Part shown: positions 1-64,000 of the stretch, piece after piece
How the letters are laid out: every line of letters begins with the position of its first letter
How positions within the stretch are numbered: position 1 is the first letter of the stretch
NCBI RefSeq assembly: GCF_030409225.1
Contig: NZ_JAUFPK010000001.1
Location: forward strand, 249,284 to 313,283
Origin: Aquisalimonas lutea
Lineage (GTDB): Bacteria; Pseudomonadota; Gammaproteobacteria; Nitrococcales; Aquisalimonadaceae
Reading direction: 5' to 3'
DNA: 64,000 nt
The notes under the pieces: generated by a model
Told to the model about the DNA's origin: nothing
What the model saw: only the letters and a program-made list of their open reading frames with translations
Databases searched by the model: none
Translations under genes and position numbers: made by a program

Positions 1-57
1 CTCCCCGAGGCAACCCGGCGGGACCCCGCGAACGAGGGCCATTGCCGCAAGGCCCGG

Positions 58-1620
58 TCAGGTCTCAGCGTTGCCGGCGACGCAGATGCGGTTGCGGCCG
101 AGGCGCTTGGCGGCGTACATGGCCTCATCGGCCGCCTGCAGCAGCTCGTCGGCGGAGCCGCCGTGGTCGGGGAATACCGCGACGCCGACACTGACGGTCA
201 CCCGCACCGCGCCGGCCCCGTCCACCACCAGCGGCCGGTCGCCGGTCAGGGCGCGCAGCCGGGCCGCCGCTTCGCGGGCCTCGTCCACACCCATCTCGGG
301 CATGACCACGGCCAGCTCCTCGCCCCCGTAGCGGGCCGCGTAGTCCACGTTGCGGATGTTGTCCTGCAGCAGCCGCGCCAGCGCCCGCAGCACGTCGTCG
401 CCGACGAGATGGCCGAGGCGGTCGTTGATGCCCTTGAATTCGTCGACGTCCAGCCAGAGAAGGGCCAGCGGGCGCTCGTAGCGGCGCGCACGCTCGACTT
501 CGTCGGCGAACTGCTGGTCCAGCTCGCGCCGGTTGTAGAGGCCGGTCAGGGGGTCGTGGATGGCGAGGCTGGCAAGCTTGCGTTCCATCTGCTTGCGCTC
601 GTCGATCTCCATGATGATGCCTTCCAGCCGCGCGCCGTCTTCGCCGTCCACGGAACAGCCCTGCTCCCAGACCCAGACCTCGTCCCCGGAGCGCCGCCGG
701 ATGCGATACTCCAGGGCGAACGAGCGCCCGGCGGCAAGAGCGCGCTGGACCGCCTCGTCGGCGCTCTGCCGGTCCTCGGGGAGGATCAGGTCCGCGAATG
801 CCACCTCGCGGTTGTCCAGCAGCTGCTCCGGCTCGTAGCCGGTCACCTCGCGGGCGCCCTGGGACACGTAGAGCATGGTCCAGTGGGCGTCGTTGCGGCA
901 GCGATAGGCCATGCCGGGGAGGTTGCCCAGCAGCGTGGCCAGCTCGCGCTCACGCTCGCGCAGTGCCTCCTCGGTGCGCCGGCTCTCGGTCACGTCGCGA
1001 CCGATGGCCACGATGCCCATGGGCGTGCCGCCGACGCCGAACAGGCGCCGCGACGACCACAGCATGGTGCGGTCCTCGCCGCCGCGGGTACGGATACGGG
1101 TCTCGAAGTCATCCAGGTCCCCGCCGCTGCGCATGAGATCACGCATCGCCCCGGCGATACGATCGCGGTATTCCGGGTCCGGATAGAGCCACTCCCAGAC
1201 GGTACTCCCGAGCAGCGCCTCGTCACGGGAATAGCCGCTGATCTGCTCGGCGGCCTTGTTCCACAGCGTCACGGAGCCGCCGCGGTCGAGAACGTTGATC
1301 CAGATGCTGGCATTGTCGATCACGGCCTCGCGGAACTGGTTCAGCTCCTCCAGCTCGCGCCGCTCGGCCTCGCGCTCGGCGAGCACGCGCGCATCGTGGA
1401 GAAACCGGCGCCGCAGGATCAGGAAGAACGCCAGAGCCGTGATGCCGACGAAAATCCAGCCCTTGCCGGTCTGCACGGCCGTGCGAACCGCCGGCTCGGA
1501 GAACAGCCATACCGTGATCTGATCGGAGAACGTGATCCAGAGCGCCCCGAACAGCGCGTAGACCAGTCCCATGCGGGCCGCGCGCCGCACCGCCCGGCGT
1601 TCTTCTTCGCTGCTGTACAT
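58..1620 (-). CDS. Membrane-anchored PAS-PAS-GGDEF diguanylate cyclase
   Basis: 520 aa protein predicted to make cyclic di-GMP from two GTP at the inner membrane. Two hydrophobic segments (about residues 17-32 and 54-70) bracket a short periplasmic loop. A coiled linker, two PAS folds (about 95-215 and 225-345) and a GGDEF domain (about 350-515) follow. The active-site motif is GGEEL (432-436), with RNVD exactly five residues before it, matching the product-inhibition I-site. Catalytic residues look intact, so activity is likely. The PAS ligand cannot be read from sequence. It stands alone, convergent to nothing at its 3' end in this window. It is one of three diguanylate cyclases here. Confidence 0.93.
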   Translation of the reverse strand: MYSSEEERRAVRRAARMGLVYALFGALWITFSDQITVWLFSEPAVRTAVQTGKGWIFVGITALAFFLILRRRFLHDARVLAEREAERRELEELNQFREAVIDNASIWINVLDRGGSVTLWNKAAEQISGYSRDEALLGSTVWEWLYPDPEYRDRIAGAMRDLMRSGGDLDDFETRIRTRGGEDRTMLWSSRRLFGVGGTPMGIVAIGRDVTESRRTEEALRERERELATLLGNLPGMAYRCRNDAHWTMLYVSQGAREVTGYEPEQLLDNREVAFADLILPEDRQSADEAVQRALAAGRSFALEYRIRRRSGDEVWVWEQGCSVDGEDGARLEGIIMEIDERKQMERKLASLAIHDPLTGLYNRRELDQQFADEVERARRYERPLALLWLDVDEFKGINDRLGHLVGDDVLRALARLLQDNIRNVDYAARYGGEELAVVMPEMGVDEAREAAARLRALTGDRPLVVDGAGAVRVTVSVGVAVFPDHGGSADELLQAADEAMYAAKRLGRNRICVAGNAET

Positions 1621-1731
1621 ACTGTCCTCATGCGCGCCCCCGCCGGTCCCCGCAGTCCGCCGTGCCCCGGGGCGATGAGATCATTCTGTCGAATCCAGTG
1701 TGCGGTGTTTGCGGGTGAATGAGAATAGCGG

Positions 1732-2754
1732 TCAGTCACACAGGGCACTGCGCGCCTCGGCACGGGTCACCTCGTGGCCCGAGGGCAGCGCCGCCCCGTG
1801 GTTCAGCAGCCAGGCGCGGATATCGGCGCGCACCTGGCCGGCTCCGGAGTAGCGGGTGAGCATGTGGTAGCCCTCCGGGTAGAGGGCCATGCGCCAGGGC
1901 GTTCGGCCGGCGTCCGGAAGCCGGTCCAGCATCCGGCACACCGGCTCGGCGGGAATGATCTCGTCCTCGTCGCCGTACAGGATCAGCGCCGGCCCGGTCA
2001 GGCGGGCGGTGGCCTCCAGCGCGTCGTCCATGAGCTCCGACAGCCCCTCCAGGGTATCCACCCGAGCCTCGCGCTGCACCAGCGGGTCGTCCCGCAGCTG
2101 CTGGAGCACTTCGTCCTGATCCGTGGGGCTCTTGCCCAGCATCTGGCCGAGCTGGGCCGAGAGCCGCATCCCGGGGGCCACGGCCTCCCCGAGCCACAGC
2201 CCGAACTGCTGGTACCAGGGCATGACCTCGTCACCCCAGACGGCCGGGGCCAGCAAGACCGTGCCGGCCACCTGCGGAGCGGGCTCGCGATCCAGGGCCA
2301 GCAGCGCCACGGCCCCGCCCATGCTGGCGCCCAGGAGGTAGACGGGGCGACCGGGATAGCGCTGGTGCAGGAGATCGATGGCCGTGACCGCGTCGTCGAC
2401 CAGCAGCTTGCGGCCGGCCCACACGCCCCGCGGGCCGGAGGCGCCATGGCCGCGCTGGTCGTAGGCGTACACCGCCATGCCGGCCTGGTTGAGAGGACCG
2501 GCAAGCACATCGAAGGCGCCGGCGTAGTCGTTGAAGCCGTGCAGGGCGAGCACCACGGCCTCGGGCCGCCCCTGCGGCAGCCACCGGCGCAGGCGCAGCT
2601 CGTAGCCGTCGGCGGCGATCATGTGCTCGCCGGCGAGGGCGGGTTCCGTCGGACCCGGGCCCACCGGGCGCTCGGCCGAGCGGGCACAGCCGGCGGCGGC
2701 CAGCACCGCCGCCACGACGAGCAGCCAGGAGGTCCAGCGTGCCATGGTGCTCAT
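1732..2754 (-). CDS. Alpha/beta hydrolase lipoprotein, monoacylglycerol lipase-like
   Basis: 340 aa. The N-terminus has a hydrophobic stretch ending in a lipobox (LAAAGC), so it is probably a lipidated envelope protein. Family motifs are the oxyanion LHGFNDY, YDQRGHGAS, the nucleophile elbow GASMGG, an Asp in YGDEDEI and a C-terminal His in EGYHML. This is the set typical of monoacylglycerol lipase/lysophospholipase hydrolases. The start at 2754 lies 5 nt after the stop of the FAD dehydrogenase, so the two are probably co-transcribed; an alternative ATG is at 2745. The substrate (acylglycerol or another ester) is inferred from the family. Confidence 0.88.
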   Translation of the reverse strand: MSTMARWTSWLLVVAAVLAAAGCARSAERPVGPGPTEPALAGEHMIAADGYELRLRRWLPQGRPEAVVLALHGFNDYAGAFDVLAGPLNQAGMAVYAYDQRGHGASGPRGVWAGRKLLVDDAVTAIDLLHQRYPGRPVYLLGASMGGAVALLALDREPAPQVAGTVLLAPAVWGDEVMPWYQQFGLWLGEAVAPGMRLSAQLGQMLGKSPTDQDEVLQQLRDDPLVQREARVDTLEGLSELMDDALEATARLTGPALILYGDEDEIIPAEPVCRMLDRLPDAGRTPWRMALYPEGYHMLTRYSGAGQVRADIRAWLLNHGAALPSGHEVTRAEARSALCD

Positions 2755-2759
2755 CGGCC

Positions 2760-4418
2760 CTATCCCAGCGCCTCGTTTACGGCACGGCCGGCCGTGCGCC
2801 CGGTGAACAGGCAGCCGCCCAGGAACGTCCCCTCCAGCGAGCGGTAGCCGTGCATGCCCCCGCCGCCGAACCCGGCCGCCTCGCCAACGGCGTACAGCCC
2901 CGGCACCGGGGCCCCGTCGGCGCCCAGGACCCGTGCCTGCAGGTCCGTCTCCAGACCGCCCAGGGCCTTGCGCGTGAGCACGCTGAGCCGCACCGCGATG
3001 AGCGGGCCGTGCTTCGGATCCAGGATCCGGTGGGGCCGGGCGGTGCGGATCAGCTTGTCCCCCAGGAATCGGCGGGCGTTGTGAATCGCCATGATCTGGA
3101 AATCCTTGCAAAAGGGGTTGTCGAGTGCCCGGTCGCGGGCGGCGATCTGCGCCTCCAGGTCCGCCGGATCCAGAAGGTCGTCCCCCGTGAGCGCGTTCAT
3201 GCCGTCCACCAGCTCCCGCACCGAGGAACGGACCACGAAATCTGCCCCGTGTTCCTTGAACGCCTCCACCGGCCCGGTGGCCTTGCGGCCCACGGCGCGC
3301 CGGGCGGTCAGGCGCCAGCTGCGGCCGGTGAGGTCCGGGTTCTGCTCGGAGCCGGACAGGGCGAATTCCTTGCGGATGATACTCTGGTTGAGCACGAACC
3401 AGCTGTAATCGAACCCCGTGGTCGCCAGGTGGGCCAGCTGGCCCAGCGTATCGGACCCCGGGTACAGGGGTGCCGGGAAGCGGCGGCCGCGGGCGTCGAA
3501 CCACAGCGCCGACGGCCCCGGCAGCACGCGGATGCCGTGCCCCGGCCAGACGGGGTTCCAGTTGTGCAGCCCTTCCACGTAGTGCCACATGCGGTCGCGG
3601 TTGATCAGCCGCCCGCCCGCGGTGCCCGCGATCTCCAGCATGCGCCCGTCCACGTGGGCGGGCACGCCGGTGACCATGTGCGCCGGCGGCGGGCCCAGCC
3701 GCTGCGGCCAGTGGCGGCGAACCAGCTCGTGGTCGCCGCCGATGCCGCCGGAGGCGACGATCACGGCCTGGGCGCGCAGGGCGAAGGCGCCGGTCTCCGC
3801 CCGCGACGTGGCCTGGCCGCGGGGTGCATCGTCGGGGCACAACACGGCACCGCGGACCCCGTCCACGCGGCCGTCCGTGGTCAGCAGCTCGTCCACCCGG
3901 TGGCGGAACCGTAGGGTGACGCGCCCCTGCGCCTCGGCCCGGCGGATCCGGTCCTCGAACGGCTCCACCAGCCCCGGCCCCGTGCCCCAGGTGATATGGA
4001 ACCGCGGCACGGAGTTGCCGTGGCCGCCGGCATGGTAGCCGCCGCGCTCGGCCCAGCCGAGCACCGGAAAGCTGCGATGGCCCATGGACCGCAGCCAGGC
4101 GCGCTTCTCGCCGGCGGCGAAATCCAGGTACGCCTCGGCCCAGCGGCGCGGCCAGGCGTCCTCGGGCCGGTCGAAGGCGGCGGTGCCCAGCCAGTCCTGC
4201 CGGGCCAGCTCGCGGGAGTCGCGGATGCCCATGCGCCGCTGCTCCGGCGAGTCGACGAAGAACAGCCCGCCGAAGGACCAGTACGCCTGCCCGCCGAGAT
4301 TCTGCTCCGGTTCCTGGTCGACGATGACGACCCGGCGCCCGCCGTCCGCCAGCTCCGCCGCCGCCACCAGCCCCGCGAGCCCGGCGCCGACGACGATGAC
4401 ATCCGCATCCAGGGCCAT
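2760..4418 (-). CDS. FAD-binding dehydrogenase (KsdD/fumarate reductase flavoprotein family)
   Basis: 552 aa flavoprotein. The N-terminal Rossmann motif VVGAGLAGLVAAAELA binds FAD. The C-terminus carries the glycine-rich GFGGGGMHGYRSLEG and GGCLFTGRTAGR segments characteristic of the 'FAD-binding dehydrogenase' subgroup related to 3-ketosteroid-1-dehydrogenases. The start is set by the Rossmann fold and a clear GGAGG ribosome site about 9 nt upstream; a much longer open frame continues upstream but is noncoding shadow. It is the first gene of a two-gene unit with the lipase. The natural substrate is unknown; steroid specificity should not be assumed. Confidence 0.88.
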   Translation of the reverse strand: MALDADVIVVGAGLAGLVAAAELADGGRRVVIVDQEPEQNLGGQAYWSFGGLFFVDSPEQRRMGIRDSRELARQDWLGTAAFDRPEDAWPRRWAEAYLDFAAGEKRAWLRSMGHRSFPVLGWAERGGYHAGGHGNSVPRFHITWGTGPGLVEPFEDRIRRAEAQGRVTLRFRHRVDELLTTDGRVDGVRGAVLCPDDAPRGQATSRAETGAFALRAQAVIVASGGIGGDHELVRRHWPQRLGPPPAHMVTGVPAHVDGRMLEIAGTAGGRLINRDRMWHYVEGLHNWNPVWPGHGIRVLPGPSALWFDARGRRFPAPLYPGSDTLGQLAHLATTGFDYSWFVLNQSIIRKEFALSGSEQNPDLTGRSWRLTARRAVGRKATGPVEAFKEHGADFVVRSSVRELVDGMNALTGDDLLDPADLEAQIAARDRALDNPFCKDFQIMAIHNARRFLGDKLIRTARPHRILDPKHGPLIAVRLSVLTRKALGGLETDLQARVLGADGAPVPGLYAVGEAAGFGGGGMHGYRSLEGTFLGGCLFTGRTAGRAVNEALG

Positions 4419-4591
4419 GCGCCCTCCTTCCGTGTCGGTCTCCGTGCCGTCGTGTCCCGATTCCCGGGGACGCGCCCTGCTCTGGCGGCGCTGTCGGCCG
4501 CGGCACTGGCGCGTCCCCGGGAGCCGGGACACCAGCCTACCGTACGCGGCCCCGGAATACGCAGACCAGAGGGCGGCCCCTCCGGGGGCAG

Positions 4592-5038
4592 TCAGCCCGA
4601 GCGCGTACGGAGCTCCGCGAGCACCGGCACCAGCCGGTCCGCCAGGGTGTCGAGCGCATCCACGGGCTCGAGCAGCAGCGTACGGCAGACGTTGGCCAGC
4701 ATCAGGTTGAGACCCCGGTCCTCGCCGCCGCGGAAATCGGTGCGCACGCCCACCACGGGCACGCCGCGGGCGTGGGCGTAGCCCAGCTCCAGGCTGGTGC
4801 CGGAGTCGGCATCCGGTCCATCCAGCACGGCGAGCACGGCATCGCTGGCATCGATCATCGCCAGGCAGTCGGCGAACATGCACTGTGACCAGTCCTCCCG
4901 GCCCAGGAACTGCTGCGCGCGCTCCTGGGGCAGAATGAAGTCCACGCCGTCCAGGCGCCCGCTCAGCGCGTCGGTGAGCTGCCGGTTGAAGCGCTTCTCC
5001 GCCAGCCCGAACAGCGCCCCGGCAAAATAGACCTGCAT
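4592..5038 (-). CDS. Nucleoside 2-deoxyribosyltransferase family protein
   Basis: 148 aa. It starts MQVYFAGALF and contains a DxxDAVLAVLDGPDADSGTSLELGYA segment, the pattern of the nucleoside 2-deoxyribosyltransferase fold, where an acidic residue in the SLELGYA helix acts as nucleophile. Family members exchange or hydrolyse the N-glycosidic bond of deoxynucleosides or nucleotides. The start at 5038 is preceded by GGGAGA at proper spacing; an upstream in-frame ATG at 5080 has no ribosome site. It is divergent from the haloalkane dehalogenase gene (140 bp between starts). Substrate is not deducible. Confidence 0.8.
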   Translation of the reverse strand: MQVYFAGALFGLAEKRFNRQLTDALSGRLDGVDFILPQERAQQFLGREDWSQCMFADCLAMIDASDAVLAVLDGPDADSGTSLELGYAHARGVPVVGVRTDFRGGEDRGLNLMLANVCRTLLLEPVDALDTLADRLVPVLAELRTRSG

Positions 5039-5178
5039 GGTTCTCGTCTCCCTGTCTGCAGTGACATACTCGGTTCGCAAAGCGCAGGGACCATACCCGG
5101 GTTATCGTGTCCGGCCAAGACCGGCGCACAGACCGGGCGGGCCCCCGGGCGCCCCGACAACACAATGGAGGAGAGACC

Positions 5179-6060
5179 ATGATCTCCAGCGAGGAACCCG
5201 CAAAGAAGACCGCCACCGTCCACGGCAGGACCATGGCCTACGTCGAGCGCGGCAGCGGCGATGCCATCGTCTTCCTGCACGGCAATCCCACGTCGTCGTA
5301 CCTGTGGCGCAATATCATCCCGCACCTGGAGGGGCTGGGGCGCTGTATCGCGCCGGACCTCATCGGCATGGGCGACTCCGACAAGCTGGACGACCCGGGT
5401 CCGGAGCGCTACCGCTTCGTCGAGCACCGGGAATACCTGGATGCGCTGCTGGAGCAGCTGGACCTCGGCGACCGGGTCACCCTGGTGATCCACGACTGGG
5501 GCTCGGCCCTGGGGTTCGACTGGGCCCGCCGGCACCCGGAGCGCGTCAGGGGCATCGCCTACATGGAGGCCATCGTGCGCCCGCTGTCCTGGGCGGAGTG
5601 GCCGGAGTCGATCAAGCCCATCTTCCAGGGCTTCCGCTCCGAGGCGGGCGAGGAAATGGTCCTGGACAAGAACCTGTTCGTCGAGCGGGTGCTCCCCGGC
5701 TCGGTGCTGCGCGGGCTCAGTGACGACGAGATGGCGGTCTACCGCCGCCCGTTCGCCGAGCCCGGCGAGGCGCGGCGGCCGACGCTCACCTGGCCGCGGC
5801 AGATCCCCCTGGACGGCGAGCCCGCCGACGTCCACGAGATCGCCTCCGACTACGCGCGTTGGATGGCGGACAACGATCTGCCCAAGCTGTTCGTCAACGC
5901 CGACCCCGGCGCCATCCTGACCGGCCCGGCGCGCGAGAGCTGCCGCCGGTGGCGCAACCAGACGGAGGTCACGGTGCCCGGCAGCCACTTCATCCAGGAG
6001 GACTCGCCGGAGGCCATCGGCGAGGCCGTCGCCGACTGGTACCGGCGCCTGGAGAGCTGA
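5179..6060 (+). CDS. Haloalkane dehalogenase (HLD-II, LinB/DhaA-like)
   Basis: 293 aa alpha/beta hydrolase predicted to cleave carbon-halogen bonds hydrolytically, releasing alcohol, halide and H+. The HLD-II catalytic set is visible: halide-binding N36 in HGNP, nucleophile D106 and halide-binding W107 in HDWGSA, acid E130 in YMEAI and base H270 in GSHFIQED. These lie in the same order as, and two residues before, N38/D108/W109/E132/H272 of LinB. The ATG at 5179 has GGAGGAG 8 nt upstream; the longer frame from 5107 lacks one. It is a single gene, convergent with the LysE gene. Substrate range is unpredictable, and some HLD paralogues act on non-halogenated esters. Confidence 0.9.
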
Positions 6061-6210
6061 CGACCGCCGGCACGGGCGGCGCCACGGAGTGGGCTCGCAC
6101 CGCGGGGAGGCCGACGATCCGACGGCGGCCCCCTGGTATCGCGGGTCCGCGCCTGCGCCGCCTCGTAGCCGCTCGCGTGCCACCTTTGCCCACCGGCGAG
6201 GCTGCCCCGT

Positions 6211-6822
6211 TCAGTCCAGCGCGATGAGCACGACACAGGCCGCGGTCAGCCCGCCCATGACGCGGTTGAACCAGCGCCACGCCCGGGCCGTGTGCAGCAG
6301 CCGGCCGATGCCGGTGCCGAACGCCGCCCATATGCTGATCGACGGCAGGTTGACCAGTGAGCAGGTCAGCGCCACCGCGATCGCCGAGATCACGTAGGCG
6401 TCGCCGTTGACGGTGAACGCGCTCACCGCCGATATCGCCATCACCCAGGCCTTGGGATTGGCGTACTGGAAGCCGGCCGCCTCCAGGAAGGTAATGGGCC
6501 GGCCGCCGGCATCGACCTCGGTCTTCGGTGCCGCCGTCGCAATGCGCCACGCCAGGTACAGCAGATAGAGCGCGCCGACGACCTCGAGCGTGGTCTTCAC
6601 CGGCGGATAGGTGACGAACAGCGCGCCCAGTCCGGCGGCCACCACCGTGATGAGCGTGAGAAACCCCACCGAGATCCCCAGCATGTGCGGGATGGTCCGC
6701 CGGAAGCCATAGTTGGCGCCGGAGGCCGTGAGCATGACGTTGTTCGGACCCGGGGTGGCCGACATCGCGAACGCGAACAGCACCACCGGCAGGAAGAAGC
6801 CGTCGAAGTCCAGAGCGTTCAT
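6211..6822 (-). CDS. LysE/RhtB family amino-acid exporter
   Basis: 203 aa, about six membrane segments. The N-terminal FAMSATPGPNNVML motif is diagnostic of the LysE/RhtB superfamily, which exports amino acids or related metabolites by proton exchange. The start is the ATG at 6822, with AGGAG 11 nt upstream; a GTG at 6834 is possible. It is transcribed divergently from a MocR-type regulator, and the shared 122-bp gap holds a perfect 14-bp palindrome, so local control by that regulator is likely. The exported substrate cannot be assigned. Confidence 0.9.
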   Translation of the reverse strand: MNALDFDGFFLPVVLFAFAMSATPGPNNVMLTASGANYGFRRTIPHMLGISVGFLTLITVVAAGLGALFVTYPPVKTTLEVVGALYLLYLAWRIATAAPKTEVDAGGRPITFLEAAGFQYANPKAWVMAISAVSAFTVNGDAYVISAIAVALTCSLVNLPSISIWAAFGTGIGRLLHTARAWRWFNRVMGGLTAACVVLIALD

Positions 6823-6840
6823 GGGTTGACCCACTCCTGA

Positions 6841-6854
6841 TTGTATCGATACAA
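6841..6854. promoter_or_regulatory. 14-bp perfect palindrome in the LysE/MocR divergent promoter
   Basis: TTGTATCGATACAA reads identically on both strands. It sits 19 nt upstream of the exporter ATG and about 90 nt upstream of the MocR ATG, in a locally AT-rich gap. The position suggests an operator for the neighbouring GntR/MocR regulator; binding itself is inferred. Confidence 0.6.
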
Positions 6855-6944
6855 ATAAACGAAATACTGGGCTTTTTGGCCTGTTTTAACGACAAAAACA
6901 AGATTACACTTGCACAAAATGCATGCAATCGGATTTTTGTAACC

Positions 6945-8339
6945 ATGACATTCTGGCAACCCGAGCTGGAGCGCTACCCTGGCCCCCGCTACAAGGCCAT
7001 CGCCGCCGCCGTCGCCGAGGACATTTCCGGAGGGACCCTGCAGCCCGGCGACCGGCTGCCGACCCACCGGCAGCTGGCCGAGGCCCTGGGCGTGACCGTG
7101 GGCACCGTGACGCGGGGCTACGCCGAGGCCGAGCGGCAGGGGCTCGTGGGCGGCCGCGTGGGCAGCGGCACCTACGTGCTGGGTGACGGCGACGGGCACC
7201 GGGTGCCCTTCGGCATCCCGGCAGAAGCGCCGACCGACGGCGACGTCAACTTCGGCCTCGCCTTGCCGGTGCCGGCGCGCCGCGAGAGCATGCTGGCCGA
7301 TGCCCTGCGGCGGCTGGCGGACGACCCGGCGGCACTTCATGACACCCTGTCCTACCAGCCGGAGGCCGGCCTGCGACGGCACCGGGACACCCTGCGCGAC
7401 TGGCTCGCGGACTGGGGCGTGGCGCTGGCCGGTGACGAGGTCCTGCTCACCCTGGGCGGCCTGCACGCCGTGCACCTGGCGCTGCAGGTCCTCGCCCGGC
7501 CCGGTGAGACCGTCGCCACCGAGGCGCTGACCTACCCGGGACTCATCGCCGCCGCCCGCCAGCAGCACCTGGACCTGCAGCCCGTAGCGCTGGACGACGA
7601 GGGCATGATCCCCTCGGCCCTGGCGCGGCTGTGCGAGCAGCGGGCCGTGCGTGCCGTCTACTGCGTGCCCAACCAGAACAACCCCACCACGGCGTGCATG
7701 AGCGAGGAGCGCCGCCGGGAGCTGGCCGCCGTGGCCCGCCGGTACGGCGTATTCTTCATCGAGGATGAGGTCCACCTGGTGGACGGCAGCGAGCGCCCGC
7801 CCAATCTGGTGGATCTCGCCCCGGAGCGGGTGCTGTACGTCACCAGCTGCTCCAAGATCCTCGCAGGCGGCCTGCGGGTGGGAATCCTGCGGGCGCCGGG
7901 GCACCTCGTGCGCCCGCTGGAGGACGCTCTCCGGAGCCACTGCTGGATGGCCCCGCCGCTGAACGCGGAGCTCGCCTGTCGCTGGATCACGTCGGGGCTG
8001 GCACGGGAGATCGCCGACTGGCAGCGCCGGGCCATCGGCGAGCGGCAGGCCCTGGCGGCGGACCGGCTCGCGGGACACACGTTCCGCGCGCAGCCCTACG
8101 GATTCAACCTGTGGCTGCACCTGCCGGAGCCCTGGCGGGCCGGCTCCTTCGTCACCGCCTGCGCCAGCGAGGGTGTCCACGTGAAAAGCGGCGAGCCCTT
8201 CGCCGTGGGCCATCAGCCCGTGCCCGAGGCGATCCGCCTGGCACTGTCGGCGCCGGCTTCCCTGGACGACGTCCGTCGCGGCCTGGACGTCGTGCGCGGC
8301 CTGCTGGAGCACGGGCCGCGCCCCCCTTCAACCCTGTGA
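6945..8339 (+). CDS. MocR-type PLP-dependent transcriptional regulator (GntR-aminotransferase)
   Basis: 464 aa fusion. The N-terminal GntR winged helix (about residues 10-80, GDRLPTHRQLAEALGVTVGTVTR) is joined to a fold-type I aminotransferase domain (about 110-460). The PLP lysine is visible in TSCSKILAGGLRVG, and the cofactor-pocket EDEVH segment replaces the usual EDDY. Family members sense PLP or amino acids/amines and regulate a divergent target, here the LysE exporter. The start at 6945 opens the conserved MTFWQPELERYPGPRY segment; the 23 residues encoded upstream are low-complexity and AT-rich, so were excluded. Confidence 0.9.
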   Translation: MTFWQPELERYPGPRYKAIAAAVAEDISGGTLQPGDRLPTHRQLAEALGVTVGTVTRGYAEAERQGLVGGRVGSGTYVLGDGDGHRVPFGIPAEAPTDGDVNFGLALPVPARRESMLADALRRLADDPAALHDTLSYQPEAGLRRHRDTLRDWLADWGVALAGDEVLLTLGGLHAVHLALQVLARPGETVATEALTYPGLIAAARQQHLDLQPVALDDEGMIPSALARLCEQRAVRAVYCVPNQNNPTTACMSEERRRELAAVARRYGVFFIEDEVHLVDGSERPPNLVDLAPERVLYVTSCSKILAGGLRVGILRAPGHLVRPLEDALRSHCWMAPPLNAELACRWITSGLAREIADWQRRAIGERQALAADRLAGHTFRAQPYGFNLWLHLPEPWRAGSFVTACASEGVHVKSGEPFAVGHQPVPEAIRLALSAPASLDDVRRGLDVVRGLLEHGPRPPSTL

Positions 8340-8483
8340 CAAGCTGAGCCTCAAGAGCACAGGATTTTTCATGTCTGTTCCGCAGAATCACAGGTAATGT
8401 GAGGCAAACCCGGATGATGCGATGCGTCATCGGCTGTAAAGTACTGGCCATACTGAACGAGCGTCCCAAAGGAGGGAAACACC

Positions 8484-8684
8484 ATGGCCAGAACGAACGC
8501 CTTCGAGATCGATCGCACCTACTCCGTGGACCAGATTGCGCGCATCGAGCGGGAAGCCCGCCGGGCCCGGGACGAGTACGTGGCCGGCCTGATCCGCGCG
8601 GCCTTCCGGCACACCCGGGCGGCTCTGCGCGACGCCATCGGCACCGCGGAGCCCCGCGCCAACGGGCGGGTCCGGGAGGCCTGA
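8484..8684 (+). CDS. Small conserved charged protein, function unknown
   Basis: 66 aa, preceded by a strong AAAGGAGGG ribosome site 8 nt from the ATG, which makes it a convincing gene despite its size. The sequence is basic and helical, with IARIEREARRARDEYVAGLI as the central amphipathic segment. No signal peptide or membrane span. It resembles the short Arg-rich helical proteins common in proteobacteria near DUF1127-like genes, but I cannot name a family. It stands between the MocR gene and a diguanylate cyclase, with its own upstream gap of 144 bp. Confidence 0.75.
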   Translation: MARTNAFEIDRTYSVDQIARIEREARRARDEYVAGLIRAAFRHTRAALRDAIGTAEPRANGRVREA

Positions 8685-8784
8685 CGCCTCCCGGCACTTG
8701 CCGCCGCCGACGGAATGGACGACTATTTGAGGCAATCGGTCCAGATTTTCCGGGCAGCGCGGGCCCGGCCTGGAGTGCTGCCTA

Positions 8785-9789
8785 GTGACCGTCCCGCATC
8801 ATCCGGATTCCGGCCATCCGCTGTCATTGCTCGGCGAGCGGGAGGGCTGGAAGCTGATCCAGGACCTCTGGGCCCACTTCCCCGAGAACATGTTCGTCAT
8901 CGGGGTTCTTCCCGGCGACACGTTCGTCGTGGAAGCCATCAACCCCGCACAGCACGCTCTGCTCAACCGACCGCTGCACGACTGCCTCGGCCGGCGCCTG
9001 GATGAGCTGTTGCCGGCCCCCGGCTGTGACGAGATCCTTGCCAACTATCGGCGGTGCGTCGCAGCCGGCAAACCACTGCGTTACGAGGAACGCGGCGTGT
9101 ACCTGGACGACGTCGGGGCCGAGCGCCGCGGCCACTGGCTGACGCTGCTCGTGCCCATTCGGGACGATCAGGACACGATCCGGCACCTGTTCGGCATCTC
9201 CCAGAATGTCACCGACATTTATCGTGCCCGTCGGGCGGTGGAGGAGCAGAATGTGCGCCTGGAACAGCGTGTCGCCGCGCGCACTCGCGAGCTGGAGCAA
9301 CTCAACCGCCAGCTTGAGGAGCAGGCAAGCCGGGACGGCCTCACCCATGCGCTCAATCGGCGCGTCCTCTACCGCATCGGCACCGAGGAGCTGGAACGGG
9401 CGCGCCGGTACGACCATGAGCTCTCCGTTGTGATGCTGGATGTCGACCACTTCAAGTCGTTCAACGACGACCACGGTCACCACTACGGCGACGCGGTGCT
9501 GGTGGATCTGGTGCGCACCGTCCAGGACGCTCTGCGCGATTCCGACCGGCTGGGCCGGGTCGGCGGCGACGAGTTCGTGATCCTGCTGCCGGGCACCGGT
9601 CTTGCCGACGCGCGCTGCACGGCCGAGCGGCTGCGCACGTTGGTCCGGAGCAACACCCATTGCTCCATAAGCCTGGGGGTGGCATGCCGGGACACCGCGG
9701 ACACGGCCATCGAGTCTGTGGTCCTCCGCGCCGACGAGGCCTTGCGCCAGTCCAAGCGCGAGGGTCGCGACCGCTCCTCGGCGTCCTAG
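8785..9789 (+). CDS. PAS-coiled-coil-GGDEF diguanylate cyclase
   Basis: 334 aa soluble protein. A PAS-like sensor (about residues 20-145) is followed by a coiled linker (about 148-180) and a GGDEF domain. GGDEF (260-264) is intact, and RDSD five residues upstream matches the inhibitory I-site, so c-di-GMP synthesis with feedback inhibition is expected. A GTG start at 8785 with GGAG upstream is the best start seen; no nearby ATG keeps the PAS fold. Its TAG stop shares four bases (CTAG) with the stop of the convergent DUF2452 gene. Confidence 0.9.
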   Translation: MTVPHHPDSGHPLSLLGEREGWKLIQDLWAHFPENMFVIGVLPGDTFVVEAINPAQHALLNRPLHDCLGRRLDELLPAPGCDEILANYRRCVAAGKPLRYEERGVYLDDVGAERRGHWLTLLVPIRDDQDTIRHLFGISQNVTDIYRARRAVEEQNVRLEQRVAARTRELEQLNRQLEEQASRDGLTHALNRRVLYRIGTEELERARRYDHELSVVMLDVDHFKSFNDDHGHHYGDAVLVDLVRTVQDALRDSDRLGRVGGDEFVILLPGTGLADARCTAERLRTLVRSNTHCSISLGVACRDTADTAIESVVLRADEALRQSKREGRDRSSAS

Positions 9790-10355
9790 CGGTCGGACTG
9801 ATGGGTAAGCAGGCCACGGGCCTCGTTGTAGGAGAGCTCGCGGATCCCTGAACGCTCCATGGACGCGCCCAGGGAATGCGCCAGGCCGTAGGCGTAGGCA
9901 CGCTGGTAGAACGGCAGCCGCCCGTCGTGCACGGGCAGCGCGTCCTCCAGGGTGTCCGCCGCTTCCAGGGCCTCCTCGAAGCGGGCCCGGCGCTCCTCCA
10001 GGTAGCGCACGAACACCGGGTCCTCCGCAACCTCCTCGGCCAGCATCAGCGTCCAGCTCATGTCCTCCTGGAGCCGGCACTCGCCGATGTAGCGGCCGTA
10101 CACCGTGGGCGACCACTGGTCCGGCGGCAGCGGCGACAGGCGGAAGCGGCCCTCCTTGTGGTAGAGCCAGTACGACTCGCCGACCACCGGCTGGAAACCG
10201 AACTCGCTCTCCAGCACGAACAGCGAGGTGAACAGCTCCACTGACACCTGCTCCACGTTCTTGGCGGGTACCGCCCGCGCCGCCCGCTGCCCCTCGGCCA
10301 GGGCGGCCAGCACCGGCACCTGCCCCTTGCCCTGGGGATTGGGATTGTCAGGCAT
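9786..10355 (-). CDS. DUF2452 family protein
   Basis: 189 aa. It begins MPDNPNPQGKGQVPVL, the hallmark N-terminus of DUF2452 proteins as I recall the family. No membrane span or signal peptide; rich in aromatic and acidic residues. Function is unknown. It overlaps the convergent diguanylate cyclase by four bases at the stop codons. It is divergent from the DUF2905 gene, with 177 bp between starts. Confidence 0.78.
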   Translation of the reverse strand: MPDNPNPQGKGQVPVLAALAEGQRAARAVPAKNVEQVSVELFTSLFVLESEFGFQPVVGESYWLYHKEGRFRLSPLPPDQWSPTVYGRYIGECRLQEDMSWTLMLAEEVAEDPVFVRYLEERRARFEEALEAADTLEDALPVHDGRLPFYQRAYAYGLAHSLGASMERSGIRELSYNEARGLLTHQSDR

Positions 10356-10532
10356 GGCGTCTCGGCTGCGTTGCGTTTGTTCCGGAAAGGCTGCAAGAGT
10401 CTACTAACGTTTCCGGGCCGATTGCCAGGTCCGGGCGCCGGCGGCACGGGTCGAGGAACCGCGGCACACCTGCCGTGCGCCCCGGCGGGCCGGAATTGCC
10501 TGCCTTTCCCCGGCTCCGGTATCTTCGGGCCC

Positions 10533-10733
10533 ATGCAGCGCATCCTCATCATTACCGGCATCCTCGTCCTGGCCGCGGGCCTGCTCTGGCCGTGGATCAG
10601 CAAGCTGGGCCTGGGCCGGCTGCCCGGCGACATCGTCATCCAGCGCGAGGGCTTCAGCTTCTACTTCCCCATCACCACCTGCATCGTTGTCAGCGTGGTC
10701 ATCACCATCATCTTCTGGCTGTTCCGGAAATAG
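10533..10733 (+). CDS. DUF2905 small membrane protein
   Basis: 66 aa with two predicted membrane helices (about residues 4-20 and 45-63) separated by LGRLPGDIVIQREGFSFYFP, the signature of DUF2905 proteins. Function is unknown. The ATG at 10533 starts the conserved region; upstream in-frame sequence is not protein-like. Confidence 0.85.
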   Translation: MQRILIITGILVLAAGLLWPWISKLGLGRLPGDIVIQREGFSFYFPITTCIVVSVVITIIFWLFRK

Positions 10734-10757
10734 CGGACCCGATCCCTCGCATCTTCC

Positions 10758-10780
10758 GCAGGAGGGGCTTCAGCCCCGAC
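10758..10780 (+). repeat. Solitary REP palindrome
   Basis: Core GGGGCTTCAGCCCC preceded by GGA and followed by GAC, as in the paired elements elsewhere in the window. Only one copy here, downstream of the DUF2905 gene. Confidence 0.8.
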
Positions 10781-11149
10781 CAGTCCGGGAATCCACCTCG
10801 CGCAACGGCACCACAAGCCGCTGTTACACACCGCCGGTTTGTTGCAACGCGTCACAACTCGCCCTCGACGCGACGGCTCACATGGCTATACTCGGCGGAA
10901 ACAATGACAACCCGGGCATCAGGAAGTGGCTTTCCGGGAACGGAGAACGGATATCCCTTGCTTTTTGCGCTACCCACGCCATCCACACTTCCCCGGGCGC
11001 CCGGCAGCAGCCGCGACACCATCGACGGTTCTGCGTTTTTACCCTTCATTTGTTGTTATTTAGCAACGAAACTTAAAGTAGTTTCTTAGCATTGTTGATC
11101 ATTGCGAAAGATTGTAGTAAACACGTTTGTACGTGTCGTAGACACTTCG

Positions 11150-11214
11150 CCGGGTTGTCTCGTGGCATTTGCGCAACAACCCGGTGGGCTTTCGGGTGGC
11201 AACACCCACCGGGT
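11150..11214 (+). promoter_or_regulatory. Porin leader with mutually exclusive RNA helices
   Basis: Three segments compete. A (11150-11158, CCGGGTTGT) is exactly complementary to B (11176-11184, ACAACCCGG). An overlapping stretch of B (11179-11188, ACCCGGTGGG) is exactly complementary to C (11205-11214). C also overlaps a small GGGTG-GCAA-CACCC hairpin (11194-11207). A:B and B:C cannot form together, as in attenuators or riboswitches. No known riboswitch class was recognised; function is inferred. Confidence 0.45.
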
Positions 11215-11295
11215 CGTGTGGGGGGCCCGGCGGCGGCAGCAACCGCCGATGCACCCACGGAAGTACCAAAACAGAAATCTCAAGGGGAAGCATCC

Positions 11296-12576
11296 ATGAA
11301 AAAAGTGACTTCAGCTCTGGCTCTCGCCGCCCTGATCGGCAGCCCGGCGGCTTTCGCACAGGTCGAGTTCGGCGGCGATGCGGAATTCAACGCCTACAAC
11401 GTCCGCAACGGGGCTGCTGCGCAGAGCTCCGATCGCACCAGCGGCATGCAGCAGCGCATCCGTCTGCAGGCGGCCTTTGAAACGGACGGGGGCGTTGAAG
11501 TCCACACGCGCCTGAACCTGTTCAATGACCGGTGGACCGGTGACGCCAGCGGCGACGGCGGTCTTGACGAGCAGCCTTTCAGCAACCGCGACCATCGTGG
11601 CGTTGATCTTGATCTCGGCTACATCAGCCTGCCCATCGGCATCGGCCGCATGAACATCGGCCGCCAGGCATCCAACTGGAACCACAACTTCACCGCCAGC
11701 GACGACCGCCGTGACCGCATCGGCTTCGTCATCCCGCTCGGCGGCGGCCATGTCTTTGCGCCCAGCTATGACCGGCGCACCACGGACCAGACTACAGCCA
11801 CCGGCAACAACGCCGCGCTCGATGGCAACCAGCTCAACCTCGCGGTGCTGGGTCCACTCGCGCAGGGCATGAACTACGGTGTCCTGTACACGCGCTGGGA
11901 ATCCAGTGACTCCGGCGCCGGTTCCGCTGGCTATGCACTGCGCGGCGCCCAGCTCTTCGCACCCTATGTTGCCGGCGAAGCCGGAAACTTCGACTACAAG
12001 GTCGGTGGGCACTATCTCGGCGACAGCCGCGGGAGCGTCTACACCGAGAACACCTACGGCACATATCTCCGTGGCGGTTTCCAGCTCACGCCGGAATTCA
12101 AGGCAGAAGCGCAGGTCATGTACATGGCCAAGGGGACTCTGGTTGCCGGCGGCTATGACACCTTCTCCAGCCTGATCCACAACAGCCCGGACCACAGCCA
12201 GTCACCGACGCGCATCGGCGGCCTGAATCTCGGCGGTCAAGGTACCGGTCAAGGAAGTGCGTTCGGCGATCAGACCGACGACACCCGCACCCTGGTTGCC
12301 GCCCGCGGCACCTACGACGTGATGGACTGGACGTTCATGGGGGCCGTCGGCTGGGTCAACTATGAGCTGGCTGCCGGCACGGCTGTCAACACGACCGCCA
12401 ACGACGTGGATGAGGACGTCATGTTCGCGGACCTTCAGGCGCACTACAGCCTGACGCCATCCACGACCGTTTACGCTACGGCGGGATATGCCCAGACGGA
12501 GGATTACTTCAACGCTCTGGGCATGCGCGAGAAGGACAGCTACGCCACGAGCCTGAACGTGGAGACCCAGTTCTAG
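11296..12576 (+). CDS. Outer-membrane porin
   Basis: 426 aa. Cleavable signal peptide MKKVTSALALAALIGSPAAFA, then a beta-barrel-like sequence with alternating hydrophobic strands, many Gly/Asn/Asp turns, no long hydrophobic helix and a C-terminal Phe (VETQF), the outer-membrane insertion signal. It fits general porins (Gram-negative porin family), presumably forming a trimeric solute channel. AGGGGAAG lies 5-12 nt before the ATG. A strong terminator follows 23 nt after the stop, so it is monocistronic. The long structured leader suggests post-transcriptional control. Substrate selectivity is unknown. Confidence 0.88.
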   Translation: MKKVTSALALAALIGSPAAFAQVEFGGDAEFNAYNVRNGAAAQSSDRTSGMQQRIRLQAAFETDGGVEVHTRLNLFNDRWTGDASGDGGLDEQPFSNRDHRGVDLDLGYISLPIGIGRMNIGRQASNWNHNFTASDDRRDRIGFVIPLGGGHVFAPSYDRRTTDQTTATGNNAALDGNQLNLAVLGPLAQGMNYGVLYTRWESSDSGAGSAGYALRGAQLFAPYVAGEAGNFDYKVGGHYLGDSRGSVYTENTYGTYLRGGFQLTPEFKAEAQVMYMAKGTLVAGGYDTFSSLIHNSPDHSQSPTRIGGLNLGGQGTGQGSAFGDQTDDTRTLVAARGTYDVMDWTFMGAVGWVNYELAAGTAVNTTANDVDEDVMFADLQAHYSLTPSTTVYATAGYAQTEDYFNALGMREKDSYATSLNVETQF

Positions 12577-12599
12577 GGCTTGCACTGACTGGAGTGATC

Positions 12600-12628
12600 A
12601 AAAAGGGCGCCCGCGGGCGCCCTTTTTT
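12600..12628 (+). terminator. Rho-independent terminator after the porin gene
   Basis: Nearly perfect palindrome GGGCGCCCGCGGGCGCCC flanked by A5 on the left and T6 on the right. The hairpin-plus-T-tract form is canonical. Confidence 0.93.
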
Positions 12629-12714
12629 GTGCTGTCTCTCACAAACAACACCTTGCCGCGCGGATGCAACGGAGCTACATTCACGGAATCCCCATCATGG
12701 ACGAGGCAAGCGCC

Positions 12715-13341
12715 GTGACGACCCGTTTCGCTCTTCTCGCAACCGCGGGCCTGCTGCTGGCAGCCGGGCCCGTGCACGGTGGCGACTGGAACGGCCCCTA
12801 TGCCGGCCTGGGCGGGGCAGCCCCCAGCAGCTCGGTGACCGGCAGCAGCTACCGGTCCCCGTACCACGGCGATGCGCTGGGCCTGGATGCGGACCGCGCC
12901 GGCGCCCTGCTCAGCGGCTACAGCGGTTTCGGCTGGAGCCGCGGGGGCCTGTACCTGGGCGGCGAGGCCGGCCTGGACCCGAGCTTCGGCAGCCGCCGCC
13001 CGGCCCACGCCCTCGACGACGCCGACCCCGCCCCGCGCGGCCCGCTGGGAATCTCCGGCCTCATGGGCGGGCTGGTACGGCCGGACACCCTGCTCTACGG
13101 ACGGGCCGGCTACCTGCCATCCCGCAGCGGCCCGCTGGTTCCGGGATTCCGCGACGGCGACCTCCTGAACGGCCTGCGCCTGGGCGCCGGCGCGGAGTTC
13201 CGCCTGTGGGACAATACCCGGCTGCGCCTGGAGTACAACCACGTCTGGCACGACAACGGCGCGGGAGTCGACGACGGCGCGGTCGGCGACAATCCCTACA
13301 GCGAGTCCTGGTTCGAGGCCGGCGGCGTGCTCCGCTTCTGA
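12715..13341 (+). CDS. Outer-membrane beta-barrel protein, unknown role
   Basis: 208 aa from the chosen GTG start, which gives a normal signal peptide (MTTRFALLATAGLLLAAGPVHG). In-frame ATGs at 12697 and 12664 add an acidic or odd N-terminus. The mature part has alternating aromatic and glycine-rich strands (WNGPYAGLG, RLRLEYNHVWHDN) and ends in Phe (GGVLRF), as in small OmpW/OmpA-like barrels with eight strands. Role is unknown. It follows the porin terminator, so it is transcribed separately. Confidence 0.72.
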   Translation: MTTRFALLATAGLLLAAGPVHGGDWNGPYAGLGGAAPSSSVTGSSYRSPYHGDALGLDADRAGALLSGYSGFGWSRGGLYLGGEAGLDPSFGSRRPAHALDDADPAPRGPLGISGLMGGLVRPDTLLYGRAGYLPSRSGPLVPGFRDGDLLNGLRLGAGAEFRLWDNTRLRLEYNHVWHDNGAGVDDGAVGDNPYSESWFEAGGVLRF

Positions 13342-13421
13342 CGGCATGGCCCGGCGCGTTGGGATTGCCCCTGACCGCGTGCTCTCCTATGCTCGCCTTT
13401 TCACGAATATGCGGAGCCTGC

Positions 13422-14381
13422 ATGATGCGACGTCCGACCGCAGCCCTTGGCACGATCACCCTGAGCGTCCTGCTCCTCGCCGGTTGTGCCGGTGACGGCC
13501 TGACCGAGGAGGAAAGAAGCCGCTATCAGGAAGCCTACGGCCTCGAGCACGAGGACTGGTCGGACCGGCCCAGCCTGTTCCGGGACCTGTTCGGCAACGA
13601 GGAAGGCACCGCCGAGGCGGACGAGGAGCGTCTGGCGGAGCTGGAGCAGGCGATCCGGGAGCTGGAGGAGCAGCGCAGCGAACGCGCCGACGCGCGCGGC
13701 AGCGACCGGGAGCCCGTGGACACGGACCAGCCGCGCACCCGGGTGGGCCTGCTGCTCAGCGGTGATGCCGATGCGCTGGCCGCTGCCTTCCGCGACGTGG
13801 CGCCGGACCACCCGGTGGTGCTCATGGGCGACGGCGCCACCCGGGACAGCCTCGCCGAGGCCGGCTGCGACGCCGCCGACCCATCCACCTGCGCCGAGGC
13901 GCTGTCCCTCTACCCCGGCCTGCGCGCCGTCCTCCGGGTGGACGTCGACGGCAACGAGCTGCGCTGGTCCAGCTACGACGTGGTCCTGGACCACGAGCAT
14001 GCCACCCGCGTGGGCGAGGCGCCGGAGGTCGACGGCGAGGTCCCCGAAGGGGCCTGGCGCGCCTTCGCCGACCAGGCCCTGATCGCCACGGTGGACCGCC
14101 TGGACACCGCGCCCTGGCACGCCCGGGCATTCTCCCGGCAGGACGACGGCTGGGCCATCAACGCCGGCCGGGCCGCGGGCCTGGAGCAGGGCCAGCAGCT
14201 CGCCGTCCGCGGCGAGCCCAGCATCATCCGCACCCCCGGCGGCCGCCCGGTGGCCTGGCGCCCGGGCAGCCGCAAGGGCGTGGTCGAGGTCATCGACTTC
14301 GCCGGGGATGATGTCGCCATCGTAAGCCTGGTCGAGGGTGAAGGGCCCGGAGAGGAGGATGTGCTGGTGACCGAGGATTAG
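13422..14381 (+). CDS. Putative lipoprotein with coiled-coil, unknown function
   Basis: 319 aa. Signal sequence ends in lipobox LLLAGC, so it is probably lipidated. Residues about 60-100 form a highly charged coiled coil (EEERLAELEQAIRELEEQRSE). The remainder (about 105-319) is acidic and globular, containing RTRVGLLLSGDADALAAAFRD, reminiscent of the periplasmic-binding fold of LpoA-type lipoproteins, but I cannot confirm that. Two consecutive ATG codons open the gene. A REP pair lies directly downstream. Confidence 0.72.
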   Translation: MMRRPTAALGTITLSVLLLAGCAGDGLTEEERSRYQEAYGLEHEDWSDRPSLFRDLFGNEEGTAEADEERLAELEQAIRELEEQRSERADARGSDREPVDTDQPRTRVGLLLSGDADALAAAFRDVAPDHPVVLMGDGATRDSLAEAGCDAADPSTCAEALSLYPGLRAVLRVDVDGNELRWSSYDVVLDHEHATRVGEAPEVDGEVPEGAWRAFADQALIATVDRLDTAPWHARAFSRQDDGWAINAGRAAGLEQGQQLAVRGEPSIIRTPGGRPVAWRPGSRKGVVEVIDFAGDDVAIVSLVEGEGPGEEDVLVTED

Positions 14382-14392
14382 CGGTTCGATTC

Positions 14393-14467
14393 GTCGGGGC
14401 TGAAGCCCCTCCCACAACCAGTGCCGGCCCATATCCCGGTTCTTGTGGGAGGGGCTTCAGCCCCGAC
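14393..14467. repeat. Inverted REP pair (REPIN) upstream of the RAYT gene
   Basis: Two 25-bp REP copies in opposite orientation, at 14393-14417 and 14443-14467, exact reverse complements of each other and separated by 25 bp. Core GGGGCTTCAGCCCC. The right copy ends 37 bp before the transposase ATG. Confidence 0.92.
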
Positions 14468-14504
14468 AAGCAAAAAATGACTCGGAAGCAGAAGGATCTG
14501 CCCC

Positions 14505-14990
14505 ATGGGAAGGACTCCCCAGCGCCCAGGGTACGCCGCCCTGCGGCGCGGCCGTGTATCTCTGGCCGATCATTCCTATCTGGTTACCGCGGTCACGGCG
14601 GGTCGTCGCCCCGTTTTCCGCGACCTCACAGCCGGTCGGCTGGTGGTCCGGGCCTTACGGCGAATCGAACCCGTGGCACCCACCCATTGCTACGTGATCA
14701 TGCCGGACCATCTGCACTGGCTGCTTCATCTTCGCGGTGCCATGGACCTGGCTTCCGTCGTCCAGCGCGTGAAGGGCTGGTCCGCCCGGGATATCGGGCG
14801 GGTTACGCCACGCCATCGCCCCGTCTGGCAGGCCGGTTTTCACGACCACGCCGTACGCGCCGACACGGACCTGCGAGGGCTCGCCCGCTACATCGTCGCC
14901 AACCCCCTGCGCGCCGGCCTGGTGGAGCACATCGGGGACTATCCGCTGTGGGATGCGGTCTGGGTGGAGGATGGAGGGGCGGGAGGTTGA
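14505..14990 (+). CDS. REP-associated tyrosine transposase (RAYT, TnpA_REP / Y1 HUH family)
   Basis: 161 aa. The HUH metal-binding motif is in MPDHLHWLLHL (H69, H71). WQAGFHDHAVR (108-118) is the family block before the active site. Y129 in ARYIVANPLRAGLV is the predicted nucleophilic tyrosine that joins DNA covalently. Family members bind and cut single-stranded REP hairpins. The gene is bracketed by REP copies on both sides (14393-14467 and 15014-15213), the normal arrangement for a domesticated, vertically inherited RAYT. No terminal repeats of a mobile IS were seen. Catalytic residues look intact. Confidence 0.93.
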   Translation: MGRTPQRPGYAALRRGRVSLADHSYLVTAVTAGRRPVFRDLTAGRLVVRALRRIEPVAPTHCYVIMPDHLHWLLHLRGAMDLASVVQRVKGWSARDIGRVTPRHRPVWQAGFHDHAVRADTDLRGLARYIVANPLRAGLVEHIGDYPLWDAVWVEDGGAGG

Positions 14991-15013
14991 GGCTCAGAAG
15001 CCACTCTGGAAGC

Positions 15014-15038
15014 GGTCGCGGCTGAAGCCGCTCCCACC
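15014..15038. repeat. REP palindrome, GCGGCT subfamily
   Basis: Core GCGGCTGAAGCCGC with head CTCCCAC, downstream of the RAYT stop. Stem bases differ from the GGGGCT copies in a pair-preserving way. Confidence 0.85.
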
Positions 15039-15055
15039 AAAAGACACCGCTCACC

Positions 15056-15073
15056 GGCCTGCCGAGGCAGGCC
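15056..15073. repeat. 18-bp palindromic hairpin
   Basis: Arms GGCCTGCC and GGCAGGCC around a GA centre. Its sequence is unlike the REP family, yet it lies within the REP cluster. Role unknown. Confidence 0.55.
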
Positions 15074-15137
15074 AGTCCGGATCGGTCTCACGAACAATTC
15101 GCTCCAGAGGCGGTTCTCGCGAACCACCCCCGTCTCG

Positions 15138-15213
15138 TTGTGGGAGGGGCTTCAGCCCCGACAAGTCCGGAAGCAAGCGCTTGCGACAGGTCGCGGCTGA
15201 AGCCGCTCCTACA
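15138..15213. repeat. Mixed REP pair downstream of the RAYT gene
   Basis: A GGGGCTTCAGCCCC-type copy at 15138-15162 and, inverted, a GCGGCTGAAGCCGC-type copy at 15189-15213. The pair thus combines two subfamilies. Confidence 0.88.
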
Positions 15214-15260
15214 AAGGAATGCCGTATCAGGGCAGGATCCCCCTGTCCGCATCGCTCCTC

Positions 15261-15287
15261 AAAAAAACGGCGCCCCGCGGGGCGCCG
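15261..15287 (-). terminator. Rho-independent terminator of rho
   Basis: A perfect 20-bp palindrome at 15268-15287 (CGGCGCCCCGCGGGGCGCCG) is followed on the minus strand by seven Ts. It sits 34 bp after the rho stop. Confidence 0.92.
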
Positions 15288-15320
15288 CCTCTCCTCCTCC
15301 AGGTATTGACTCCCGGTTGG

Positions 15321-16577
15321 TCAGCGCTTCATGGCCTCGAAGAACTCGCTGTTGACCTTGGTGTCCTTGAGCTTGTCCAGGACGAACTCGATGGCGGCGA
15401 GCTCGTCCATGGAGTGCAGGACCTTGCGCAGGATCCAGATCTTCTGCAGCTCGTCCTGGGGCATGAGCAGCTCTTCGCGGCGGGTGCCGGAGCGGTTGAT
15501 GTTGATGGCCGGGAAGATGCGCTTCTCGGCGATGCGCCGGTCCATGTGCACTTCCATGTTGCCGGTGCCCTTGAATTCCTCGTAGATGACCTCGTCCATG
15601 CGCGAGCCGGTCTCCACCAGGGCGGTGGCGAGCACGGTCAGGCTGCCGCCCTCCTCGACGTTGCGGGCGGCGCCGAAGAACCGCTTGGGCCGGTGCAGGG
15701 CATTGGCGTCGACACCGCCGGTGAGCACCTTGCCGGAGGACGGCACCACGGTGTTGTAGGCCCGGGCCAGGCGGGTGATGGAGTCCAGCAGGATGACCAC
15801 GTCGTGCTTGTGCTCGACCAGGCGCTTGGCCTTCTCGATGACCATCTCGGCGACCTGGACATGGCGGCTGGCGGGCTCGTCGAAGGTACTGGAGACCACC
15901 TCGCCGCGCACCGAGCGCGCCATCTCCGTGACCTCCTCGGGGCGCTCGTCGATGAGCAGCACGATCAGGTAGGCCTCGGGGTTGTTGGCGGCGATGCTCT
16001 GGGCGATGTTCTGGAGCATCATGGTCTTGCCGGCCTTGGGCGGCGAGACGATGAGCCCGCGCTGGCCCTTGCCGATGGGCGCGCACATGTCGATGACCCG
16101 GGCGGTGAGGTCCTCGGTGCTGCCGTTGCCCCGCTCCAGGCGGAAGCGCTCGCGGGTGAACAGCGGCGTGAGGTTCTCGAACAGGACCTTGTGCTTGGCG
16201 TTCTCCGGCGGCTCGAAGTTGATCTCGCTGACCTTGAGCAGGGCGAAGTAGCGCTCGCCTTCCTTGGGCGGCCGGATCTTGCCGGAGATGGTGTCGCCGG
16301 TGCGCAGGCTGAAGCGCCGGATCTGGCTGGGCGAGACGTAGATGTCGTCCGGGCCGGCCAGATAGGAGCTGTCCGCCGAGCGGAGAAAGCCGAAGCCGTC
16401 CTGGAGGATCTCCAGCACCCCGTCCCCGTGGATGTCCTCGCCCTTTTTCGCGTGCGCCTTGAGGACGGCAAAGATAAGGTCCTGCTTGCGCGAGCGGGCC
16501 ATGCCCTCGATCCCGAGCTCCTGGGCCAGGTCCAGCAGCTCCTTGGCGGGCATTTTCTTGAGTTCGGTCAGATTCAT
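15321..16577 (-). CDS. rho: Transcription termination factor Rho
   Basis: 418 aa, the same length class as E. coli Rho (419). N-terminal helical domain ([19 protein letters not shown]), then the cold-shock-like RNA-binding domain with DGFGFLRS and a [10 protein letters not shown] segment. The C-terminal ATPase has Walker [14 protein letters not shown], Walker [14 protein letters not shown] and the Q-loop [20 protein letters not shown]. It forms a hexameric RNA helicase that ends transcription. It lies downstream of trxA in the same direction, the classic gammaproteobacterial order, with a 362-bp leader and its own intrinsic terminator. Confidence 0.98.
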
Positions 16578-16939
16578 GGCGTTGTCTGTCAGTAAGAGTT
16601 GATCGGAATTCGCGGGCTACGCCCGCCGTTGGTGTCGCACCCGCGCCGCGGCCGACATGGTTCAGAATGCTCGTGGATCGTCACGGCCGGTGGTGGCCGC
16701 AACCGCTACCTATCGTTACCCGTAGCCCCCGGGGTGGCCTGCAAGGGGCCGGTCCCTCGTGCGGGCAGCTGCATCGGGACCTGCCCCGCGCGCTCGCCCT
16801 TCACTGTTATCCCGCTGCATCAATCGCCCAGCTCGGGCTCGTGGTATGCGGGGCCTGGGGTGTTGTCGCCGACGGCCGCGGGGAGCGGCCGCCGTGCCCG
16901 GCGTCTCTGCCCCGGCGGGGGCTGCCGCCGCCCGGGCGC
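16578..16939 (-). other. trxA-rho intergenic region / rho leader
   Basis: 362 bp without a convincing gene; very GC-rich, with only weak, overlapping dyads and no T-tract terminator. In E. coli the corresponding segment is a long rho leader subject to Rho-dependent autoregulation; the same role here is plausible from position alone. No strong ribosome site directly precedes rho. Confidence 0.55.
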
Positions 16940-17266
16940 TCAGAGATTGCTGTCGATGAACGCCGCCAGCTGCGACTTGGAAAGTGCGCCGACCTTGGTC
17001 GCCTCGACATTGCCGTTCTTGAACAGCATCAGCGTCGGAATCCCGCGAATACCGAACTTCGGCGGGGTCTCCGGATTCTCGTCGATGTTCAGCTTGGCGA
17101 TCTTCAGCCGTCCCTCGTACTCGTTGGAGATCTCTTCCAGAATCGGAGCGATCATCTTGCACGGGCCGCACCATTCTGCCCAGTAGTCCACGAGCACCGG
17201 CTCGCTGGCCTGCAGGACCTGCTGCTCGAAATTGTCGTCCGATACGTAGACTATCTCTCCGCTCAC
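16940..17266 (-). CDS. trxA: Thioredoxin 1
   Basis: 108 aa, exactly the usual length. Redox-active WCGPCK motif (W about 32) and the cis-Pro in RGIPTLMLF. It reduces protein disulfides using thioredoxin reductase. The start is GTG (GTGAGCGGA) with GGAGG upstream at proper spacing. It is the upstream partner of rho. Confidence 0.98.
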
Positions 17267-17530
17267 GGTTGCGTGCCTCCAGAGTGCTTGGGTTCGGAGT
17301 GTTCAGAAATGATCGATGTCGTGGAAATGCGAAGCGGGGGTTCGCGTTGGGCGCGCTCCCTGGATACGAGGCGGCCGGTCGTTAACGGTGAACGATAGCG
17401 GGGGCACATCGGCATGTCAATCATCCACTGCCACCCGGGCCGCCCCCCGGTTGGGCCGCGCGACGACGCACCGAGGGTGTAGACTGGGACGCGTCATCCC
17501 TGTCGCAAGCTACGGAGAGACCCCGCATTC

Positions 17531-18100
17531 ATGCCGAACAAACCCGCGATCCTCGATACCCGCACCGTCGCTCGCTCCCGGCTGTTCCGGATCGAGGCGG
17601 TGGAGCTGCGCTTCGACAACGGCACCCAGGTGGAATTCGAGCGCATGCGCGGCTCCGGCCGGGTGGGGGCGGTCATCGTCGTGCCCGTGCTGCGCGATGA
17701 CACCCTGGTCCTCATCCGCGAGTACGGCGTGGGCGTGGAACGCTACGAGCTGGGCCTGCCCAAGGGCCGCGTGGAGCCCGGCGAGGACCTGCTGGCGGCC
17801 GCCAACCGCGAGATCATGGAGGAGATCGGCTACGCCGCCGAGCGCCTGACGCCGATCCGCGCCCTGAGCCTGGCCCCGGGCTACTTCGGCCACCATACCC
17901 AGGTGATCCTCGCCGAGGGCCTGTATCCCCAGTCCGCCCCCGGAGACGAGCCCGAGCCCCTGGAAGTCGTCGAGCGCCCCTTGGACGAGCTGGAAGCGCT
18001 CGTCATGGAGGAGGAGTTCAGCGAGGGGCGCTCCATTGCCGCCCTCTACCTGGCCCGGGATTTCATCCGCCGCCGGCAGGGAGGAAGCGAGGCGCGGTGA
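17531..18100 (+). CDS. nudE: ADP compounds hydrolase NudE
   Basis: 189 aa Nudix hydrolase. The Nudix box GRVEPGEDLLAAANREIMEEIGY matches GX5EX7REUXEEXGU. A SLAPGYFGHHTQVILAEGLYP segment follows, typical of NudE and related ADP-ribose-type enzymes. It hydrolyses ADP-ribose, Ap3A or NADH to nucleotide monophosphates. The stop overlaps the GTG start of cysQ (GTGA), so the two are translationally coupled. Confidence 0.92.
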   Translation: MPNKPAILDTRTVARSRLFRIEAVELRFDNGTQVEFERMRGSGRVGAVIVVPVLRDDTLVLIREYGVGVERYELGLPKGRVEPGEDLLAAANREIMEEIGYAAERLTPIRALSLAPGYFGHHTQVILAEGLYPQSAPGDEPEPLEVVERPLDELEALVMEEEFSEGRSIAALYLARDFIRRRQGGSEAR

Positions 18101-18915
18101 ACCGCGATGCCCTGCGACGGCTTCTGCCCCAGGCCTGCCAGATCGCGCGCCGGGCGGGCCAGGCGGTGCTGCGTATCTACCGGGACGATTTCGCCGTGGC
18201 GACCAAGGCGGATACCTCCCTCATCACGCCGGCCGACGACCGGGCCAACGAGATCATCCGCGACGCCCTGGCCCGCCTGACGCCGGCGCTGCCCGTCGTC
18301 TCCGAGGAGACCACGGCGCCCGCCTTCCGCGAGAGACGCGGCTGGCGGCATTACTGGCTCGTGGACCCCCTGGACGGGACGCGGGAGTTCGTGGCCCGGT
18401 CCGACCAGTTCGCCGTCAACATCGCCCTGGTGGAAGACCATCGCCCGGTCCTGGGTGTCGTCCACGCCCCGGCTCTCGGCGTGACCTGGTTCGGCGGCCC
18501 CGGGCTGGGCGCATTCCGCCAGGCCGAGGGGGAGGAACCGCTGTCCATCCGCGCGGCCCCCCGCGTGCGCCACCCGCTGCGCGTGGTGCTGGGCCGCCGG
18601 AACCCCGGACCGCGGACCCGCGCCGCGCTGGCGGAGCTCCCGGAGCACGACACCCGCGTGTGGGGCGCGGCGCTGAAGTTCTGCCTGATCGCCGAGGGCG
18701 GTGCGGACCTGTTCCCGCGCTACGGCCCCATCTCCGAGTGGGACATGGCCGCCCCGCAGGCCATTCTCGAGGCCGCCGGCGGCCACCTCGCGGACATGGC
18801 CACCCTGCGCCCGGTGCGCTACAACACCCGGCGCGCCCTGACCACCAGCGACGTGCTCGCCTATGCCGACGACCGGGTGGACTGGCGGCGATACCTGCTG
18901 AATGAAGAAACTTGA
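18097..18915 (+). CDS. cysQ: 3'(2'),5'-bisphosphate nucleotidase CysQ
   Basis: 272 aa, FIG/IMPase superfamily. The metal-binding motifs are SEET (about residue 68), WLVDPLDGTREF and the C-terminal EWDMAAPQAILEAAGG. It converts 3'-phosphoadenosine 5'-phosphate (PAP) to AMP, removing an inhibitor formed during sulfate assimilation. GTG start inside the nudE stop region (4-bp overlap). Ends 41 bp from the convergent DUF2007 gene. Confidence 0.94.
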   Translation: MNRDALRRLLPQACQIARRAGQAVLRIYRDDFAVATKADTSLITPADDRANEIIRDALARLTPALPVVSEETTAPAFRERRGWRHYWLVDPLDGTREFVARSDQFAVNIALVEDHRPVLGVVHAPALGVTWFGGPGLGAFRQAEGEEPLSIRAAPRVRHPLRVVLGRRNPGPRTRAALAELPEHDTRVWGAALKFCLIAEGGADLFPRYGPISEWDMAAPQAILEAAGGHLADMATLRPVRYNTRRALTTSDVLAYADDRVDWRRYLLNEET

Positions 18916-18956
18916 GGGCACGGAACCGCGGTCCCCGCTGCGGGTGCCGTCAGGGT

Positions 18957-19277
18957 CTACTCCTCCCGGGGCCGCCGGGTGCCGCAGTTCCAGCACTGAC
19001 CGAACTGGGGCTCCAGCTCCTCGCCGCAGCCCGGGCAGCGCCAGTGGCTCCCCGCGGCGGGACCTTCGGCCTGGGCCTCGCGAATGATCTCCTCGGCGCG
19101 GTCGTGATCGATGGCCCGCTCCACCCACAGCTCCGGCCACACGGCCGTGGGCGGCAGCTCGCCGGCGCCGCCGACCAGGCCCATGTTGCGCGTGAAGCAG
19201 CGGATGCCCTCCAGCTCCAGGAGGTTGCGCATGTGCCCCACCAGGAGTGGACTGTCGGTGCTGTAGACGCGTTTCAT
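18957..19277 (-). CDS. DUF2007 domain protein with C-terminal zinc ribbon
   Basis: 106 aa. The N-terminal half (MKRVYSTDSPLLVGHMRNLLELEGI) is the DUF2007 'putative signal transducing protein' fold, a PII-like small domain. The C-terminus adds a zinc-ribbon-like CPGC-x10-CWNC module. No membrane segment. Function is unknown. A REP element lies 37 bp upstream of the start. Confidence 0.85.
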   Translation of the reverse strand: MKRVYSTDSPLLVGHMRNLLELEGIRCFTRNMGLVGGAGELPPTAVWPELWVERAIDHDRAEEIIREAQAEGPAAGSHWRCPGCGEELEPQFGQCWNCGTRRPREE

Positions 19278-19313
19278 GGCAGTTGCCGGACCCTTGGGGA
19301 TGCCTGGAAACGG

Positions 19314-19336
19314 ATCGCGGCTGAAGCCGCTCCCAC
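19314..19336. repeat. REP palindrome, GCGGCT subfamily
   Basis: Core GCGGCTGAAGCCGC with CTCCCAC head, between the DUF2007 and ackA genes. Confidence 0.85.
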
Positions 19337-19354
19337 GTGTGCTTCACCCAGGGA

Positions 19355-20524
19355 CTACGATAGCAGCGCCCGGGTGTGGCGGGCGATCATGCCCTCCTCG
19401 TCCGTGGGGATGACCAGCACCGGCGGGCTGCCCTCGGCCTGCACGGCGCGGCGGTTGGCCCGGTTGGCCTCGGTATCGAGCCGGAACCCCAGCCATGCCA
19501 GCTGCTCGACGATGCCCTGGCGCACCGCGGCGGCGTTCTCGCCGATGCCGGCGGTGAACACCAGCGCATCCAGACCGCCCAGCGCCACGGCCAGGGAGCC
19601 GATCTCGCGGGCAGCGCGGTAGACGTAGGTGGCCACCGCCTCGGCGGCGGCCGGGGCGTCGCTGTCCAGGAGCTGGCGCATGTCGTGGCTGATGCCGGAC
19701 ATGCCCAGCAGCCCCGAGCGATGGTAGAGCATGTCCTCGATCTCGTCGCGGCTGAGCCCCTGATCCAGCAGGTACAGCACCACCCCCGGGTCCAGGGCGC
19801 CGCACCGCTGCCCCATGGGCAGGCCGTCCAGCGCCGTGAAGCCCATGCTCGTCGCCACGCTGCGGCCGGCATCCAGGGCGCACAGGCTGGCGCCGTTGCC
19901 CAGGTGCCCGACGATCACCCGCCGCTGCGCCAGATCCGGGTAGTCCTGCGCCAGGCGCGCGGCAACGGCCTCGTAGGACAGCCCGTGGAAGCCGTAGCGC
20001 AGCACGCCGCGCTGCGTCCACTCCCGGGGCAGGGCGAAGCGCTGTGCCACCGCCGGCTGGGTGCGATGGAACGCGGTATCGAAGCATCCCACCTGGGGCA
20101 GCTCCGGGCGCAGCTCCGCCAGGGCGCGGGCGGGGGCCAGGTTGTGGGGCTGGTGCAGCGGCGCCAGGCCGGACAGCGCCTCCAGGGCGTCCATGTTCGC
20201 GTCCGTCAGCCGGACCGGGGCATGGAAATCCGTGCCGCCGTGGACGATGCGGTGTCCGACGGCATGCAGGCTGCCGTAGCCCACGTGCTCGTCCAGCCAG
20301 TCCAGCAGGCGCTGCAGCGCGTGGCGGTGCGTCGATTCGGCCAGATCCTCCTCGGCGGTTTCGCCCCCGGCCGTGGTCATGCGCAGTCGCGGGCGGTCAC
20401 CCCCCAGGCCGTGGGCCTGCCCCTTGCGGTCCGGGCCGCCCCCGGGCGCATCCCAGGGATAGACGGCGAACTTGATGCTCGACGAGCCCGCGTTCAGCAC
20501 CAGCAGGGTGGCATCGGCGCTCAC
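19355..20524 (-). CDS. ackA: Acetate kinase
   Basis: 389 aa. ASKHA-fold kinase with LVLNAGSSSIKFAVY at the N-terminus, GHRIVHGG, FDTAFH, RYGFHGLSYE and FTAGIGENAAAVR, all diagnostic of acetate kinase. It interconverts acetyl phosphate plus ADP and acetate plus ATP. GTG start overlapping the upstream pta-like stop by four bases. It is the last gene of a fabI-pta-ackA operon. Propionate or butyrate kinase activity is also possible in this family. Confidence 0.95.
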   Translation of the reverse strand: MSADATLLVLNAGSSSIKFAVYPWDAPGGGPDRKGQAHGLGGDRPRLRMTTAGGETAEEDLAESTHRHALQRLLDWLDEHVGYGSLHAVGHRIVHGGTDFHAPVRLTDANMDALEALSGLAPLHQPHNLAPARALAELRPELPQVGCFDTAFHRTQPAVAQRFALPREWTQRGVLRYGFHGLSYEAVAARLAQDYPDLAQRRVIVGHLGNGASLCALDAGRSVATSMGFTALDGLPMGQRCGALDPGVVLYLLDQGLSRDEIEDMLYHRSGLLGMSGISHDMRQLLDSDAPAAAEAVATYVYRAAREIGSLAVALGGLDALVFTAGIGENAAAVRQGIVEQLAWLGFRLDTEANRANRRAVQAEGSPPVLVIPTDEEGMIARHTRALLS

Positions 20525-21471
20525 GTCATCCTCCCCTTGCGCTGGTGCTCGGCCAGCAGCAGCGCGACGGCGCAGGAGGCGGTCCGCGAGAACAGGTCAT
20601 CGGCGCGGCTGGTGAGCACGACGGGCACCCGGGCACCGAGGACGATGCCGGCGGCCTCGGCGTCGGCCAGGTAGTGGAGCTGCTTGCCCAGCATGTTGGC
20701 GGACTCCAGGTCCGGTGCCAGCAGGATATCCGCCAGCCCCGCCACCTCGGAGCGGATCCCCTTGGTGCGTGCCGCCTCCTCGGAGATGGCATTGTCGAAC
20801 CCCAGGGGGCCGTCCAGGCGGCCGCCCCGGATCTGGCCGCGATCGGCCATCTTGCACAGCGCCGCGGCATCGATGGTGGAGCGGATCTGCGGGTTCACCT
20901 CCTCGGTGGCCGAGAGAATGGCCACCCGGGGGTTGTCCACGTCCAGGGCCCGGGCGAGATCGATGGCGTTGCGCGTGATGTCCGCCTTGGTGAGAAGATC
21001 CGGCTCGATGTTCAGCGCCGAGTCGGTGATCAGCAGCGGCCGCGGGTAGGTGGGCACGTCCATGGTCCAGACATGGCTCATGCGGCGCTCGGTGCGCAGC
21101 CCGCCGCCGCGCGCCACCACGGCGCGCATGAGCTCGTCGGTGTGCAGCTTGCCCTTCATCAGCGCCCCGACATGCCCCCGCGCGGCCATGTGAACCGCGG
21201 TCTCCGCGGCTTCATGGCTGTGCTCGGTGGCGACGATCTCGGCCTGCCCCAGATCGAGGCCGTTCGCATCCGCGCACGCGCGGATCTTGTGCTCCGGGCC
21301 GACCAGGACCGGCGCGATCAACCCGCGCCGGGCGGCCTCCAGGGCCCCGGCCAGGCTGGCTTCGTCCACGGGGTGGACGACGGCCATGCGCAGCGCCTCC
21401 AGCCCCTGTGCCTGCTCCAGCAGCCGGTTGAGCTGGCGGTGGTGCTCCCGCGGGATGTCCGTATTCCCCAT
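20521..21471 (-). CDS. Phosphate acetyl/butyryltransferase family protein
   Basis: 316 aa. Single-domain PTA_PTB fold: MKGKLHTDELMRAVV, LITDSALNIEPDLLTK, AILSATEEVNPQIRSTIDA and ADILLAPDLESANMLGKQL. It is expected to transfer acyl groups between CoA and phosphate, giving acyl phosphate for the adjacent kinase. It is the short form, not the long E. coli Pta with regulatory domains. The start at 21471 has GGAGG six bases upstream. Acetyl versus longer-acyl preference cannot be decided. Confidence 0.92.
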   Translation of the reverse strand: MGNTDIPREHHRQLNRLLEQAQGLEALRMAVVHPVDEASLAGALEAARRGLIAPVLVGPEHKIRACADANGLDLGQAEIVATEHSHEAAETAVHMAARGHVGALMKGKLHTDELMRAVVARGGGLRTERRMSHVWTMDVPTYPRPLLITDSALNIEPDLLTKADITRNAIDLARALDVDNPRVAILSATEEVNPQIRSTIDAAALCKMADRGQIRGGRLDGPLGFDNAISEEAARTKGIRSEVAGLADILLAPDLESANMLGKQLHYLADAEAAGIVLGARVPVVLTSRADDLFSRTASCAVALLLAEHQRKGRMT

Positions 21472-21481
21472 GTCCGCCTCC

Positions 21482-22255
21482 TCAGCCGAGAACGTGATAG
21501 CCGGCATCAATATAGGTGATATTGCCGGTGAGTGTCTTCGCCCGGTCGCTCACCAGGAACGCGGCCATGGCACCGACATCGTCGATGTCCGCCAGGCTGT
21601 GCTGGGGCGCCCGCTCGCGGGTGCGCTCCAGGAGCTCGTCGAAGCGCTGGATTCCGGATGCCGCCCGGGTCTTCAGCGGGCCCGGCGACAGCGCATGCAC
21701 ACGGATGCCCTGCGGCCCGAGCTCGGCGGCGGCGTAGCGCACGCTGGATTCCAGGGCCGCCTTCACCGGGCCCATGAGGTTGTAGTCCTCCACGACCTTG
21801 TCGGCGCCGTAGAACGTCACGGTGAGCAGCGTGCCGCCGTCGGGCATCAGCGGCTCGGCCTGCCGGGCCATGCGCAGGAAGCTGTGGCAGGACACGTCCA
21901 TGGCCTGGAGGAAGCCCGCCTGGCTGCTGTCCACCACGCGCCCGTGGAGGTCCTCCCGGGGCGCGAAGGCGATGGAGTGCAGCAGGAAGTCGAGCCGGCC
22001 CCACCGGGATTCAATGGCGTCGAATACGGCTTCCAGCTGGCCCGGCTCACGGACGTCGCAGGGCAGGAACAGGTCGGCGCCGACACGCTCGGCCAGCGGC
22101 TCGACGTAGGGGCGGGCCTTGTCGTTGAGGTAGGTAAGCGCGAGCTCGGCGCCGAGCTCGTGGAAGGCGCGGGCACAGGCCCAGGCGATGGAATCCTCGT
22201 TGGCAACGCCGACGACCAGCCCGCGCTTGCCCTGCAGAGACAGAAAATCCGACAT
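21482..22255 (-). CDS. fabI: Enoyl-[acyl-carrier-protein] reductase, FabI-like
   Basis: 257 aa short-chain dehydrogenase of the FabI type: GVANEDSIAWACARAF at the cofactor site, LLHSIAFAP, and the YNLMGPVKAALE active-site helix with Tyr and Lys. Relative to E. coli FabI, the residue aligned with Y146 appears to be Phe (TFYGADK). It reduces trans-2-enoyl-ACP with NADH. The start is chosen after AAGGGG. It lies 10 bp upstream of the pta-like gene and so shares its operon, an arrangement that suggests a specialised paralogue rather than the sole housekeeping reductase. Confidence 0.88.
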   Translation of the reverse strand: MSDFLSLQGKRGLVVGVANEDSIAWACARAFHELGAELALTYLNDKARPYVEPLAERVGADLFLPCDVREPGQLEAVFDAIESRWGRLDFLLHSIAFAPREDLHGRVVDSSQAGFLQAMDVSCHSFLRMARQAEPLMPDGGTLLTVTFYGADKVVEDYNLMGPVKAALESSVRYAAAELGPQGIRVHALSPGPLKTRAASGIQRFDELLERTRERAPQHSLADIDDVGAMAAFLVSDRAKTLTGNITYIDAGYHVLG

Positions 22256-22332
22256 AGCGGCAACCCCTTTATCGCCACCACCCCGGGGCGCCCGCCGCCC
22301 GGGATGGTGCACTGCATCGAGACGCGTCCAGG

Positions 22333-23232
22333 CTACCCTTTCCGCCCTCCCTCGTCTTGATCCGGATCAGCTTCGCGGGTTCCGTCCTCCGCCCCGGCGC
22401 CGCGCGTCACCGGGAAAGGACCCGTACCGCTGCCGGCGTAAAGGCTGAGATGGGGGAACGGGATCTCGATGCCGCGGGCATCGAACTCCTTCTTGACCTC
22501 CAGGGGCAGGCTGTTGCGCAGGTCCAGGAAGTTCTCCCGCAGCGCCCACACGGAGAACTGCAGGTCCACGGACGAGGCCCCGAACCCCTGGAAGAAGATC
22601 TGCGGCCGGGGCTCCTCCAGGCACAGGGGGTTGGCGTCGGCGGCGGCCTCCAGCGCCTCCCGCACGCGGTCCAGGTCCTCCCTGTAGGCCACACCCAGCA
22701 TGAGGTCGTAGCGGCGGATGGGAAAGCGCGAGTAGTTGGTTACCTGCGCCTTGACCAGGGTTTCGTTGGGCACGCGCACGAACAGGTTGTCCCGGGTGCG
22801 CATCTTCACCGAGAGCAGGTCGATGGAAAGCACCTCGCCCGTCGCCTCGTTGGCCACCTGGATGAAGTCGCCGATCTGGAAGGGCCGCTCGGCAATGAGG
22901 AACAGCCCGCTGATGAGGTTGGACGCGGAGGTCTGGGACGCGAAGCCGATGGCGACGGTGAGGATGCCGGCCGCGCCGAGCAGGACGCCGAGGCGGAAGC
23001 CCAGCTGATGCAGCGCCGAGGCGATCGCCAGGCCGACGATGACGTAGAAGATCACCCGGCGCAGGATGGTGGTCTGGTGCAGATCGAGCCGCAGGGCCAG
23101 GACGCGGCCGGCGGCGCGGGAGACCACCCGGGCCAGTAGCATGCCCACCCCGAGGATGATCAGCGCCCGCAGCAGCCCGGCCCAGTTGAAGGCCAGCAAC
23201 TGGCTCCAGAGAGTCGTGCCGAGATCACCCAC
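22333..23232 (-). CDS. MscS-family mechanosensitive channel
   Basis: 299 aa. Three N-terminal membrane helices, the last being the pore-lining Gly/Ala-rich LLGAAGILTVAIGFASQTSASNLISG. The MscS beta domain follows (GDFIQVANEATGEVLSIDLLSVKMRTRDN, VRVPNETLVK) and a cytoplasmic domain. It protects against hypo-osmotic shock by releasing solutes. Start is GTG at 23232 with GGGGGAGA 7 nt upstream; the longer frame would translate through the upstream REP elements and is rejected. Confidence 0.92.
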   Translation of the reverse strand: MGDLGTTLWSQLLAFNWAGLLRALIILGVGMLLARVVSRAAGRVLALRLDLHQTTILRRVIFYVIVGLAIASALHQLGFRLGVLLGAAGILTVAIGFASQTSASNLISGLFLIAERPFQIGDFIQVANEATGEVLSIDLLSVKMRTRDNLFVRVPNETLVKAQVTNYSRFPIRRYDLMLGVAYREDLDRVREALEAAADANPLCLEEPRPQIFFQGFGASSVDLQFSVWALRENFLDLRNSLPLEVKKEFDARGIEIPFPHLSLYAGSGTGPFPVTRGAGAEDGTREADPDQDEGGRKG

Positions 23233-23292
23233 CTTGCATCTCCCCCTTCGTTGTCGCCGTGCTCTGCCGAGCGCCCCGGTCCCCAGGCTGCT

Positions 23293-23355
23293 GTCGGGGC
23301 TGAAGCCCCTCCCACGACGGATCTTCCACCTTGTGGGAGGGGCTTCAGCCCCGAC
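23293..23355. repeat. Inverted REP pair between MscS and DUF432 genes
   Basis: Copies at 23293-23315 and 23331-23355 in opposite orientation, core GGGGCTTCAGCCCC. A 12-bp palindrome CCGGCATGCCGG follows at 23364-23375. The cluster separates two same-strand genes and could end or stabilise transcripts. Confidence 0.9.
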
Positions 23356-23389
23356 ACACCTCACCGGCATGCCGGCTCACGGCGCAGCG

Positions 23390-24196
23390 CTAGAACAAGG
23401 CACTGAACGCCCGCACCAGGGTATTGCGTTGCGGTGCCTCCCGCGGCTCGGCAATGCGGCTGGCGCCGGCCGCCTCCGCCGGGGCGCCGCTGCCCAGGGC
23501 CAAGTCGGCCAGGCCGCCCCCGGCCTGGCGGGTCAGGGTCACCTCCTGGGTCCAGAAGCGGCCGTCGGCGTCGCGGTACAGGCTCAGGGTCGCCACCGGC
23601 AGCCTGACACGGTCCAGCAGCAGCGTCTCCTTCGCCTGGTTGCGGATCACCAGCGGCGTGATGGCGCGATACGGCAGGTGCGGATGCTCGGCCAGGTCCA
23701 GCCGGCAGCGGCTGCGGGTGGCATAGCACAGCACGCCCTCCAGGGTGTTGTCACCGAACCAGGTATCGGACAGGCGCATGCTGGGAAACTCCAGCAGCTC
23801 CCGCGCCGGCGCCCCGGCGGCCACGGTCACCCACAGCGGGTAGCTCAGGTACAGCCGCGCCGTCTCGCTGGCGGGAATGCTCAACGGCGTCAGCGGCCGC
23901 GAGACGATGGCCCGGTCCGGCAGTCGCGGGGCGATGCGCAGGGCCGTGCTGTCGCCGGTCAGCACGAACCGGTGCTCGCTGCGGTCCTCCGGCTCGCTGC
24001 GCGCCTCCTGGCGGCGTTCCAGCGTCACGCCGTCGGCGTACAGCTCGCCCGTACTCTGGTGGCGAATCAGCCATTCCCGCGGGCTGCGGTGCACATTGAG
24101 CGACAGCGGTCCCACGGTGAGCGCCAGGCTGCTGCCCACCGGCACGCTGAAATCCCCGATCCAGGCATCGGGCCGCAGCCGTTCGCTGCTGGTCAT
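23390..24196 (-). CDS. DUF432-like protein next to MscS
   Basis: 268 aa soluble-looking beta-rich protein with no signal peptide (WIGDFSVPVGSSLALTVGPLSLNVHRSPREW; LYLSYPLWVTVAAG). I believe it matches DUF432, a family repeatedly found beside mechanosensitive channel genes; this needs a profile search. Here it lies directly upstream of MscS in the same direction, separated by a REP pair, and 5 bp after the MaoC gene. A role with the channel is inferred from the neighbourhood only. Confidence 0.65.
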   Translation of the reverse strand: MTSSERLRPDAWIGDFSVPVGSSLALTVGPLSLNVHRSPREWLIRHQSTGELYADGVTLERRQEARSEPEDRSEHRFVLTGDSTALRIAPRLPDRAIVSRPLTPLSIPASETARLYLSYPLWVTVAAGAPARELLEFPSMRLSDTWFGDNTLEGVLCYATRSRCRLDLAEHPHLPYRAITPLVIRNQAKETLLLDRVRLPVATLSLYRDADGRFWTQEVTLTRQAGGGLADLALGSGAPAEAAGASRIAEPREAPQRNTLVRAFSALF

Positions 24197-24201
24197 CGAC
24201 G

Positions 24202-24627
24202 CTACACCCTTGACGGCACCATGAGCACAGCTTCACCCGTTACCACGGCCTTGTCACCCACCAGGGCTTCCGTGCGGCAGGTGACGATGTTCTTCTCGGG
24301 CATGAGCTCGCGCACTTCCACCCGGGAGACGACGCGGTCGCCGATACGCACCGGTGCGCGGAAGCGCAGCGACTGCTCCAGGTAGACGGCCCCCGGACCC
24401 GGCAGGTGCATGCCCAGCACCGCCGACAGGTACGCACCACTGAGCATGCCGTGGGCGATGCGCCCGCCGAAGCGGGTATCGGCCGCGAAGGTCTCGTCCA
24501 TGTGGAGCGGATTGAAATCGCTGCTGACCCCGGCGAAATTGGCCAGGTCCGCCTCCGTGACCGTCTTGCTGAAACCGGCCTCCATGCCGACTTCCAGATC
24601 CTCGAAACAGTATCCCCGATTCAACAT
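24202..24627 (-). CDS. MaoC-like (R)-specific enoyl-CoA hydratase, PhaJ type
   Basis: 141 aa single hot-dog domain. The hydratase-2 motif SSDFNPLHMDETFA contains the catalytic Asp and His. Further matches: RIAHGMLSGAYLSAVLG and LRFRAPVRIGD. Such enzymes hydrate trans-2-enoyl-CoA to (R)-3-hydroxyacyl-CoA, the substrate of PHA synthase, and a phaC gene lies 9 kb away. Start at 24627 after GGGAGA. Operonic with the DUF432 gene. Membership of the PHA pathway is inferred. Confidence 0.88.
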   Translation of the reverse strand: MLNRGYCFEDLEVGMEAGFSKTVTEADLANFAGVSSDFNPLHMDETFAADTRFGGRIAHGMLSGAYLSAVLGMHLPGPGAVYLEQSLRFRAPVRIGDRVVSRVEVRELMPEKNIVTCRTEALVGDKAVVTGEAVLMVPSRV

Positions 24628-24724
24628 GGGTCTCCCGGTAACACGCACCTTCCCAGAAGGATTGCAGTTAATGGCGGCGGCAGTGTAGCCCAAGCGGCTC
24701 CCCGAAACGAATGCCCTTGACGAC

Positions 24725-27214
24725 TCACGCTTCGTCGGCGTCCTGGAGCAAGCGCATGGGCGAGACCCGGTAGAGCCGCCTTGTGGCCAGCCACCCGGCC
24801 AGCGCCACCACGCCCGCCCCGGTGGCTGCCCCGATGAGGGGGAACCAGGGGTTGAAGGCGTATTCCAGGTCGAACAGCTGCCGGCTGATGACAACACCGG
24901 CCAGGGTCGCACCGGCACCGGCCAGCAGGCCGGCGACGCCGCCCAGCAGCACGAACTCGGTGACCGCGAGCCGGCGGATCAGGCGCCGACGCGCCCCCAG
25001 GGCCCGCAGCAGGGCGCTCTCGAACTGGCGCTCCTCCCGCGTGACCTGCAGCGCCGCCAGGAGCACCACGATGCCCGAGAGCAGGGTCAGCAGGGCCATG
25101 AGCTCCACCACGCGTGCGCCCTGGTCCATGATGCTGCGTACCGTGTCCAGGATGGCGCTGACGTCGATGAGCGTGACGCTGGGGAACTCGTCCACCAGCC
25201 GCGCCAGCAGCCGGGAGCGTTCCGGCGGCAGGTAGAAGCTGGTGATATACGTCGCCGGGGCATCGTCCAGGAAGCCCGGCGCGGCCACGGCGAAGAAGTT
25301 GACGTTGAAGCTGTCCCACTGCACTGAGCGGATATTGGTAATGGGTGCGCTGTAGCGCTCGCCGGCGACATTGAAGTGCAGGACATCGCCCACACCCACA
25401 CCCAAACGCTCGGCCATGCGCGCTTCCAGGGAATACTGCGCCGGATCGGCCGGTTCCGGATTCCAGAACGCACCCACCTCGATGCGATTGTCCTCGGGCA
25501 GGCGCTCCAGCCAGGAAAGGTTGAACTCCCGTGCCACGAGGCGCCGCGTTCGCGGGTCCTCGTAGTCCGAGGGGCGGACGTCGCGCTCGTTGATCCCCAC
25601 CAGCCGGCCCCGGACCATGGGATAGAGCGTGGTGTCCACCCCGGCGTCGTCCAGTAGTGCCGTCAGTTCCTCGACTTCTCCCGGCTGGATATTGATCAGG
25701 AAGTAGTTGGCGGCATCGTCGGGAACCCCGTCCTGCCATGTGGCGAGCAGGTCGTTGCGTACCAGGGTGAGCAGCAGCAGCGCCATCAGCCCGAGGCCCA
25801 GGGCCATGATCTGGATCACCGCGGTCCAGGGCCGCCGCACCAGCCCCGAGAGCAGCAACGAGGCGTTACCGCGGCGCCCCCGGGCCAGGCGCAGCACGCG
25901 GATGAGCACCGCGGCCGCCGCCGCCAGGGCGGCCAGGGTGCCCAGCACCGCGCCCAGGACGTAGAGGCTGAGCTGCAGATCCCCGGCCTGCCACCACATC
26001 AGGGCGAAGACTGCGGCCAGGGCGAAGACGTAGACACCGCCGCCGCGGTAGACGTCGTCGCCGAGATCGCGGCGGAGGACCCGCAGCGGCGGAACGCGCT
26101 TGAGCCGCAGGACCGTGGGCAGGGCGAACCCGAGGAGAATCACCTGGGCGGTGAGCAGACCCACCAGGGCGGGCCGCAACGACGGCCCGGGCAGCGGCGG
26201 CAGGAGATCTGCCACCAGGGCCAGCATGAGCGCGTGCACGAGGTAGCCCAGCAGCGTCCCGACAAGACCGGCGAACAGCCCCAGCCACACCATCTTCCAG
26301 CCGAGCATGGCCACCACCTGGCGCTGGGTGGCGCCGAGGCAGCGCATGACGGCGACGCGGTCCAGATGCCGGGCGGCGTAGCGGCGGATGGTCAGCAGCA
26401 TACCCACGCCGCCGACCACCACCGTCAGCAGGGCGCTCAGCCCCAGGAACCGCCGCGCTGCGGTCATGGCGCGGGTTACGCCGGGGTCCTGCTCGCCGGG
26501 GGTCGCGATTCGCGCCCCCTGCTCCAGGGACGGGCGCACCTGGCTCTCCCAGGCCTCCACGCGGTCCGGGTCACCGGCCACCAGCAGGCGGTGGCGCACC
26601 CGGCTGCCCTCCTGGATCAGCTCCGTGGCCGGCAAGTCGCTGCGGTGCATCATCACCCGCGGGGCGAAGTTGCGGAAGCCGCTGCTGCGGTCCGGCTCCA
26701 GGAACACGACACGGTCGATGGTCAGGGTGGTGGCGCCGACGTCGAGCGGGTCGCCCGGGTCCAGGCCGAGCTGGCGCAGGATCCGCGGGTCGACCCAGAC
26801 ATCGCCCGGAGACGGGACACCTTCGGCAGCGACGCGCCGTGCGTCGAGGTTGTCGCCCACCAGCAGCTCGCCGCGCAGCGGGTAGCCGTCGCCGACCGCC
26901 TTGATCGCCGTGAGCAGCGTCTCGTCGCCGGCGAGTACCACGCTCGCGAACTCCTGGGTCCGCGTGGTCGCCAGGCCCAGCTCCCGGGCCAGCTCCTCCG
27001 GCCCGTCGCCGATGGGCCGGTCGCTCACCAGGGCGCGGTCACCGGCCAGGAGCTCGGCGGCCCGGCCCTCGGTGCCGGCGGCAACACGGTCGGCCAGCCA
27101 GGCCACCGCCGTGATGGCGGTCACGGCCAGCACCACCGCGGTGGCGAGCAGTCGCACCTCGCCGGCCCGCCAGTCCCGCCGGAGGAGCCGGAACCCCTGG
27201 CGCGCCGCCGTCAT
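24725..27214 (-). CDS. ABC transporter permease, YbbP/FtsX-like
   Basis: 829 aa, about ten membrane helices with large periplasmic domains and two FtsX-type permease units (about residues 250-380 and 700-820), the architecture of YbbP. The start overlaps the stop of the ATPase gene (ATGA). Together with that ATPase it should form a MacB-superfamily complex that does not transport across the inner membrane in the usual sense; substrate unknown. The tesA-ybbA-ybbP neighbourhood is conserved in gammaproteobacteria. Confidence 0.9.
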   Translation of the reverse strand: MTAARQGFRLLRRDWRAGEVRLLATAVVLAVTAITAVAWLADRVAAGTEGRAAELLAGDRALVSDRPIGDGPEELARELGLATTRTQEFASVVLAGDETLLTAIKAVGDGYPLRGELLVGDNLDARRVAAEGVPSPGDVWVDPRILRQLGLDPGDPLDVGATTLTIDRVVFLEPDRSSGFRNFAPRVMMHRSDLPATELIQEGSRVRHRLLVAGDPDRVEAWESQVRPSLEQGARIATPGEQDPGVTRAMTAARRFLGLSALLTVVVGGVGMLLTIRRYAARHLDRVAVMRCLGATQRQVVAMLGWKMVWLGLFAGLVGTLLGYLVHALMLALVADLLPPLPGPSLRPALVGLLTAQVILLGFALPTVLRLKRVPPLRVLRRDLGDDVYRGGGVYVFALAAVFALMWWQAGDLQLSLYVLGAVLGTLAALAAAAAVLIRVLRLARGRRGNASLLLSGLVRRPWTAVIQIMALGLGLMALLLLTLVRNDLLATWQDGVPDDAANYFLINIQPGEVEELTALLDDAGVDTTLYPMVRGRLVGINERDVRPSDYEDPRTRRLVAREFNLSWLERLPEDNRIEVGAFWNPEPADPAQYSLEARMAERLGVGVGDVLHFNVAGERYSAPITNIRSVQWDSFNVNFFAVAAPGFLDDAPATYITSFYLPPERSRLLARLVDEFPSVTLIDVSAILDTVRSIMDQGARVVELMALLTLLSGIVVLLAALQVTREERQFESALLRALGARRRLIRRLAVTEFVLLGGVAGLLAGAGATLAGVVISRQLFDLEYAFNPWFPLIGAATGAGVVALAGWLATRRLYRVSPMRLLQDADEA

Positions 27215-27900
27215 GCCGCAGCCACCAGCCGGCCGCCGTCCAGGTGCAGGACGCGCTGGCATCGCTCCGCCAGGGCGGGGTCATGGGTTACCACCACCAG
27301 CGTCGTCCCCTGGGCGCGGTTGAGCTCGAACAGGAGGTCCTGGATGCGCGCGCCGGTGGCGCGGTCCAGGTTGCCCGTGGGCTCGTCGGCGAACAGCACC
27401 CGCGGCGCCCCCACGAAGGCACGGGCGATGGCGACGCGCTGCTGCTCGCCGCCGGAGAGCTGCTTGGGGTAGTGGCCGGTGCGCTCGCCCAGGCCCACGC
27501 GCTCCAGGGCCTGGCGGGCGGCCCTGGCGGGATCCGGCCGCTCGGCCAGCTCCAGCGGCATCATGACGTTCTCCAGGGCCGTCAGCCCGCCCAGCAGATG
27601 AAAGGCCTGGAACACGAACCCCACCTGCTCGCCCCGGACCCGGGCCCGCTCGTCCTCGCCCAGGGCGGTGAGCTCCGCGTCCCCGACCCAGACCCGCCCC
27701 TCGCTGGGCAGATCCAGGCCGGCGAGAAGCCCGAGCAGGGTGGACTTGCCGGAGCCGGAGGCGCCGAGAATGGCAAGCGTTTCGCCGCCACGGATGGCAA
27801 GATCGACGTTCCGGAACAGTCGAATGTCACCTTCAGGACCGTGGAACGCCATGCCCAGACCGTCCGCCCGCAAGACACTGCCCTGCCCGTCATTCACCAT
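27211..27900 (-). CDS. ABC transporter ATP-binding protein, YbbA/LolD-like
   Basis: 229 aa ATPase: Walker A GASGSGKST, Q-loop VFQAFHLL, signature LSGGEQQRVAIARAF, Walker B VLFADEPTGNLD and H-loop VVVTHD. All motifs are intact. Start at 27900 with AGGAG nine bases upstream. That ribosome site lies inside the divergent tesA coding sequence, and the two ATG codons overlap. It couples translationally to the permease. Confidence 0.94.
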   Translation of the reverse strand: MVNDGQGSVLRADGLGMAFHGPEGDIRLFRNVDLAIRGGETLAILGASGSGKSTLLGLLAGLDLPSEGRVWVGDAELTALGEDERARVRGEQVGFVFQAFHLLGGLTALENVMMPLELAERPDPARAARQALERVGLGERTGHYPKQLSGGEQQRVAIARAFVGAPRVLFADEPTGNLDRATGARIQDLLFELNRAQGTTLVVVTHDPALAERCQRVLHLDGGRLVAAA

Positions 27901-28525
27901 GGGTCGTACGCTCCTGCTGCGGCTCGCCGTAGCGGCCCTGTTGCTGCTTGTCCTGGCCCCGGCTGCCGCCGCGGACCGTACCATCGTCGTTCTCGGCGAC
28001 AGCCTGAGCGCCGCCTACGGCATGGACCGCGATCAGGGCTGGGTGGCACTGCTGAACGAACGCCTGCGCGCCAACGATCTGCCCTGGGAAGCGGTCAACG
28101 CCAGCACCAGCGGCGACACCACGCGTACGGGGCTGAGCCGGCTGGACTCGGCGCTCGAGCAGCACGCCCCGGGCATCGTCATCGTCGCCCTGGGCGGCAA
28201 CGACGGGCTGCGCGGCATCAGCCCCGGGGAGATCGAGCGCAATCTCGGCCGCATCGTGGCCACCGTGCGCGAGCACGGCGCCCGGGTGCTGCTCGCCGGG
28301 GTGCGGATCCCCCCCAACTACGGCCGCGCCTACACCGAACGTTTTACCGAGACGTTCACCAATGTTGCCACGGAATACGACGTCCCCCTGGTGCCCCGCA
28401 TTCTCGCCGGCGTGGCCGGGCGCAGCGAGCTGATGCAGGACGACGGCATCCACCCCCGCGCGGAGGCCCAGCCGCGCATCCTGGACAATATCTGGCCGAA
28501 GCTGAGACCGATGCTGAGGGAGTAA
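27899..28525 (+). CDS. tesA: Arylesterase / acyl-CoA thioesterase I, TesA-like
   Basis: 208 aa SGNH/GDSL hydrolase. Cleavable signal peptide (LLLRLAVAALLLLVLAPAAAA) implies a periplasmic enzyme. Block I is VVLGDSLSAAYGM (Ser nucleophile), block III is ALGGNDGLRG and block V is DDGIHPRAEAQ (Asp, His). It hydrolyses thioesters and aryl or lysophospholipid esters. The ATG at 27899 overlaps the divergent ybbA-like ATG within CCATGG, and no good ribosome site precedes it. Confidence 0.92.
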   Translation: MGRTLLLRLAVAALLLLVLAPAAAADRTIVVLGDSLSAAYGMDRDQGWVALLNERLRANDLPWEAVNASTSGDTTRTGLSRLDSALEQHAPGIVIVALGGNDGLRGISPGEIERNLGRIVATVREHGARVLLAGVRIPPNYGRAYTERFTETFTNVATEYDVPLVPRILAGVAGRSELMQDDGIHPRAEAQPRILDNIWPKLRPMLRE

Positions 28526-28883
28526 GGTTCCGCGGCACCGGCAATGGCTCGATTCTATTCGGTGCGCCGTAGGAGCGACGTCAGTCGCGACGTTCCAGAG
28601 AATCCGATGCACTGCAACGGTCGCGACTGACGTCGCTCCTACGGCCCTCGGCCCTTCAACCGGCCAAGGAGAACTCCGGAGCTGCCAGCCCTTTGCGCCT
28701 GCCGCCCCGGATATCGGGGCTGAGGCCCCTCCCACAGCATCCTGCACAGGCTTCACCGAAGCCGTGTAGGAGCGGCTTCAGCCGCGACCGTTGCAGGCAA
28801 TCGGGCTCTGGAACGTCGCGACTGACGTCGCTCCTACAGGCGCTCCACCCGATCACGGAAACTCCGGCCAGAACGGTGCCGGC
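28526..28883. repeat. Composite REP cluster (two REPINs plus a single REP)
   Basis: 358 bp gap filled by five REP copies: 28568-28592 and 28619-28644 (core GCGACGTCAGTCGC, inverted pair), a decayed copy at 28713-28736 (GGGGCTGAGGCCCC), 28765-28789 (core GCGGCTTCAGCCGC) and 28814-28839 (core GCGACTGACGTCGC). The spacers of the two pairs are recognisably reverse complements of each other, so the cluster seems to hold two inverted copies of one REPIN. No gene here. Confidence 0.88.
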
Positions 28884-29789
28884 TCAGCCCCGGTCGTCGG
28901 CCATCACCTCCAGCAGGCGGGGCATCAGCCGGCCCAGCTCCAGGCTCATGATGGCGAAATCGCTGTCGAAGCGCTCGGCGTCGGTATTGGTCTCGGTCTC
29001 GGCGCGCTCGTCCTGGACAGCATCCAGGAAGCGCAGGCGCTTGAGGCTCATGTCGGCGTCGAGCACGAAGCTGACGCGGTCCTGCCAGGTCAGCGCCAGG
29101 CGCTGGACGCGCTTGCCCGCCTTGAGGTGGTTCTTGATCTCGCTGGACGACAGGTCCAGGCGCTTGCAGCGCACCTCGCCGCCCTCGAGCTCCGGGTCCA
29201 CCAGCACGCACTCGTCGCCGAGGGTGAAATCCGACGGCGGCGCGTCGCGGGTGAGCCAGCGGGTCATCACCGCCTGGGGCGCGGTATCCGCCTCCGGCGG
29301 CTGCACGGGCAGGGTGCCCAGGACGTCGCGCAGCCGCTCCGTGAACTCCTCGGCCTTCTTCCACGTGGCCGCATCCACCAGCAGCCAGCCATTGCGGGTA
29401 TCCAGGTAGCCGAACGTGCGCTTGCTGCGACTGAACGCCCGGGGCAGCAGGTCCAGGACGATCTCGTCCTTGAGCCGGTCCTTCTCCTTCTTGCGCACCT
29501 TGCGCCCTTCCTGGGCCTCGATGGCCTGCACGCGCTCATCCAGGGACTCCCGGATCACGCCGGCGGGCAGGAGCTTGCTCTCCTCCTTGAGGGCCATCAT
29601 CAGGCACGGCCCGGTGGCGTGGACCAGCTGCGCGGAGCCGTCGCCCAGGGGCGGGCTCCAGCCGCCGGATTCCATGTCCAGCCGCCCGCAGGACTCGAAG
29701 CCGTCCCGGGCCAGCCGTTCATCCAGCCCCTCGGCGTCGAAGGGGAATTCCTGCTCCAGGGTGTAGAGACACAGGTTCTTGAACCACAT
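28884..29789 (-). CDS. rdgC: Recombination-associated protein RdgC
   Basis: 301 aa, typical length. Starts MWFKNLCLYTL and contains KEESKLLPAGVIRESLDERV and SLKRLRFLDAVQDERAE blocks characteristic of RdgC, a ring-shaped dsDNA-binding protein that restrains RecA-promoted recombination. Gene stands alone on the minus strand between the REP cluster and purK. No anomalies seen. Confidence 0.96.
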   Translation of the reverse strand: MWFKNLCLYTLEQEFPFDAEGLDERLARDGFESCGRLDMESGGWSPPLGDGSAQLVHATGPCLMMALKEESKLLPAGVIRESLDERVQAIEAQEGRKVRKKEKDRLKDEIVLDLLPRAFSRSKRTFGYLDTRNGWLLVDAATWKKAEEFTERLRDVLGTLPVQPPEADTAPQAVMTRWLTRDAPPSDFTLGDECVLVDPELEGGEVRCKRLDLSSSEIKNHLKAGKRVQRLALTWQDRVSFVLDADMSLKRLRFLDAVQDERAETETNTDAERFDSDFAIMSLELGRLMPRLLEVMADDRG

Positions 29790-29828
29790 TCAGGCGTTCC
29801 TTGTCGGGTTGCATCGTGGTCGGCGGGT

Positions 29829-30968
29829 TTACGAGCCGCCCAGGGCGGCGCGGGCAGCGACGGCGCGGCGGCGCGCGTCGTCGCGGTCGCTGCCGAAGGC
29901 GACCAGGTGGCCCATCTTGCGGCCCGGCCGCGCTCCGGCCTTGCCGTAGAGGTGCAGCTTGACCCCCGGGTCGCGCAGGGCGGCGCTCCAGTCGGGCTCG
30001 CCGCCGTCCCACAGCTCGCCCAGCAGGTTGGCCATGGCGGCGGGCCGCAGGAGCTCGGTGCTGCCCAGGGGCAGGCCGCACACCGCCCGCACCTGCTGCT
30101 CGAACTGGCTGGTGACGCTGGCATCGAAGCTGAAATGGCCGGAGTTGTGGGGCCGCGGCGCCAGCTCGTTGACCAGCAGCTCGCCGTCCCGGCGCAGGAA
30201 GAACTCCACGCACAGCACGCCGACCACGTCCAGGGCCTCGAGAATGCCCTGCGCCACGGCCACGGCGCGCTCGCGCACCGCCTCGGCGACGGCGGCCTGC
30301 GGCACGGACACGTCGAGAATGTGGTCGCGATGATCGTTGGCCACCACGCCCCAGTGGGCGAACTCGCCGGCGACGCTCCGGGCGGCGATCACGGATACCT
30401 CGCAGTCGAAATCCACCAGCGCTTCCAGGACCGCCTCGCCGCCGCCCAGGCCCGCCCAGGCGGCTTCCAGCTCGTCTTGGTCGCGGACCACCGCCTGGCC
30501 CTTGCCGTCGTAGCCGAAGCCCGCCGTCTTCAGCACCGCCGGCAGCCCCAGGGCGGCAACGGCCTCGTCCAGGGCGGCGCGGTCGGGCACCTCGCGGTAG
30601 GGAGTCACGGGGAAACCGTTATCGTGGAGGAACCGCTTCTCCCGCAGGCGGTGCTGGCAGACGTGGAGCACCCGTCCGGCGGGACGCACCGGCACCAGCG
30701 CCTCGGCACAGTCGGTGGTCGCGGAGGGGACGTTCTCGAACTCGAAGGTCAGGACATCGACGTCCCGGGCGAACGCCGCCACGGCGTCGAGATCCTCGTA
30801 GGCAGCGGTGACCTCGCGGTCGGCCAGGTGCCCCGTGGGCGTGTCACGGTCCGGGGACAGGGTATGCACGCGATACCCCAGGCGCCGCGCCGCCGACGCC
30901 GTCATGCGCCCCAGCTGGCCGCTGCCGAGGATGCCGATGGTGGCCCCGGGGAGAATCGCCTCGCTCAC
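29829..30968 (-). CDS. purK: N5-carboxyaminoimidazole ribonucleotide synthase
   Basis: 379 aa ATP-grasp enzyme. N-terminal [27 protein letters not shown] for ATP binding and [14 protein letters not shown] near the metal site. It carboxylates aminoimidazole ribonucleotide using ATP and bicarbonate in purine synthesis. GTG start overlaps the purE stop (GTGA), giving translational coupling in the order purE-purK. Confidence 0.97.
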
Positions 30969-31453
30969 GACAGGCTGTCCTCCATGACCGACCGGGCCTG
31001 CTTCTCGCGGAAGGCATGCAGCTGCCGGCGCAGCTCCGGACGGCTGTTGGCCAGGATGGATACGGCCAGCAGCGCGGCGTTGCGCGCGCCGGCGGTACCG
31101 ATGGCGAGGGTGCCCACGGGCACGCCCGCCGGCATCTGCACGATGGAATACAGCGAGTCCAGGCCCTTCATGGTCCGGCTCTCCACGGGCACGCCGAGGA
31201 CCGGCAGCGTCGTCTGCGCCGCGACCATGCCGGGCAGATGCGCCGCGCCGCCGGCGCCGGCGATGATCACTTCCAGGCCGCGCTCTTCCGCCTCACCGGC
31301 ATACTGCGCCATCCACTCGGGGGTGCGATGGGCGGAGACGATGCGGCATTCGTGCGCGACCCCGAACTCGGTGAGCACCTCGTCGGCGTGCCCCATGGTG
31401 TCCCAGTCGGACTTGCTGCCCATGATCACGCCCACCAGCGACTGTTCACTCAT
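30965..31453 (-). CDS. purE: N5-carboxyaminoimidazole ribonucleotide mutase
   Basis: 162 aa class I Pur[22 protein letters not shown] (catalytic His) and [14 protein letters not shown]. It moves the carboxylate from N5 to C4 of the imidazole ring, acting directly after PurK. The start is the internal ATG at 31453; an upstream in-frame ATG at 31471 adds only six residues. First gene of the purEK pair. Confidence 0.97.
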
Positions 31454-31486
31454 AGCGATTCCAGTGTGCAAGGAAAAACGATCAGT

Positions 31487-32341
31487 TTAACACTCCTCGG
31501 GGGAGGCGGCGTAGATGCCGTCCCCGGCCGCGAACTGCCGCAGATCACCGAGAAAACCCGGCAGATCATCCTGGTGCGGCGAATGCCCGGCCACTGCATG
31601 GATCCGCAGGCGGGCGTCCGGCATGCGGCGGTAGACGTAGCGCGCCACCTCCAGCCCGTAGAAGCTCTGCGCCCCGAAGACCAGCAGCGTCGGCACCTGT
31701 ACCTGGGGCAGGACCTCGCGGTAGTCCTGCCAGGAGAAGCTCTCCCAGGCGCGGATCCAGGGCGCCGGGTCCAGCGACTCGATGCGCTGCCGGCGTGTAT
31801 CCCGGAACATGGCCTCCAGCCGGGCGGCGCCGCTGCCCGGGGGGGCGCGCCGGCTGCGCGCGACGAGGTCCAGGGCGGCGGCCGGGAAGTCCTGCCACAT
31901 CCAGTCGATGAAGGCGCGGTTCGCCTCCGGCGTAAAGCCGCCCTCCAGTCCCAGGGACCAGTCGTCACCGGTCACCATCCGCGGCGCCTGGTCCACCAGG
32001 CAGAAGGCGCCGATATCCGCGCAACCGAAGCGGCGCACATACTCCCAGCAGGTCAGCGCGCCCATGGAGTGCCCCAGGACCACCGGGCGCTCCAGGCCGA
32101 AGCCCGTGATCAACGCCCGCAGATCCGCCGCCATGCGGTCAATGGTCGGGGTCGCGGCATCGACGTAGGGGCGCGCCTCCCAGACGTAGCAGGTGTGCCG
32201 GTCCGCCAGGCGCCGCGTGACCGGGTACCAGTCGGAGTACGCGCCCAGCCAGCCCGGCACCACCACCAGCGGCGGGCCGCTGCCGAGAATGCGCACGGAC
32301 AGGCGCAGGCCGTCATGACTGGCAAAGGTCTCGTGGTTCAT
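31487..32341 (-). CDS. Alpha/beta hydrolase of unknown substrate
   Basis: 284 aa, no signal peptide. Nucleophile elbow GHSMGAL, oxyanion region VVPGWLGAYSDW and a likely His in AVAGHSPHQDD. The absence of the longer lid and the short C-terminus fit small cytoplasmic esterase-like hydrolases. It lies 33 bp upstream of purE in the same direction but need not share its function. The start at 32341 opens the conserved MNHETFASHDGLRLSV segment. Confidence 0.82.
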   Translation of the reverse strand: MNHETFASHDGLRLSVRILGSGPPLVVVPGWLGAYSDWYPVTRRLADRHTCYVWEARPYVDAATPTIDRMAADLRALITGFGLERPVVLGHSMGALTCWEYVRRFGCADIGAFCLVDQAPRMVTGDDWSLGLEGGFTPEANRAFIDWMWQDFPAAALDLVARSRRAPPGSGAARLEAMFRDTRRQRIESLDPAPWIRAWESFSWQDYREVLPQVQVPTLLVFGAQSFYGLEVARYVYRRMPDARLRIHAVAGHSPHQDDLPGFLGDLRQFAAGDGIYAASPEEC

Positions 32342-32494
32342 GGCTCCGCCGCGTCCAGCAGGCGCCCGATTATGCGCAGGCCCCCGCCCCCGGGGCAAGA
32401 ACGGTCACGGGCACCGGATGGCGTGACACAGTTCACAAAACAGCGGGCGCTGGGGGATGATAATGTGCAGTACAGCCTACGAGGAAGCGTGTCC

Positions 32495-32737
32495 ATGGAC
32501 ATCAACAGCGCGTTCAATGCCGCGGCGGGCGGCCTGCAGCGAGCGGACCAGGGTCTCCAGCGCAACGCCGAGACCGTCGCCCGCGCTACGGCCGATGTCG
32601 GCGACAACGAGGACCTGAACACCGCCCTGGTGGAAGCCTCCGAGAATGCCAACCTGGGGCGCGCATCCGTGAGCGCCGTCAACAGCGTGGACGAGGCCAT
32701 GGAAACCCTGGGCCGGCTGGTGGACACCCGCGCCTGA
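32495..32737 (+). CDS. Small FlgC/FlgE-N-terminus-like protein
   Basis: 80 aa with GAGGAAG before the ATG. The N-terminus INSAFNAAAGGLQRADQGL resembles the conserved rod-hook helix (flg_bb_rod-like) of flagellar axial proteins, and the rest is a polar, heptad-like helix (ARATADVGDNEDLNTALVEA). There is no flagellar gene around it. Related orphan proteins of this size occur in other gammaproteobacteria, as far as I recall. Function unknown. Confidence 0.7.
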   Translation: MDINSAFNAAAGGLQRADQGLQRNAETVARATADVGDNEDLNTALVEASENANLGRASVSAVNSVDEAMETLGRLVDTRA

Positions 32738-32749
32738 CCCTTCCCGCCG

Positions 32750-33574
32750 TTACGCCACCCGGGCCAGCTCGGCGGCAAACGACTTGAGCTGCTCATCCTC
32801 CCGGCGGCAGCTCATGGCGATATTCTCCAGCTTCGACTCGGAGATCCCGCGCAGGATCCGGCTTTGCGGCAGCTCGCGGTAGCCGGTCCGGTACCAGTCC
32901 ACGCTGGCTCCCACCATGTTCGTCAGGCGGCTCCAGTCGCCCCGGTAGGCCGGATCCATGTGATTGCCCACGGCCGTCACCACGGCCTCGGGCAGCTGCC
33001 AGCGCCGCAGCAGCGCGGCGCCGGCCTGGTAGTGATCGAAGCCGAGATGATCCACCTCGACCGCCGCCAGGCAGGACGCCTCGTCCGCGGCCGCGGCCAG
33101 CACCCGGCCCATGGCCTCGGGGAAGGTGCAGGCATTGGCGAGAACGCCGATGTTGTGCAGCAGCCCCGCGAGATACGAGGCCGGCGTGCCCGTCTCCAGC
33201 GGCACGTAGTTGGCCAGCTTGCTGGCGCACAGGGCCACGTTCATGCTGGACCGCCAGAACCGCCCCTGGTCGAAGGCGGGGCAGGTATCGGGCTGGAACT
33301 GGGCGCTGAGAAGCGCCGTGGACGCCAGTACGCGCACCCGGTTGAGCCCGAGCCGCACGGCGGCGTCGTCGACGCTGTAGATGGGCTGATGGCCGGTAAA
33401 GAACGCGGCGTTGGCCGCCGCCACGATGCGGCCGCTGGCACCGGGGTCCACCGCGAGAGCGGAGGCGACGTCCGCGAGCGGGGCGTCCTTGTCGTTGACC
33501 ACCGCCAGGATGTCCTGCACGAATCGGGGAAGCGTCGGTAGTTCTTCGAGTTTTTCCAGGTCCGGCTCGGTCAT
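32750..33574 (-). CDS. HDOD domain signalling protein
   Basis: 274 aa. The HDOD module covers about residues 8-210: LEELPTLPRFVQDILAVVNDK, VDPGASGRIVAAANAAFF, AAVRLGLNRVRVLAS, and LAGLLHNIGVLANA, where the HD phosphodiesterase metal residues are replaced (HN instead of HD). It is therefore probably a non-catalytic scaffold or signalling protein, as for most HDODs. The start at 33574 is the first ATG before the domain. It follows the DUF2835 gene by 22 bp in the same direction. Confidence 0.88.
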   Translation of the reverse strand: MTEPDLEKLEELPTLPRFVQDILAVVNDKDAPLADVASALAVDPGASGRIVAAANAAFFTGHQPIYSVDDAAVRLGLNRVRVLASTALLSAQFQPDTCPAFDQGRFWRSSMNVALCASKLANYVPLETGTPASYLAGLLHNIGVLANACTFPEAMGRVLAAAADEASCLAAVEVDHLGFDHYQAGAALLRRWQLPEAVVTAVGNHMDPAYRGDWSRLTNMVGASVDWYRTGYRELPQSRILRGISESKLENIAMSCRREDEQLKSFAAELARVA

Positions 33575-33596
33575 GGGCTTTCCCGGCGCAGGGGCG

Positions 33597-33821
33597 TCAT
33601 GCGCGAATTTTCTGCAGGTATTCGATTCGCCCGGACTCGTCATAGTAAAGACGGAAGAGACCGTGAACTCCGTCATGGTTCACAAAAGTACGCAAGCGAC
33701 CGGCCGGGAGCTGGATCCACAGGCCGTCCCGGCTGCGGACCACCACCCGGGACCCCTGGCCGGCGTAGTACAGCAGCATCTCCTCCCGGGAGATATCGAG
33801 TCGGAACTCCGCCACCGGCAC
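33597..33821 (-). CDS. DUF2835 family protein
   Basis: 74 aa. The whole sequence fits the DUF2835 pattern: FRLDISREEMLLYYAGQ, VVVRSRDGLWIQLPAGRLRTFV and a Gly/Phe-rich beta segment GVHGLFRLYYD. Probably a small beta-rich cytoplasmic protein; function unknown. Co-oriented and close to the HDOD gene. Confidence 0.85.
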   Translation of the reverse strand: MPVAEFRLDISREEMLLYYAGQGSRVVVRSRDGLWIQLPAGRLRTFVNHDGVHGLFRLYYDESGRIEYLQKIRA

Positions 33822-33879
33822 GGCAACCCCCTGTTCCGGCGGTCACGAACCCGCCGTGCACCCGCTCCCGGAGAGGGAG

Positions 33880-35673
33880 TCAGGCCTTTTCCCTGACGTA
33901 GCTGCCCGGGGCGTCCTCGATGGGCGTCAACCCGCCGTCACCCGGGGTCCGGGCGGGCACCGTTCCGCCGGCCCGGTCGACGAGCCACTGGTTCCATTCC
34001 GGCCACCAGGAGCCCTCGTGGCGGGTCGCCGTGTCCAGCCATTCGGCGCCCGTGGGCGGTGTCGCATCGCTGGTCCAGTACGCGTACTTGGCGCGGGCCG
34101 GCGGGTTGACGATCCCGGCGATGTGCCCGGCGCCCCCCAGGATGAAGCGGTTGTCCCCCTGCATCAGGTGCACCCCGCGATAGCAGGTATGCCACGGGGC
34201 GATGTGGTCCTCCCGCGCCGCCACGAAGCAGTGCGGAGTGCGGATCCGCTGCAGATCGATGGGCACGCCCCCGAGCTCGATACCGCCCGGCTCCTTGAGC
34301 CGGTTCTCCTGGTACATGTTGCGCAGGTAGAAGGCGTGCATGCGCGCCGGCATGTTGGTGCAGTCCTGGTTCCAGTAAAGCAGGTCGAACGGGAACGGGT
34401 CGTCGCCCTTGAGGTAGTTGTTGATGAAGAACGACCAGATCAGATCGTTGGCGCGCAGCGTCGCCATGGTGGTGGCCATGGCATTGCCTTCCAGGTAGCC
34501 CTGGCTCTCCATGCGCCGCTCCAGGTTGTCGAGCTGCTCCTCGTCGATGAATATCTCCAGCTCCCCGGGCCAGCTGAAATCCAGCATGGCGGTGAGGAAC
34601 GTGATGCTGCCGAGGCGATCGTCGCCCTGCGCGGCCATGTAGGCCGCGGCGGCCCCCATCAGCGTGCCGCCCAGGCAGTACCCTGCGACATTGACGCTGC
34701 GCTCGCCGGTGGCCTGCTCGATGGCGTCCAGGGCGGCCAGCGGCCCCAGGAACATGTAGTCCTCGAAATCCATGTCCGCGTACTCGCTGGTGGGATTCTT
34801 CCAGGAGATGACGAACACGGTATGGCCCTGCTCCACCATGTAGCGAATCAGGGAGTTGCCGGGCTGCAGGTCGAGGATGTAGTACTTGTTGATCCACGGC
34901 GGCACGAACAGCAGCGGCCTCTGGTAGACCTGCTCCGTCGCGGGGCTGTACTGGATGAGCTGGATGAGCTCGTTCTGGTAGACCACCTTGCCCGGGGTCA
35001 CCGCCAGGTTGCGGCCCACCTCGAAGGCCTCGGTGTCGGTCATGCTGATCCGCAGGCGGCCGTTGCCGGACGACAGATCGTCCAGGAGATTGCGGAGGCC
35101 GCGCAGGAGGTTCTGCCCGCCGGTCTCCACGGTCCGCTCCAGCACTTCCGGGTTCGTGGCCACGAAGTTCGTCGGCGACAGCGCGTCGACGAACTGCCGG
35201 GTGTGGAAATCCACCTTGCGCGCCGTGGCCTCGTCCAGCCCGTCGACGTTGCATACCGTGGAATGGACGTAGTCGGCCGCAAGCAGGTACGACTGCTTGA
35301 TGAAATCGAACAGGGGACTGTCATCCCAGGCATCGTGAGCAAAGCGCTTGTCGCCCCGGGCGGGATGGATCACGCTCTCGCTAGGCTGGCCCAGCATCCG
35401 CAGGGCCGTGCTGTTGATCAGCTGCAGGTAGTCCTGCCAGAACGCGATCTGGCCCTGGGCCAGCTCCACGGGGTTGGTCACCATGCGGCTGGTCAGCTGC
35501 TGGAACAGCCCCACCAGATGCAGGGCATCGTCCATGTCGATGCGATGGGCGGACTGCTCGCGGGTGACGAACTCGTTGACCAGCTCCTGGCTCCGGGTGC
35601 TGATATCCACCAGCGTCCGGGAGAGTTCATGGACGTCCATCGGAGTCGTTCCTGCCGCCTGATTCTCGACCAT
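33880..35673 (-). CDS. phaC: Class I poly(3-hydroxyalkanoate) synthase
   Basis: 597 aa, the normal size for PhaC. Cysteine nucleophile C333 in the lipase-like box GYCLGGT, catalytic Asp in AAREDHIAPW and His in GGAGHIAGIVNPP. It polymerises (R)-3-hydroxyacyl-CoA into PHA granules. Start at 35673 with GAGGG upstream; an ATG at 35640 is an alternative. No phaA, phaB or phaP is beside it. The PhaJ-like hydratase at 24.2 kb is the only candidate partner in view. Divergent from rsmJ. Confidence 0.96.
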   Translation of the reverse strand: MVENQAAGTTPMDVHELSRTLVDISTRSQELVNEFVTREQSAHRIDMDDALHLVGLFQQLTSRMVTNPVELAQGQIAFWQDYLQLINSTALRMLGQPSESVIHPARGDKRFAHDAWDDSPLFDFIKQSYLLAADYVHSTVCNVDGLDEATARKVDFHTRQFVDALSPTNFVATNPEVLERTVETGGQNLLRGLRNLLDDLSSGNGRLRISMTDTEAFEVGRNLAVTPGKVVYQNELIQLIQYSPATEQVYQRPLLFVPPWINKYYILDLQPGNSLIRYMVEQGHTVFVISWKNPTSEYADMDFEDYMFLGPLAALDAIEQATGERSVNVAGYCLGGTLMGAAAAYMAAQGDDRLGSITFLTAMLDFSWPGELEIFIDEEQLDNLERRMESQGYLEGNAMATTMATLRANDLIWSFFINNYLKGDDPFPFDLLYWNQDCTNMPARMHAFYLRNMYQENRLKEPGGIELGGVPIDLQRIRTPHCFVAAREDHIAPWHTCYRGVHLMQGDNRFILGGAGHIAGIVNPPARAKYAYWTSDATPPTGAEWLDTATRHEGSWWPEWNQWLVDRAGGTVPARTPGDGGLTPIEDAPGSYVREKA

Positions 35674-35879
35674 CGATTCTGCCCTCGGAGCCGCCGGACG
35701 CGCCGGCGCGTGGACCACCGCCCGCGGCGATCGAGCGCGACAGCGGTGGCGCGAACGTTCCGCGCCAGTGACGCCCGATGCGCGGTACGATGACGCTATC
35801 TTACGGCAGCAGGCGACCCCCCACAACTGCCACAAGGCCGGCAACTCATCTTCATCTGACTGATTTCCTTGTTTTTTCC

Positions 35880-36659
35880 ATGAGACAGAAGGCCACGGAA
35901 CACTGTTACGTCGCCGCTGCCACGCCGGAGGACGCCCCGGCGGCGGACGCGGTGGCACACACCTGGAACCTGCCCCGGGCGTCCGCCTCGACACCACCCG
36001 GGCTGCGCCTCTGGGCAGCCGCACATGCGCTGCAGCTCGGGGACTCCCGCCCCGGGAAGCCGGGCTCCATCCGCGTCGATTTCCTGGAGGAGGGGTTCCT
36101 GCGCCGCCTGCAGCAGGCCGGCGCCGCCCGCGAGCCTCTGGCGCGGGCCGTGGGGGCCCGCCGCGGCAAGCGCCCCCGGGTCGTCGACGCCACCGCCGGT
36201 CTGGGCCAGGATGCGGCCGTCCTGGCGGCGGCGGGCTGCCCGGTGGTGCTTGTGGAGCGCTCGCCGGTGATCGCGGCCCTGCTGGCGGACGGCATTCGCC
36301 GCGCCGCGGACGATCCCCGGACGGCGGCGATGACGCAGCGACTGGCGCTGGTCCACGATGACGCCCTGGATTACCTGCGGCGGCTCGCGCCGGACGAGCG
36401 GCCGGATGTGGTCTGCCTCGACCCCATGTACCCAGTCCGCCGCGGAGGCGCGCGCTCGGGCCGGTCCATGCAGCACCTGCAGGCCCTGCTGGGCCACGAT
36501 CCCGACCCGTCGGCGCTGCTGCAGGCGGCACGGGCCGCCGCCACCGGGCGCGTCGTCGTCAAGCGCCAGCGCCGTGCGCCGGCGCTGCGGGGGCCGGCAC
36601 CGGATTTCACCTGCGGCGGCAGCAGCACCCGCTTCGACGTCTACCTCTGCAGCGGCTGA
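35880..36659 (+). CDS. rsmJ: 16S rRNA (guanine1516-N2)-methyltransferase RsmJ
   Basis: 259 aa. The AdoMet-binding motif VVDATAGLGQDAAVLAAAG and the catalytic block VVCLDPMYPVRR are those of RsmJ (YhiQ), which methylates G1516 of small-subunit rRNA. The ATG at 35880 starts the family's usual N-terminus; the longer frame from 35778 adds unrelated residues. Convergent with gap. Confidence 0.93.
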   Translation: MRQKATEHCYVAAATPEDAPAADAVAHTWNLPRASASTPPGLRLWAAAHALQLGDSRPGKPGSIRVDFLEEGFLRRLQQAGAAREPLARAVGARRGKRPRVVDATAGLGQDAAVLAAAGCPVVLVERSPVIAALLADGIRRAADDPRTAAMTQRLALVHDDALDYLRRLAPDERPDVVCLDPMYPVRRGGARSGRSMQHLQALLGHDPDPSALLQAARAAATGRVVVKRQRRAPALRGPAPDFTCGGSSTRFDVYLCSG

Positions 36660-36675
36660 CGGGCCGCGGCAACGG

Positions 36676-37689
36676 CTAGCGGGCGGCGCGCAGCAGGGCG
36701 GCGGCGGTATCGAGCATCCGGTTCGAGAACCCCCACTCGTTGTCATACCAGGCGCAGACCTTGATCAGCCGGTCCTGGCAGACACGGGTCATGGACGGGT
36801 CGTAGGTCGCCGACGCGGGGTCATGGTTGAAATCCTTCGACACCAGCGGCTCGTCGCAGACATTGAGAATCCCCGCGAGCGGGCCCGCAGCCGCCTCGCG
36901 GAGCGCCCGGTCCACGGCGTCGGCGCCGGCGTCCCGGGACGGCTGGAAGGTGAAGTCCACCAGCGAGACGTTGATGGTCGGAACCCGCACGGCGAAGCCG
37001 TCCAGCCGCCCGGCCAGCTCCGGCAGCACCAGGCCGACGGAAGCGGCCGCGCCGGTCTGCGTGGGGATCATGGACTGGGTGGCGGAGCGGGCGCGGCGCG
37101 GGTCCTTGTGGTAGACATCGCTGAGCACCTGGTCGTTGGTGTACGAGTGGATGGTGTTCATCAGGCCGCGCTCGACGCCCACCGCCTCGTGCAGCACCTT
37201 CACCAGCGGCGCCAGGCAGTTGGTGGTGCACGAGGCATTGGAGATGACCTCGTGCTCCGCCGTCAGGACATCATCATTGACCCCGTAGACGACGGTGGCG
37301 TCCACGTCGCTGCCGCCCGGCGCGGAGATCACCACGCGGCGCGCTCCCGCCTCCAGGTGCGCCGACGCCTTGGCCTTGCTGGTGAAGAGCCCCGTGCACT
37401 CGAGCACGGCGTCCACCTCCAGCTCCCGCCAGGGGAGCTTCGCCGGATCCCGCTCGGCGAGAACGCGCACGCGCCGCCCGTTGACCACCAGGTCGTCGTC
37501 GTCCACCGCGACGTCGCCGGGGAAACGGCCGTGGACGCTGTCGTGGCGCGTCAGGTACGCGTTGGTCTCGGCGTCGCCGAGATCGTTGACCGCGACGATG
37601 TCCAGGTCCGTGCGCCCCTGCTCATGGAGCGCACGCAGCGTATTGCGGCCGATACGCCCGTATCCGTTGATTGCGACTCGAAAAGCCAT
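36676..37689 (-). CDS. gap: Type I glyceraldehyde-3-phosphate dehydrogenase
   Basis: 337 aa. NAD-binding [15 protein letters not shown] and the catalytic [12 protein letters not shown] with the active-site Cys. It oxidises glyceraldehyde 3-phosphate to 1,3-bisphosphoglycerate with NAD(P). The ATG at 37689 has AAGGAG nine bases upstream; an in-frame ATG at 37698 is too close to that site. It is divergent from glpR across a 179-bp gap carrying a GlpR-like operator, so co-control with glycerol use is possible. Confidence 0.95.
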
Positions 37690-37826
37690 GGCTGTCATCT
37701 CCTTACCGGATCGGTGGCCGGAGCCGGTGCGGGCGACGTATCCGGCATGACACGCTATCCTCCGCTATGCTTTGGTTTATCGTTTTATCACGCAATTTTT
37801 TCGTTTTTGGTGATTTTGTCAAGCGC

Positions 37827-37846
37827 AGTTTTCGAAAACGAACATC
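37827..37846. promoter_or_regulatory. Candidate GlpR operator between gap and glpR
   Basis: The dyad TTTTCGAAAACGAACAT matches most positions of the E. coli GlpR consensus WATGTTCGWTANCGAACATW, including the complete right half CGAACAT. It lies about 25-40 nt before the glpR ATG, in an AT-rich stretch. It suggests autoregulation of glpR and possibly control of gap. Confidence 0.6.
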
Positions 37847-37868
37847 CGGCACCGGCAGGGGACTTCCG

Positions 37869-38636
37869 ATGGACGACATCACGCCGCGTCAGCGCGACAT
37901 CATGCAGCGGGTCAAGCAGGAAGGGTTCGTGACCATCGAGGTGCTGTCCCGGGATTTCGACATGACCCCGCAGACCATCCGCCGGGACATCAACCAGCTC
38001 TGCGCGGCCGGCATGCTGCGCCGGCACCACGGCGGCGCCGGCCTGCCGTCCAGCGTCGAGAACGTGGCCTACCGCGCCCGGCGGGTGATGCAGCAGGAGG
38101 CGAAGCAGCGCATCGCCCGGCGCATGGCTGCGCAGATCCCCGACCAGGCGTCGCTGTTCATGACCCTCGGCACCACCACCGAGGAGGTGGCCAAGGCCCT
38201 GCTCGCCCACAACGGTCTGCGGGTGATCACCAACAACCTCAACGTGGCCACCATCCTCAGCGACAACGCGAGCTTCGAGATCATCATCGCCGGCGGCGTG
38301 GTGCGCTCCCGCGACCGCGGCATCACCGGCGAGGCCACCATCGACTTCATCCGCCAGTTCCGCGTGGACTACGGCGTCATCGGCATCTCGGGCATCGACA
38401 CGGACGGTGCGCTGCTGGATTTCGACTACCAGGAGGTTCGGGTGGTGCAGGCCATCATGGCCCACTCGCGGCGGGTCTGGCTGGCGGCGGACCGCAGCAA
38501 GTTCGGCCGCAGCGCCATGGTGGAGCTCGGCCACATCCGCCAGCTGGATGCAGTGTTCACGGATGCCGATCCCCCGCCGCAGTGGCGGCGGTTGCTCGAT
38601 GACAGCGACACCCGGGTGGAGGTCGCCGCCGAATGA
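37869..38636 (+). CDS. glpR: Glycerol-3-phosphate regulon repressor GlpR (DeoR family)
   Basis: 255 aa. DeoR-type helix-turn-helix at the N-terminus (GFVTIEVLSRDFDMTPQTIRRDINQL), then the sugar-phosphate-binding domain with ITNNLNVATIL, GGVVRSRDRGITGEATIDFI and LAADRSKFGRSAMVELG. It is expected to repress glp genes until glycerol 3-phosphate binds. First gene of the glycerol cluster; a long hairpin follows its stop. Operator-like dyads precede it and glpD. Confidence 0.93.
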   Translation: MDDITPRQRDIMQRVKQEGFVTIEVLSRDFDMTPQTIRRDINQLCAAGMLRRHHGGAGLPSSVENVAYRARRVMQQEAKQRIARRMAAQIPDQASLFMTLGTTTEEVAKALLAHNGLRVITNNLNVATILSDNASFEIIIAGGVVRSRDRGITGEATIDFIRQFRVDYGVIGISGIDTDGALLDFDYQEVRVVQAIMAHSRRVWLAADRSKFGRSAMVELGHIRQLDAVFTDADPPPQWRRLLDDSDTRVEVAAE

Positions 38637-38691
38637 CTCCGGCGGAGGCGAGGCTTCACGGAACCCGACGGCACGCCCCGGCACCACGCCT

Positions 38692-38741
38692 CCAGCCCGC
38701 CACGGGCGGCCCCGGAATCGGGGCCGCCCGTGGCGGGCTGG
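38692..38741 (+). terminator. 23-bp perfect hairpin after glpR
   Basis: Arms 38692-38714 and 38719-38741 are exact reverse complements around the 4-nt loop GAAT. No immediate T run follows; the first T-rich stretch is about ten bases later. It probably ends or protects the glpR transcript. It is unrelated in sequence to the REP family. Confidence 0.7.
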
Positions 38742-38791
38742 CCATGCCTCGTTTTCGCCGCAGTGCGTATTGACCTTCGTTTTTTTCCTGC

Positions 38792-38810
38792 TATGTTCGT
38801 TTGAACCATA
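38792..38810. promoter_or_regulatory. Candidate GlpR operator upstream of glpD
   Basis: TATGTTCGTTTGAACCATA has the complete left half-site TATGTTCG of the GlpR consensus and a right half shifted by one base. It ends 24 nt before the glpD ATG. Nearby TTCG/CGAAAA half-sites (38776-38830) could be auxiliary. Confidence 0.55.
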
Positions 38811-38834
38811 CATCGAAAAAATCCGAAAACGCTC

Positions 38835-40358
38835 ATGGCATCCCTGGACGACACGTACGACCTGCTCATCGTCGGCGGCGGCATCAACGGCACCGGCATC
38901 GCCCGCGATGCCGCCGGACGCGGCCTCAAGGTGCTCCTGTGCGAGCGCGATGACCTGGCCGCCCATACCTCCTCGGCCAGCACGAAGCTGGTCCACGGCG
39001 GCCTGCGGTACCTGGAGTACTACGAGTTCAGCCTGGTGCGCAAGGCGCTCATCGAGCGCGAGGTCCTGCTGCGGGCGGCGCCCCACATCATCTGGCCCCT
39101 GCGTTTCGTCATGCCCCACAGCAGGGGGCTGCGCCCGCGCTGGATGATCCGCCTGGGCCTGTTCCTGTACGACCACCTGGGAGGGCGCAAGCTGCTGCCG
39201 CCCTCGAACGGCGTCAACCTGCGGCGCCACGCCGCCGGCGAGCAGCTGCAGCCGAAGCTGACCCGCGGCTACGTCTACTCGGATTGCTGGGTGCAGGATT
39301 CCCGGCTGGTGATCCTCAACGCCGTCGACGCCGCCGAGAACGGGGCCACCGTGCTAACCCGCACCGCCTGTACGGGCGCGACGCGTCACGACGGCCACTG
39401 GGACGTGGAGCTCGCCGACCAGCGCAGCGGCGGGACGCAGCAGGTCCGCGCCCGGGCGGTGGTCAACGCCGCCGGCCCCTGGGTCAGCCGCTTCCTGGAC
39501 CAGACCGGCCAGTCCCGTGCCGACAAGCAGGTACGACTGATCAAGGGCAGCCACATCGTGGTCCACCGGCTCTACGACCACGACTACGCCTACGTCTTCC
39601 AGAATCCGGACAAGCGGGTGATCTTCGTGATCCCGTACGAGGGCCGGTACACGCTGATCGGCACCACCGACGAGCTGTTCGAGGGCGACCCGTCGGTGGT
39701 GGAGATCTCCGACCGGGAGATCGATTATCTCTGCGACACGGTCAACACCTTTTTCGAGCGGCCGGTCACCCGGGAGGACATCGCCTGGACCTACTCCGGC
39801 GTGCGCCCGCTCTACGACGACGCCGCGGAGAACGCCTCCGCCATCACCCGGGACTACGTGCTGGACCTGGATGCGCGCGAGGGCCGGGCGCCCATGCTGT
39901 CGATCTTCGGCGGCAAGATCACCACCTACCGCAAGCTCGCCGAGGAAGCGATGGATCTGCTGGCCCGCCCCCTGCAGCTGCGCGAGACCCGGCGCTGGAC
40001 CGCCGACACGCCCCTGCCCGGGGGCGACATCCCGGATGCCGACTTCGACGGCTACCTGGACCGGGTGCGGCAACGTTACCCGTTCCTGCCGGCGGAGCTG
40101 GCGTGGCGGTACGCCAGGAACTACGGTACGCGGACGGAGCAGATCGTCGGCGACGCCCGCTCGCTCGCCGAGCTGGGCGACGATCTCGGCGACTCGATCT
40201 ATGCTGCAGAATTGCGGTACCTGCGCGATCACGAGTGGGCGGAGAGCGCCGAGGCGGTACTCTGGCGGCGCTCGCGGCTCGGCCTCCATGTCTCCGCGGC
40301 GACCCGGGAGCGGATCGAGGCGTGGTTCGCCGCAGTCCCGGAGACCGGCACCTCCTGA
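38835..40358 (+). CDS. glpD: Aerobic glycerol-3-phosphate dehydrogenase
   Basis: 507 aa flavoprotein. FAD site LLIVGGGINGTGIARDAAGRG, then SSASTKLVHGGLRYLEYYEFSLVR, NAAGPWVSRFLDQ and FGGKITTYRKLAEEAM, all typical of GlpD. It oxidises glycerol 3-phosphate to dihydroxyacetone phosphate at the inner membrane and passes electrons to quinone. It lies between glpR and the glycerol ABC transporter, 43 bp upstream of glpS. A GlpR-like operator lies just upstream. Confidence 0.97.
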   Translation: MASLDDTYDLLIVGGGINGTGIARDAAGRGLKVLLCERDDLAAHTSSASTKLVHGGLRYLEYYEFSLVRKALIEREVLLRAAPHIIWPLRFVMPHSRGLRPRWMIRLGLFLYDHLGGRKLLPPSNGVNLRRHAAGEQLQPKLTRGYVYSDCWVQDSRLVILNAVDAAENGATVLTRTACTGATRHDGHWDVELADQRSGGTQQVRARAVVNAAGPWVSRFLDQTGQSRADKQVRLIKGSHIVVHRLYDHDYAYVFQNPDKRVIFVIPYEGRYTLIGTTDELFEGDPSVVEISDREIDYLCDTVNTFFERPVTREDIAWTYSGVRPLYDDAAENASAITRDYVLDLDAREGRAPMLSIFGGKITTYRKLAEEAMDLLARPLQLRETRRWTADTPLPGGDIPDADFDGYLDRVRQRYPFLPAELAWRYARNYGTRTEQIVGDARSLAELGDDLGDSIYAAELRYLRDHEWAESAEAVLWRRSRLGLHVSAATRERIEAWFAAVPETGTS

Positions 40359-40401
40359 GACCGGTGCGCCGCAACAGAATAATGATCATGACGGAGAAGC
40401 C

Positions 40402-41496
<1,095 letters not shown>

Positions 41497-41500
41497 CGCC

Positions 41501-42592
41501 ATGGCCCGTATCGAGTTCGACGACGTCGCCCACAGCTACTCCGGCCGCCCGCAATCGGAGGCGGACTATGCCCTCAAGCCCATTGCCCACACCTGGGACG
41601 ACGGCGGCGCGTACGCGTTGCTCGGCCCCTCGGGCTGCGGCAAGACCACGCTGCTCAACATCACCTCCGGCCTGGTGACGCCGTCACAGGGCCGGGTGCT
41701 GTTCGACGGCGAGGACGTCACCGCCATGCCGCCGGAGAAGCGCAACATCGCGCAGGTGTTCCAGTTCCCGGTGCTCTACGACACCATGACCGTCGAGGAG
41801 AACCTCGCCTTCCCGCTGCGCAATCGCGGCGCGCCGAAGGCGCATGTCCGCAAGCGCGTCCGGGCCGTCGCCGAGATGCTCGAGCTCGAGGGTATGCTCG
41901 GGCGCAAGGCGGCGAACCTGGGGGCCGAGGAGAAGCAGAAGATCTCCATGGGACGCGGGCTCGTGCGCGACGACGTCGCGGCGATTCTCTTCGACGAGCC
42001 GCTGACGGTGATCGACCCGCACATGAAGTGGGTGCTGCGGCGCAAGCTGCGGCAGATCCACGCCGAGTTCGGCCATACCCTCATCTACGTCACCCACGAC
42101 CAGACCGAGGCGCTGACCTTCGCCGACAAGGTGGTGGTCATGGACGACGGGCGCCTCGTCCAGACGGGCACGCCGCAGGAGCTCTTCGAGAACCCGGCGC
42201 ACACCTTCGTCGGCTACTTCATCGGCTCACCCGGCATGAACTTCCTGCCCTGCCGTATCGAGGGAGAGGCCGCGCGGGTCACCCCGGAGGTCGCCATCCC
42301 GCTGCCGGAGACGCTGGCAAGACGGGCCGCGCGGCTGTCGGGCGCGCTGGAGCTGGGCATCCGTCCGTCCCGCATGGAGGTGGCGCCGACGGCCGACGAG
42401 GGGCACTGCACGGCGACGGCGGAGACCGTGGAGGACCTGGGCAGCTACGCGCTGTGCCTGGTCACGATCGGCTCCCGGCGCGTGCGCGTCCGGGTCCCGG
42501 AAGGCCGGCGCGTCCAGCCGGGCGAGCGCCTCGGCCTGCGGTTTCCGCAGGAGTGGGTCCGGCTGTACTGCGACAACGAGCTGGTGGAGTAA
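41501..42592 (+). CDS. glpT: Glycerol ABC transporter ATP-binding protein GlpT
   Basis: 363 aa. Walker A LLGPSGCGKTTLLN and the H-loop YVTHDQTEALTFADKV are intact, but the signature motif is degenerate (LGAEEKQKISMGRG in place of LSGGQQ). With GlpS it should make one full and one impaired ATP site. It shares the operon with glpP (9 bp downstream). It is distinct from the E. coli glycerol-3-phosphate antiporter also called GlpT. Confidence 0.93.
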   Translation: MARIEFDDVAHSYSGRPQSEADYALKPIAHTWDDGGAYALLGPSGCGKTTLLNITSGLVTPSQGRVLFDGEDVTAMPPEKRNIAQVFQFPVLYDTMTVEENLAFPLRNRGAPKAHVRKRVRAVAEMLELEGMLGRKAANLGAEEKQKISMGRGLVRDDVAAILFDEPLTVIDPHMKWVLRRKLRQIHAEFGHTLIYVTHDQTEALTFADKVVVMDDGRLVQTGTPQELFENPAHTFVGYFIGSPGMNFLPCRIEGEAARVTPEVAIPLPETLARRAARLSGALELGIRPSRMEVAPTADEGHCTATAETVEDLGSYALCLVTIGSRRVRVRVPEGRRVQPGERLGLRFPQEWVRLYCDNELVE

Positions 42593-42601
42593 GCGACAGC
42601 C

Positions 42602-43474
42602 ATGGAAAAGATCCAGAATCAAAAAGCGTGGTTCCTGGTCCTCCCGGCACTTGCCGTGCTGTTCATCTTCAGCGCCGTCATTCCGCTGATGACGGTGGTG
42701 AACTACTCGGTCCAGGACATCTTCGGCCAGGACTACGCCAATGCCTTCTTCGTGGGCACCGAGTGGTTCCGGGACACCATCCGCGACCCGGAGCTGCAGG
42801 CCGCCTTCGGCAGGCAGCTGGCGTTTTCCGTGATCACCCTGCTCATCCAGATCCCGCTGGGGGTCGCCATCGCCCTGGCCATGCCCACACGCGGCATCAT
42901 GGTGTCGGTGGCGCTGGTGCTGGTGTCGCTGCCGCTGCTGATCCCCTGGAACGTGGTGGGCACGGGCTGGCTGCTGTTCACCCGCCCCGACATCGGCCTG
43001 CTCGGCGTGGCCCTCAACGAGCTGGGGCTCGACTACAACATCCAGCGCAACCCCGTCGACGCCTGGCTGACGGTGCTGGTCATGGACGTCTGGCACTGGA
43101 CGTCGCTGACCGTGCTGCTGGCCTACGCTGGCCTGCGCGCGATCCCCGGCGCCTACTACCAGGCCGCCCGCGTCGACGGCGCCTCGCGCTGGGCCATCTT
43201 CCGCTACGTGGAGCTGCCGCGCATGCGCGGGGTGCTGCTCATCGCCATCCTGCTGCGCTTCATGGACAGCTTCAAGCTCTACGCGGAGCCGTTCGTCCTC
43301 ACCGGCGGCGGCCCGGGGACGACGACGACGTTTCTCAGCCAGTACCTCGCGACCATCGGCGTGGGCCAGTTCGACCTGGGCCGCGCCGCCGCGTTCTCGC
43401 TGGTGTACTTCCTGTTCATCCTGGCGCTGAGCTGGCTGTTCTACACGGTCATCACGCGCATGGACCGCGAGTAA
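42602..43474 (+). CDS. glpP: Glycerol ABC transporter permease GlpP
   Basis: 290 aa, six predicted helices. The EAA-type cytoplasmic loop is GAYYQAARVDGASRWAIFRYVELPRM. MalF-like permease half, expected to pair with GlpQ in the inner membrane. Starts 9 bp after the glpT stop. Confidence 0.93.
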   Translation: MEKIQNQKAWFLVLPALAVLFIFSAVIPLMTVVNYSVQDIFGQDYANAFFVGTEWFRDTIRDPELQAAFGRQLAFSVITLLIQIPLGVAIALAMPTRGIMVSVALVLVSLPLLIPWNVVGTGWLLFTRPDIGLLGVALNELGLDYNIQRNPVDAWLTVLVMDVWHWTSLTVLLAYAGLRAIPGAYYQAARVDGASRWAIFRYVELPRMRGVLLIAILLRFMDSFKLYAEPFVLTGGGPGTTTTFLSQYLATIGVGQFDLGRAAAFSLVYFLFILALSWLFYTVITRMDRE

Positions 43475-43484
43475 GGAGGCGGTG

Positions 43485-44288
43485 ATGCGAATCCGGACAA
43501 GCCATATTGGGCTGGCTGCCTACCTGATCTTCCTCATCCTGCCGCTGTACTGGATGATCAATCTGTCACTGCAGCCCAACCACGAGATCCTGGGCTCGTT
43601 CAGCCTCTACCCGGAGCGCTACACGTTCCAGAACTACATCACGCTGGTGACGGACGCCTCGTGGTACGGCAGCTATCTCAACAGCATCACCTACGTGCTG
43701 CTGAACATGGCGATCTCGCTGACGGTGGCGCTGCCGGCGGCCTACGCGTTCTCGCGCTTCTCCTTCCTCGGGGACAAGCACCTGTTCTTCTGGCTGCTCA
43801 CCAACCGCATGGCGCCGCCGGCGGTGTTCCTGCTGCCGTTCTTCCAGCTCTACCAGAACATCGGCCTGTACGACACGCACCTGGCGGTGGCCCTGGCCCA
43901 TGCGCTGTTCAACGTGCCGCTGGCCATCTGGATCCTGGAAGGCTTCATGCGCGGGATCCCCAAGGAGATCGACGAGACGGCCTACATCGACGGCTACAGC
44001 TTCTCGCGCTTCTTCGTGACCATTTTCATCCCGCTCATCCGCGGCGGCATCGGCGTGACGGCCTTTTTCGTGTTCGTGTTCAGCTGGGTGGAGCTGCTGC
44101 TCGCGCGCACCCTGACCGCGACCAACGCCCGGCCGTTCTCCGTGACCATGACCCAGACCATCAGCGCCACCGGCATCGACTGGGGCCTGCTCGCCGCCGC
44201 CGGGGTGGTGACCATGATTCCCGGCGCCGTGGTGATCTGGTTCGTCCGCAACAACCTCGCCCGCGGCCTGTCGCTGGGCCGCGTCTGA
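43485..44288 (+). CDS. glpQ: Glycerol ABC transporter permease GlpQ
   Basis: 267 aa, six helices, EAA loop IPKEIDETAYIDGYSFSRFFVTIFIPLIRGG. MalG-like partner of GlpP. AGGAGG lies five bases before the ATG at 43485; a GTG just upstream (43482) is a possible start. Distinct from the E. coli phosphodiesterase also named GlpQ. Confidence 0.93.
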   Translation: MRIRTSHIGLAAYLIFLILPLYWMINLSLQPNHEILGSFSLYPERYTFQNYITLVTDASWYGSYLNSITYVLLNMAISLTVALPAAYAFSRFSFLGDKHLFFWLLTNRMAPPAVFLLPFFQLYQNIGLYDTHLAVALAHALFNVPLAIWILEGFMRGIPKEIDETAYIDGYSFSRFFVTIFIPLIRGGIGVTAFFVFVFSWVELLLARTLTATNARPFSVTMTQTISATGIDWGLLAAAGVVTMIPGAVVIWFVRNNLARGLSLGRV

Positions 44289-44301
44289 CGGGAGACTCGG
44301 G

Positions 44302-44586
44302 ATGCTCATGGAACTCGACTGGATGATGTGGACCTGGCCGACGGCGGGCTTCTTCATCTTCATCGCCACGCTGCTGGCCTGCATGACCGTCGCCGAGGTC
44401 GTCTACCCGACCGTGGAGCGCAAGGGCTTTCTGCCGCTGCGCACGACCCGGGGCGACCGGCTGTTCATCGGCCTGCTCAGCAGCGGCTTCATCCACCTGG
44501 CGTGGCTCGGCTTCACCGACATGCACGTGGGCTTCGCCACCGTCGCGTGCCTGGTGTGGATCGCCGTGCTCCTGCGCTGGGGCTGA
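44302..44586 (+). CDS. glpU: DUF2160 small membrane protein of the glycerol operon (GlpU)
   Basis: 94 aa with two or three hydrophobic helices (about residues 9-30, 53-72 and 78-92). Matches the DUF2160 'predicted small integral membrane protein' family and sits exactly where glpU lies in rhizobial glpSTPQUV operons. Function is unknown; it may be an accessory subunit of the importer. In-operon, 13 bp after glpQ. Confidence 0.87.
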   Translation: MLMELDWMMWTWPTAGFFIFIATLLACMTVAEVVYPTVERKGFLPLRTTRGDRLFIGLLSSGFIHLAWLGFTDMHVGFATVACLVWIAVLLRWG

Positions 44587-44697
44587 CGGGCCCATGCCGT
44601 CGTGGAGGGGGCGCAGCCTCCGTGACGCGCCACAACAATGCTGCGCACAGCGAGTTCGCGTTCCGGACTCGGGATGCAGAAATGGAGGAGAACCCTG

Positions 44698-46452
44698 ATG
44701 TCTACCAACCTGCAACGAGCCGCATGCTCGGTGACGGCGCTGGCCCTGGGCCTGGTCGCCGCTTCCGCCGCGCATGCGCAGGACGACATGACCATGGAAG
44801 AACGCATGGAGATCGCCGAGCGCATCGTCGACGAGCATCTCCAGCCTTCGGTACTCAGCCGCGAGGAGCAGCTCGAGGAGATGCGCTGGTTCATCGAGGC
44901 GACCGAGCCGTACCGGGGCATGGACATCACCGTGGTCTCGGAGCCCATCACCACCCACCAGTGGGAGTCCGAGGTGCTGGCCGAGGCGTTCTCGGAGATG
45001 ACCGGCGTCAACCTGACCCACGACCTCATCGGCGAGGGTGACGTGGTGGAGAACCTGCAGACGGAGATGCAGACCGGCCGCGGCATCTACGACGCCTATA
45101 TCAGCGACGCCGACCTCATCGGAACGCACGTGCGCTACGACACGGTGTACCCGATCGAGGACTACATGAACGACAACCCGGACCTGGTCCTGCCGACCCT
45201 GGACCTGGACGATTTCATCAACCTCAACGCCGCCCGCAGCCCGGACGGCAAGCTGTACCAGATGCCGGACCAGCAGTTCGCGAACCTGTACTGGTTCCGC
45301 TATGACTGGTTCCAGCGGGAGGACCTGCGCGAGCAGTTCCAGGAGATCTACGGCTACGAGCTGGGCGTGCCGGTGAACTGGTCCGCCTACGAGGACATCG
45401 CCGAGTTCTTCACCGAGCACGTCGGCGAGATCGACGGCGAGCGGGTCTACGGCCACATGGACTACGGCCGCCGCGACCCGTCCCTGGCGTGGCGCTTCAC
45501 CGATGCGTGGATCTCCATGGCCGGCGGCGGCGACACGGGTCTGCCCAACGGTCGCCCGGTGGACGAGTGGGGCATCCGCATGGACGAGGACGGCCATCCC
45601 AAGGGCGCCAGCATGAGCCGCGGCGGCGCCACCAACGCCCCCGCCGCCGTGTACTCCCTGGAGAAGTTCATCGAGTGGCTGGAGAACTACGCGCCCCCGG
45701 AGGCGAGCGGCATGACCTTCTCGGAGGCCGGGCCGGTCCCCGCCCAGGGCCAGATCGCCCAGCAGATCTTCTGGTATACGGCCTTCACGGCAAGCATGAC
45801 CGACCCGGAGCTGCCCGTGACCGACGATGAGGGCAACCCCAAGTGGCGGATGGCGCCTTCGCCCCACGGCCCCTACTGGGAGGAGGGCATGAAGGTCGGC
45901 TACCAGGACATCGGCTCCTGGCTGCTGCTCAACCACACCGAGGAGGACGCGCGTGCCGCCGCCTGGCTGTACGCCCAGTTCACGGTCTCCAAGTCGGTGG
46001 ACACGGCCAAGAGCCACGAGGGGCTGACCTTCATCCGCGACTCCACCATCCACCACGAGTCGTTCACGGAGCGCTCCGAGGCCCTCGGCGGCCTGATCGA
46101 GTTCTACCGGAGCCCGGCCCGCGAGCTGTGGACCGACACGGGCTTCAACGTGCCGGACTATCCGCGCATGACACAGATGTGGTGGCAGAACATCTCGGAC
46201 GCCGTCAGCGGCAATGTCTCCGCGCAGGAGGCCATGGACAACCTGGCCACCGAGATGGATGAGCTCATGGCCCGCCTGGAGCGTGCCGGCGCCCAGGACA
46301 GCTACCCGGTCCGCCTCAACGAGGAGCGGGATCCGCAGTACTGGCTGGATCAGCCGGGCGCGCCGAAGCCCGAGCTGGACAACGAGAAGCCCCAGGGCGA
46401 AACCGTGTCCTACGACGAGCTGATCGAGGGCTGGCAGAACGAAAGCAACTAA
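44698..46452 (+). CDS. glpV: Glycerol ABC transporter substrate-binding protein GlpV
   Basis: 584 aa. Signal peptide (CSVTALALGLVAASAAHA) and a large type I binding-protein domain; the size exceeds most sugar-binding proteins but fits GlpV. GGAGGAG precedes the ATG at 44698; the upstream ATG at 44638 has no such site. It captures glycerol in the periplasm for GlpPQST. A dyad follows the stop before glpK. Confidence 0.92.
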   Translation: MSTNLQRAACSVTALALGLVAASAAHAQDDMTMEERMEIAERIVDEHLQPSVLSREEQLEEMRWFIEATEPYRGMDITVVSEPITTHQWESEVLAEAFSEMTGVNLTHDLIGEGDVVENLQTEMQTGRGIYDAYISDADLIGTHVRYDTVYPIEDYMNDNPDLVLPTLDLDDFINLNAARSPDGKLYQMPDQQFANLYWFRYDWFQREDLREQFQEIYGYELGVPVNWSAYEDIAEFFTEHVGEIDGERVYGHMDYGRRDPSLAWRFTDAWISMAGGGDTGLPNGRPVDEWGIRMDEDGHPKGASMSRGGATNAPAAVYSLEKFIEWLENYAPPEASGMTFSEAGPVPAQGQIAQQIFWYTAFTASMTDPELPVTDDEGNPKWRMAPSPHGPYWEEGMKVGYQDIGSWLLLNHTEEDARAAAWLYAQFTVSKSVDTAKSHEGLTFIRDSTIHHESFTERSEALGGLIEFYRSPARELWTDTGFNVPDYPRMTQMWWQNISDAVSGNVSAQEAMDNLATEMDELMARLERAGAQDSYPVRLNEERDPQYWLDQPGAPKPELDNEKPQGETVSYDELIEGWQNESN

Positions 46453-46465
46453 GGCCCCTCCCTGA

Positions 46466-46502
46466 CGGACGGTGCCGGGGCGCAATGCGCCGGCACCGTC
46501 CG
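46466..46502 (+). terminator. Stem-loop between glpV and glpK
   Basis: Outer arms CGGACGGTGCCG and CGGCACCGTCCG pair fully, with an inner GCGC/GCGC stem around AAT. No T-tract follows, so it may attenuate or stabilise the transcript rather than terminate it. Confidence 0.6.
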
Positions 46503-46580
46503 CTTCCCTGCCGCGTCGGCGCGGGTGACGGGCCCTTCCCCACCGGGCCTGCACGGTCGCATGATGCCCGTAGTGATTGA

Positions 46581-48095
<1,515 letters not shown>

Positions 48096-48135
48096 GGGCA
48101 TCCGCCCGGGCGAGCGCCGCGCGCGCGTAACGCCC

Positions 48136-48954
48136 TCACTGCATCGCGCCCGTGGCTACCCAGGCATGCATGGCGAAACCGAGCCGGTCGCCGCTTCGGT
48201 GCCGGCGGATCGTGTCCGCCGAGGCCCGCGTGACGGCGTCGACAAGGGCCGCTTGTGCCCCGGGCCCGGCCTGCCTGATCTCCGGTATCACCGCGGCGCC
48301 GGCCATCGCCGTGAGCTCGATGAAGCGGTCCGGATCGGGGAACTCGGCCGTGAACGATGCCGCCTCGATCCGGACGCCGCGAAAGCCTGCGGCCGTCAGC
48401 GTCCCCTGAAGCGCGTCCGCGTCGCCCAGGGAGAACGGCACCGCCACCCGGGCGAGGGGCACGCCCAGGTAGTCCGCCTCGGCCTCCATCAGCGCCCGGA
48501 ACACCGGGTGGTGCTCCAGGGACCGCCACACGGCGATCACGGCGCGGCCCCCACGGTTCAGGACCCGAGCCATCTCCCGGGCGGCGGCTGCGCGATCCGG
48601 GAAGAACTGGAATCCCTGCTGGCAGACCACCAGGTCCGCGCCGCCGTCGGCCACCGGCAAGCCGTCCGCGCTGCCCTCCCGCCAGTCCACCAATGCGCCG
48701 TCGGCCGCCGGCAGCGACCGCGCCACGGCGAGCATGTCCGGGCTGATATCCACGCCGGTAATGCGCCCGTCCGGGCCGATCCGAGGCGCCAGGCGGCGTG
48801 TCAGGATGCCGGTGCCGCAGGCGACGTCCACGGCGGACTCGCCGGGCTGCGGGGCGGCCGCGGCGAGCACCCGGTCCGCGCAGGGGACGAACAGCGCGGG
48901 ACCGAGATAGCTGTGGTAGGTTTCGGCCGGGTTTTCGGTGATTGCCTCGTCCAT
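48136..48954 (-). CDS. Class I SAM-dependent methyltransferase
   Basis: 272 aa. AdoMet-binding motif VDVACGTGILTRRLAP, then GVDISPDMLAVAR and LVVCQQGFQFFPD, typical of UbiE/COQ5-like small-molecule methyltransferases. The start at 48954 has GGAGG eight bases upstream. Divergent from an HxlR-family regulator with 265 bp between starts, suggesting local control. Substrate unknown. Confidence 0.87.
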   Translation of the reverse strand: MDEAITENPAETYHSYLGPALFVPCADRVLAAAAPQPGESAVDVACGTGILTRRLAPRIGPDGRITGVDISPDMLAVARSLPAADGALVDWREGSADGLPVADGGADLVVCQQGFQFFPDRAAAAREMARVLNRGGRAVIAVWRSLEHHPVFRALMEAEADYLGVPLARVAVPFSLGDADALQGTLTAAGFRGVRIEAASFTAEFPDPDRFIELTAMAGAAVIPEIRQAGPGAQAALVDAVTRASADTIRRHRSGDRLGFAMHAWVATGAMQ

Positions 48955-49219
48955 CGGTGTGCCCTCCGGTGCTGGGTGGTGGCAGCCTGCGGTCCTCGCG
49001 AGATCGGGCGTCTCCCGCTCAGGCGCGGGCTTCGAGCGCCAGGTTGAAGGGCAGTGCCGCCGGGCGTCGCGGCAGCGGCTGCCACGTCGGGTCCATTCCA
49101 CTGCCGGGGGACGGCGGGAACAACTCCCGAATCTGTAGTGGAATCGGGCTGTTGTCGGGGCCAGAATCGTTACCAGAGAGCTGGGCAATACGGCAGCGAT
49201 GCTGTCAGGTAGGCTTGGT

Positions 49220-49915
49220 ATGGGTTACGGACAGTTCTGCCCCCTCGCCCTGGCCTCGGAGGTCGTGGGCGAGCGCTGGACCCCGCTGGTGCTCCGCGAG
49301 CTGTTGCTGGGCGCACGCCGCTTCAACGACATCCAGCGGGGCGTGCCCCGGATGTCGCCGTCGCTGCTGACGCGCCGTCTGCGGACCCTGGAGAACGCCG
49401 GCATTATCGAGCGCAGCCGGAGCGGCGGCCACGTGGAGTACGTGCTCACGCCGGCCGGCGAGGAGCTGCTGCCGACCATCCAGAGCCTGGCGGAATGGGG
49501 GAAGCGCTGGCTGCCGGCAACACTGAGCGCGGACGACGCCGATCCCGACCTGATCATGTGGGACATGCACCGGCGGATGGCGCTGGAGAACATGCCCGAG
49601 AGCCGGACCGTCGTCGAGTTCAACTTCTCCGATCAGCCGCGCGCCAGGCAGCGCCGCTGGCTGGTGGGCGACCGCAGTGGCGTGACCCTGTGCATCACCG
49701 ACCCCGGCTTCGAGGTCGATCTGTTCGTCATGACCGACAGCCGGACGATGACCTGGGTCTGGTACGGCGACGTGTCACTGAAGCGGGCGATTGCCGACGG
49801 CACCATCCGTCTGCACGGCCCGGCCAGGCTTTGCAGCGCGTTCCCGACCTGGCTGAAGCTCAGCCATGTGGCCGATATTCCGCGGAACAACGCCCGGGCC
49901 GGGCTTGCCGGCTGA
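49220..49915 (+). CDS. HxlR-family regulator with C-terminal SCP2-like domain
   Basis: 231 aa. N-terminal HxlR winged helix (ERWTPLVLRELLLGARRFNDI, MSPSLLTRRLRTLENAGIIER, YVLTPAGEELLP), about residues 8-110. A C-terminal region (about 120-225) with WLVGDRSGVTLCITDPGFEVDLFVMTD resembles SCP2/alkyl-sulfatase C-terminal sterol-binding folds and may sense a hydrophobic ligand. Start is the ATG at 49220 after AGGTAGG; 49199 is an alternative. Divergent from the methyltransferase. Confidence 0.85.
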   Translation: MGYGQFCPLALASEVVGERWTPLVLRELLLGARRFNDIQRGVPRMSPSLLTRRLRTLENAGIIERSRSGGHVEYVLTPAGEELLPTIQSLAEWGKRWLPATLSADDADPDLIMWDMHRRMALENMPESRTVVEFNFSDQPRARQRRWLVGDRSGVTLCITDPGFEVDLFVMTDSRTMTWVWYGDVSLKRAIADGTIRLHGPARLCSAFPTWLKLSHVADIPRNNARAGLAG

Positions 49916-49993
49916 TTTCCGGACAACCCCCGCCGTGCTGCCGTCGTTCAGCCGGCCGACAAGCCTCGCTGTGCTCCGGGGACCGCGCTGCCC

Positions 49994-50038
49994 CGCCCGC
50001 AAAGCCGATGCGGGCGCGTCGCCCTCGGTGCGGCGACG
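49994..50038. terminator. Tandem hairpins between convergent genes
   Basis: Two adjacent dyads: CGCCCGCA/TGCGGGCG (49994-50016) and CGTCGCC/GGCGACG (50017-50038). They sit between the convergent HxlR and PRC-barrel genes. No T-tract; probably bidirectional transcript-end structures. Confidence 0.5.
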
Positions 50039-50059
50039 TCGCCCGGCCGCCTCGCCCAT

Positions 50060-50629
50060 TCAGGGCGCCTCGTTATCCGCGCCGTCGCCGCCGTTGACGG
50101 CCTCGTCCACGGTCTCCCCGACGGATTCGGCACTCTCGCGAATTTCCTCCCACACCGACGAGCCGACTTCCTGCGCACGCTCCCAGGCGTTGCGGCTGCC
50201 CTCGCGGGTATTCTCCCAGGCCTGCTCCAGCCGGTCGCTGGTGCGGTTCCACCAGCCCTGGTCGTACTCGGGCAGGTTCTCCATCTCCTCGCCGCCGACG
50301 GTCATGTGGACCTCGTAGGCGATATCCTTGAACGCGCTCTCCGCCGCCACCGTCTCCACCGTGAACGTGCCCCGCTCGGCGACGATCTCGCGCCCGCCGA
50401 GGCCCAGGACGCTGTTGGTATGCACCACCAGCGAGTGGACCGCCATGGTGTCTCCCAGGAGCAGGTCGTCCACCGTGCCGACCCGCTCGCCCTCGCTGTC
50501 GTGCACCGGCGCCCCGAGGAGGCTGTCCGCCGAGTACAGCCCCTGCGCCGCACCTGCGCTCGCGCTCCAGCCAGCCGCGCCTGCGAGCGTGATGGCGGCG
50601 AGCTGCTGCATGCATCGCTTGCGTATCAT
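50060..50629 (-). CDS. PRC-barrel protein with amphipathic tail, exported
   Basis: 189 aa. Signal peptide (QLAAITLAGAAGWSASAGA), PRC-barrel domain (about residues 33-110, SLLGAPVHDSEGERVGTVDDLLLGD). The tail (about 125-189) is a charged amphipathic helix with evenly spaced Trp (DRLEQAWENTREGSRNAWE), like stress or LEA-type proteins. Start at 50629 after AGGAGG. Role unknown. Confidence 0.8.
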   Translation of the reverse strand: MIRKRCMQQLAAITLAGAAGWSASAGAAQGLYSADSLLGAPVHDSEGERVGTVDDLLLGDTMAVHSLVVHTNSVLGLGGREIVAERGTFTVETVAAESAFKDIAYEVHMTVGGEEMENLPEYDQGWWNRTSDRLEQAWENTREGSRNAWERAQEVGSSVWEEIRESAESVGETVDEAVNGGDGADNEAP

Positions 50630-51081
50630 TGCCGTCCCTCCTGATGATTCACCGCGCTCCACGGCGGCCTTGGCCCCGATGCTGCCGGGGCGGGCCGATG
50701 CCTGCCCCTCATGGTACACCGCACCCTCGCGACGCGTCGTTCTGACAACCAGATGGTGTGCGATGGCCGGATCGCCGGCGAAGCGGACATCCAGCCGCGG
50801 TGAGAACCAGCTCGTGCGGGGCGAGATCGCCTAGTGGACGTCGCCGCTCAGCGGTGCCCGATCCCCGACACCGCTCCACCACGGCAACAACCAGGGGTTC
50901 ATTATCATCCAGAGAAGCATCGGCAGCGCCTCGTTCGGGAGCGGATGCTGTCAATATGGCCGCCCGCCCCCGGCCCACACGTCGAACCCCCGACGTGGCC
51001 GCCCCTGTAACAATTCCGTCACTGGAAACGGGTTACAAGATGCGGATAACGTCTATCCGCTCGGGCCGCGGGGAGAAGGCA
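50630..51081. other. Intergenic region upstream of arsC
   Basis: About 450 bp without a supportable gene. Small open frames lack ribosome sites. A dyad GCGGATA-ACGTC-TATCCGC (51042-51060) lies 21 bp before the arsC ATG and could be an operator or leader hairpin. Confidence 0.55.
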
Positions 51082-51591
51082 ATGAGCGACACCCGGTTCC
51101 ATACGCTTTTCCTGTGCACCGGAAACTCGGCGCGCAGCATCATGGCGGAGACGATTCTCAACGATCTCGGCTCCGACCGGTTCATCGGCTACAGCGCCGG
51201 AAGCACGCCCGAAGGCGAAGTCCGCCCGGAAGCCCTGCAGCTGCTGGAGCGCATGCAGCTCCCCACCGAAGGACTGCGGAGCAAGAGCTGGGACGAGTTC
51301 GCCGCGGATGATGCGTCGTCGATGGACTTCATCATCACCGTCTGCGACCGTGCAGCGGCAGAACCGTGCCCCGTCTGGCCGGGCCAACCCGTCACGGCCC
51401 ACTGGGGGATTCCCGACCCGGCCGGCGTGGAGGGCACCGAGCGGGAACGCATCCAGGCCTACCGGGAGGCGTTCTTCGCCCTGCAGAACCGCATCCGGCT
51501 GCTTCTCAACCTGCCGTTTGCATCCCTCGACCGAATGCGGCTTCAACAGCGGCTGGACCGGATCGGCCAGGACGGTGATACGGCTGAGTGA
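51082..51591 (+). CDS. ArsC-type arsenate reductase (low-MW phosphatase fold)
   Basis: 169 aa. P-loop CTGNSARS at residues 12-19 with nucleophile C12. Two further cysteines lie in TVCDRAAAEPCPVWPG, the redox pair of thioredoxin-coupled ArsC. It would reduce arsenate to arsenite. GGGAGAAGG precedes the ATG. No arsR, arsB/acr3 or arsH is adjacent, so the assignment rests on sequence; tyrosine-phosphatase activity is possible. Confidence 0.85.
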   Translation: MSDTRFHTLFLCTGNSARSIMAETILNDLGSDRFIGYSAGSTPEGEVRPEALQLLERMQLPTEGLRSKSWDEFAADDASSMDFIITVCDRAAAEPCPVWPGQPVTAHWGIPDPAGVEGTERERIQAYREAFFALQNRIRLLLNLPFASLDRMRLQQRLDRIGQDGDTAE

Positions 51592-51597
51592 ATCGTT

Positions 51598-52236
51598 CTA
51601 GCTTTTGCTACCGACCGTGCCGAGCATTGCCTCCGAGATCTCCTGCGCGCCACGCTTACGAAGTTCCTCGGCCGCGTTGACGCGATCTCGCTCGTCCTTG
51701 TTCTGGCTGAGCTTCCACTTGCCGATCATCTCCGTGATCTCGATCTCGATGCCAACGATGTTCGATAGCATCTCATCGATGTACTCCGGCGAAGAATCCG
51801 TCATCTTCCAGGGCCCGGGCGAGCCGGTCTGCCCTTCGTGCGTGCGCGTGAGCCGAGCGACCACGCCGCGCAGGAATCTCTCGTCGTCCCGGATCCGGAC
51901 TCGTCCATGGACATGCACGACACGGTAGTTCCACGTCGGGACCTGGCGATGGGACTCGTGCTTGCTGGGGTACCAGTTCGGCGATATGTAGGCATCATCA
52001 GCGCGGAAGATAACAAGCGCCTCGTCCCCGTCGTTCGCCTCCCGCCATAAATGATTGGCCCGCGCGACATGGCCCAGGAGCTTCCTGTCGCCGCCCGCTT
52101 CGTCGATCAGAAAGGGCAGATGATTGGCGTCGAGCCCGTCGGGACCGTTCATCACCAATGCGCCCAGAGGACAGGCCGCGATCGTTCGCAGCAGCTGCTC
52201 ATCGCGCGCTTCTTCAAAATGGCTTGGCAAATACAT
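51598..52236 (-). CDS. PaiB-like FMN-binding protein, compositionally atypical
   Basis: 212 aa. Starts MYLPSHFEEAR and matches the FMN-binding split-barrel PaiB family ('negative transcriptional regulator'): LGALVMNGPDGLDANHLPFL, ISPNWYPSKHESHRQVPTWNY. Its base composition is clearly lower in GC than the surroundings (one 60-nt stretch at 51721-51780 is 50% GC), hinting at recent acquisition. Convergent with arsC. The regulatory role named for B. subtilis PaiB is not established here. Confidence 0.85.
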   Translation of the reverse strand: MYLPSHFEEARDEQLLRTIAACPLGALVMNGPDGLDANHLPFLIDEAGGDRKLLGHVARANHLWREANDGDEALVIFRADDAYISPNWYPSKHESHRQVPTWNYRVVHVHGRVRIRDDERFLRGVVARLTRTHEGQTGSPGPWKMTDSSPEYIDEMLSNIVGIEIEITEMIGKWKLSQNKDERDRVNAAEELRKRGAQEISEAMLGTVGSKS

Positions 52237-52351
52237 GAGATGACCTCAACGACATGATCCCCTGATCGTACCGGGTTAGCAGCCACGCGCCATATGCGTG
52301 TATTGCGATGGCCCGAGGTCGTCAGCGTCGCGGTTGCAACAGGGGCTCCCA

Positions 52352-53335
52352 CTACGAGGAAGATCGATTCGTCCGACGGTCGACGACGACCCGGTTCCGG
52401 CCATCGTCCTTGGCCCGGTACAGCGCCCTGTCGGCGCGGCCGACCAACTCGTTGGCCGACTCGCCCGGCCGCCATTGTGCGGCGCCGATACTGGCGGTGA
52501 CCGAAAGGCGTTCCGCGGGGCTGTCCATGACGGCAATCGCCTCGCGCAGCCGTTCGGCCAGAACGGCGGCGCCGTCGCCGTCCGTATTGGGAACGAGGAC
52601 AATGAACTCCTCCCCGCCCCAGCGGGCAACCACATCCGGCGCCCTGAGGGTGGCCTGCAGCGTCGCCGCGACGCATCGCAGTACCTCGTCGCCCTGCAGG
52701 TGGCCGTGGGTGTCGTTGATCGCCTTGAAGTCATCGAGATCGACGAGCAGCAGGGAGAACGGGTCACCGTATCGGCTGGCTGCGTCGATCTGCGTGGTGA
52801 GCAGGGCATCGAAATGACGCCGGTTCGGAAGGCTGGTAAGCAGATCCGTGCGCAACAGCCGCTCGATTTCCTCGGCGCGCTGGCTGAGCGTGCGATTGGC
52901 GCGCACGAGGGCACGTTCCTGGTCGGCATAGTCCTCGGTCAACGCCAGGAGCTGGCGCTGCAGTTGCCGGTCCTGTTCAACCTCCCGCTCACACGCCACC
53001 ACGAGATGAGCGCCCTGGCGATACACGCCGCCGACCCAGGTCTCCGATTCGCCGTCCATGTTCCCCAGCGTCATCCACCCGGTGAACACCTCGCCATCGG
53101 TGGCGGATTCCGCCTTGTCGAGGAGCTCGCCGAACCGCGGGTTGATGAACAGGGAGCGGACGTCCTGCCCGGACGGCGGGTTGTCCGCCGCGGACGCCAG
53201 CGCCAGGAATCCCTGGTTGGCATCCGCTACCCGGCCGCGGTGATCGAGCACCGCGAGCAGTACGCTGCGCAGCGGGCGGAGATAGGACGGGATCTCCGGG
53301 ACACCGTCCGAGCCATTCGTCAGCGGAGCAGTCAC
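52352..53335 (-). CDS. PAS-like GGDEF diguanylate cyclase coupled to a B12-binding protein
   Basis: 327 aa. N-terminal PAS-like domain (about residues 15-115), coiled linker (about 118-160), GGDEF domain. GGEEF (240-244) is intact, with RAPD five residues upstream as I-site. GTG start at 53335 overlaps the stop of the B12-binding gene by four bases, so translation is coupled and the two proteins probably work together. The longer frame from 53461 overlaps that gene and is rejected. Confidence 0.88.
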   Translation of the reverse strand: MTAPLTNGSDGVPEIPSYLRPLRSVLLAVLDHRGRVADANQGFLALASAADNPPSGQDVRSLFINPRFGELLDKAESATDGEVFTGWMTLGNMDGESETWVGGVYRQGAHLVVACEREVEQDRQLQRQLLALTEDYADQERALVRANRTLSQRAEEIERLLRTDLLTSLPNRRHFDALLTTQIDAASRYGDPFSLLLVDLDDFKAINDTHGHLQGDEVLRCVAATLQATLRAPDVVARWGGEEFIVLVPNTDGDGAAVLAERLREAIAVMDSPAERLSVTASIGAAQWRPGESANELVGRADRALYRAKDDGRNRVVVDRRTNRSSS

Positions 53336-54393
53336 GCGTACTCCTCCAGCGCAGTTCGTGGCTGCGCATGCCATTGATCCAGCCCGAGGCGTTGCGCAAG
53401 ATTCGGAACCGCATCGAGACCGGCGCCCCCGGCGATGATCCGCGGCGCCGCGTCCCCGCATGCGGAACGAATGCGGTCCACGGCCTCCTTCAAGGCGGGC
53501 AGCTGCCGGATCAGCGCAACGGAGAGCCCGACCAGCTCCGGTTGCGTCTCCAGGATACGCTCGACCAGGGAGTCGATCGGCGTATCGGCGCCGAGGTAGT
53601 CCACCTCCCAGCCCTCGAGCTCGAAGGCGTCAGCCGCAATGCGGGCTCCCAGGACGTGCTGGTTGGAAGGAACGCACGCAAAGAGCGCCCTGCGGCCGTT
53701 CCCGGCTGCCGGCGTCGCCTCGGCGAGCTGCCGCACCAGCAATCGCTGCGCCAGCGCGGTCGCGAGTTGCTCCTGGGCCACGCTGACCTTCCGCGCCTGC
53801 CAGCCCTCGCCGATACGATACAGGGCCGGTTGCACCAGGCGAACGGCCATGTCCACATAGCCATGCTCGGCCGTCGCCGCGGCGACGATCTCCTCACAGC
53901 GGCGCTGATCCCCCCGTATCAGGCTCTCCGCGAGGACCTCCGTGCAGGGATGACAGGCCGTGGCGTCGATGGACGAGTGGGGACCACGGCCCAGAGCGGG
54001 TGATTGCTCGAGGGCACGGCGTCCACCCTCGAGAACCGCGTTCACCAGATCGAACTGCGCCGAGGGAAGCCGGTCGCGGAAGAAGTCGCGAAGAAGGTCG
54101 ACCGATCGCGGCAGCGAGTCCGGAGGCACGCCGCGAGCCGCGAGAAGCTCGTTCAGCCATACCACATACTGGCCGAACAGGGCGGGCTCACCGGCAATCA
54201 GGCTCCCGGCGATGTAGTCGAAGAGGGCGTCCACATCGTCCCGGCCGCTGTCGCCGAACACATCCTCGCCCGCGGCCGTTCGCTCGCAGACGGCCGCCAT
54301 GACCTCATCCACCGCCTGGGCACGGTACTGCTCCACGGCCTGCGCGGCTGCAGCGCCTTGTTCCAGAGGTATCGAGGGATTGGCTGGCACCAT
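53332..54393 (-). CDS. Cobalamin-binding sensor-like protein
   Basis: 353 aa. N-terminal helical region (about 15-130) of unknown type. Then a methionine-synthase-like cap bundle (about 150-225) with W198-x9-E208-Q209, close to the Wx9EH motif of CarH-type photoreceptors but with Gln for His. The B12 Rossmann domain (about 236-345) has NQHVLG (H246 as lower axial ligand, the usual Asp replaced by Asn), GLSVAL and AGGAGLD. No HTH or catalytic domain. It precedes and overlaps a diguanylate cyclase gene, so it may relay a B12 or light signal to c-di-GMP. Confidence 0.82.
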   Translation of the reverse strand: MVPANPSIPLEQGAAAAQAVEQYRAQAVDEVMAAVCERTAAGEDVFGDSGRDDVDALFDYIAGSLIAGEPALFGQYVVWLNELLAARGVPPDSLPRSVDLLRDFFRDRLPSAQFDLVNAVLEGGRRALEQSPALGRGPHSSIDATACHPCTEVLAESLIRGDQRRCEEIVAAATAEHGYVDMAVRLVQPALYRIGEGWQARKVSVAQEQLATALAQRLLVRQLAEATPAAGNGRRALFACVPSNQHVLGARIAADAFELEGWEVDYLGADTPIDSLVERILETQPELVGLSVALIRQLPALKEAVDRIRSACGDAAPRIIAGGAGLDAVPNLAQRLGLDQWHAQPRTALEEYA

Positions 54394-54641
54394 CCGTCCA
54401 CCCTATTCGGTCACGCGTTGAGCCCGTGATCGTCTCCCCGCCGGAGCGGGACCCGGAGACGACCCATCACCGCCGACATTGTACAACCTCGGCCGGGTCA
54501 ACCACGCCCGTGATCTCCGCCCCTGCCCCCTCGATCGGCGGTCGACCGCAAGCCACGGCCCGTTCAGCGGGCGTTCAGTTGCCATTCGTATCCTGGGTTG
54601 TGAGACGGGACGAATGCGTCACGAACAGGAGGAGGTGTGTC

Positions 54642-55265
54642 ATGAGCAACCGAAACTGGCCCCGGAACGCGCTGGCGTCCGCCGCGCTGGTCCTGGCTCT
54701 GGCCGGCTTGACGACCCCGGCACTGGCCAAGGGCCCGCCGTCACACGCAGCAGCGCCGGCCCACGCGGCGACGGCGCATCACGGTGACAGGCATGGATTC
54801 CGGAGCGAGTCCCGGCGCTATTCCGATTACGCCCGGGTGGTCGAGGTGCAGCCCGTCTACCGGGAGGTGCGGGTCAGCCAGCCCCGCCGCGAATGCCACG
54901 ACGAGCGGGTCGTGCACCGCCACCGCGAAGGCCCGGGCGAGGCCGGGTCGGCGATCATCGGCGGCATCGTCGGCGGCATCATCGGTCACCAGATCGGCGA
55001 CGGCAGAGGTCGGGATGCCGCAACGGCGATCGGTGCCGTCGCCGGCACCGCGGCGGGCAGCCACTTCGCCCGCAGCCGCGGGCGCACCGTGGAGCGCACG
55101 GGCTACGAGACCGTATGCCGCACGGTCGACGAAGTCCACTACGAGGAGCGCGTCGACGGCTATGACGTAACCTACCGATACGATGGGCGCGAGTACACGA
55201 CGCGCATGAACGAGGACCCGGGCAGGCACATCCGTGTCCGCGTCGGCGTCGACCCGGTGCGCTAG
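54642..55265 (+). CDS. Glycine-zipper 2TM (17 kDa surface antigen-like) envelope protein
   Basis: 207 aa. Signal peptide (ALASAALVLALAGLTTPALA), a His/Arg-rich linker, and a glycine zipper IIGGIVGGIIGHQIGDGRGR about residues 105-140, as in outer-membrane lipoprotein-like Rick_17kDa family proteins. It lacks a lipobox Cys. AGGAGGAGG precedes the ATG. Divergent from the B12-binding gene. Role probably in envelope integrity, inferred from the family. Confidence 0.82.
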   Translation: MSNRNWPRNALASAALVLALAGLTTPALAKGPPSHAAAPAHAATAHHGDRHGFRSESRRYSDYARVVEVQPVYREVRVSQPRRECHDERVVHRHREGPGEAGSAIIGGIVGGIIGHQIGDGRGRDAATAIGAVAGTAAGSHFARSRGRTVERTGYETVCRTVDEVHYEERVDGYDVTYRYDGREYTTRMNEDPGRHIRVRVGVDPVR

Positions 55266-55480
55266 TGTCCTGTAACCGCTCGCTGTGGAGATGGCCATCC
55301 TCTACGGCGGCTACGCCTGCCGATGTTGGGTAGTCAGGCCGAACAGTTGGCGTGTACACGTGGCATTGAGCAAGGCCGTTGCCGCCAGCGTCGGGTTGCG
55401 CCGGTGCCCGGTTCGCGAGCGACATAGCCGGCTCAAGCCGGCCACGGACGCTGGAGGCACCAATTGCCCGCCAAGGAGAA

Positions 55481-55756
55481 CTACTCGTCTTTCTCGAGCT
55501 CGTCACGCGCCCGCTCGTACTCGCGGTACGGCATATCGGCCTGACGCTGGCATTCCGGTTGCTCGCTGGGGGGCAGGCGCTCGCAGGCTTGCATGCGCTG
55601 GGGGCGGCTGCCTTCGTACAAGCCCCGGGAGGAGCATCCGGCGGCGAGGGCGATCACCGCGGCCAGGGCAACGACGAGCAGTACCCGCGACAGCGAGAAC
55701 GGCGTTGCCGTGGCTTTCGTGGACGTGCGGCCGGGTCGGTTCGGAGGCCTTGTCAT
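55481..55756 (-). CDS. Small putative lipoprotein
   Basis: 91 aa. A long N-terminal leader precedes a hydrophobic segment ending in lipobox LAAGC; mature part about 52 aa, with QACERLPPSEQPECQRQADMP and two further Cys. The ATG at 55756 overlaps the XRE stop by four bases (ATGA), supporting translation. Conserved short proteins of this type exist in pseudomonads, as I recall. Function unknown. Confidence 0.65.
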   Translation of the reverse strand: MTRPPNRPGRTSTKATATPFSLSRVLLVVALAAVIALAAGCSSRGLYEGSRPQRMQACERLPPSEQPECQRQADMPYREYERARDELEKDE

Positions 55757-55968
55757 TCCGTCTCCTCAGGCGTGTAGCGCAGAATGTCGCCGGGCTGGCA
55801 GTCCAGGTATTCGCAGATCCGCGCCAGGGTCTCGAAGCGGATGCCTTTGACCTTGCCGCGTTTGAGCAGGGAGAGGTTTGCCTCGGTGATGCCCACGAAC
55901 GCGGCGAGGTCCTTGGAGCGCACTTTCCGGCGCGCCAGGATCACGTCCAGGTTGACCTCGATGCCCAT
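55753..55968 (-). CDS. Small Cro/CI-type HTH regulator (YozG-like)
   Basis: 71 aa, essentially one helix-turn-helix: RSKDLAAFVGITEANLSLLKRGKVKGIRFETLARICEYLDCQPGDIL. This YozG-like type is commonly encoded next to DUF2975 membrane proteins. Its ATG overlaps the upstream stop (TGATG), so it is translationally coupled to the membrane gene. Confidence 0.87.
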   Translation of the reverse strand: MGIEVNLDVILARRKVRSKDLAAFVGITEANLSLLKRGKVKGIRFETLARICEYLDCQPGDILRYTPEETE

Positions 55969-56519
55969 CAAACGATCTGCGCGTGCTCGTCCGCCAGGTC
56001 GGCCGCCCGGGCCATGACCGCCGCAATCGCCCACAGGACGCCGCCAAAGAACAAGGCCAGCACCGGCGTGGAGCCCACGTGGAAGGCCAGCGCCCGGCTG
56101 CCGGGCGGGTTGGACCAGGTCATCACCACGCTCAGCAGCGGCGGCACCAGCAACCCGGCGAGCCCGGACATGACCACCCGGGCGGCGAACGAGCGCAGTG
56201 CCCGGGCAATATCCGCCGAGAAGAAGACCCCGCCGCGGAACAGGCGAAAGCAGCGTGCCGCCGCCAGCAGCGCGGCCGCCAGCAATGCCGACGGCACCAG
56301 GGCCAGCGCGCCGCCGAGTAGCCACTGCCACGAGTCCAGGGCCACGGGCATGGGCAGATTGGCGCGCGCCATGATTGCTGCCGGGCCGCCCAGGAACCAT
56401 AAGGCTGCCACCGACGCCGGAATGACCGTCGCCAGGCCCAGGCTGGTCCACGCCAGCCATGCGCTGAGCCGCTGTAGCCCGGGTTCGCTGAGCATTAAAC
56501 GGGCGGTGGGCTGGGCCAT
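55968..56519 (-). CDS. DUF2975 membrane protein
   Basis: 183 aa with four predicted helices (about 23-48, 68-90, 107-135 and 146-170). The combination with a 71-aa HTH gene matches the DUF2975 family. Start at 56519 with GGAGG upstream; an AT-rich promoter-like stretch lies beyond it. First gene of a three-gene overlapping unit. It may act as a membrane sensor or anti-regulator of the HTH protein; unproven. Confidence 0.82.
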   Translation of the reverse strand: MAQPTARLMLSEPGLQRLSAWLAWTSLGLATVIPASVAALWFLGGPAAIMARANLPMPVALDSWQWLLGGALALVPSALLAAALLAAARCFRLFRGGVFFSADIARALRSFAARVVMSGLAGLLVPPLLSVVMTWSNPPGSRALAFHVGSTPVLALFFGGVLWAIAAVMARAADLADEHAQIV

Positions 56520-56652
56520 GGGGCCTCCAGGCGTGGCGGTTGCTTGTGGAATTATTGTTTTACAGCAATTCAATATTGCCACGCAATAAATTAGGCGCCC
56601 GGGTTCGGCGCCGCGACAGGTACCGGGCGTGAGGCCCGCGGCACCGCCCGTG

Positions 56653-58362
56653 CTATGCCGTGGGGTCCGCGACCGGCCGCTCCGGGCGACCCTCGCGCTG
56701 GCGTTCCTGCCAGTCGGCGAGGGTGAACACCGGCGCGTCGGAGGGTGCCAGGGGCTCGCGGCCGAGGATGTGATCCGCCGCCTTCTCGGCGATCATGATG
56801 GTCGGCGCGTTGATGTTGCCGTTGGTGACGGTGGGCATGATCGACGAGTCCACCACGCGCAGGCCCTCCACGCCATAGACGCGGCACTGCGGGTCCACCA
56901 CCGCGGTGGGCCCGGTGCCCATGCGGCACGTGCCGCAGGGGTGGTAGGCGGTCTCCGCGGTGCGGGCGATCCACTCGTCGATCTCGTCGTCGCTGCGGAC
57001 GTCCTTGCCGGGGGAGAGCTCTTCGCCCCGGTACGGGTCGAAGGCGGGCTGGGCGAAGATCTCCCGGGTCAGGCGCAGGCCGTCCCGGTAGGCCTGCTTG
57101 TCGGCTTCCTCCTGGAGGTAGTTGAACACCAGCTCCGGCGCCGCCTCCGGATCGGCCGACTTCAGCTTGACCCAGCCGCGGCTCTCGGGCTTGTTGGCGC
57201 CCAGGTGCACCTGGAAGCCGTGCCCCCTGGCGGCGCTGGAGCCGTCGTAGGCGATGGCGCCGGCCAGGAAGTGGTATTGCAGGTCCGGGTACCTCAGCCC
57301 GGCACGGCTGCGGATGTAGCCGTTGGACTCGAAGTGGTTGCTCGCCCCCAGGCCGCTCTTGAACAGCAGCCAGCGGGCACCGATGAATGCCTGGCCGAAG
57401 GGGTTCAGCCAGCCGTTCAGGGTGATCTTCTGCGTGCAGCTCTGCTGGACCCAGACCTCCAGGTGATCCTGGAGGTTGCGGCCGACGCCGGGCAGATCCC
57501 GGACCACGTCGATGCCGTGCTCGCGCAGGTGCTCCGCCGGGCCGATGCCGGAGAGCATCAGCAGCTTGGGCGAGTTGAACGCGCTGGCGGCGATAACCAC
57601 TTCCCGCCGGGCCTGCACCCGGTACGTTCGCTCGCCCTGCCGGTACTCGACGCCGACGGCCCGCTTGCCGTCCATGAGGATGCGCGTGGTCAGGGCGTGC
57701 ATCTCGACCCGGAGGTTGTCCCGTTTCATGGCGGGCTTGAGGTAGGCGTTCGCCGTCGAGCAGCGCACGCCGTCGCGCACGGTCATGTCCATGCGGCAGA
57801 AGCCTTCCTGGCGGTAGCCGTTGTAGTCCCGGCTCTCGCCGTAGCCCGCCTGACGGCCGGCCTCGATGAACGCGCGGTAGAGCGGGTTCTTCATGTCGTT
57901 GCCGTTGCACACGCCCAGCGGGCCGCCGGTAGCGCGGTACTCGTCGTCACCGTAGAGGCAGTCCTCTGCGCGCTTGAAATACGGCAGCACATCGGCGTAG
58001 CTCCAGCCCTCGGCCCCGAGCTCGACCCACTCGTCGTAATCCCCCGCGCAGCCGCGGACGTACGCCATGCCGTTGATCGACGAGGAGCCGCCGATGACCT
58101 TGCCCCGGGCCTGGTGGATGCGCCGGCCCTGGAGCCCGGGCTCCGGCTCCGTGTAGAGCCCCCAGTCGAAGCGCGGCTTGTTCAGCGGTATGGAGAAGGC
58201 GGTGGGCATCTGGATGTAGACGGAGTTGTCCCTGCCGCCGAACTCCAGCACCAGGACCCGGTTGCTGCCGTCCTCACTCAGGCGATCGGCCAGCACGGAG
58301 CCGGCCGAGCCGGCCCCGACGATCACGTAGTCGACGGTCTGGTCGAACGTCTGGTCGTTCAT
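56653..58362 (-). CDS. betA: Choline dehydrogenase, BetA-like (GMC oxidoreductase)
   Basis: 569 aa FAD flavoprotein. YVIVGAGSAGSVLADRLSED at the N-terminus, RGKVIGGSSSINGMAYVRG, GASNHFESNGYIRS, YHPCGTCRMG near the active site and MPTVTNGNINAPTIMIAEKAAD. It is similar along its whole length to E. coli BetA as I remember it. It oxidises choline to betaine aldehyde for osmoprotection. No betB, betI or betT is adjacent, so a related alcohol substrate cannot be excluded. Start at 58362 after GGAGGAG. Confidence 0.88.
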   Translation of the reverse strand: MNDQTFDQTVDYVIVGAGSAGSVLADRLSEDGSNRVLVLEFGGRDNSVYIQMPTAFSIPLNKPRFDWGLYTEPEPGLQGRRIHQARGKVIGGSSSINGMAYVRGCAGDYDEWVELGAEGWSYADVLPYFKRAEDCLYGDDEYRATGGPLGVCNGNDMKNPLYRAFIEAGRQAGYGESRDYNGYRQEGFCRMDMTVRDGVRCSTANAYLKPAMKRDNLRVEMHALTTRILMDGKRAVGVEYRQGERTYRVQARREVVIAASAFNSPKLLMLSGIGPAEHLREHGIDVVRDLPGVGRNLQDHLEVWVQQSCTQKITLNGWLNPFGQAFIGARWLLFKSGLGASNHFESNGYIRSRAGLRYPDLQYHFLAGAIAYDGSSAARGHGFQVHLGANKPESRGWVKLKSADPEAAPELVFNYLQEEADKQAYRDGLRLTREIFAQPAFDPYRGEELSPGKDVRSDDEIDEWIARTAETAYHPCGTCRMGTGPTAVVDPQCRVYGVEGLRVVDSSIMPTVTNGNINAPTIMIAEKAADHILGREPLAPSDAPVFTLADWQERQREGRPERPVADPTA

Positions 58363-58593
58363 TGCCCCGCTCCTCCGGTTACGGCCCCGCGGCCGAGGGA
58401 TCGTCCGGCATCCCCGTGCCCGACTGCTGGTGTTGACGGCGTCACGGTGCCAGAGGGCGGTGCCGGGCGGAAGCCGCAAGGCGAGTTGCGTCCGTTGAAG
58501 AGCGAATGCGCCGGCGTATGGGTATTGACACGCGCTGCGTCATGAACAGAATTGTCTGCTCGACACGGAAGCAACCAACACGACGAGGACGTT

Positions 58594-59163
58594 ATGCAAC
58601 ACGGTAATCTTTCCGTATTCGTCATCACCACGACCCTGCTGGCCGCCCCCGCGCTGACCCTGGCCGACACCGGCACGGACGCGTCGGGTTACGTCGGAGC
58701 ACAGGCAGCGTTCGCGGAATACGACCCGGACAATGTCTCCGGTACCGCGGACCTGACCGCACTTGTCGGCCGCGCGGGCTTCCGGGCGAGTCGGTATTTC
58801 TCCATGGAAGCCCGGCTCGGGACAGGGCTCGGGGACGACTCCGTCGATGTCTTCGTGCCGGGCGCCGGCAATGTTGCCGTCGACGTCGACATCGACTACC
58901 TGTTCGGGGCCTACGGACGCGGGCACATACCGCTTTCGGACCGCTTCTCCCTGTACGGCGTCGCCGGCTTTACCAGCGGGGAGCTTACGTTCGACGCGGC
59001 CGGCTACTCCGACAGCGAGAGTGACAGCGGGCTGTCCTACGGCGTGGGCGCGGACTTCCATGCCACGGACCACGTCGGGTTGAACGTCGAGTACATGCAG
59101 TACCTCGACGAGAGCAACTACGAGATCAGCGCGCTCAGCGTCGGCGTCGTCGGCAGCTTCTGA
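58594..59163 (+). CDS. Small outer-membrane beta-barrel protein
   Basis: 189 aa. Signal peptide (VFVITTTLLAAPALTLA), then eight alternating strands with acidic loops (YFSMEARLGTGLGDD, GLNVEYMQYLD) and C-terminal Phe (GVVGSF). OmpA/OmpX-like or porin-family barrel. GAGG lies just before the ATG at 58594. A hairpin separates it from the convergent hydrolase gene. Role unknown. Confidence 0.82.
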   Translation: MQHGNLSVFVITTTLLAAPALTLADTGTDASGYVGAQAAFAEYDPDNVSGTADLTALVGRAGFRASRYFSMEARLGTGLGDDSVDVFVPGAGNVAVDVDIDYLFGAYGRGHIPLSDRFSLYGVAGFTSGELTFDAAGYSDSESDSGLSYGVGADFHATDHVGLNVEYMQYLDESNYEISALSVGVVGSF

Positions 59164-59175
59164 TCCGCGTACCCG

Positions 59176-59198
59176 AGGGGGCGGTCGTCCCGCCCCCT
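59176..59198. terminator. Hairpin between convergent genes
   Basis: AGGGGGCGG-TCGTC-CCGCCCCCT, nine paired bases, 12 bp after the barrel gene stop. No T-tract. Confidence 0.55.
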
Positions 59199-59223
59199 AC
59201 TCCTGCTCGCCTGCCGCCGCCAG

Positions 59224-60264
59224 TCACAGCCCTTCCAGCCAGCGGACAACGCGGCCGGCCGCGGCCTCGCTGGCAATCAGGCCCAGGTGCGACAGGCCGT
59301 CGAGGGTGGCGACCGTGGCGCCCGGTGCATGCGCGGTAATGGTCGGGGCGAACGCCTCGGCCCGGAACGCCTCGTCCTCGGATCCGACCAGGACCAGCAT
59401 GGGCACGTCCACCGCGGCGAGCTCCGCGGCATAGTCCTCGGGATTGATGCCGGTCATGAGCCGGTAGGAATACGCCAGCGTCTCCGAGCCGGTGCGGTAC
59501 GCCTCCGGGAGGTTGAACCACAGGACATCGGTGTCGTTGAACCACTGCACACCCAGGGTATTGAGAACGGACAGCGTAATGATGCGTCCGACCCCCGGCT
59601 CGGCCCAGCCGGAGTCGTCGCGGGCCGTAGGCGCATCGTGTCCCAGGTAGGGCGCCAGCAGCAGGTAGGCCGCCGGCTCATCGCCGTATTCGGAACCGGC
59701 AATCCGCAGCGCCAGCCCGCCTCCCGACGAGTGCCCGCCGAGGACAAGCGGCCGCTGCTCGTCCGACTGCGCCCGGATGTGCGCCATAAGATCCGCGACA
59801 TCGTCCTGCAACTGGTCGATGTAATCGATATCGCCACGCCGCTCGGGCGAGGGGCCGTGACCGCGCAGATCCGGGACATACACGTTGGCAACCCCGGCAT
59901 CGCGCACGGCCTCGGCCAGCGGGTGCAGATAGGCGCTGTGGGCGGCGGAGCCGTGGAGCAGGATCAGGTCCTTCCCGGCCTGTGCCGGGTAGGCGCGGTA
60001 GGCCAGCCGGGTGCCGTCCCGTGCCTGGAAGGGCTGCAGTTCCGGAAGCTGGCCGGTTCCGTCCGCCTCCCGGGTGAGCGCATGGAAGTCCAGCGTCTCC
60101 GATCCCTGCGCTGACACGCCCTCGCCCCCCGCCAGAAGGATGAACCCCGCCAGCATGGCAGCGGCGAGGTAGGTCCGGGGCCGCAACCGGCAACGCGTGG
60201 CCCCGCGCAAGCGTCCACCGCCCCGCCGGCGCGGTGCCCGCGGTACCATCCGTGCTCCCGTCAT
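59224..60264 (-). CDS. Exported alpha/beta hydrolase
   Basis: 346 aa. An Arg-rich N-terminus followed by a hydrophobic segment (TYLAAAMLAGFILLAGGEGVSA) gives a signal peptide or anchor. Nucleophile GGHSSGGG, acid in VGSEDEAF, His in DGLSHLGLI; the fold resembles lysophospholipase-type hydrolases. GAGGAGG precedes the ATG. Divergent from a GNAT gene. Substrate unknown. Confidence 0.82.
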   Translation of the reverse strand: MTGARMVPRAPRRRGGGRLRGATRCRLRPRTYLAAAMLAGFILLAGGEGVSAQGSETLDFHALTREADGTGQLPELQPFQARDGTRLAYRAYPAQAGKDLILLHGSAAHSAYLHPLAEAVRDAGVANVYVPDLRGHGPSPERRGDIDYIDQLQDDVADLMAHIRAQSDEQRPLVLGGHSSGGGLALRIAGSEYGDEPAAYLLLAPYLGHDAPTARDDSGWAEPGVGRIITLSVLNTLGVQWFNDTDVLWFNLPEAYRTGSETLAYSYRLMTGINPEDYAAELAAVDVPMLVLVGSEDEAFRAEAFAPTITAHAPGATVATLDGLSHLGLIASEAAAGRVVRWLEGL

Positions 60265-60439
60265 GACCGCCTCCTCTGCGCCGGTTGCGCCCGCTTGGCA
60301 TGGCGCTCAACCTAGCGTCCCGGAACCGGGCTCCGCAAGAGCCAGGTACGCCGCCGCGCCGCGCACCGTGTGTCACAATGGCGTGCCCACGCCCCGCGGC
60401 GACCGCCGCCGGACACAACGGTCGAGGACCCGGCGTACG

Positions 60440-60910
60440 ATGACGAACGACACCGCCTATGCCGTCCGCAACGCCAGCTGGCCGGACGACCTCGCCGCCA
60501 TCCGCAGCGTTCGCGGACCGGTCTTCGTTGACGAGCAGCGCGTTCCGGTGGAACTGGAATGGGATGAGGTGGATGCGACCTGCGTACACGTGCTCGCGGA
60601 GAGCCCGGACGACGGCCCGATCGGCACCGGCCGGCTCGCCCCGGACGGCAAGATCGGCCGGATTGCGGTGCTGCCGGGCTGGCGGCACCGCGGCGTCGGC
60701 GATGCCATCCTCCAGGCGCTAATCGACGAGGCCCTGGCGTCGGGGCTGTCCGAATGCCGGCTGCACGCCCAGGCCACCGCGCTGGACTTCTATGCACGCC
60801 GCGGCTTCACCGCGGAAGGCCCGGAATTCCAGGAAGCCGGCATCACGCACCGGCTGATGCGTCGACGCTTTGGCCCCGTTACCGCCCCGCGCGACCGCGC
60901 GGAGCGGTAA
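60440..60910 (+). CDS. GNAT family N-acetyltransferase
   Basis: 156 aa. Acetyl-CoA site in GRIAVLPGWRHRGVGDAILQALI, and C-terminal ALDFYARRGFTAEGPEFQEAGI, matching the ElaA/YjcF-like GNAT subgroup (VFVDEQRVP near the N-terminus). Substrate unknown. Convergent with the DJ-1-like gene 7 bp away. Confidence 0.9.
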   Translation: MTNDTAYAVRNASWPDDLAAIRSVRGPVFVDEQRVPVELEWDEVDATCVHVLAESPDDGPIGTGRLAPDGKIGRIAVLPGWRHRGVGDAILQALIDEALASGLSECRLHAQATALDFYARRGFTAEGPEFQEAGITHRLMRRRFGPVTAPRDRAER

Positions 60911-60917
60911 CCGGCCG

Positions 60918-61592
60918 CTAGAGCGACGACCGCAGCGCCTCCAGCGTCAGTGCGGCGGTGCGGGCGCTGGACGGCGGGTTCTGCCCGGTCACCAGGCGCC
61001 CGTCGCGGACGGCGTGCTCCTGGAAGGGCGGCCGGGGATCGACGCGGGCACCCAGCTCGCGCAGCCGGCTCTCCAGCAGGAACGGCACATCCTGGTCGAG
61101 CTCCACGGCGCGCTCTTCCTCGTCCGTGAACACGGCGATCTGCCGGTCGGCGACCAGCGGCCGGCCATCCGGGCCGTTGACGCCGACCAGGCCGGCGGGT
61201 CCGTGGCAGACCGCGGCGATCACCTTGTCCGCCCGGGCGAACGCCTCCAGCAGCGCCTTGAGCGCGGGGTTGTCCGGCAGATCGAACATGGTTCCGTGAC
61301 CGCCGGGCAGGAACACGGCGTCGAAATCCTCCGCCCGTACGTCCTCCAGGGGCAGAGTGTGCGCGAGACGCTCGCTGGCTTCCTGCCACTGCCTCGCCTG
61401 GGCCTCGTCCGGGTTGCTGCGGGGGTCAATGGGGGTTGCACCGCCCTGCGGGCTGGCCACGGTCACCTCCGCCCCCGCCTCGCGGAACGTCGCGTACGGA
61501 ACGGCGAACTCCTCCAGCCACAACCCCGTGTCCTTGCCGGACGGCATGCGGGCTGCGCTGGTCACCACCATGAGAATGCGCGGCTGATCCAT
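60918..61592 (-). CDS. DJ-1/PfpI type 1 glutamine amidotransferase-like protein
   Basis: 224 aa. Nucleophilic Cys in AAVCHGPAGLV and LPGGHGTMFDLPDN, the pattern of the Hsp31/DJ-1 family, which includes glyoxalase III and protein deglycases. It likely handles methylglyoxal or damaged proteins. GGGGAGAG precedes the ATG at 61592; the longer frame upstream is not protein-like. Lies downstream of the antiporter gene with a 61-bp gap. Confidence 0.9.
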   Translation of the reverse strand: MDQPRILMVVTSAARMPSGKDTGLWLEEFAVPYATFREAGAEVTVASPQGGATPIDPRSNPDEAQARQWQEASERLAHTLPLEDVRAEDFDAVFLPGGHGTMFDLPDNPALKALLEAFARADKVIAAVCHGPAGLVGVNGPDGRPLVADRQIAVFTDEEERAVELDQDVPFLLESRLRELGARVDPRPPFQEHAVRDGRLVTGQNPPSSARTAALTLEALRSSL

Positions 61593-61653
61593 GGTTCTCT
61601 CCCCGTGTGACTGCGGAATGTATCTCCCCACATGGGGTGCAGCACCGCCGGGT

Positions 61654-62985
61654 TCAATCCGGAGGCTGCGCCGGGGATGCCGCCGCGCGCTGCTTCGGCG
61701 GCCTGACGGCATCGGTCCGCCCGGCGTAGTGCATCATCGCCGGCCGCACGCTGACCCCGTGCACGATGATGGACAGGGTCACCACCACCAGGGTGAGGTG
61801 GATGAGCTCCAGGGCCAGGTCCTCGGGAAGGCCCGACTGGACGGCGAACATCAGGTAGTACAGCGAGCCGATCCCGCGCACGCCGAACCACGCGGCCATG
61901 CGACGGTGCCGCACCGGCGTGCGGGTGCCCAGGGCGCTGATCATCACCCCCGCCGGGCGCGCCACCAGGAACAGGAACGCGGCGAGGCCCACCGCCCGCC
62001 AGCTCCAGGAGCTCAGGAACAGGGTGCCGCCGATGATCAGGATCAGAACGACCACCGACAGCCGCTCCAGCTGCTCCTTGAAGTGCAGGGATCCATCCGT
62101 CAGGCGGCCCGGCACGCCGGTCTCCGCCATCCCGGCCTGACCGGTCTGCAGGCGGAAAGGCTCCGGTGCCCGGCCGAGCAGCCGCCGCTCGGTCTGGCGC
62201 AGGGCGATAGCCGCCGCGAACACGGCGAGAAAGCCGCCTGCATCCACCAGCAGGCTGACCCCGTAGACGAAGCCGATCAGGCCGAGTCCCACGAAGTCGT
62301 CCATGAGACGGATTTCCGGGCGTCTCCGGCGCAGCGTCCAGACCCCCCAGCCCAGCAGGGTCCCGGCGGCCACGCCGATGGCCACGCCGCCGACCGTCGC
62401 CCAGAGCAGGTCCACTCCCAGCCAGCGGAATCCGCCGCCGAGCTCGTGCAGGCCCAGCAGCCCCAGGCTGAGCATGACCACCGGGTACGCGGTGCCGTCA
62501 TTGATGCCGGCCTCGCAGGTGAGGCCGAAGCGCAGGCGGTCCCGGTCGCCGGGGTGGCGCACCTGGACATCCGTGGCCAGCACCGGGTCCGTCGGCGCCA
62601 GCAATCCGCCGAGAAGCAGCGCCGCCCCGAGGGGCAGACCCAGCGCGTAGTAGCCGAAGCCGGCGACCAGGACAACGGTGATCGCGAGCCCCAGCACCGC
62701 CAGGAAGATGGAGAATCGCCAGCGTTTCATGTCCACGGGAACGGGCATCTTCATGCCCGCGGTGAACAGCGACAGCAGAACCACCATCTCCGTGACCCGC
62801 TCGAGCAGCGCGGACTGCTCCAGCGGGTTGAAGTGGAACAGGTTCAGCGCCGTGGGGCCGATGACCACCCCGGCGGCCAGGTAGACCATGGCGTTGGTCA
62901 CCGGCAGCCGCTTCAGGAAGTCCGAGGTCAGCCCCATGGCCAGGAGCAGGCCGCCGACAAGGAGAAACCACGCACTGGTTGCCAT
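61654..62985 (-). CDS. CPA1-family cation:proton antiporter
   Basis: 443 aa with about twelve membrane helices. The family motifs APTDPVLATDVQV, EAGINDGTAYPVV, ARPAGVMIS and WFGVRGIGSLYYL are present, including Asp residues for ion exchange. Predicted Na+(K+)/H+ exchange for pH and salt homeostasis, which suits a halotolerant host. The extra residues at the C-terminus are disordered (Pro/Ala-rich). Confidence 0.92.
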   Translation of the reverse strand: MATSAWFLLVGGLLLAMGLTSDFLKRLPVTNAMVYLAAGVVIGPTALNLFHFNPLEQSALLERVTEMVVLLSLFTAGMKMPVPVDMKRWRFSIFLAVLGLAITVVLVAGFGYYALGLPLGAALLLGGLLAPTDPVLATDVQVRHPGDRDRLRFGLTCEAGINDGTAYPVVMLSLGLLGLHELGGGFRWLGVDLLWATVGGVAIGVAAGTLLGWGVWTLRRRRPEIRLMDDFVGLGLIGFVYGVSLLVDAGGFLAVFAAAIALRQTERRLLGRAPEPFRLQTGQAGMAETGVPGRLTDGSLHFKEQLERLSVVVLILIIGGTLFLSSWSWRAVGLAAFLFLVARPAGVMISALGTRTPVRHRRMAAWFGVRGIGSLYYLMFAVQSGLPEDLALELIHLTLVVVTLSIIVHGVSVRPAMMHYAGRTDAVRPPKQRAAASPAQPPD

Positions 62986-63104
62986 GAAACGGAATCCTCG
63001 ATCGGGAACGCGAGTGGCGCGAAGCGCACTCTACGACCAACCGGGCCACCTGTCACCGTGTCGTGGGTGACCGACGCCATTGGTGGGCTGCCGCTGATCC
63101 GCGA

Positions 63105-64000
63105 CTACGGCTGCGACGATTCCGTGAGCCCCACCGCCGTCTCGCTCAGCGGCCGCGCCATGGCGCCGTACTCGAGCGCCCTGTCGCTGGACGCGGTGCC
63201 GTCCAGGGCGCGCTTGTGGATACCCTGGAGAATGGCCGCGAGCCGGAAATAGTTGAACACGATGTAGAAGTTCCAGTCCGGAATCGCGCTGATGCCGGTC
63301 AGCCGGCAGTACTCCGCAACATACTCTTCTTCGGTGGGAATCCCCAGCGCGGCGCGGTCCAGGTCCCCCAGGCCCGGGATCGCTGCGTCCTGGGGCAGCC
63401 GCAGCTGCATGCACTGGTAGGCGAGATCCCCCCAGGGATGGCCGAGGGTGGACAGCTCCCAGTCCAGCACGGCCAGGATGTCCGGCTTGTCGGGATGGAT
63501 GATCAGGTTGTCGATGCGGAAGTCGCCGTGGATCAGCGCCACCCGGCCGTCGTCGTCGGGCATGTTGGCCTCCAGCCACTGGATCAGCCGGTCCATGGCC
63601 GGGTTCGGCTCCGTCTCCGAGGCGTAGTACTGCTTGCTCCAGCGATTGAGCTGGCGGGCGAAGTAGTTGCCGGGCCGGCCGAAGTCCCCCAGGCCCGCAC
63701 GCTCCACATCCACGCCGTGGATCGCGGCGAGCACCTGCGCCATGTTGCGGTAGACCGCGGCCCGCTCGGCGGGGCTGGACTCCGGCAGTGCGCCGTTCCA
63801 GTGAATGCGGCCGTCGACGTAGTCCATGACGTAGAACACCGAGCCGATGACGGTCTCGTCCTCGCACAGCACGTGCATGCGCGGTACCGGCACGGGCGTG
63901 TCCTGGAGCGCGCGCATGACCCGGTACTCCCGGTCCACGGCGTGGGCGGACTGCAGCAGCTCGCCCGGGGGCTTGCGGCGCAGCACGTAGCGGCCGCCGT
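63105..64000 (-). CDS. Phosphotransferase (APH fold, ACAD10/11-like), 5' end outside window
   Basis: At least 298 codons visible; the frame runs through the window edge (GGRYVLRRKPPGELL at its start in view). Catalytic loop IHGDFRIDNLIIH and metal-binding LDWELSTLGHPWGDL define a kinase-like phosphotransferase of the aminoglycoside/choline kinase fold, the subgroup often linked to acyl-CoA dehydrogenases. The first in-frame GTG (63986) is internal, not the true start. Substrate unknown. Confidence 0.85.
   Translation of the reverse strand, partial: GGRYVLRRKPPGELLQSAHAVDREYRVMRALQDTPVPVPRMHVLCEDETVIGSVFYVMDYVDGRIHWNGALPESSPAERAAVYRNMAQVLAAIHGVDVERAGLGDFGRPGNYFARQLNRWSKQYYASETEPNPAMDRLIQWLEANMPDDDGRVALIHGDFRIDNLIIHPDKPDILAVLDWELSTLGHPWGDLAYQCMQLRLPQDAAIPGLGDLDRAALGIPTEEEYVAEYCRLTGISAIPDWNFYIVFNYFRLAAILQGIHKRALDGTASSDRALEYGAMARPLSETAVGLTESSQP

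Follow-up and report, generated by a model that had tools for sequence, protein, structure and literature searches.

A photocobilin-type sensor gene overlapping a diguanylate cyclase gene in Aquisalimonas lutea: a candidate two-protein light-to-c-di-GMP switch

A gene for a cobalamin-binding protein whose stop codon overlaps the start of a diguanylate cyclase gene raises two questions: which signal the protein reads, and whether the cyclase is its target. The locus lies on the minus strand of a 64,000-nucleotide stretch of the Aquisalimonas lutea genome (the window; genome G000). The original prediction, made from the sequence alone, described a cobalamin cap and Rossmann domain with no DNA-binding or enzymatic module, placed ahead of a GGEEF cyclase, as a light- or cobalamin-responsive input to c-di-GMP along a route not known to be described. 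Our analysis suggests that the two genes probably constitute a two-protein light-to-c-di-GMP switch, in which a photocobilin-type sensor would act on a separate cyclase.

Domains and ligand residues of the sensor

The features of the sensor gene are as follows.

53332..54393, minus: photocobilin-type sensor gene, 353 aa; predicted globin-like bilin domain, B12 cap and B12 Rossmann domain
54004..54366, minus: globin-like N-terminal domain, aa 10-130 (phmmer stretch to 8J2X and six helices in the AlphaFold model); the match to the SasPcob biliverdin domain
54235..54237, minus: Asp53, equivalent to SasPcob Asp270, key biliverdin contact (alignment and PMC10979010 numbering)
54157..54159, minus: Trp79, equivalent to SasPcob Trp296, ring D/corrin contact (alignment and PMC10979010 numbering)
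53719..53943, minus: B12 cap helices, aa 151-225, B12-binding_2 (Pfam and model)
53767..53802, minus: W198-x9-E208-Q209, upper-ligand motif with Gln where His is expected (sequence)
53338..53691, minus: B12 Rossmann domain, aa 235-352 (Pfam B12-binding and model)
53656..53664, minus: N244-Q-H246, lower axial His with Asn at the E/DxH position (sequence)

The open reading frame runs from an ATG at 54393 to a TGA closing at 53332, and its predicted cobalamin module is borne out by profile search: B12-binding_2 matches residues 153-218 (E 1.2e-10) and B12-binding residues 235-339 (E 2.7e-17), both above the curated Pfam cut-offs, and the domain search over the whole protein found no DNA-binding or catalytic domain, again as predicted. 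What the original prediction overlooked is the N-terminal third. Residues 1-150 match no Pfam family; in a phmmer search against the PDB, residues 19-106 align to residues 228-318 of the photocobilin 8J2X (i-Evalue 1.2e-7) and residues 154-348 to its residues 11-201 (whole-sequence E 2e-27). Because the two aligned stretches stand in opposite order, the domain order is swapped compared to 8J2X. The AlphaFold model (15 sequences; pLDDT 89.0, pTM 0.87) contains six N-terminal helices, followed by the cap helices and the Rossmann domain; its top Foldseek match, with an E of 3.0e-10, is the dark-state photocobilin 8J2W_A, aligned over 203 columns, which is roughly the size of the B12 half, and the globin half gave no separate Foldseek match. 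The CarH profile scores 78.7 bits against an NCBIfam cut-off of 400 and covers the B12 part only, with no MerR DNA-binding domain. These alignments identify the N-terminal third as a globin domain of bilin type, making the protein photocobilin-type.

Both bilin-contact residues of photocobilins, Asp270 and Trp296, are kept in the sensor as D53 and W79 (equivalence taken from the printed alignments and the PMC10979010 numbering, chain number plus 6 by our own derivation). In a 15-row alignment W79 is invariant (15/15), as are W198, E208 and the lower-ligand H246, and the D53 column holds Asp in 11/15 rows, His in 3/15 (all from G405) and Glu in 1/15. It speaks against the assignment that D53 of the window sensor comes right after a 4-residue gap in this alignment and after a stretch of low confidence in the model (mean pLDDT 61 for residues 41-50, against 91 for residues 51-60). 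The three His-bearing copies (L097, L098 and L099) are photocobilin genes of a single 2.8 Mb genome; the published fusion protein AbDPcob likewise has His at the Asp270 position and, according to the main text of PMC10979010, binds biliverdin weakly.

Two motif oddities had been claimed, Gln for His in W198-x9-E208-Q209 and Asn for Asp in N244-x-H246-xx-G, and both are present; judged by alignment, they differ in weight. The NxH form is typical of the clade to which the window sensor belongs: Asn occurs in 6/6 of its rows, and also in the three copies from G405, which rules out NxH as a defect. EQ is unique to the window copy, with EH in 21/22 rows bearing the motif (L003, where a contig end cuts the sensor ORF short, does not have the W-x9-E stretch). 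The published signature of light-responsive B12 domains (SignatureFinder) calls for GxxW, EH, GxxH and GxxxP together; the window sensor has GEGW and GADTP and departs from the signature at EQ and SNQH, so that the signature as published would miss it. The departure at GxxH weighs little, because the Gly is also absent from 8 other rows of 23, same-genus G003 among them; EQ is the oddity, and as it is unique to this copy it makes the light response of the window sensor uncertain. Since the window protein reads EQ and NxH where the two characterised members have W-x-EH and E/DxH, we place it as a photocobilin-type variant, not a proven photocobilin, with chromophore binding as a prediction.

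It is therefore worth asking whether the sensor reads cobalamin itself, the AdoCbl/OHCbl state or the bilin supply instead of light, with Q209 weakening the light switch and cofactor status being passed on to c-di-GMP. The unique EQ and the incomplete light signature fit such a role, as does the behaviour of AbDPcob, which AdoCbl inhibits in the dark relative to the apo form (main text of PMC10979010). However, W198, E208 and H246 are invariant, the G003 relative carries the same gene pair and retains EH, and a Gln could still form a hydrogen bond at this position; we consider cofactor sensing rather unlikely and light sensing the better reading.

The cyclase, the gene overlap and the recurrence of the pair

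The features of the cyclase gene and its junction with the sensor gene are as follows.

52352..53335, minus: diguanylate cyclase, 327 aa, GTG start; PAS-like domain, long helix and GGDEF
53332..53335, minus: GTGA stop/start overlap of the sensor TGA with the cyclase GTG (sequence)
53341..53347, minus: GGAGGAG within the final sensor codons, probably where ribosomes bind to translate the cyclase (function predicted)
52985..53266, minus: PAS-like domain, aa 24-117, where the sensor is proposed to dock (model; Pfam PAS_4, E 0.015; subfamily searches)
52391..52849, minus: GGDEF catalytic domain with GGEEF at aa 240-244 and I-site RxxD (R231, D234) (Pfam and sequence)

The cyclase assignment and the GTGA overlap both stand as originally described: Pfam identifies GGDEF with an E of 4.4e-48, and the GG[DE]EF active site and the RxxD I-site are intact. 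GGAGGAG ends 5 nt upstream of the cyclase GTG, and its combination with the GTGA overlap has the usual anatomy of translational coupling, which the two genes would then share. Ahead of GGDEF, Pfam detects PAS_4 weakly (E 0.015, below cut-off), and the model contains a strand/helix domain of PAS type ahead of a long helix; the closest folds include the PAS-GGDEF-EAL protein PA0861 and phytochrome-activated cyclases, matches that are carried by GGDEF. No Rfam RNA, riboswitches included, scores above its gathering threshold between 51000 and 56000, and no sigma-70 or terminator consensus was found between 51500 and 54800, a result that is uninformative in a GC-rich genome. The next ORF downstream of the cyclase (52236-51598, minus) looks, by sequence reading, like an FMN-binding protein of PaiB type.

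These features bear on a further explanation, namely that the window copy is decaying, or is chromophore-free and merely a structural partner of the cyclase. The lost His of EH and the small deletion ahead of D53 would agree with it, and full-length AbDPcob, even as apo protein, is more active than the isolated cyclase (main text of PMC10979010). Set against this are two intact ORFs whose stop and start codons overlap, with GGAGGAG ahead of the second, the retention of the invariant ligand residues, and a cyclase that keeps GGEEF and its I-site; we regard this explanation as improbable.

The gene pair recurs, as a genome survey of the kind proposed with the original prediction now establishes: sensor and cyclase are neighbours at four loci, in the window, in same-genus G003, in a Rhodoferax MAG and in a Rhodopila MAG. 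in G003 an ABM-family gene, the sensor and the cyclase follow one another in that order, the latter two overlapping by the 4 nt ATGA; 11 nt separate sensor and cyclase in Rhodoferax; and in Rhodopila a sensor ORF that is partial at the contig end overlaps the cyclase by 10 nt. Adjacency in three other genomes argues that the pairing is more than chance; the spacing over the four loci, from a 10 nt overlap to an 11 nt gap, is no independent test, because the cyclase loci were recognised by adjacency.

The sensor family is rare and scattered. Among 40 relatives searched, a full-length homolog is present in one of four further genomes from the genus (G003, 50% identical) and was not found in same-genus G001, G002 or G004. 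Matches over both sensor domains, judged by query range, occur in 7/369 genomes of the class, G000 included, and in 3/398 of a draw from the phylum besides G000, plus 2 that are split or partial; at E 1e-40, matches occur in 1/385 genomes of another class of the phylum and in 4/54 of the order, counting G000 and G027, the latter with its B12 and globin parts as separate genes. Class and phylum matches whose query range covers just the B12 part were left out of these counts save for G359 and G295, which are AerR-like by sequence reading, and divergent sensors may thus be missed. Relatives also occur in 13 plasmid records, 8 of them from Azospirillum; loci from 3 of the 13 were inspected.

In a tree of the B12 part (23 rows), the window sensor pairs with that of G003 (99/93), within a five-row group that adds G914, Rhodoferax and Rhodopila (95/82) and a six-row group that adds G623 (100/99); the G485 and G027 sensors fall outside the window's group. 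Nine of the 20 inner branches have weak support and are drawn open. Elsewhere in the family of the window genome, G006 and G009 carry AerR/PpaA-like B12 proteins beside PpsR-like PAS regulators by sequence reading (L009, L010, L022), and this family therefore seems to include phototrophs.

A PAS-like subfamily, its outputs and the bilin supply

The four cyclases have in common an N-terminal domain (approximately residues 24-117) that is PAS-like in the model, followed by one long helix and GGDEF. Sensors in other genomes stand beside other outputs: histidine kinases by Pfam in G038 and G485, by annotation in A. thermophilum, and by sequence reading in G071, G215, G222, G510, G027 and A. brasilense; the partner in G914 ends, by sequence reading, in a LuxR-type helix-turn-helix. 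A profile of the PAS-like domain from the four cyclases, run on 2489 mechanically listed ORFs from the fetched loci, matched beyond its own four the G914 partner (5.8e-16), the G485 kinase (2.2e-12), the truncated G623 partner (1.9e-9) and, weakly, the G027 kinase (0.003), and no further ORF of the 2489.

The alignment of this domain was also run on 40 whole genomes, 16 with the sensor and 24 without a full-length match (23 of the 24 searched at 1e-40; G633 has a B12-part match at 2.4e-26). It matched five of the 40, once in each and always inside the sensor gene cluster: directly downstream of the sensor in G000, G003, G914 and G623, and one gene further on in G485, beyond a separate globin gene; two of the five (G000 and G003) contributed to the query alignment. 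None of the 24 genomes without a full-length sensor match has the domain (0/24), nor do 11 of the 16 sensor genomes, several of whose kinases have a second N-terminal domain group in common. Within the 40 genomes searched, the PAS-like subfamily is thus confined to sensor clusters, and its matches indicate that one subfamily has been mounted on three outputs, GGDEF, kinase and LuxR-type. Partner exchange is suggested by G485, whose sensor sits elsewhere in the tree yet whose cluster carries the same PAS-like domain. It is possible that this domain is the docking site for the sensor.

Several loci show other arrangements. In G914 (L116:4833-5948, plus; L111) a photocobilin gene is followed by the same PAS-like subfamily on the LuxR-type protein, and on plasmid p1 of Azospirillum brasilense Sp7 (L108:4338-7283) a response regulator, a photocobilin and a histidine kinase, unannotated and recognised by sequence reading, stand in a row. 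In L026 (G027) and L104 (G485), two different genes encode the B12 domain and the globin, clustered with a histidine kinase gene.

That the cyclase is not the target, and that the two genes are merely cotranscribed with the sensor acting elsewhere, is an explanation to which we give very little credence: photocobilin genes without an obvious output partner beside them do occur, in G405 (all three copies), G348, G416 and Skermanella rosea, but genomes from separate groups have this PAS-like subfamily after the sensor, attached to different outputs, which points back to the cyclase as the partner.

A second recurrent neighbour concerns the supply of the bilin. A small ABM-family gene adjoins the sensor in 9/15 genomes searched with the G003 protein (G003, G623, G071 (divergent), G482, G038, G510, G215, G284 and G485) and also in the Rhodoferax MAG; over 23 loci, 10 have it, 11 do not and 2 (L003 and L094, at contig ends) are unscorable. 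Pfam confirmed PF03992 (ABM) in the three neighbours tested. The gene is not adjacent to the sensor in G000, G222 (where the contig starts 461 nt before the sensor ORF) or G416, and no homolog of the G003 protein was found in G027, G348 or G405. A chance figure of 6e-20 for the adjacency is not taken as evidence, because the genomes are related (G071 and G215 belong to one family) and its inputs are rough. Ten loci carry the gene (L024:6950-7366, minus; L002:4431-4835; L092:6244-6543; L101:2050-2349; and six more). In G284, one ORF (L096:6059-7039, minus) joins an ABM domain to a PAS-like stretch (a weak match) and a Cys-rich tail, and overlaps the photocobilin start. In the window, no such ORF lies upstream of 54393, and the genome holds two distant weak homologs.

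Among named profiles, the ABM neighbours score best with the heme-degrading HmuQ or with PRK13315 'heme oxygenase', in every case well short of the cut-off, with HmuQ (NCBIfam) the top profile for 2/3 queries, and their solved relatives include HmoB, MhuD and IsdI. The Asn-Trp-His triad of IsdG, which the main text of PMC5557675 describes as required by all characterised members, is incomplete in these neighbours: Trp is kept in 10/10 and His in 9/10, and Asn is replaced by Ser in 9/10. Bradyrhizobium hmuQ and hmuD enzymes are reported to give biliverdin (main text of PMC6449446), and a bilin-making role for the ABM neighbour is an attractive possibility. A classical heme oxygenase occurs in 3/15 genomes only (G000, G003 and G284). 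The window genome thus has a heme oxygenase and, in addition, a BtuR-type adenosyltransferase. Only G003 among the genomes searched has a PHY domain; a bacteriophytochrome is accordingly not the reason for the heme oxygenase of G000, where an iron-scavenging role is possible.

The neighbours, partners and outputs can be drawn together as a plug-and-socket system: a separate two-chromophore photocobilin, a bilin-making IsdG/HmuQ-like enzyme that many relatives encode next to it, and, on cyclases, histidine kinases or LuxR-type factors, a dedicated PAS-like socket, so that one sensor type would drive three outputs in trans. We offer this wider scheme tentatively, and on balance with more doubt than conviction.

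Proposed working and relation to known systems

For the window pair, the parts of the switch that rest on this analysis are the domains, the overlap, the recurrence, the ligand residues, the PAS-like subfamily, and the heme oxygenase and BtuR-type enzyme of the genome. We propose that they could work as follows: AdoCbl would be held between the cap and Rossmann domains of the sensor with H246 as lower ligand; a bilin from the genome's heme oxygenase would lie against D53 and W79 in the globin-like domain at the N-terminus; the overlap in translation would deliver the two proteins jointly; light absorbed by either chromophore would break the Co-C bond; the cap helix bearing E208-Q209 would shift, and the changed sensor would act on the PAS-like domain of the cyclase; and the signal would pass along the long helix to change GGDEF activity. 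By analogy with published relatives, the chromophores would be bound, the photochemistry would occur, the two proteins would touch directly and light would activate. The sign of the light effect may also be the reverse: in the absence of biliverdin, SasPcob activated the cyclase in the dark and inhibited it in the light (main text of PMC10979010).

Two photocobilins have been characterised, and their discoverers call the function of standalone ones 'less clear' (main text of PMC10979010). The gene pair brings together natural partners with which to address it, namely a sensor, the domain that matches it and an enzyme whose activity can be assayed. A genuine socket would account for the connection of a single sensor to several kinds of output, and would be a building block for controlling c-di-GMP with green and red light. 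Should the ABM neighbour make the bilin, a photoreceptor chromophore would have a source by heme degradation other than the classical heme oxygenases. Azospirillum brasilense Sp7, a soil bacterium open to genetic work in the laboratory, also has a photocobilin next to a kinase.

The closest known system is AbDPcob (PDB 8J2Y), in which B12 and globin-like domains control a GGDEF cyclase and light raises turnover >10-fold; separate photocobilins also alter the activity of its isolated cyclase domain in trans in vitro (main text of PMC10979010). Domains, overlap and recurrence give good support to the original prediction that a cobalamin-domain sensor feeds a c-di-GMP cyclase; the route, there taken as not known to be described, is already published. 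AbDPcob is one polypeptide with B12 before globin and His at the Asp270 position, whereas the window has two genes, globin first, an Asp, and a PAS-like domain before GGDEF. SasPcob (PDB 8J2W, 8J2X) resembles the window sensor in being standalone, in its Asp and Trp bilin contacts and His lower ligand, and in altering a cyclase in trans in vitro; it differs in its reversed domain order and its EH and ExH motifs, and the main text reports no cyclase gene partner. Because the published photocobilin groups carry the B12 domain at either end (main text of PMC10979010), the globin-first order is not new in itself.

Clusters of BBAG-2 globin and B12 genes keep the two as separate genes, as do L026 and L104, and BBAG-2 is reported to bind biliverdin; their bilin enzymes differ, being HO and pre-PcyA, and the terms diguanylate, histidine kinase, monooxygenase and IsdG do not occur in the text of PMC10151467. 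The main texts of PMC10979010 and PMC11796333 do not contain operon, PAS or monooxygenase, the gene-neighbourhood results of PMC10979010 lying in supplements outside this comparison; a census of c-di-GMP inputs from 2022 mentions neither cobalamin nor B12 in its main text. Literature searches on the ABM link, the Azospirillum case and a B12-PAS-globin sensor returned nothing on point, and the sensor-cluster PAS-like subfamily and the IsdG/HmuQ-like neighbour were not found in the main texts searched, supplements aside. The photoglobins of Schneider et al. 2022 (CSBJ) are said to couple a non-heme globin to a B12 domain and to have been proposed as light sensors in signalling systems, a likeness in both make-up and context; an earlier mention of the gene pair, for example in that paper, is possible.

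CarH and CtMerR have the same B12 cap and Rossmann module but a DNA-binding output on the same chain and no globin domain. In PapB-PapA, a BLUF sensor reportedly acts on a separate c-di-GMP enzyme, so that light control there, too, passes between two proteins. Light also controls a c-di-GMP enzyme in the phytochrome-cyclase IsPadC (main text of PMC8846402); PapB-PapA and IsPadC use other chromophores and folds, and the analogy is one of working, not of kinship. In conclusion, light-activated c-di-GMP synthesis by photocobilins, including in trans, is already known, whereas the two-gene form with a dedicated partner domain looks new, as far as searched.
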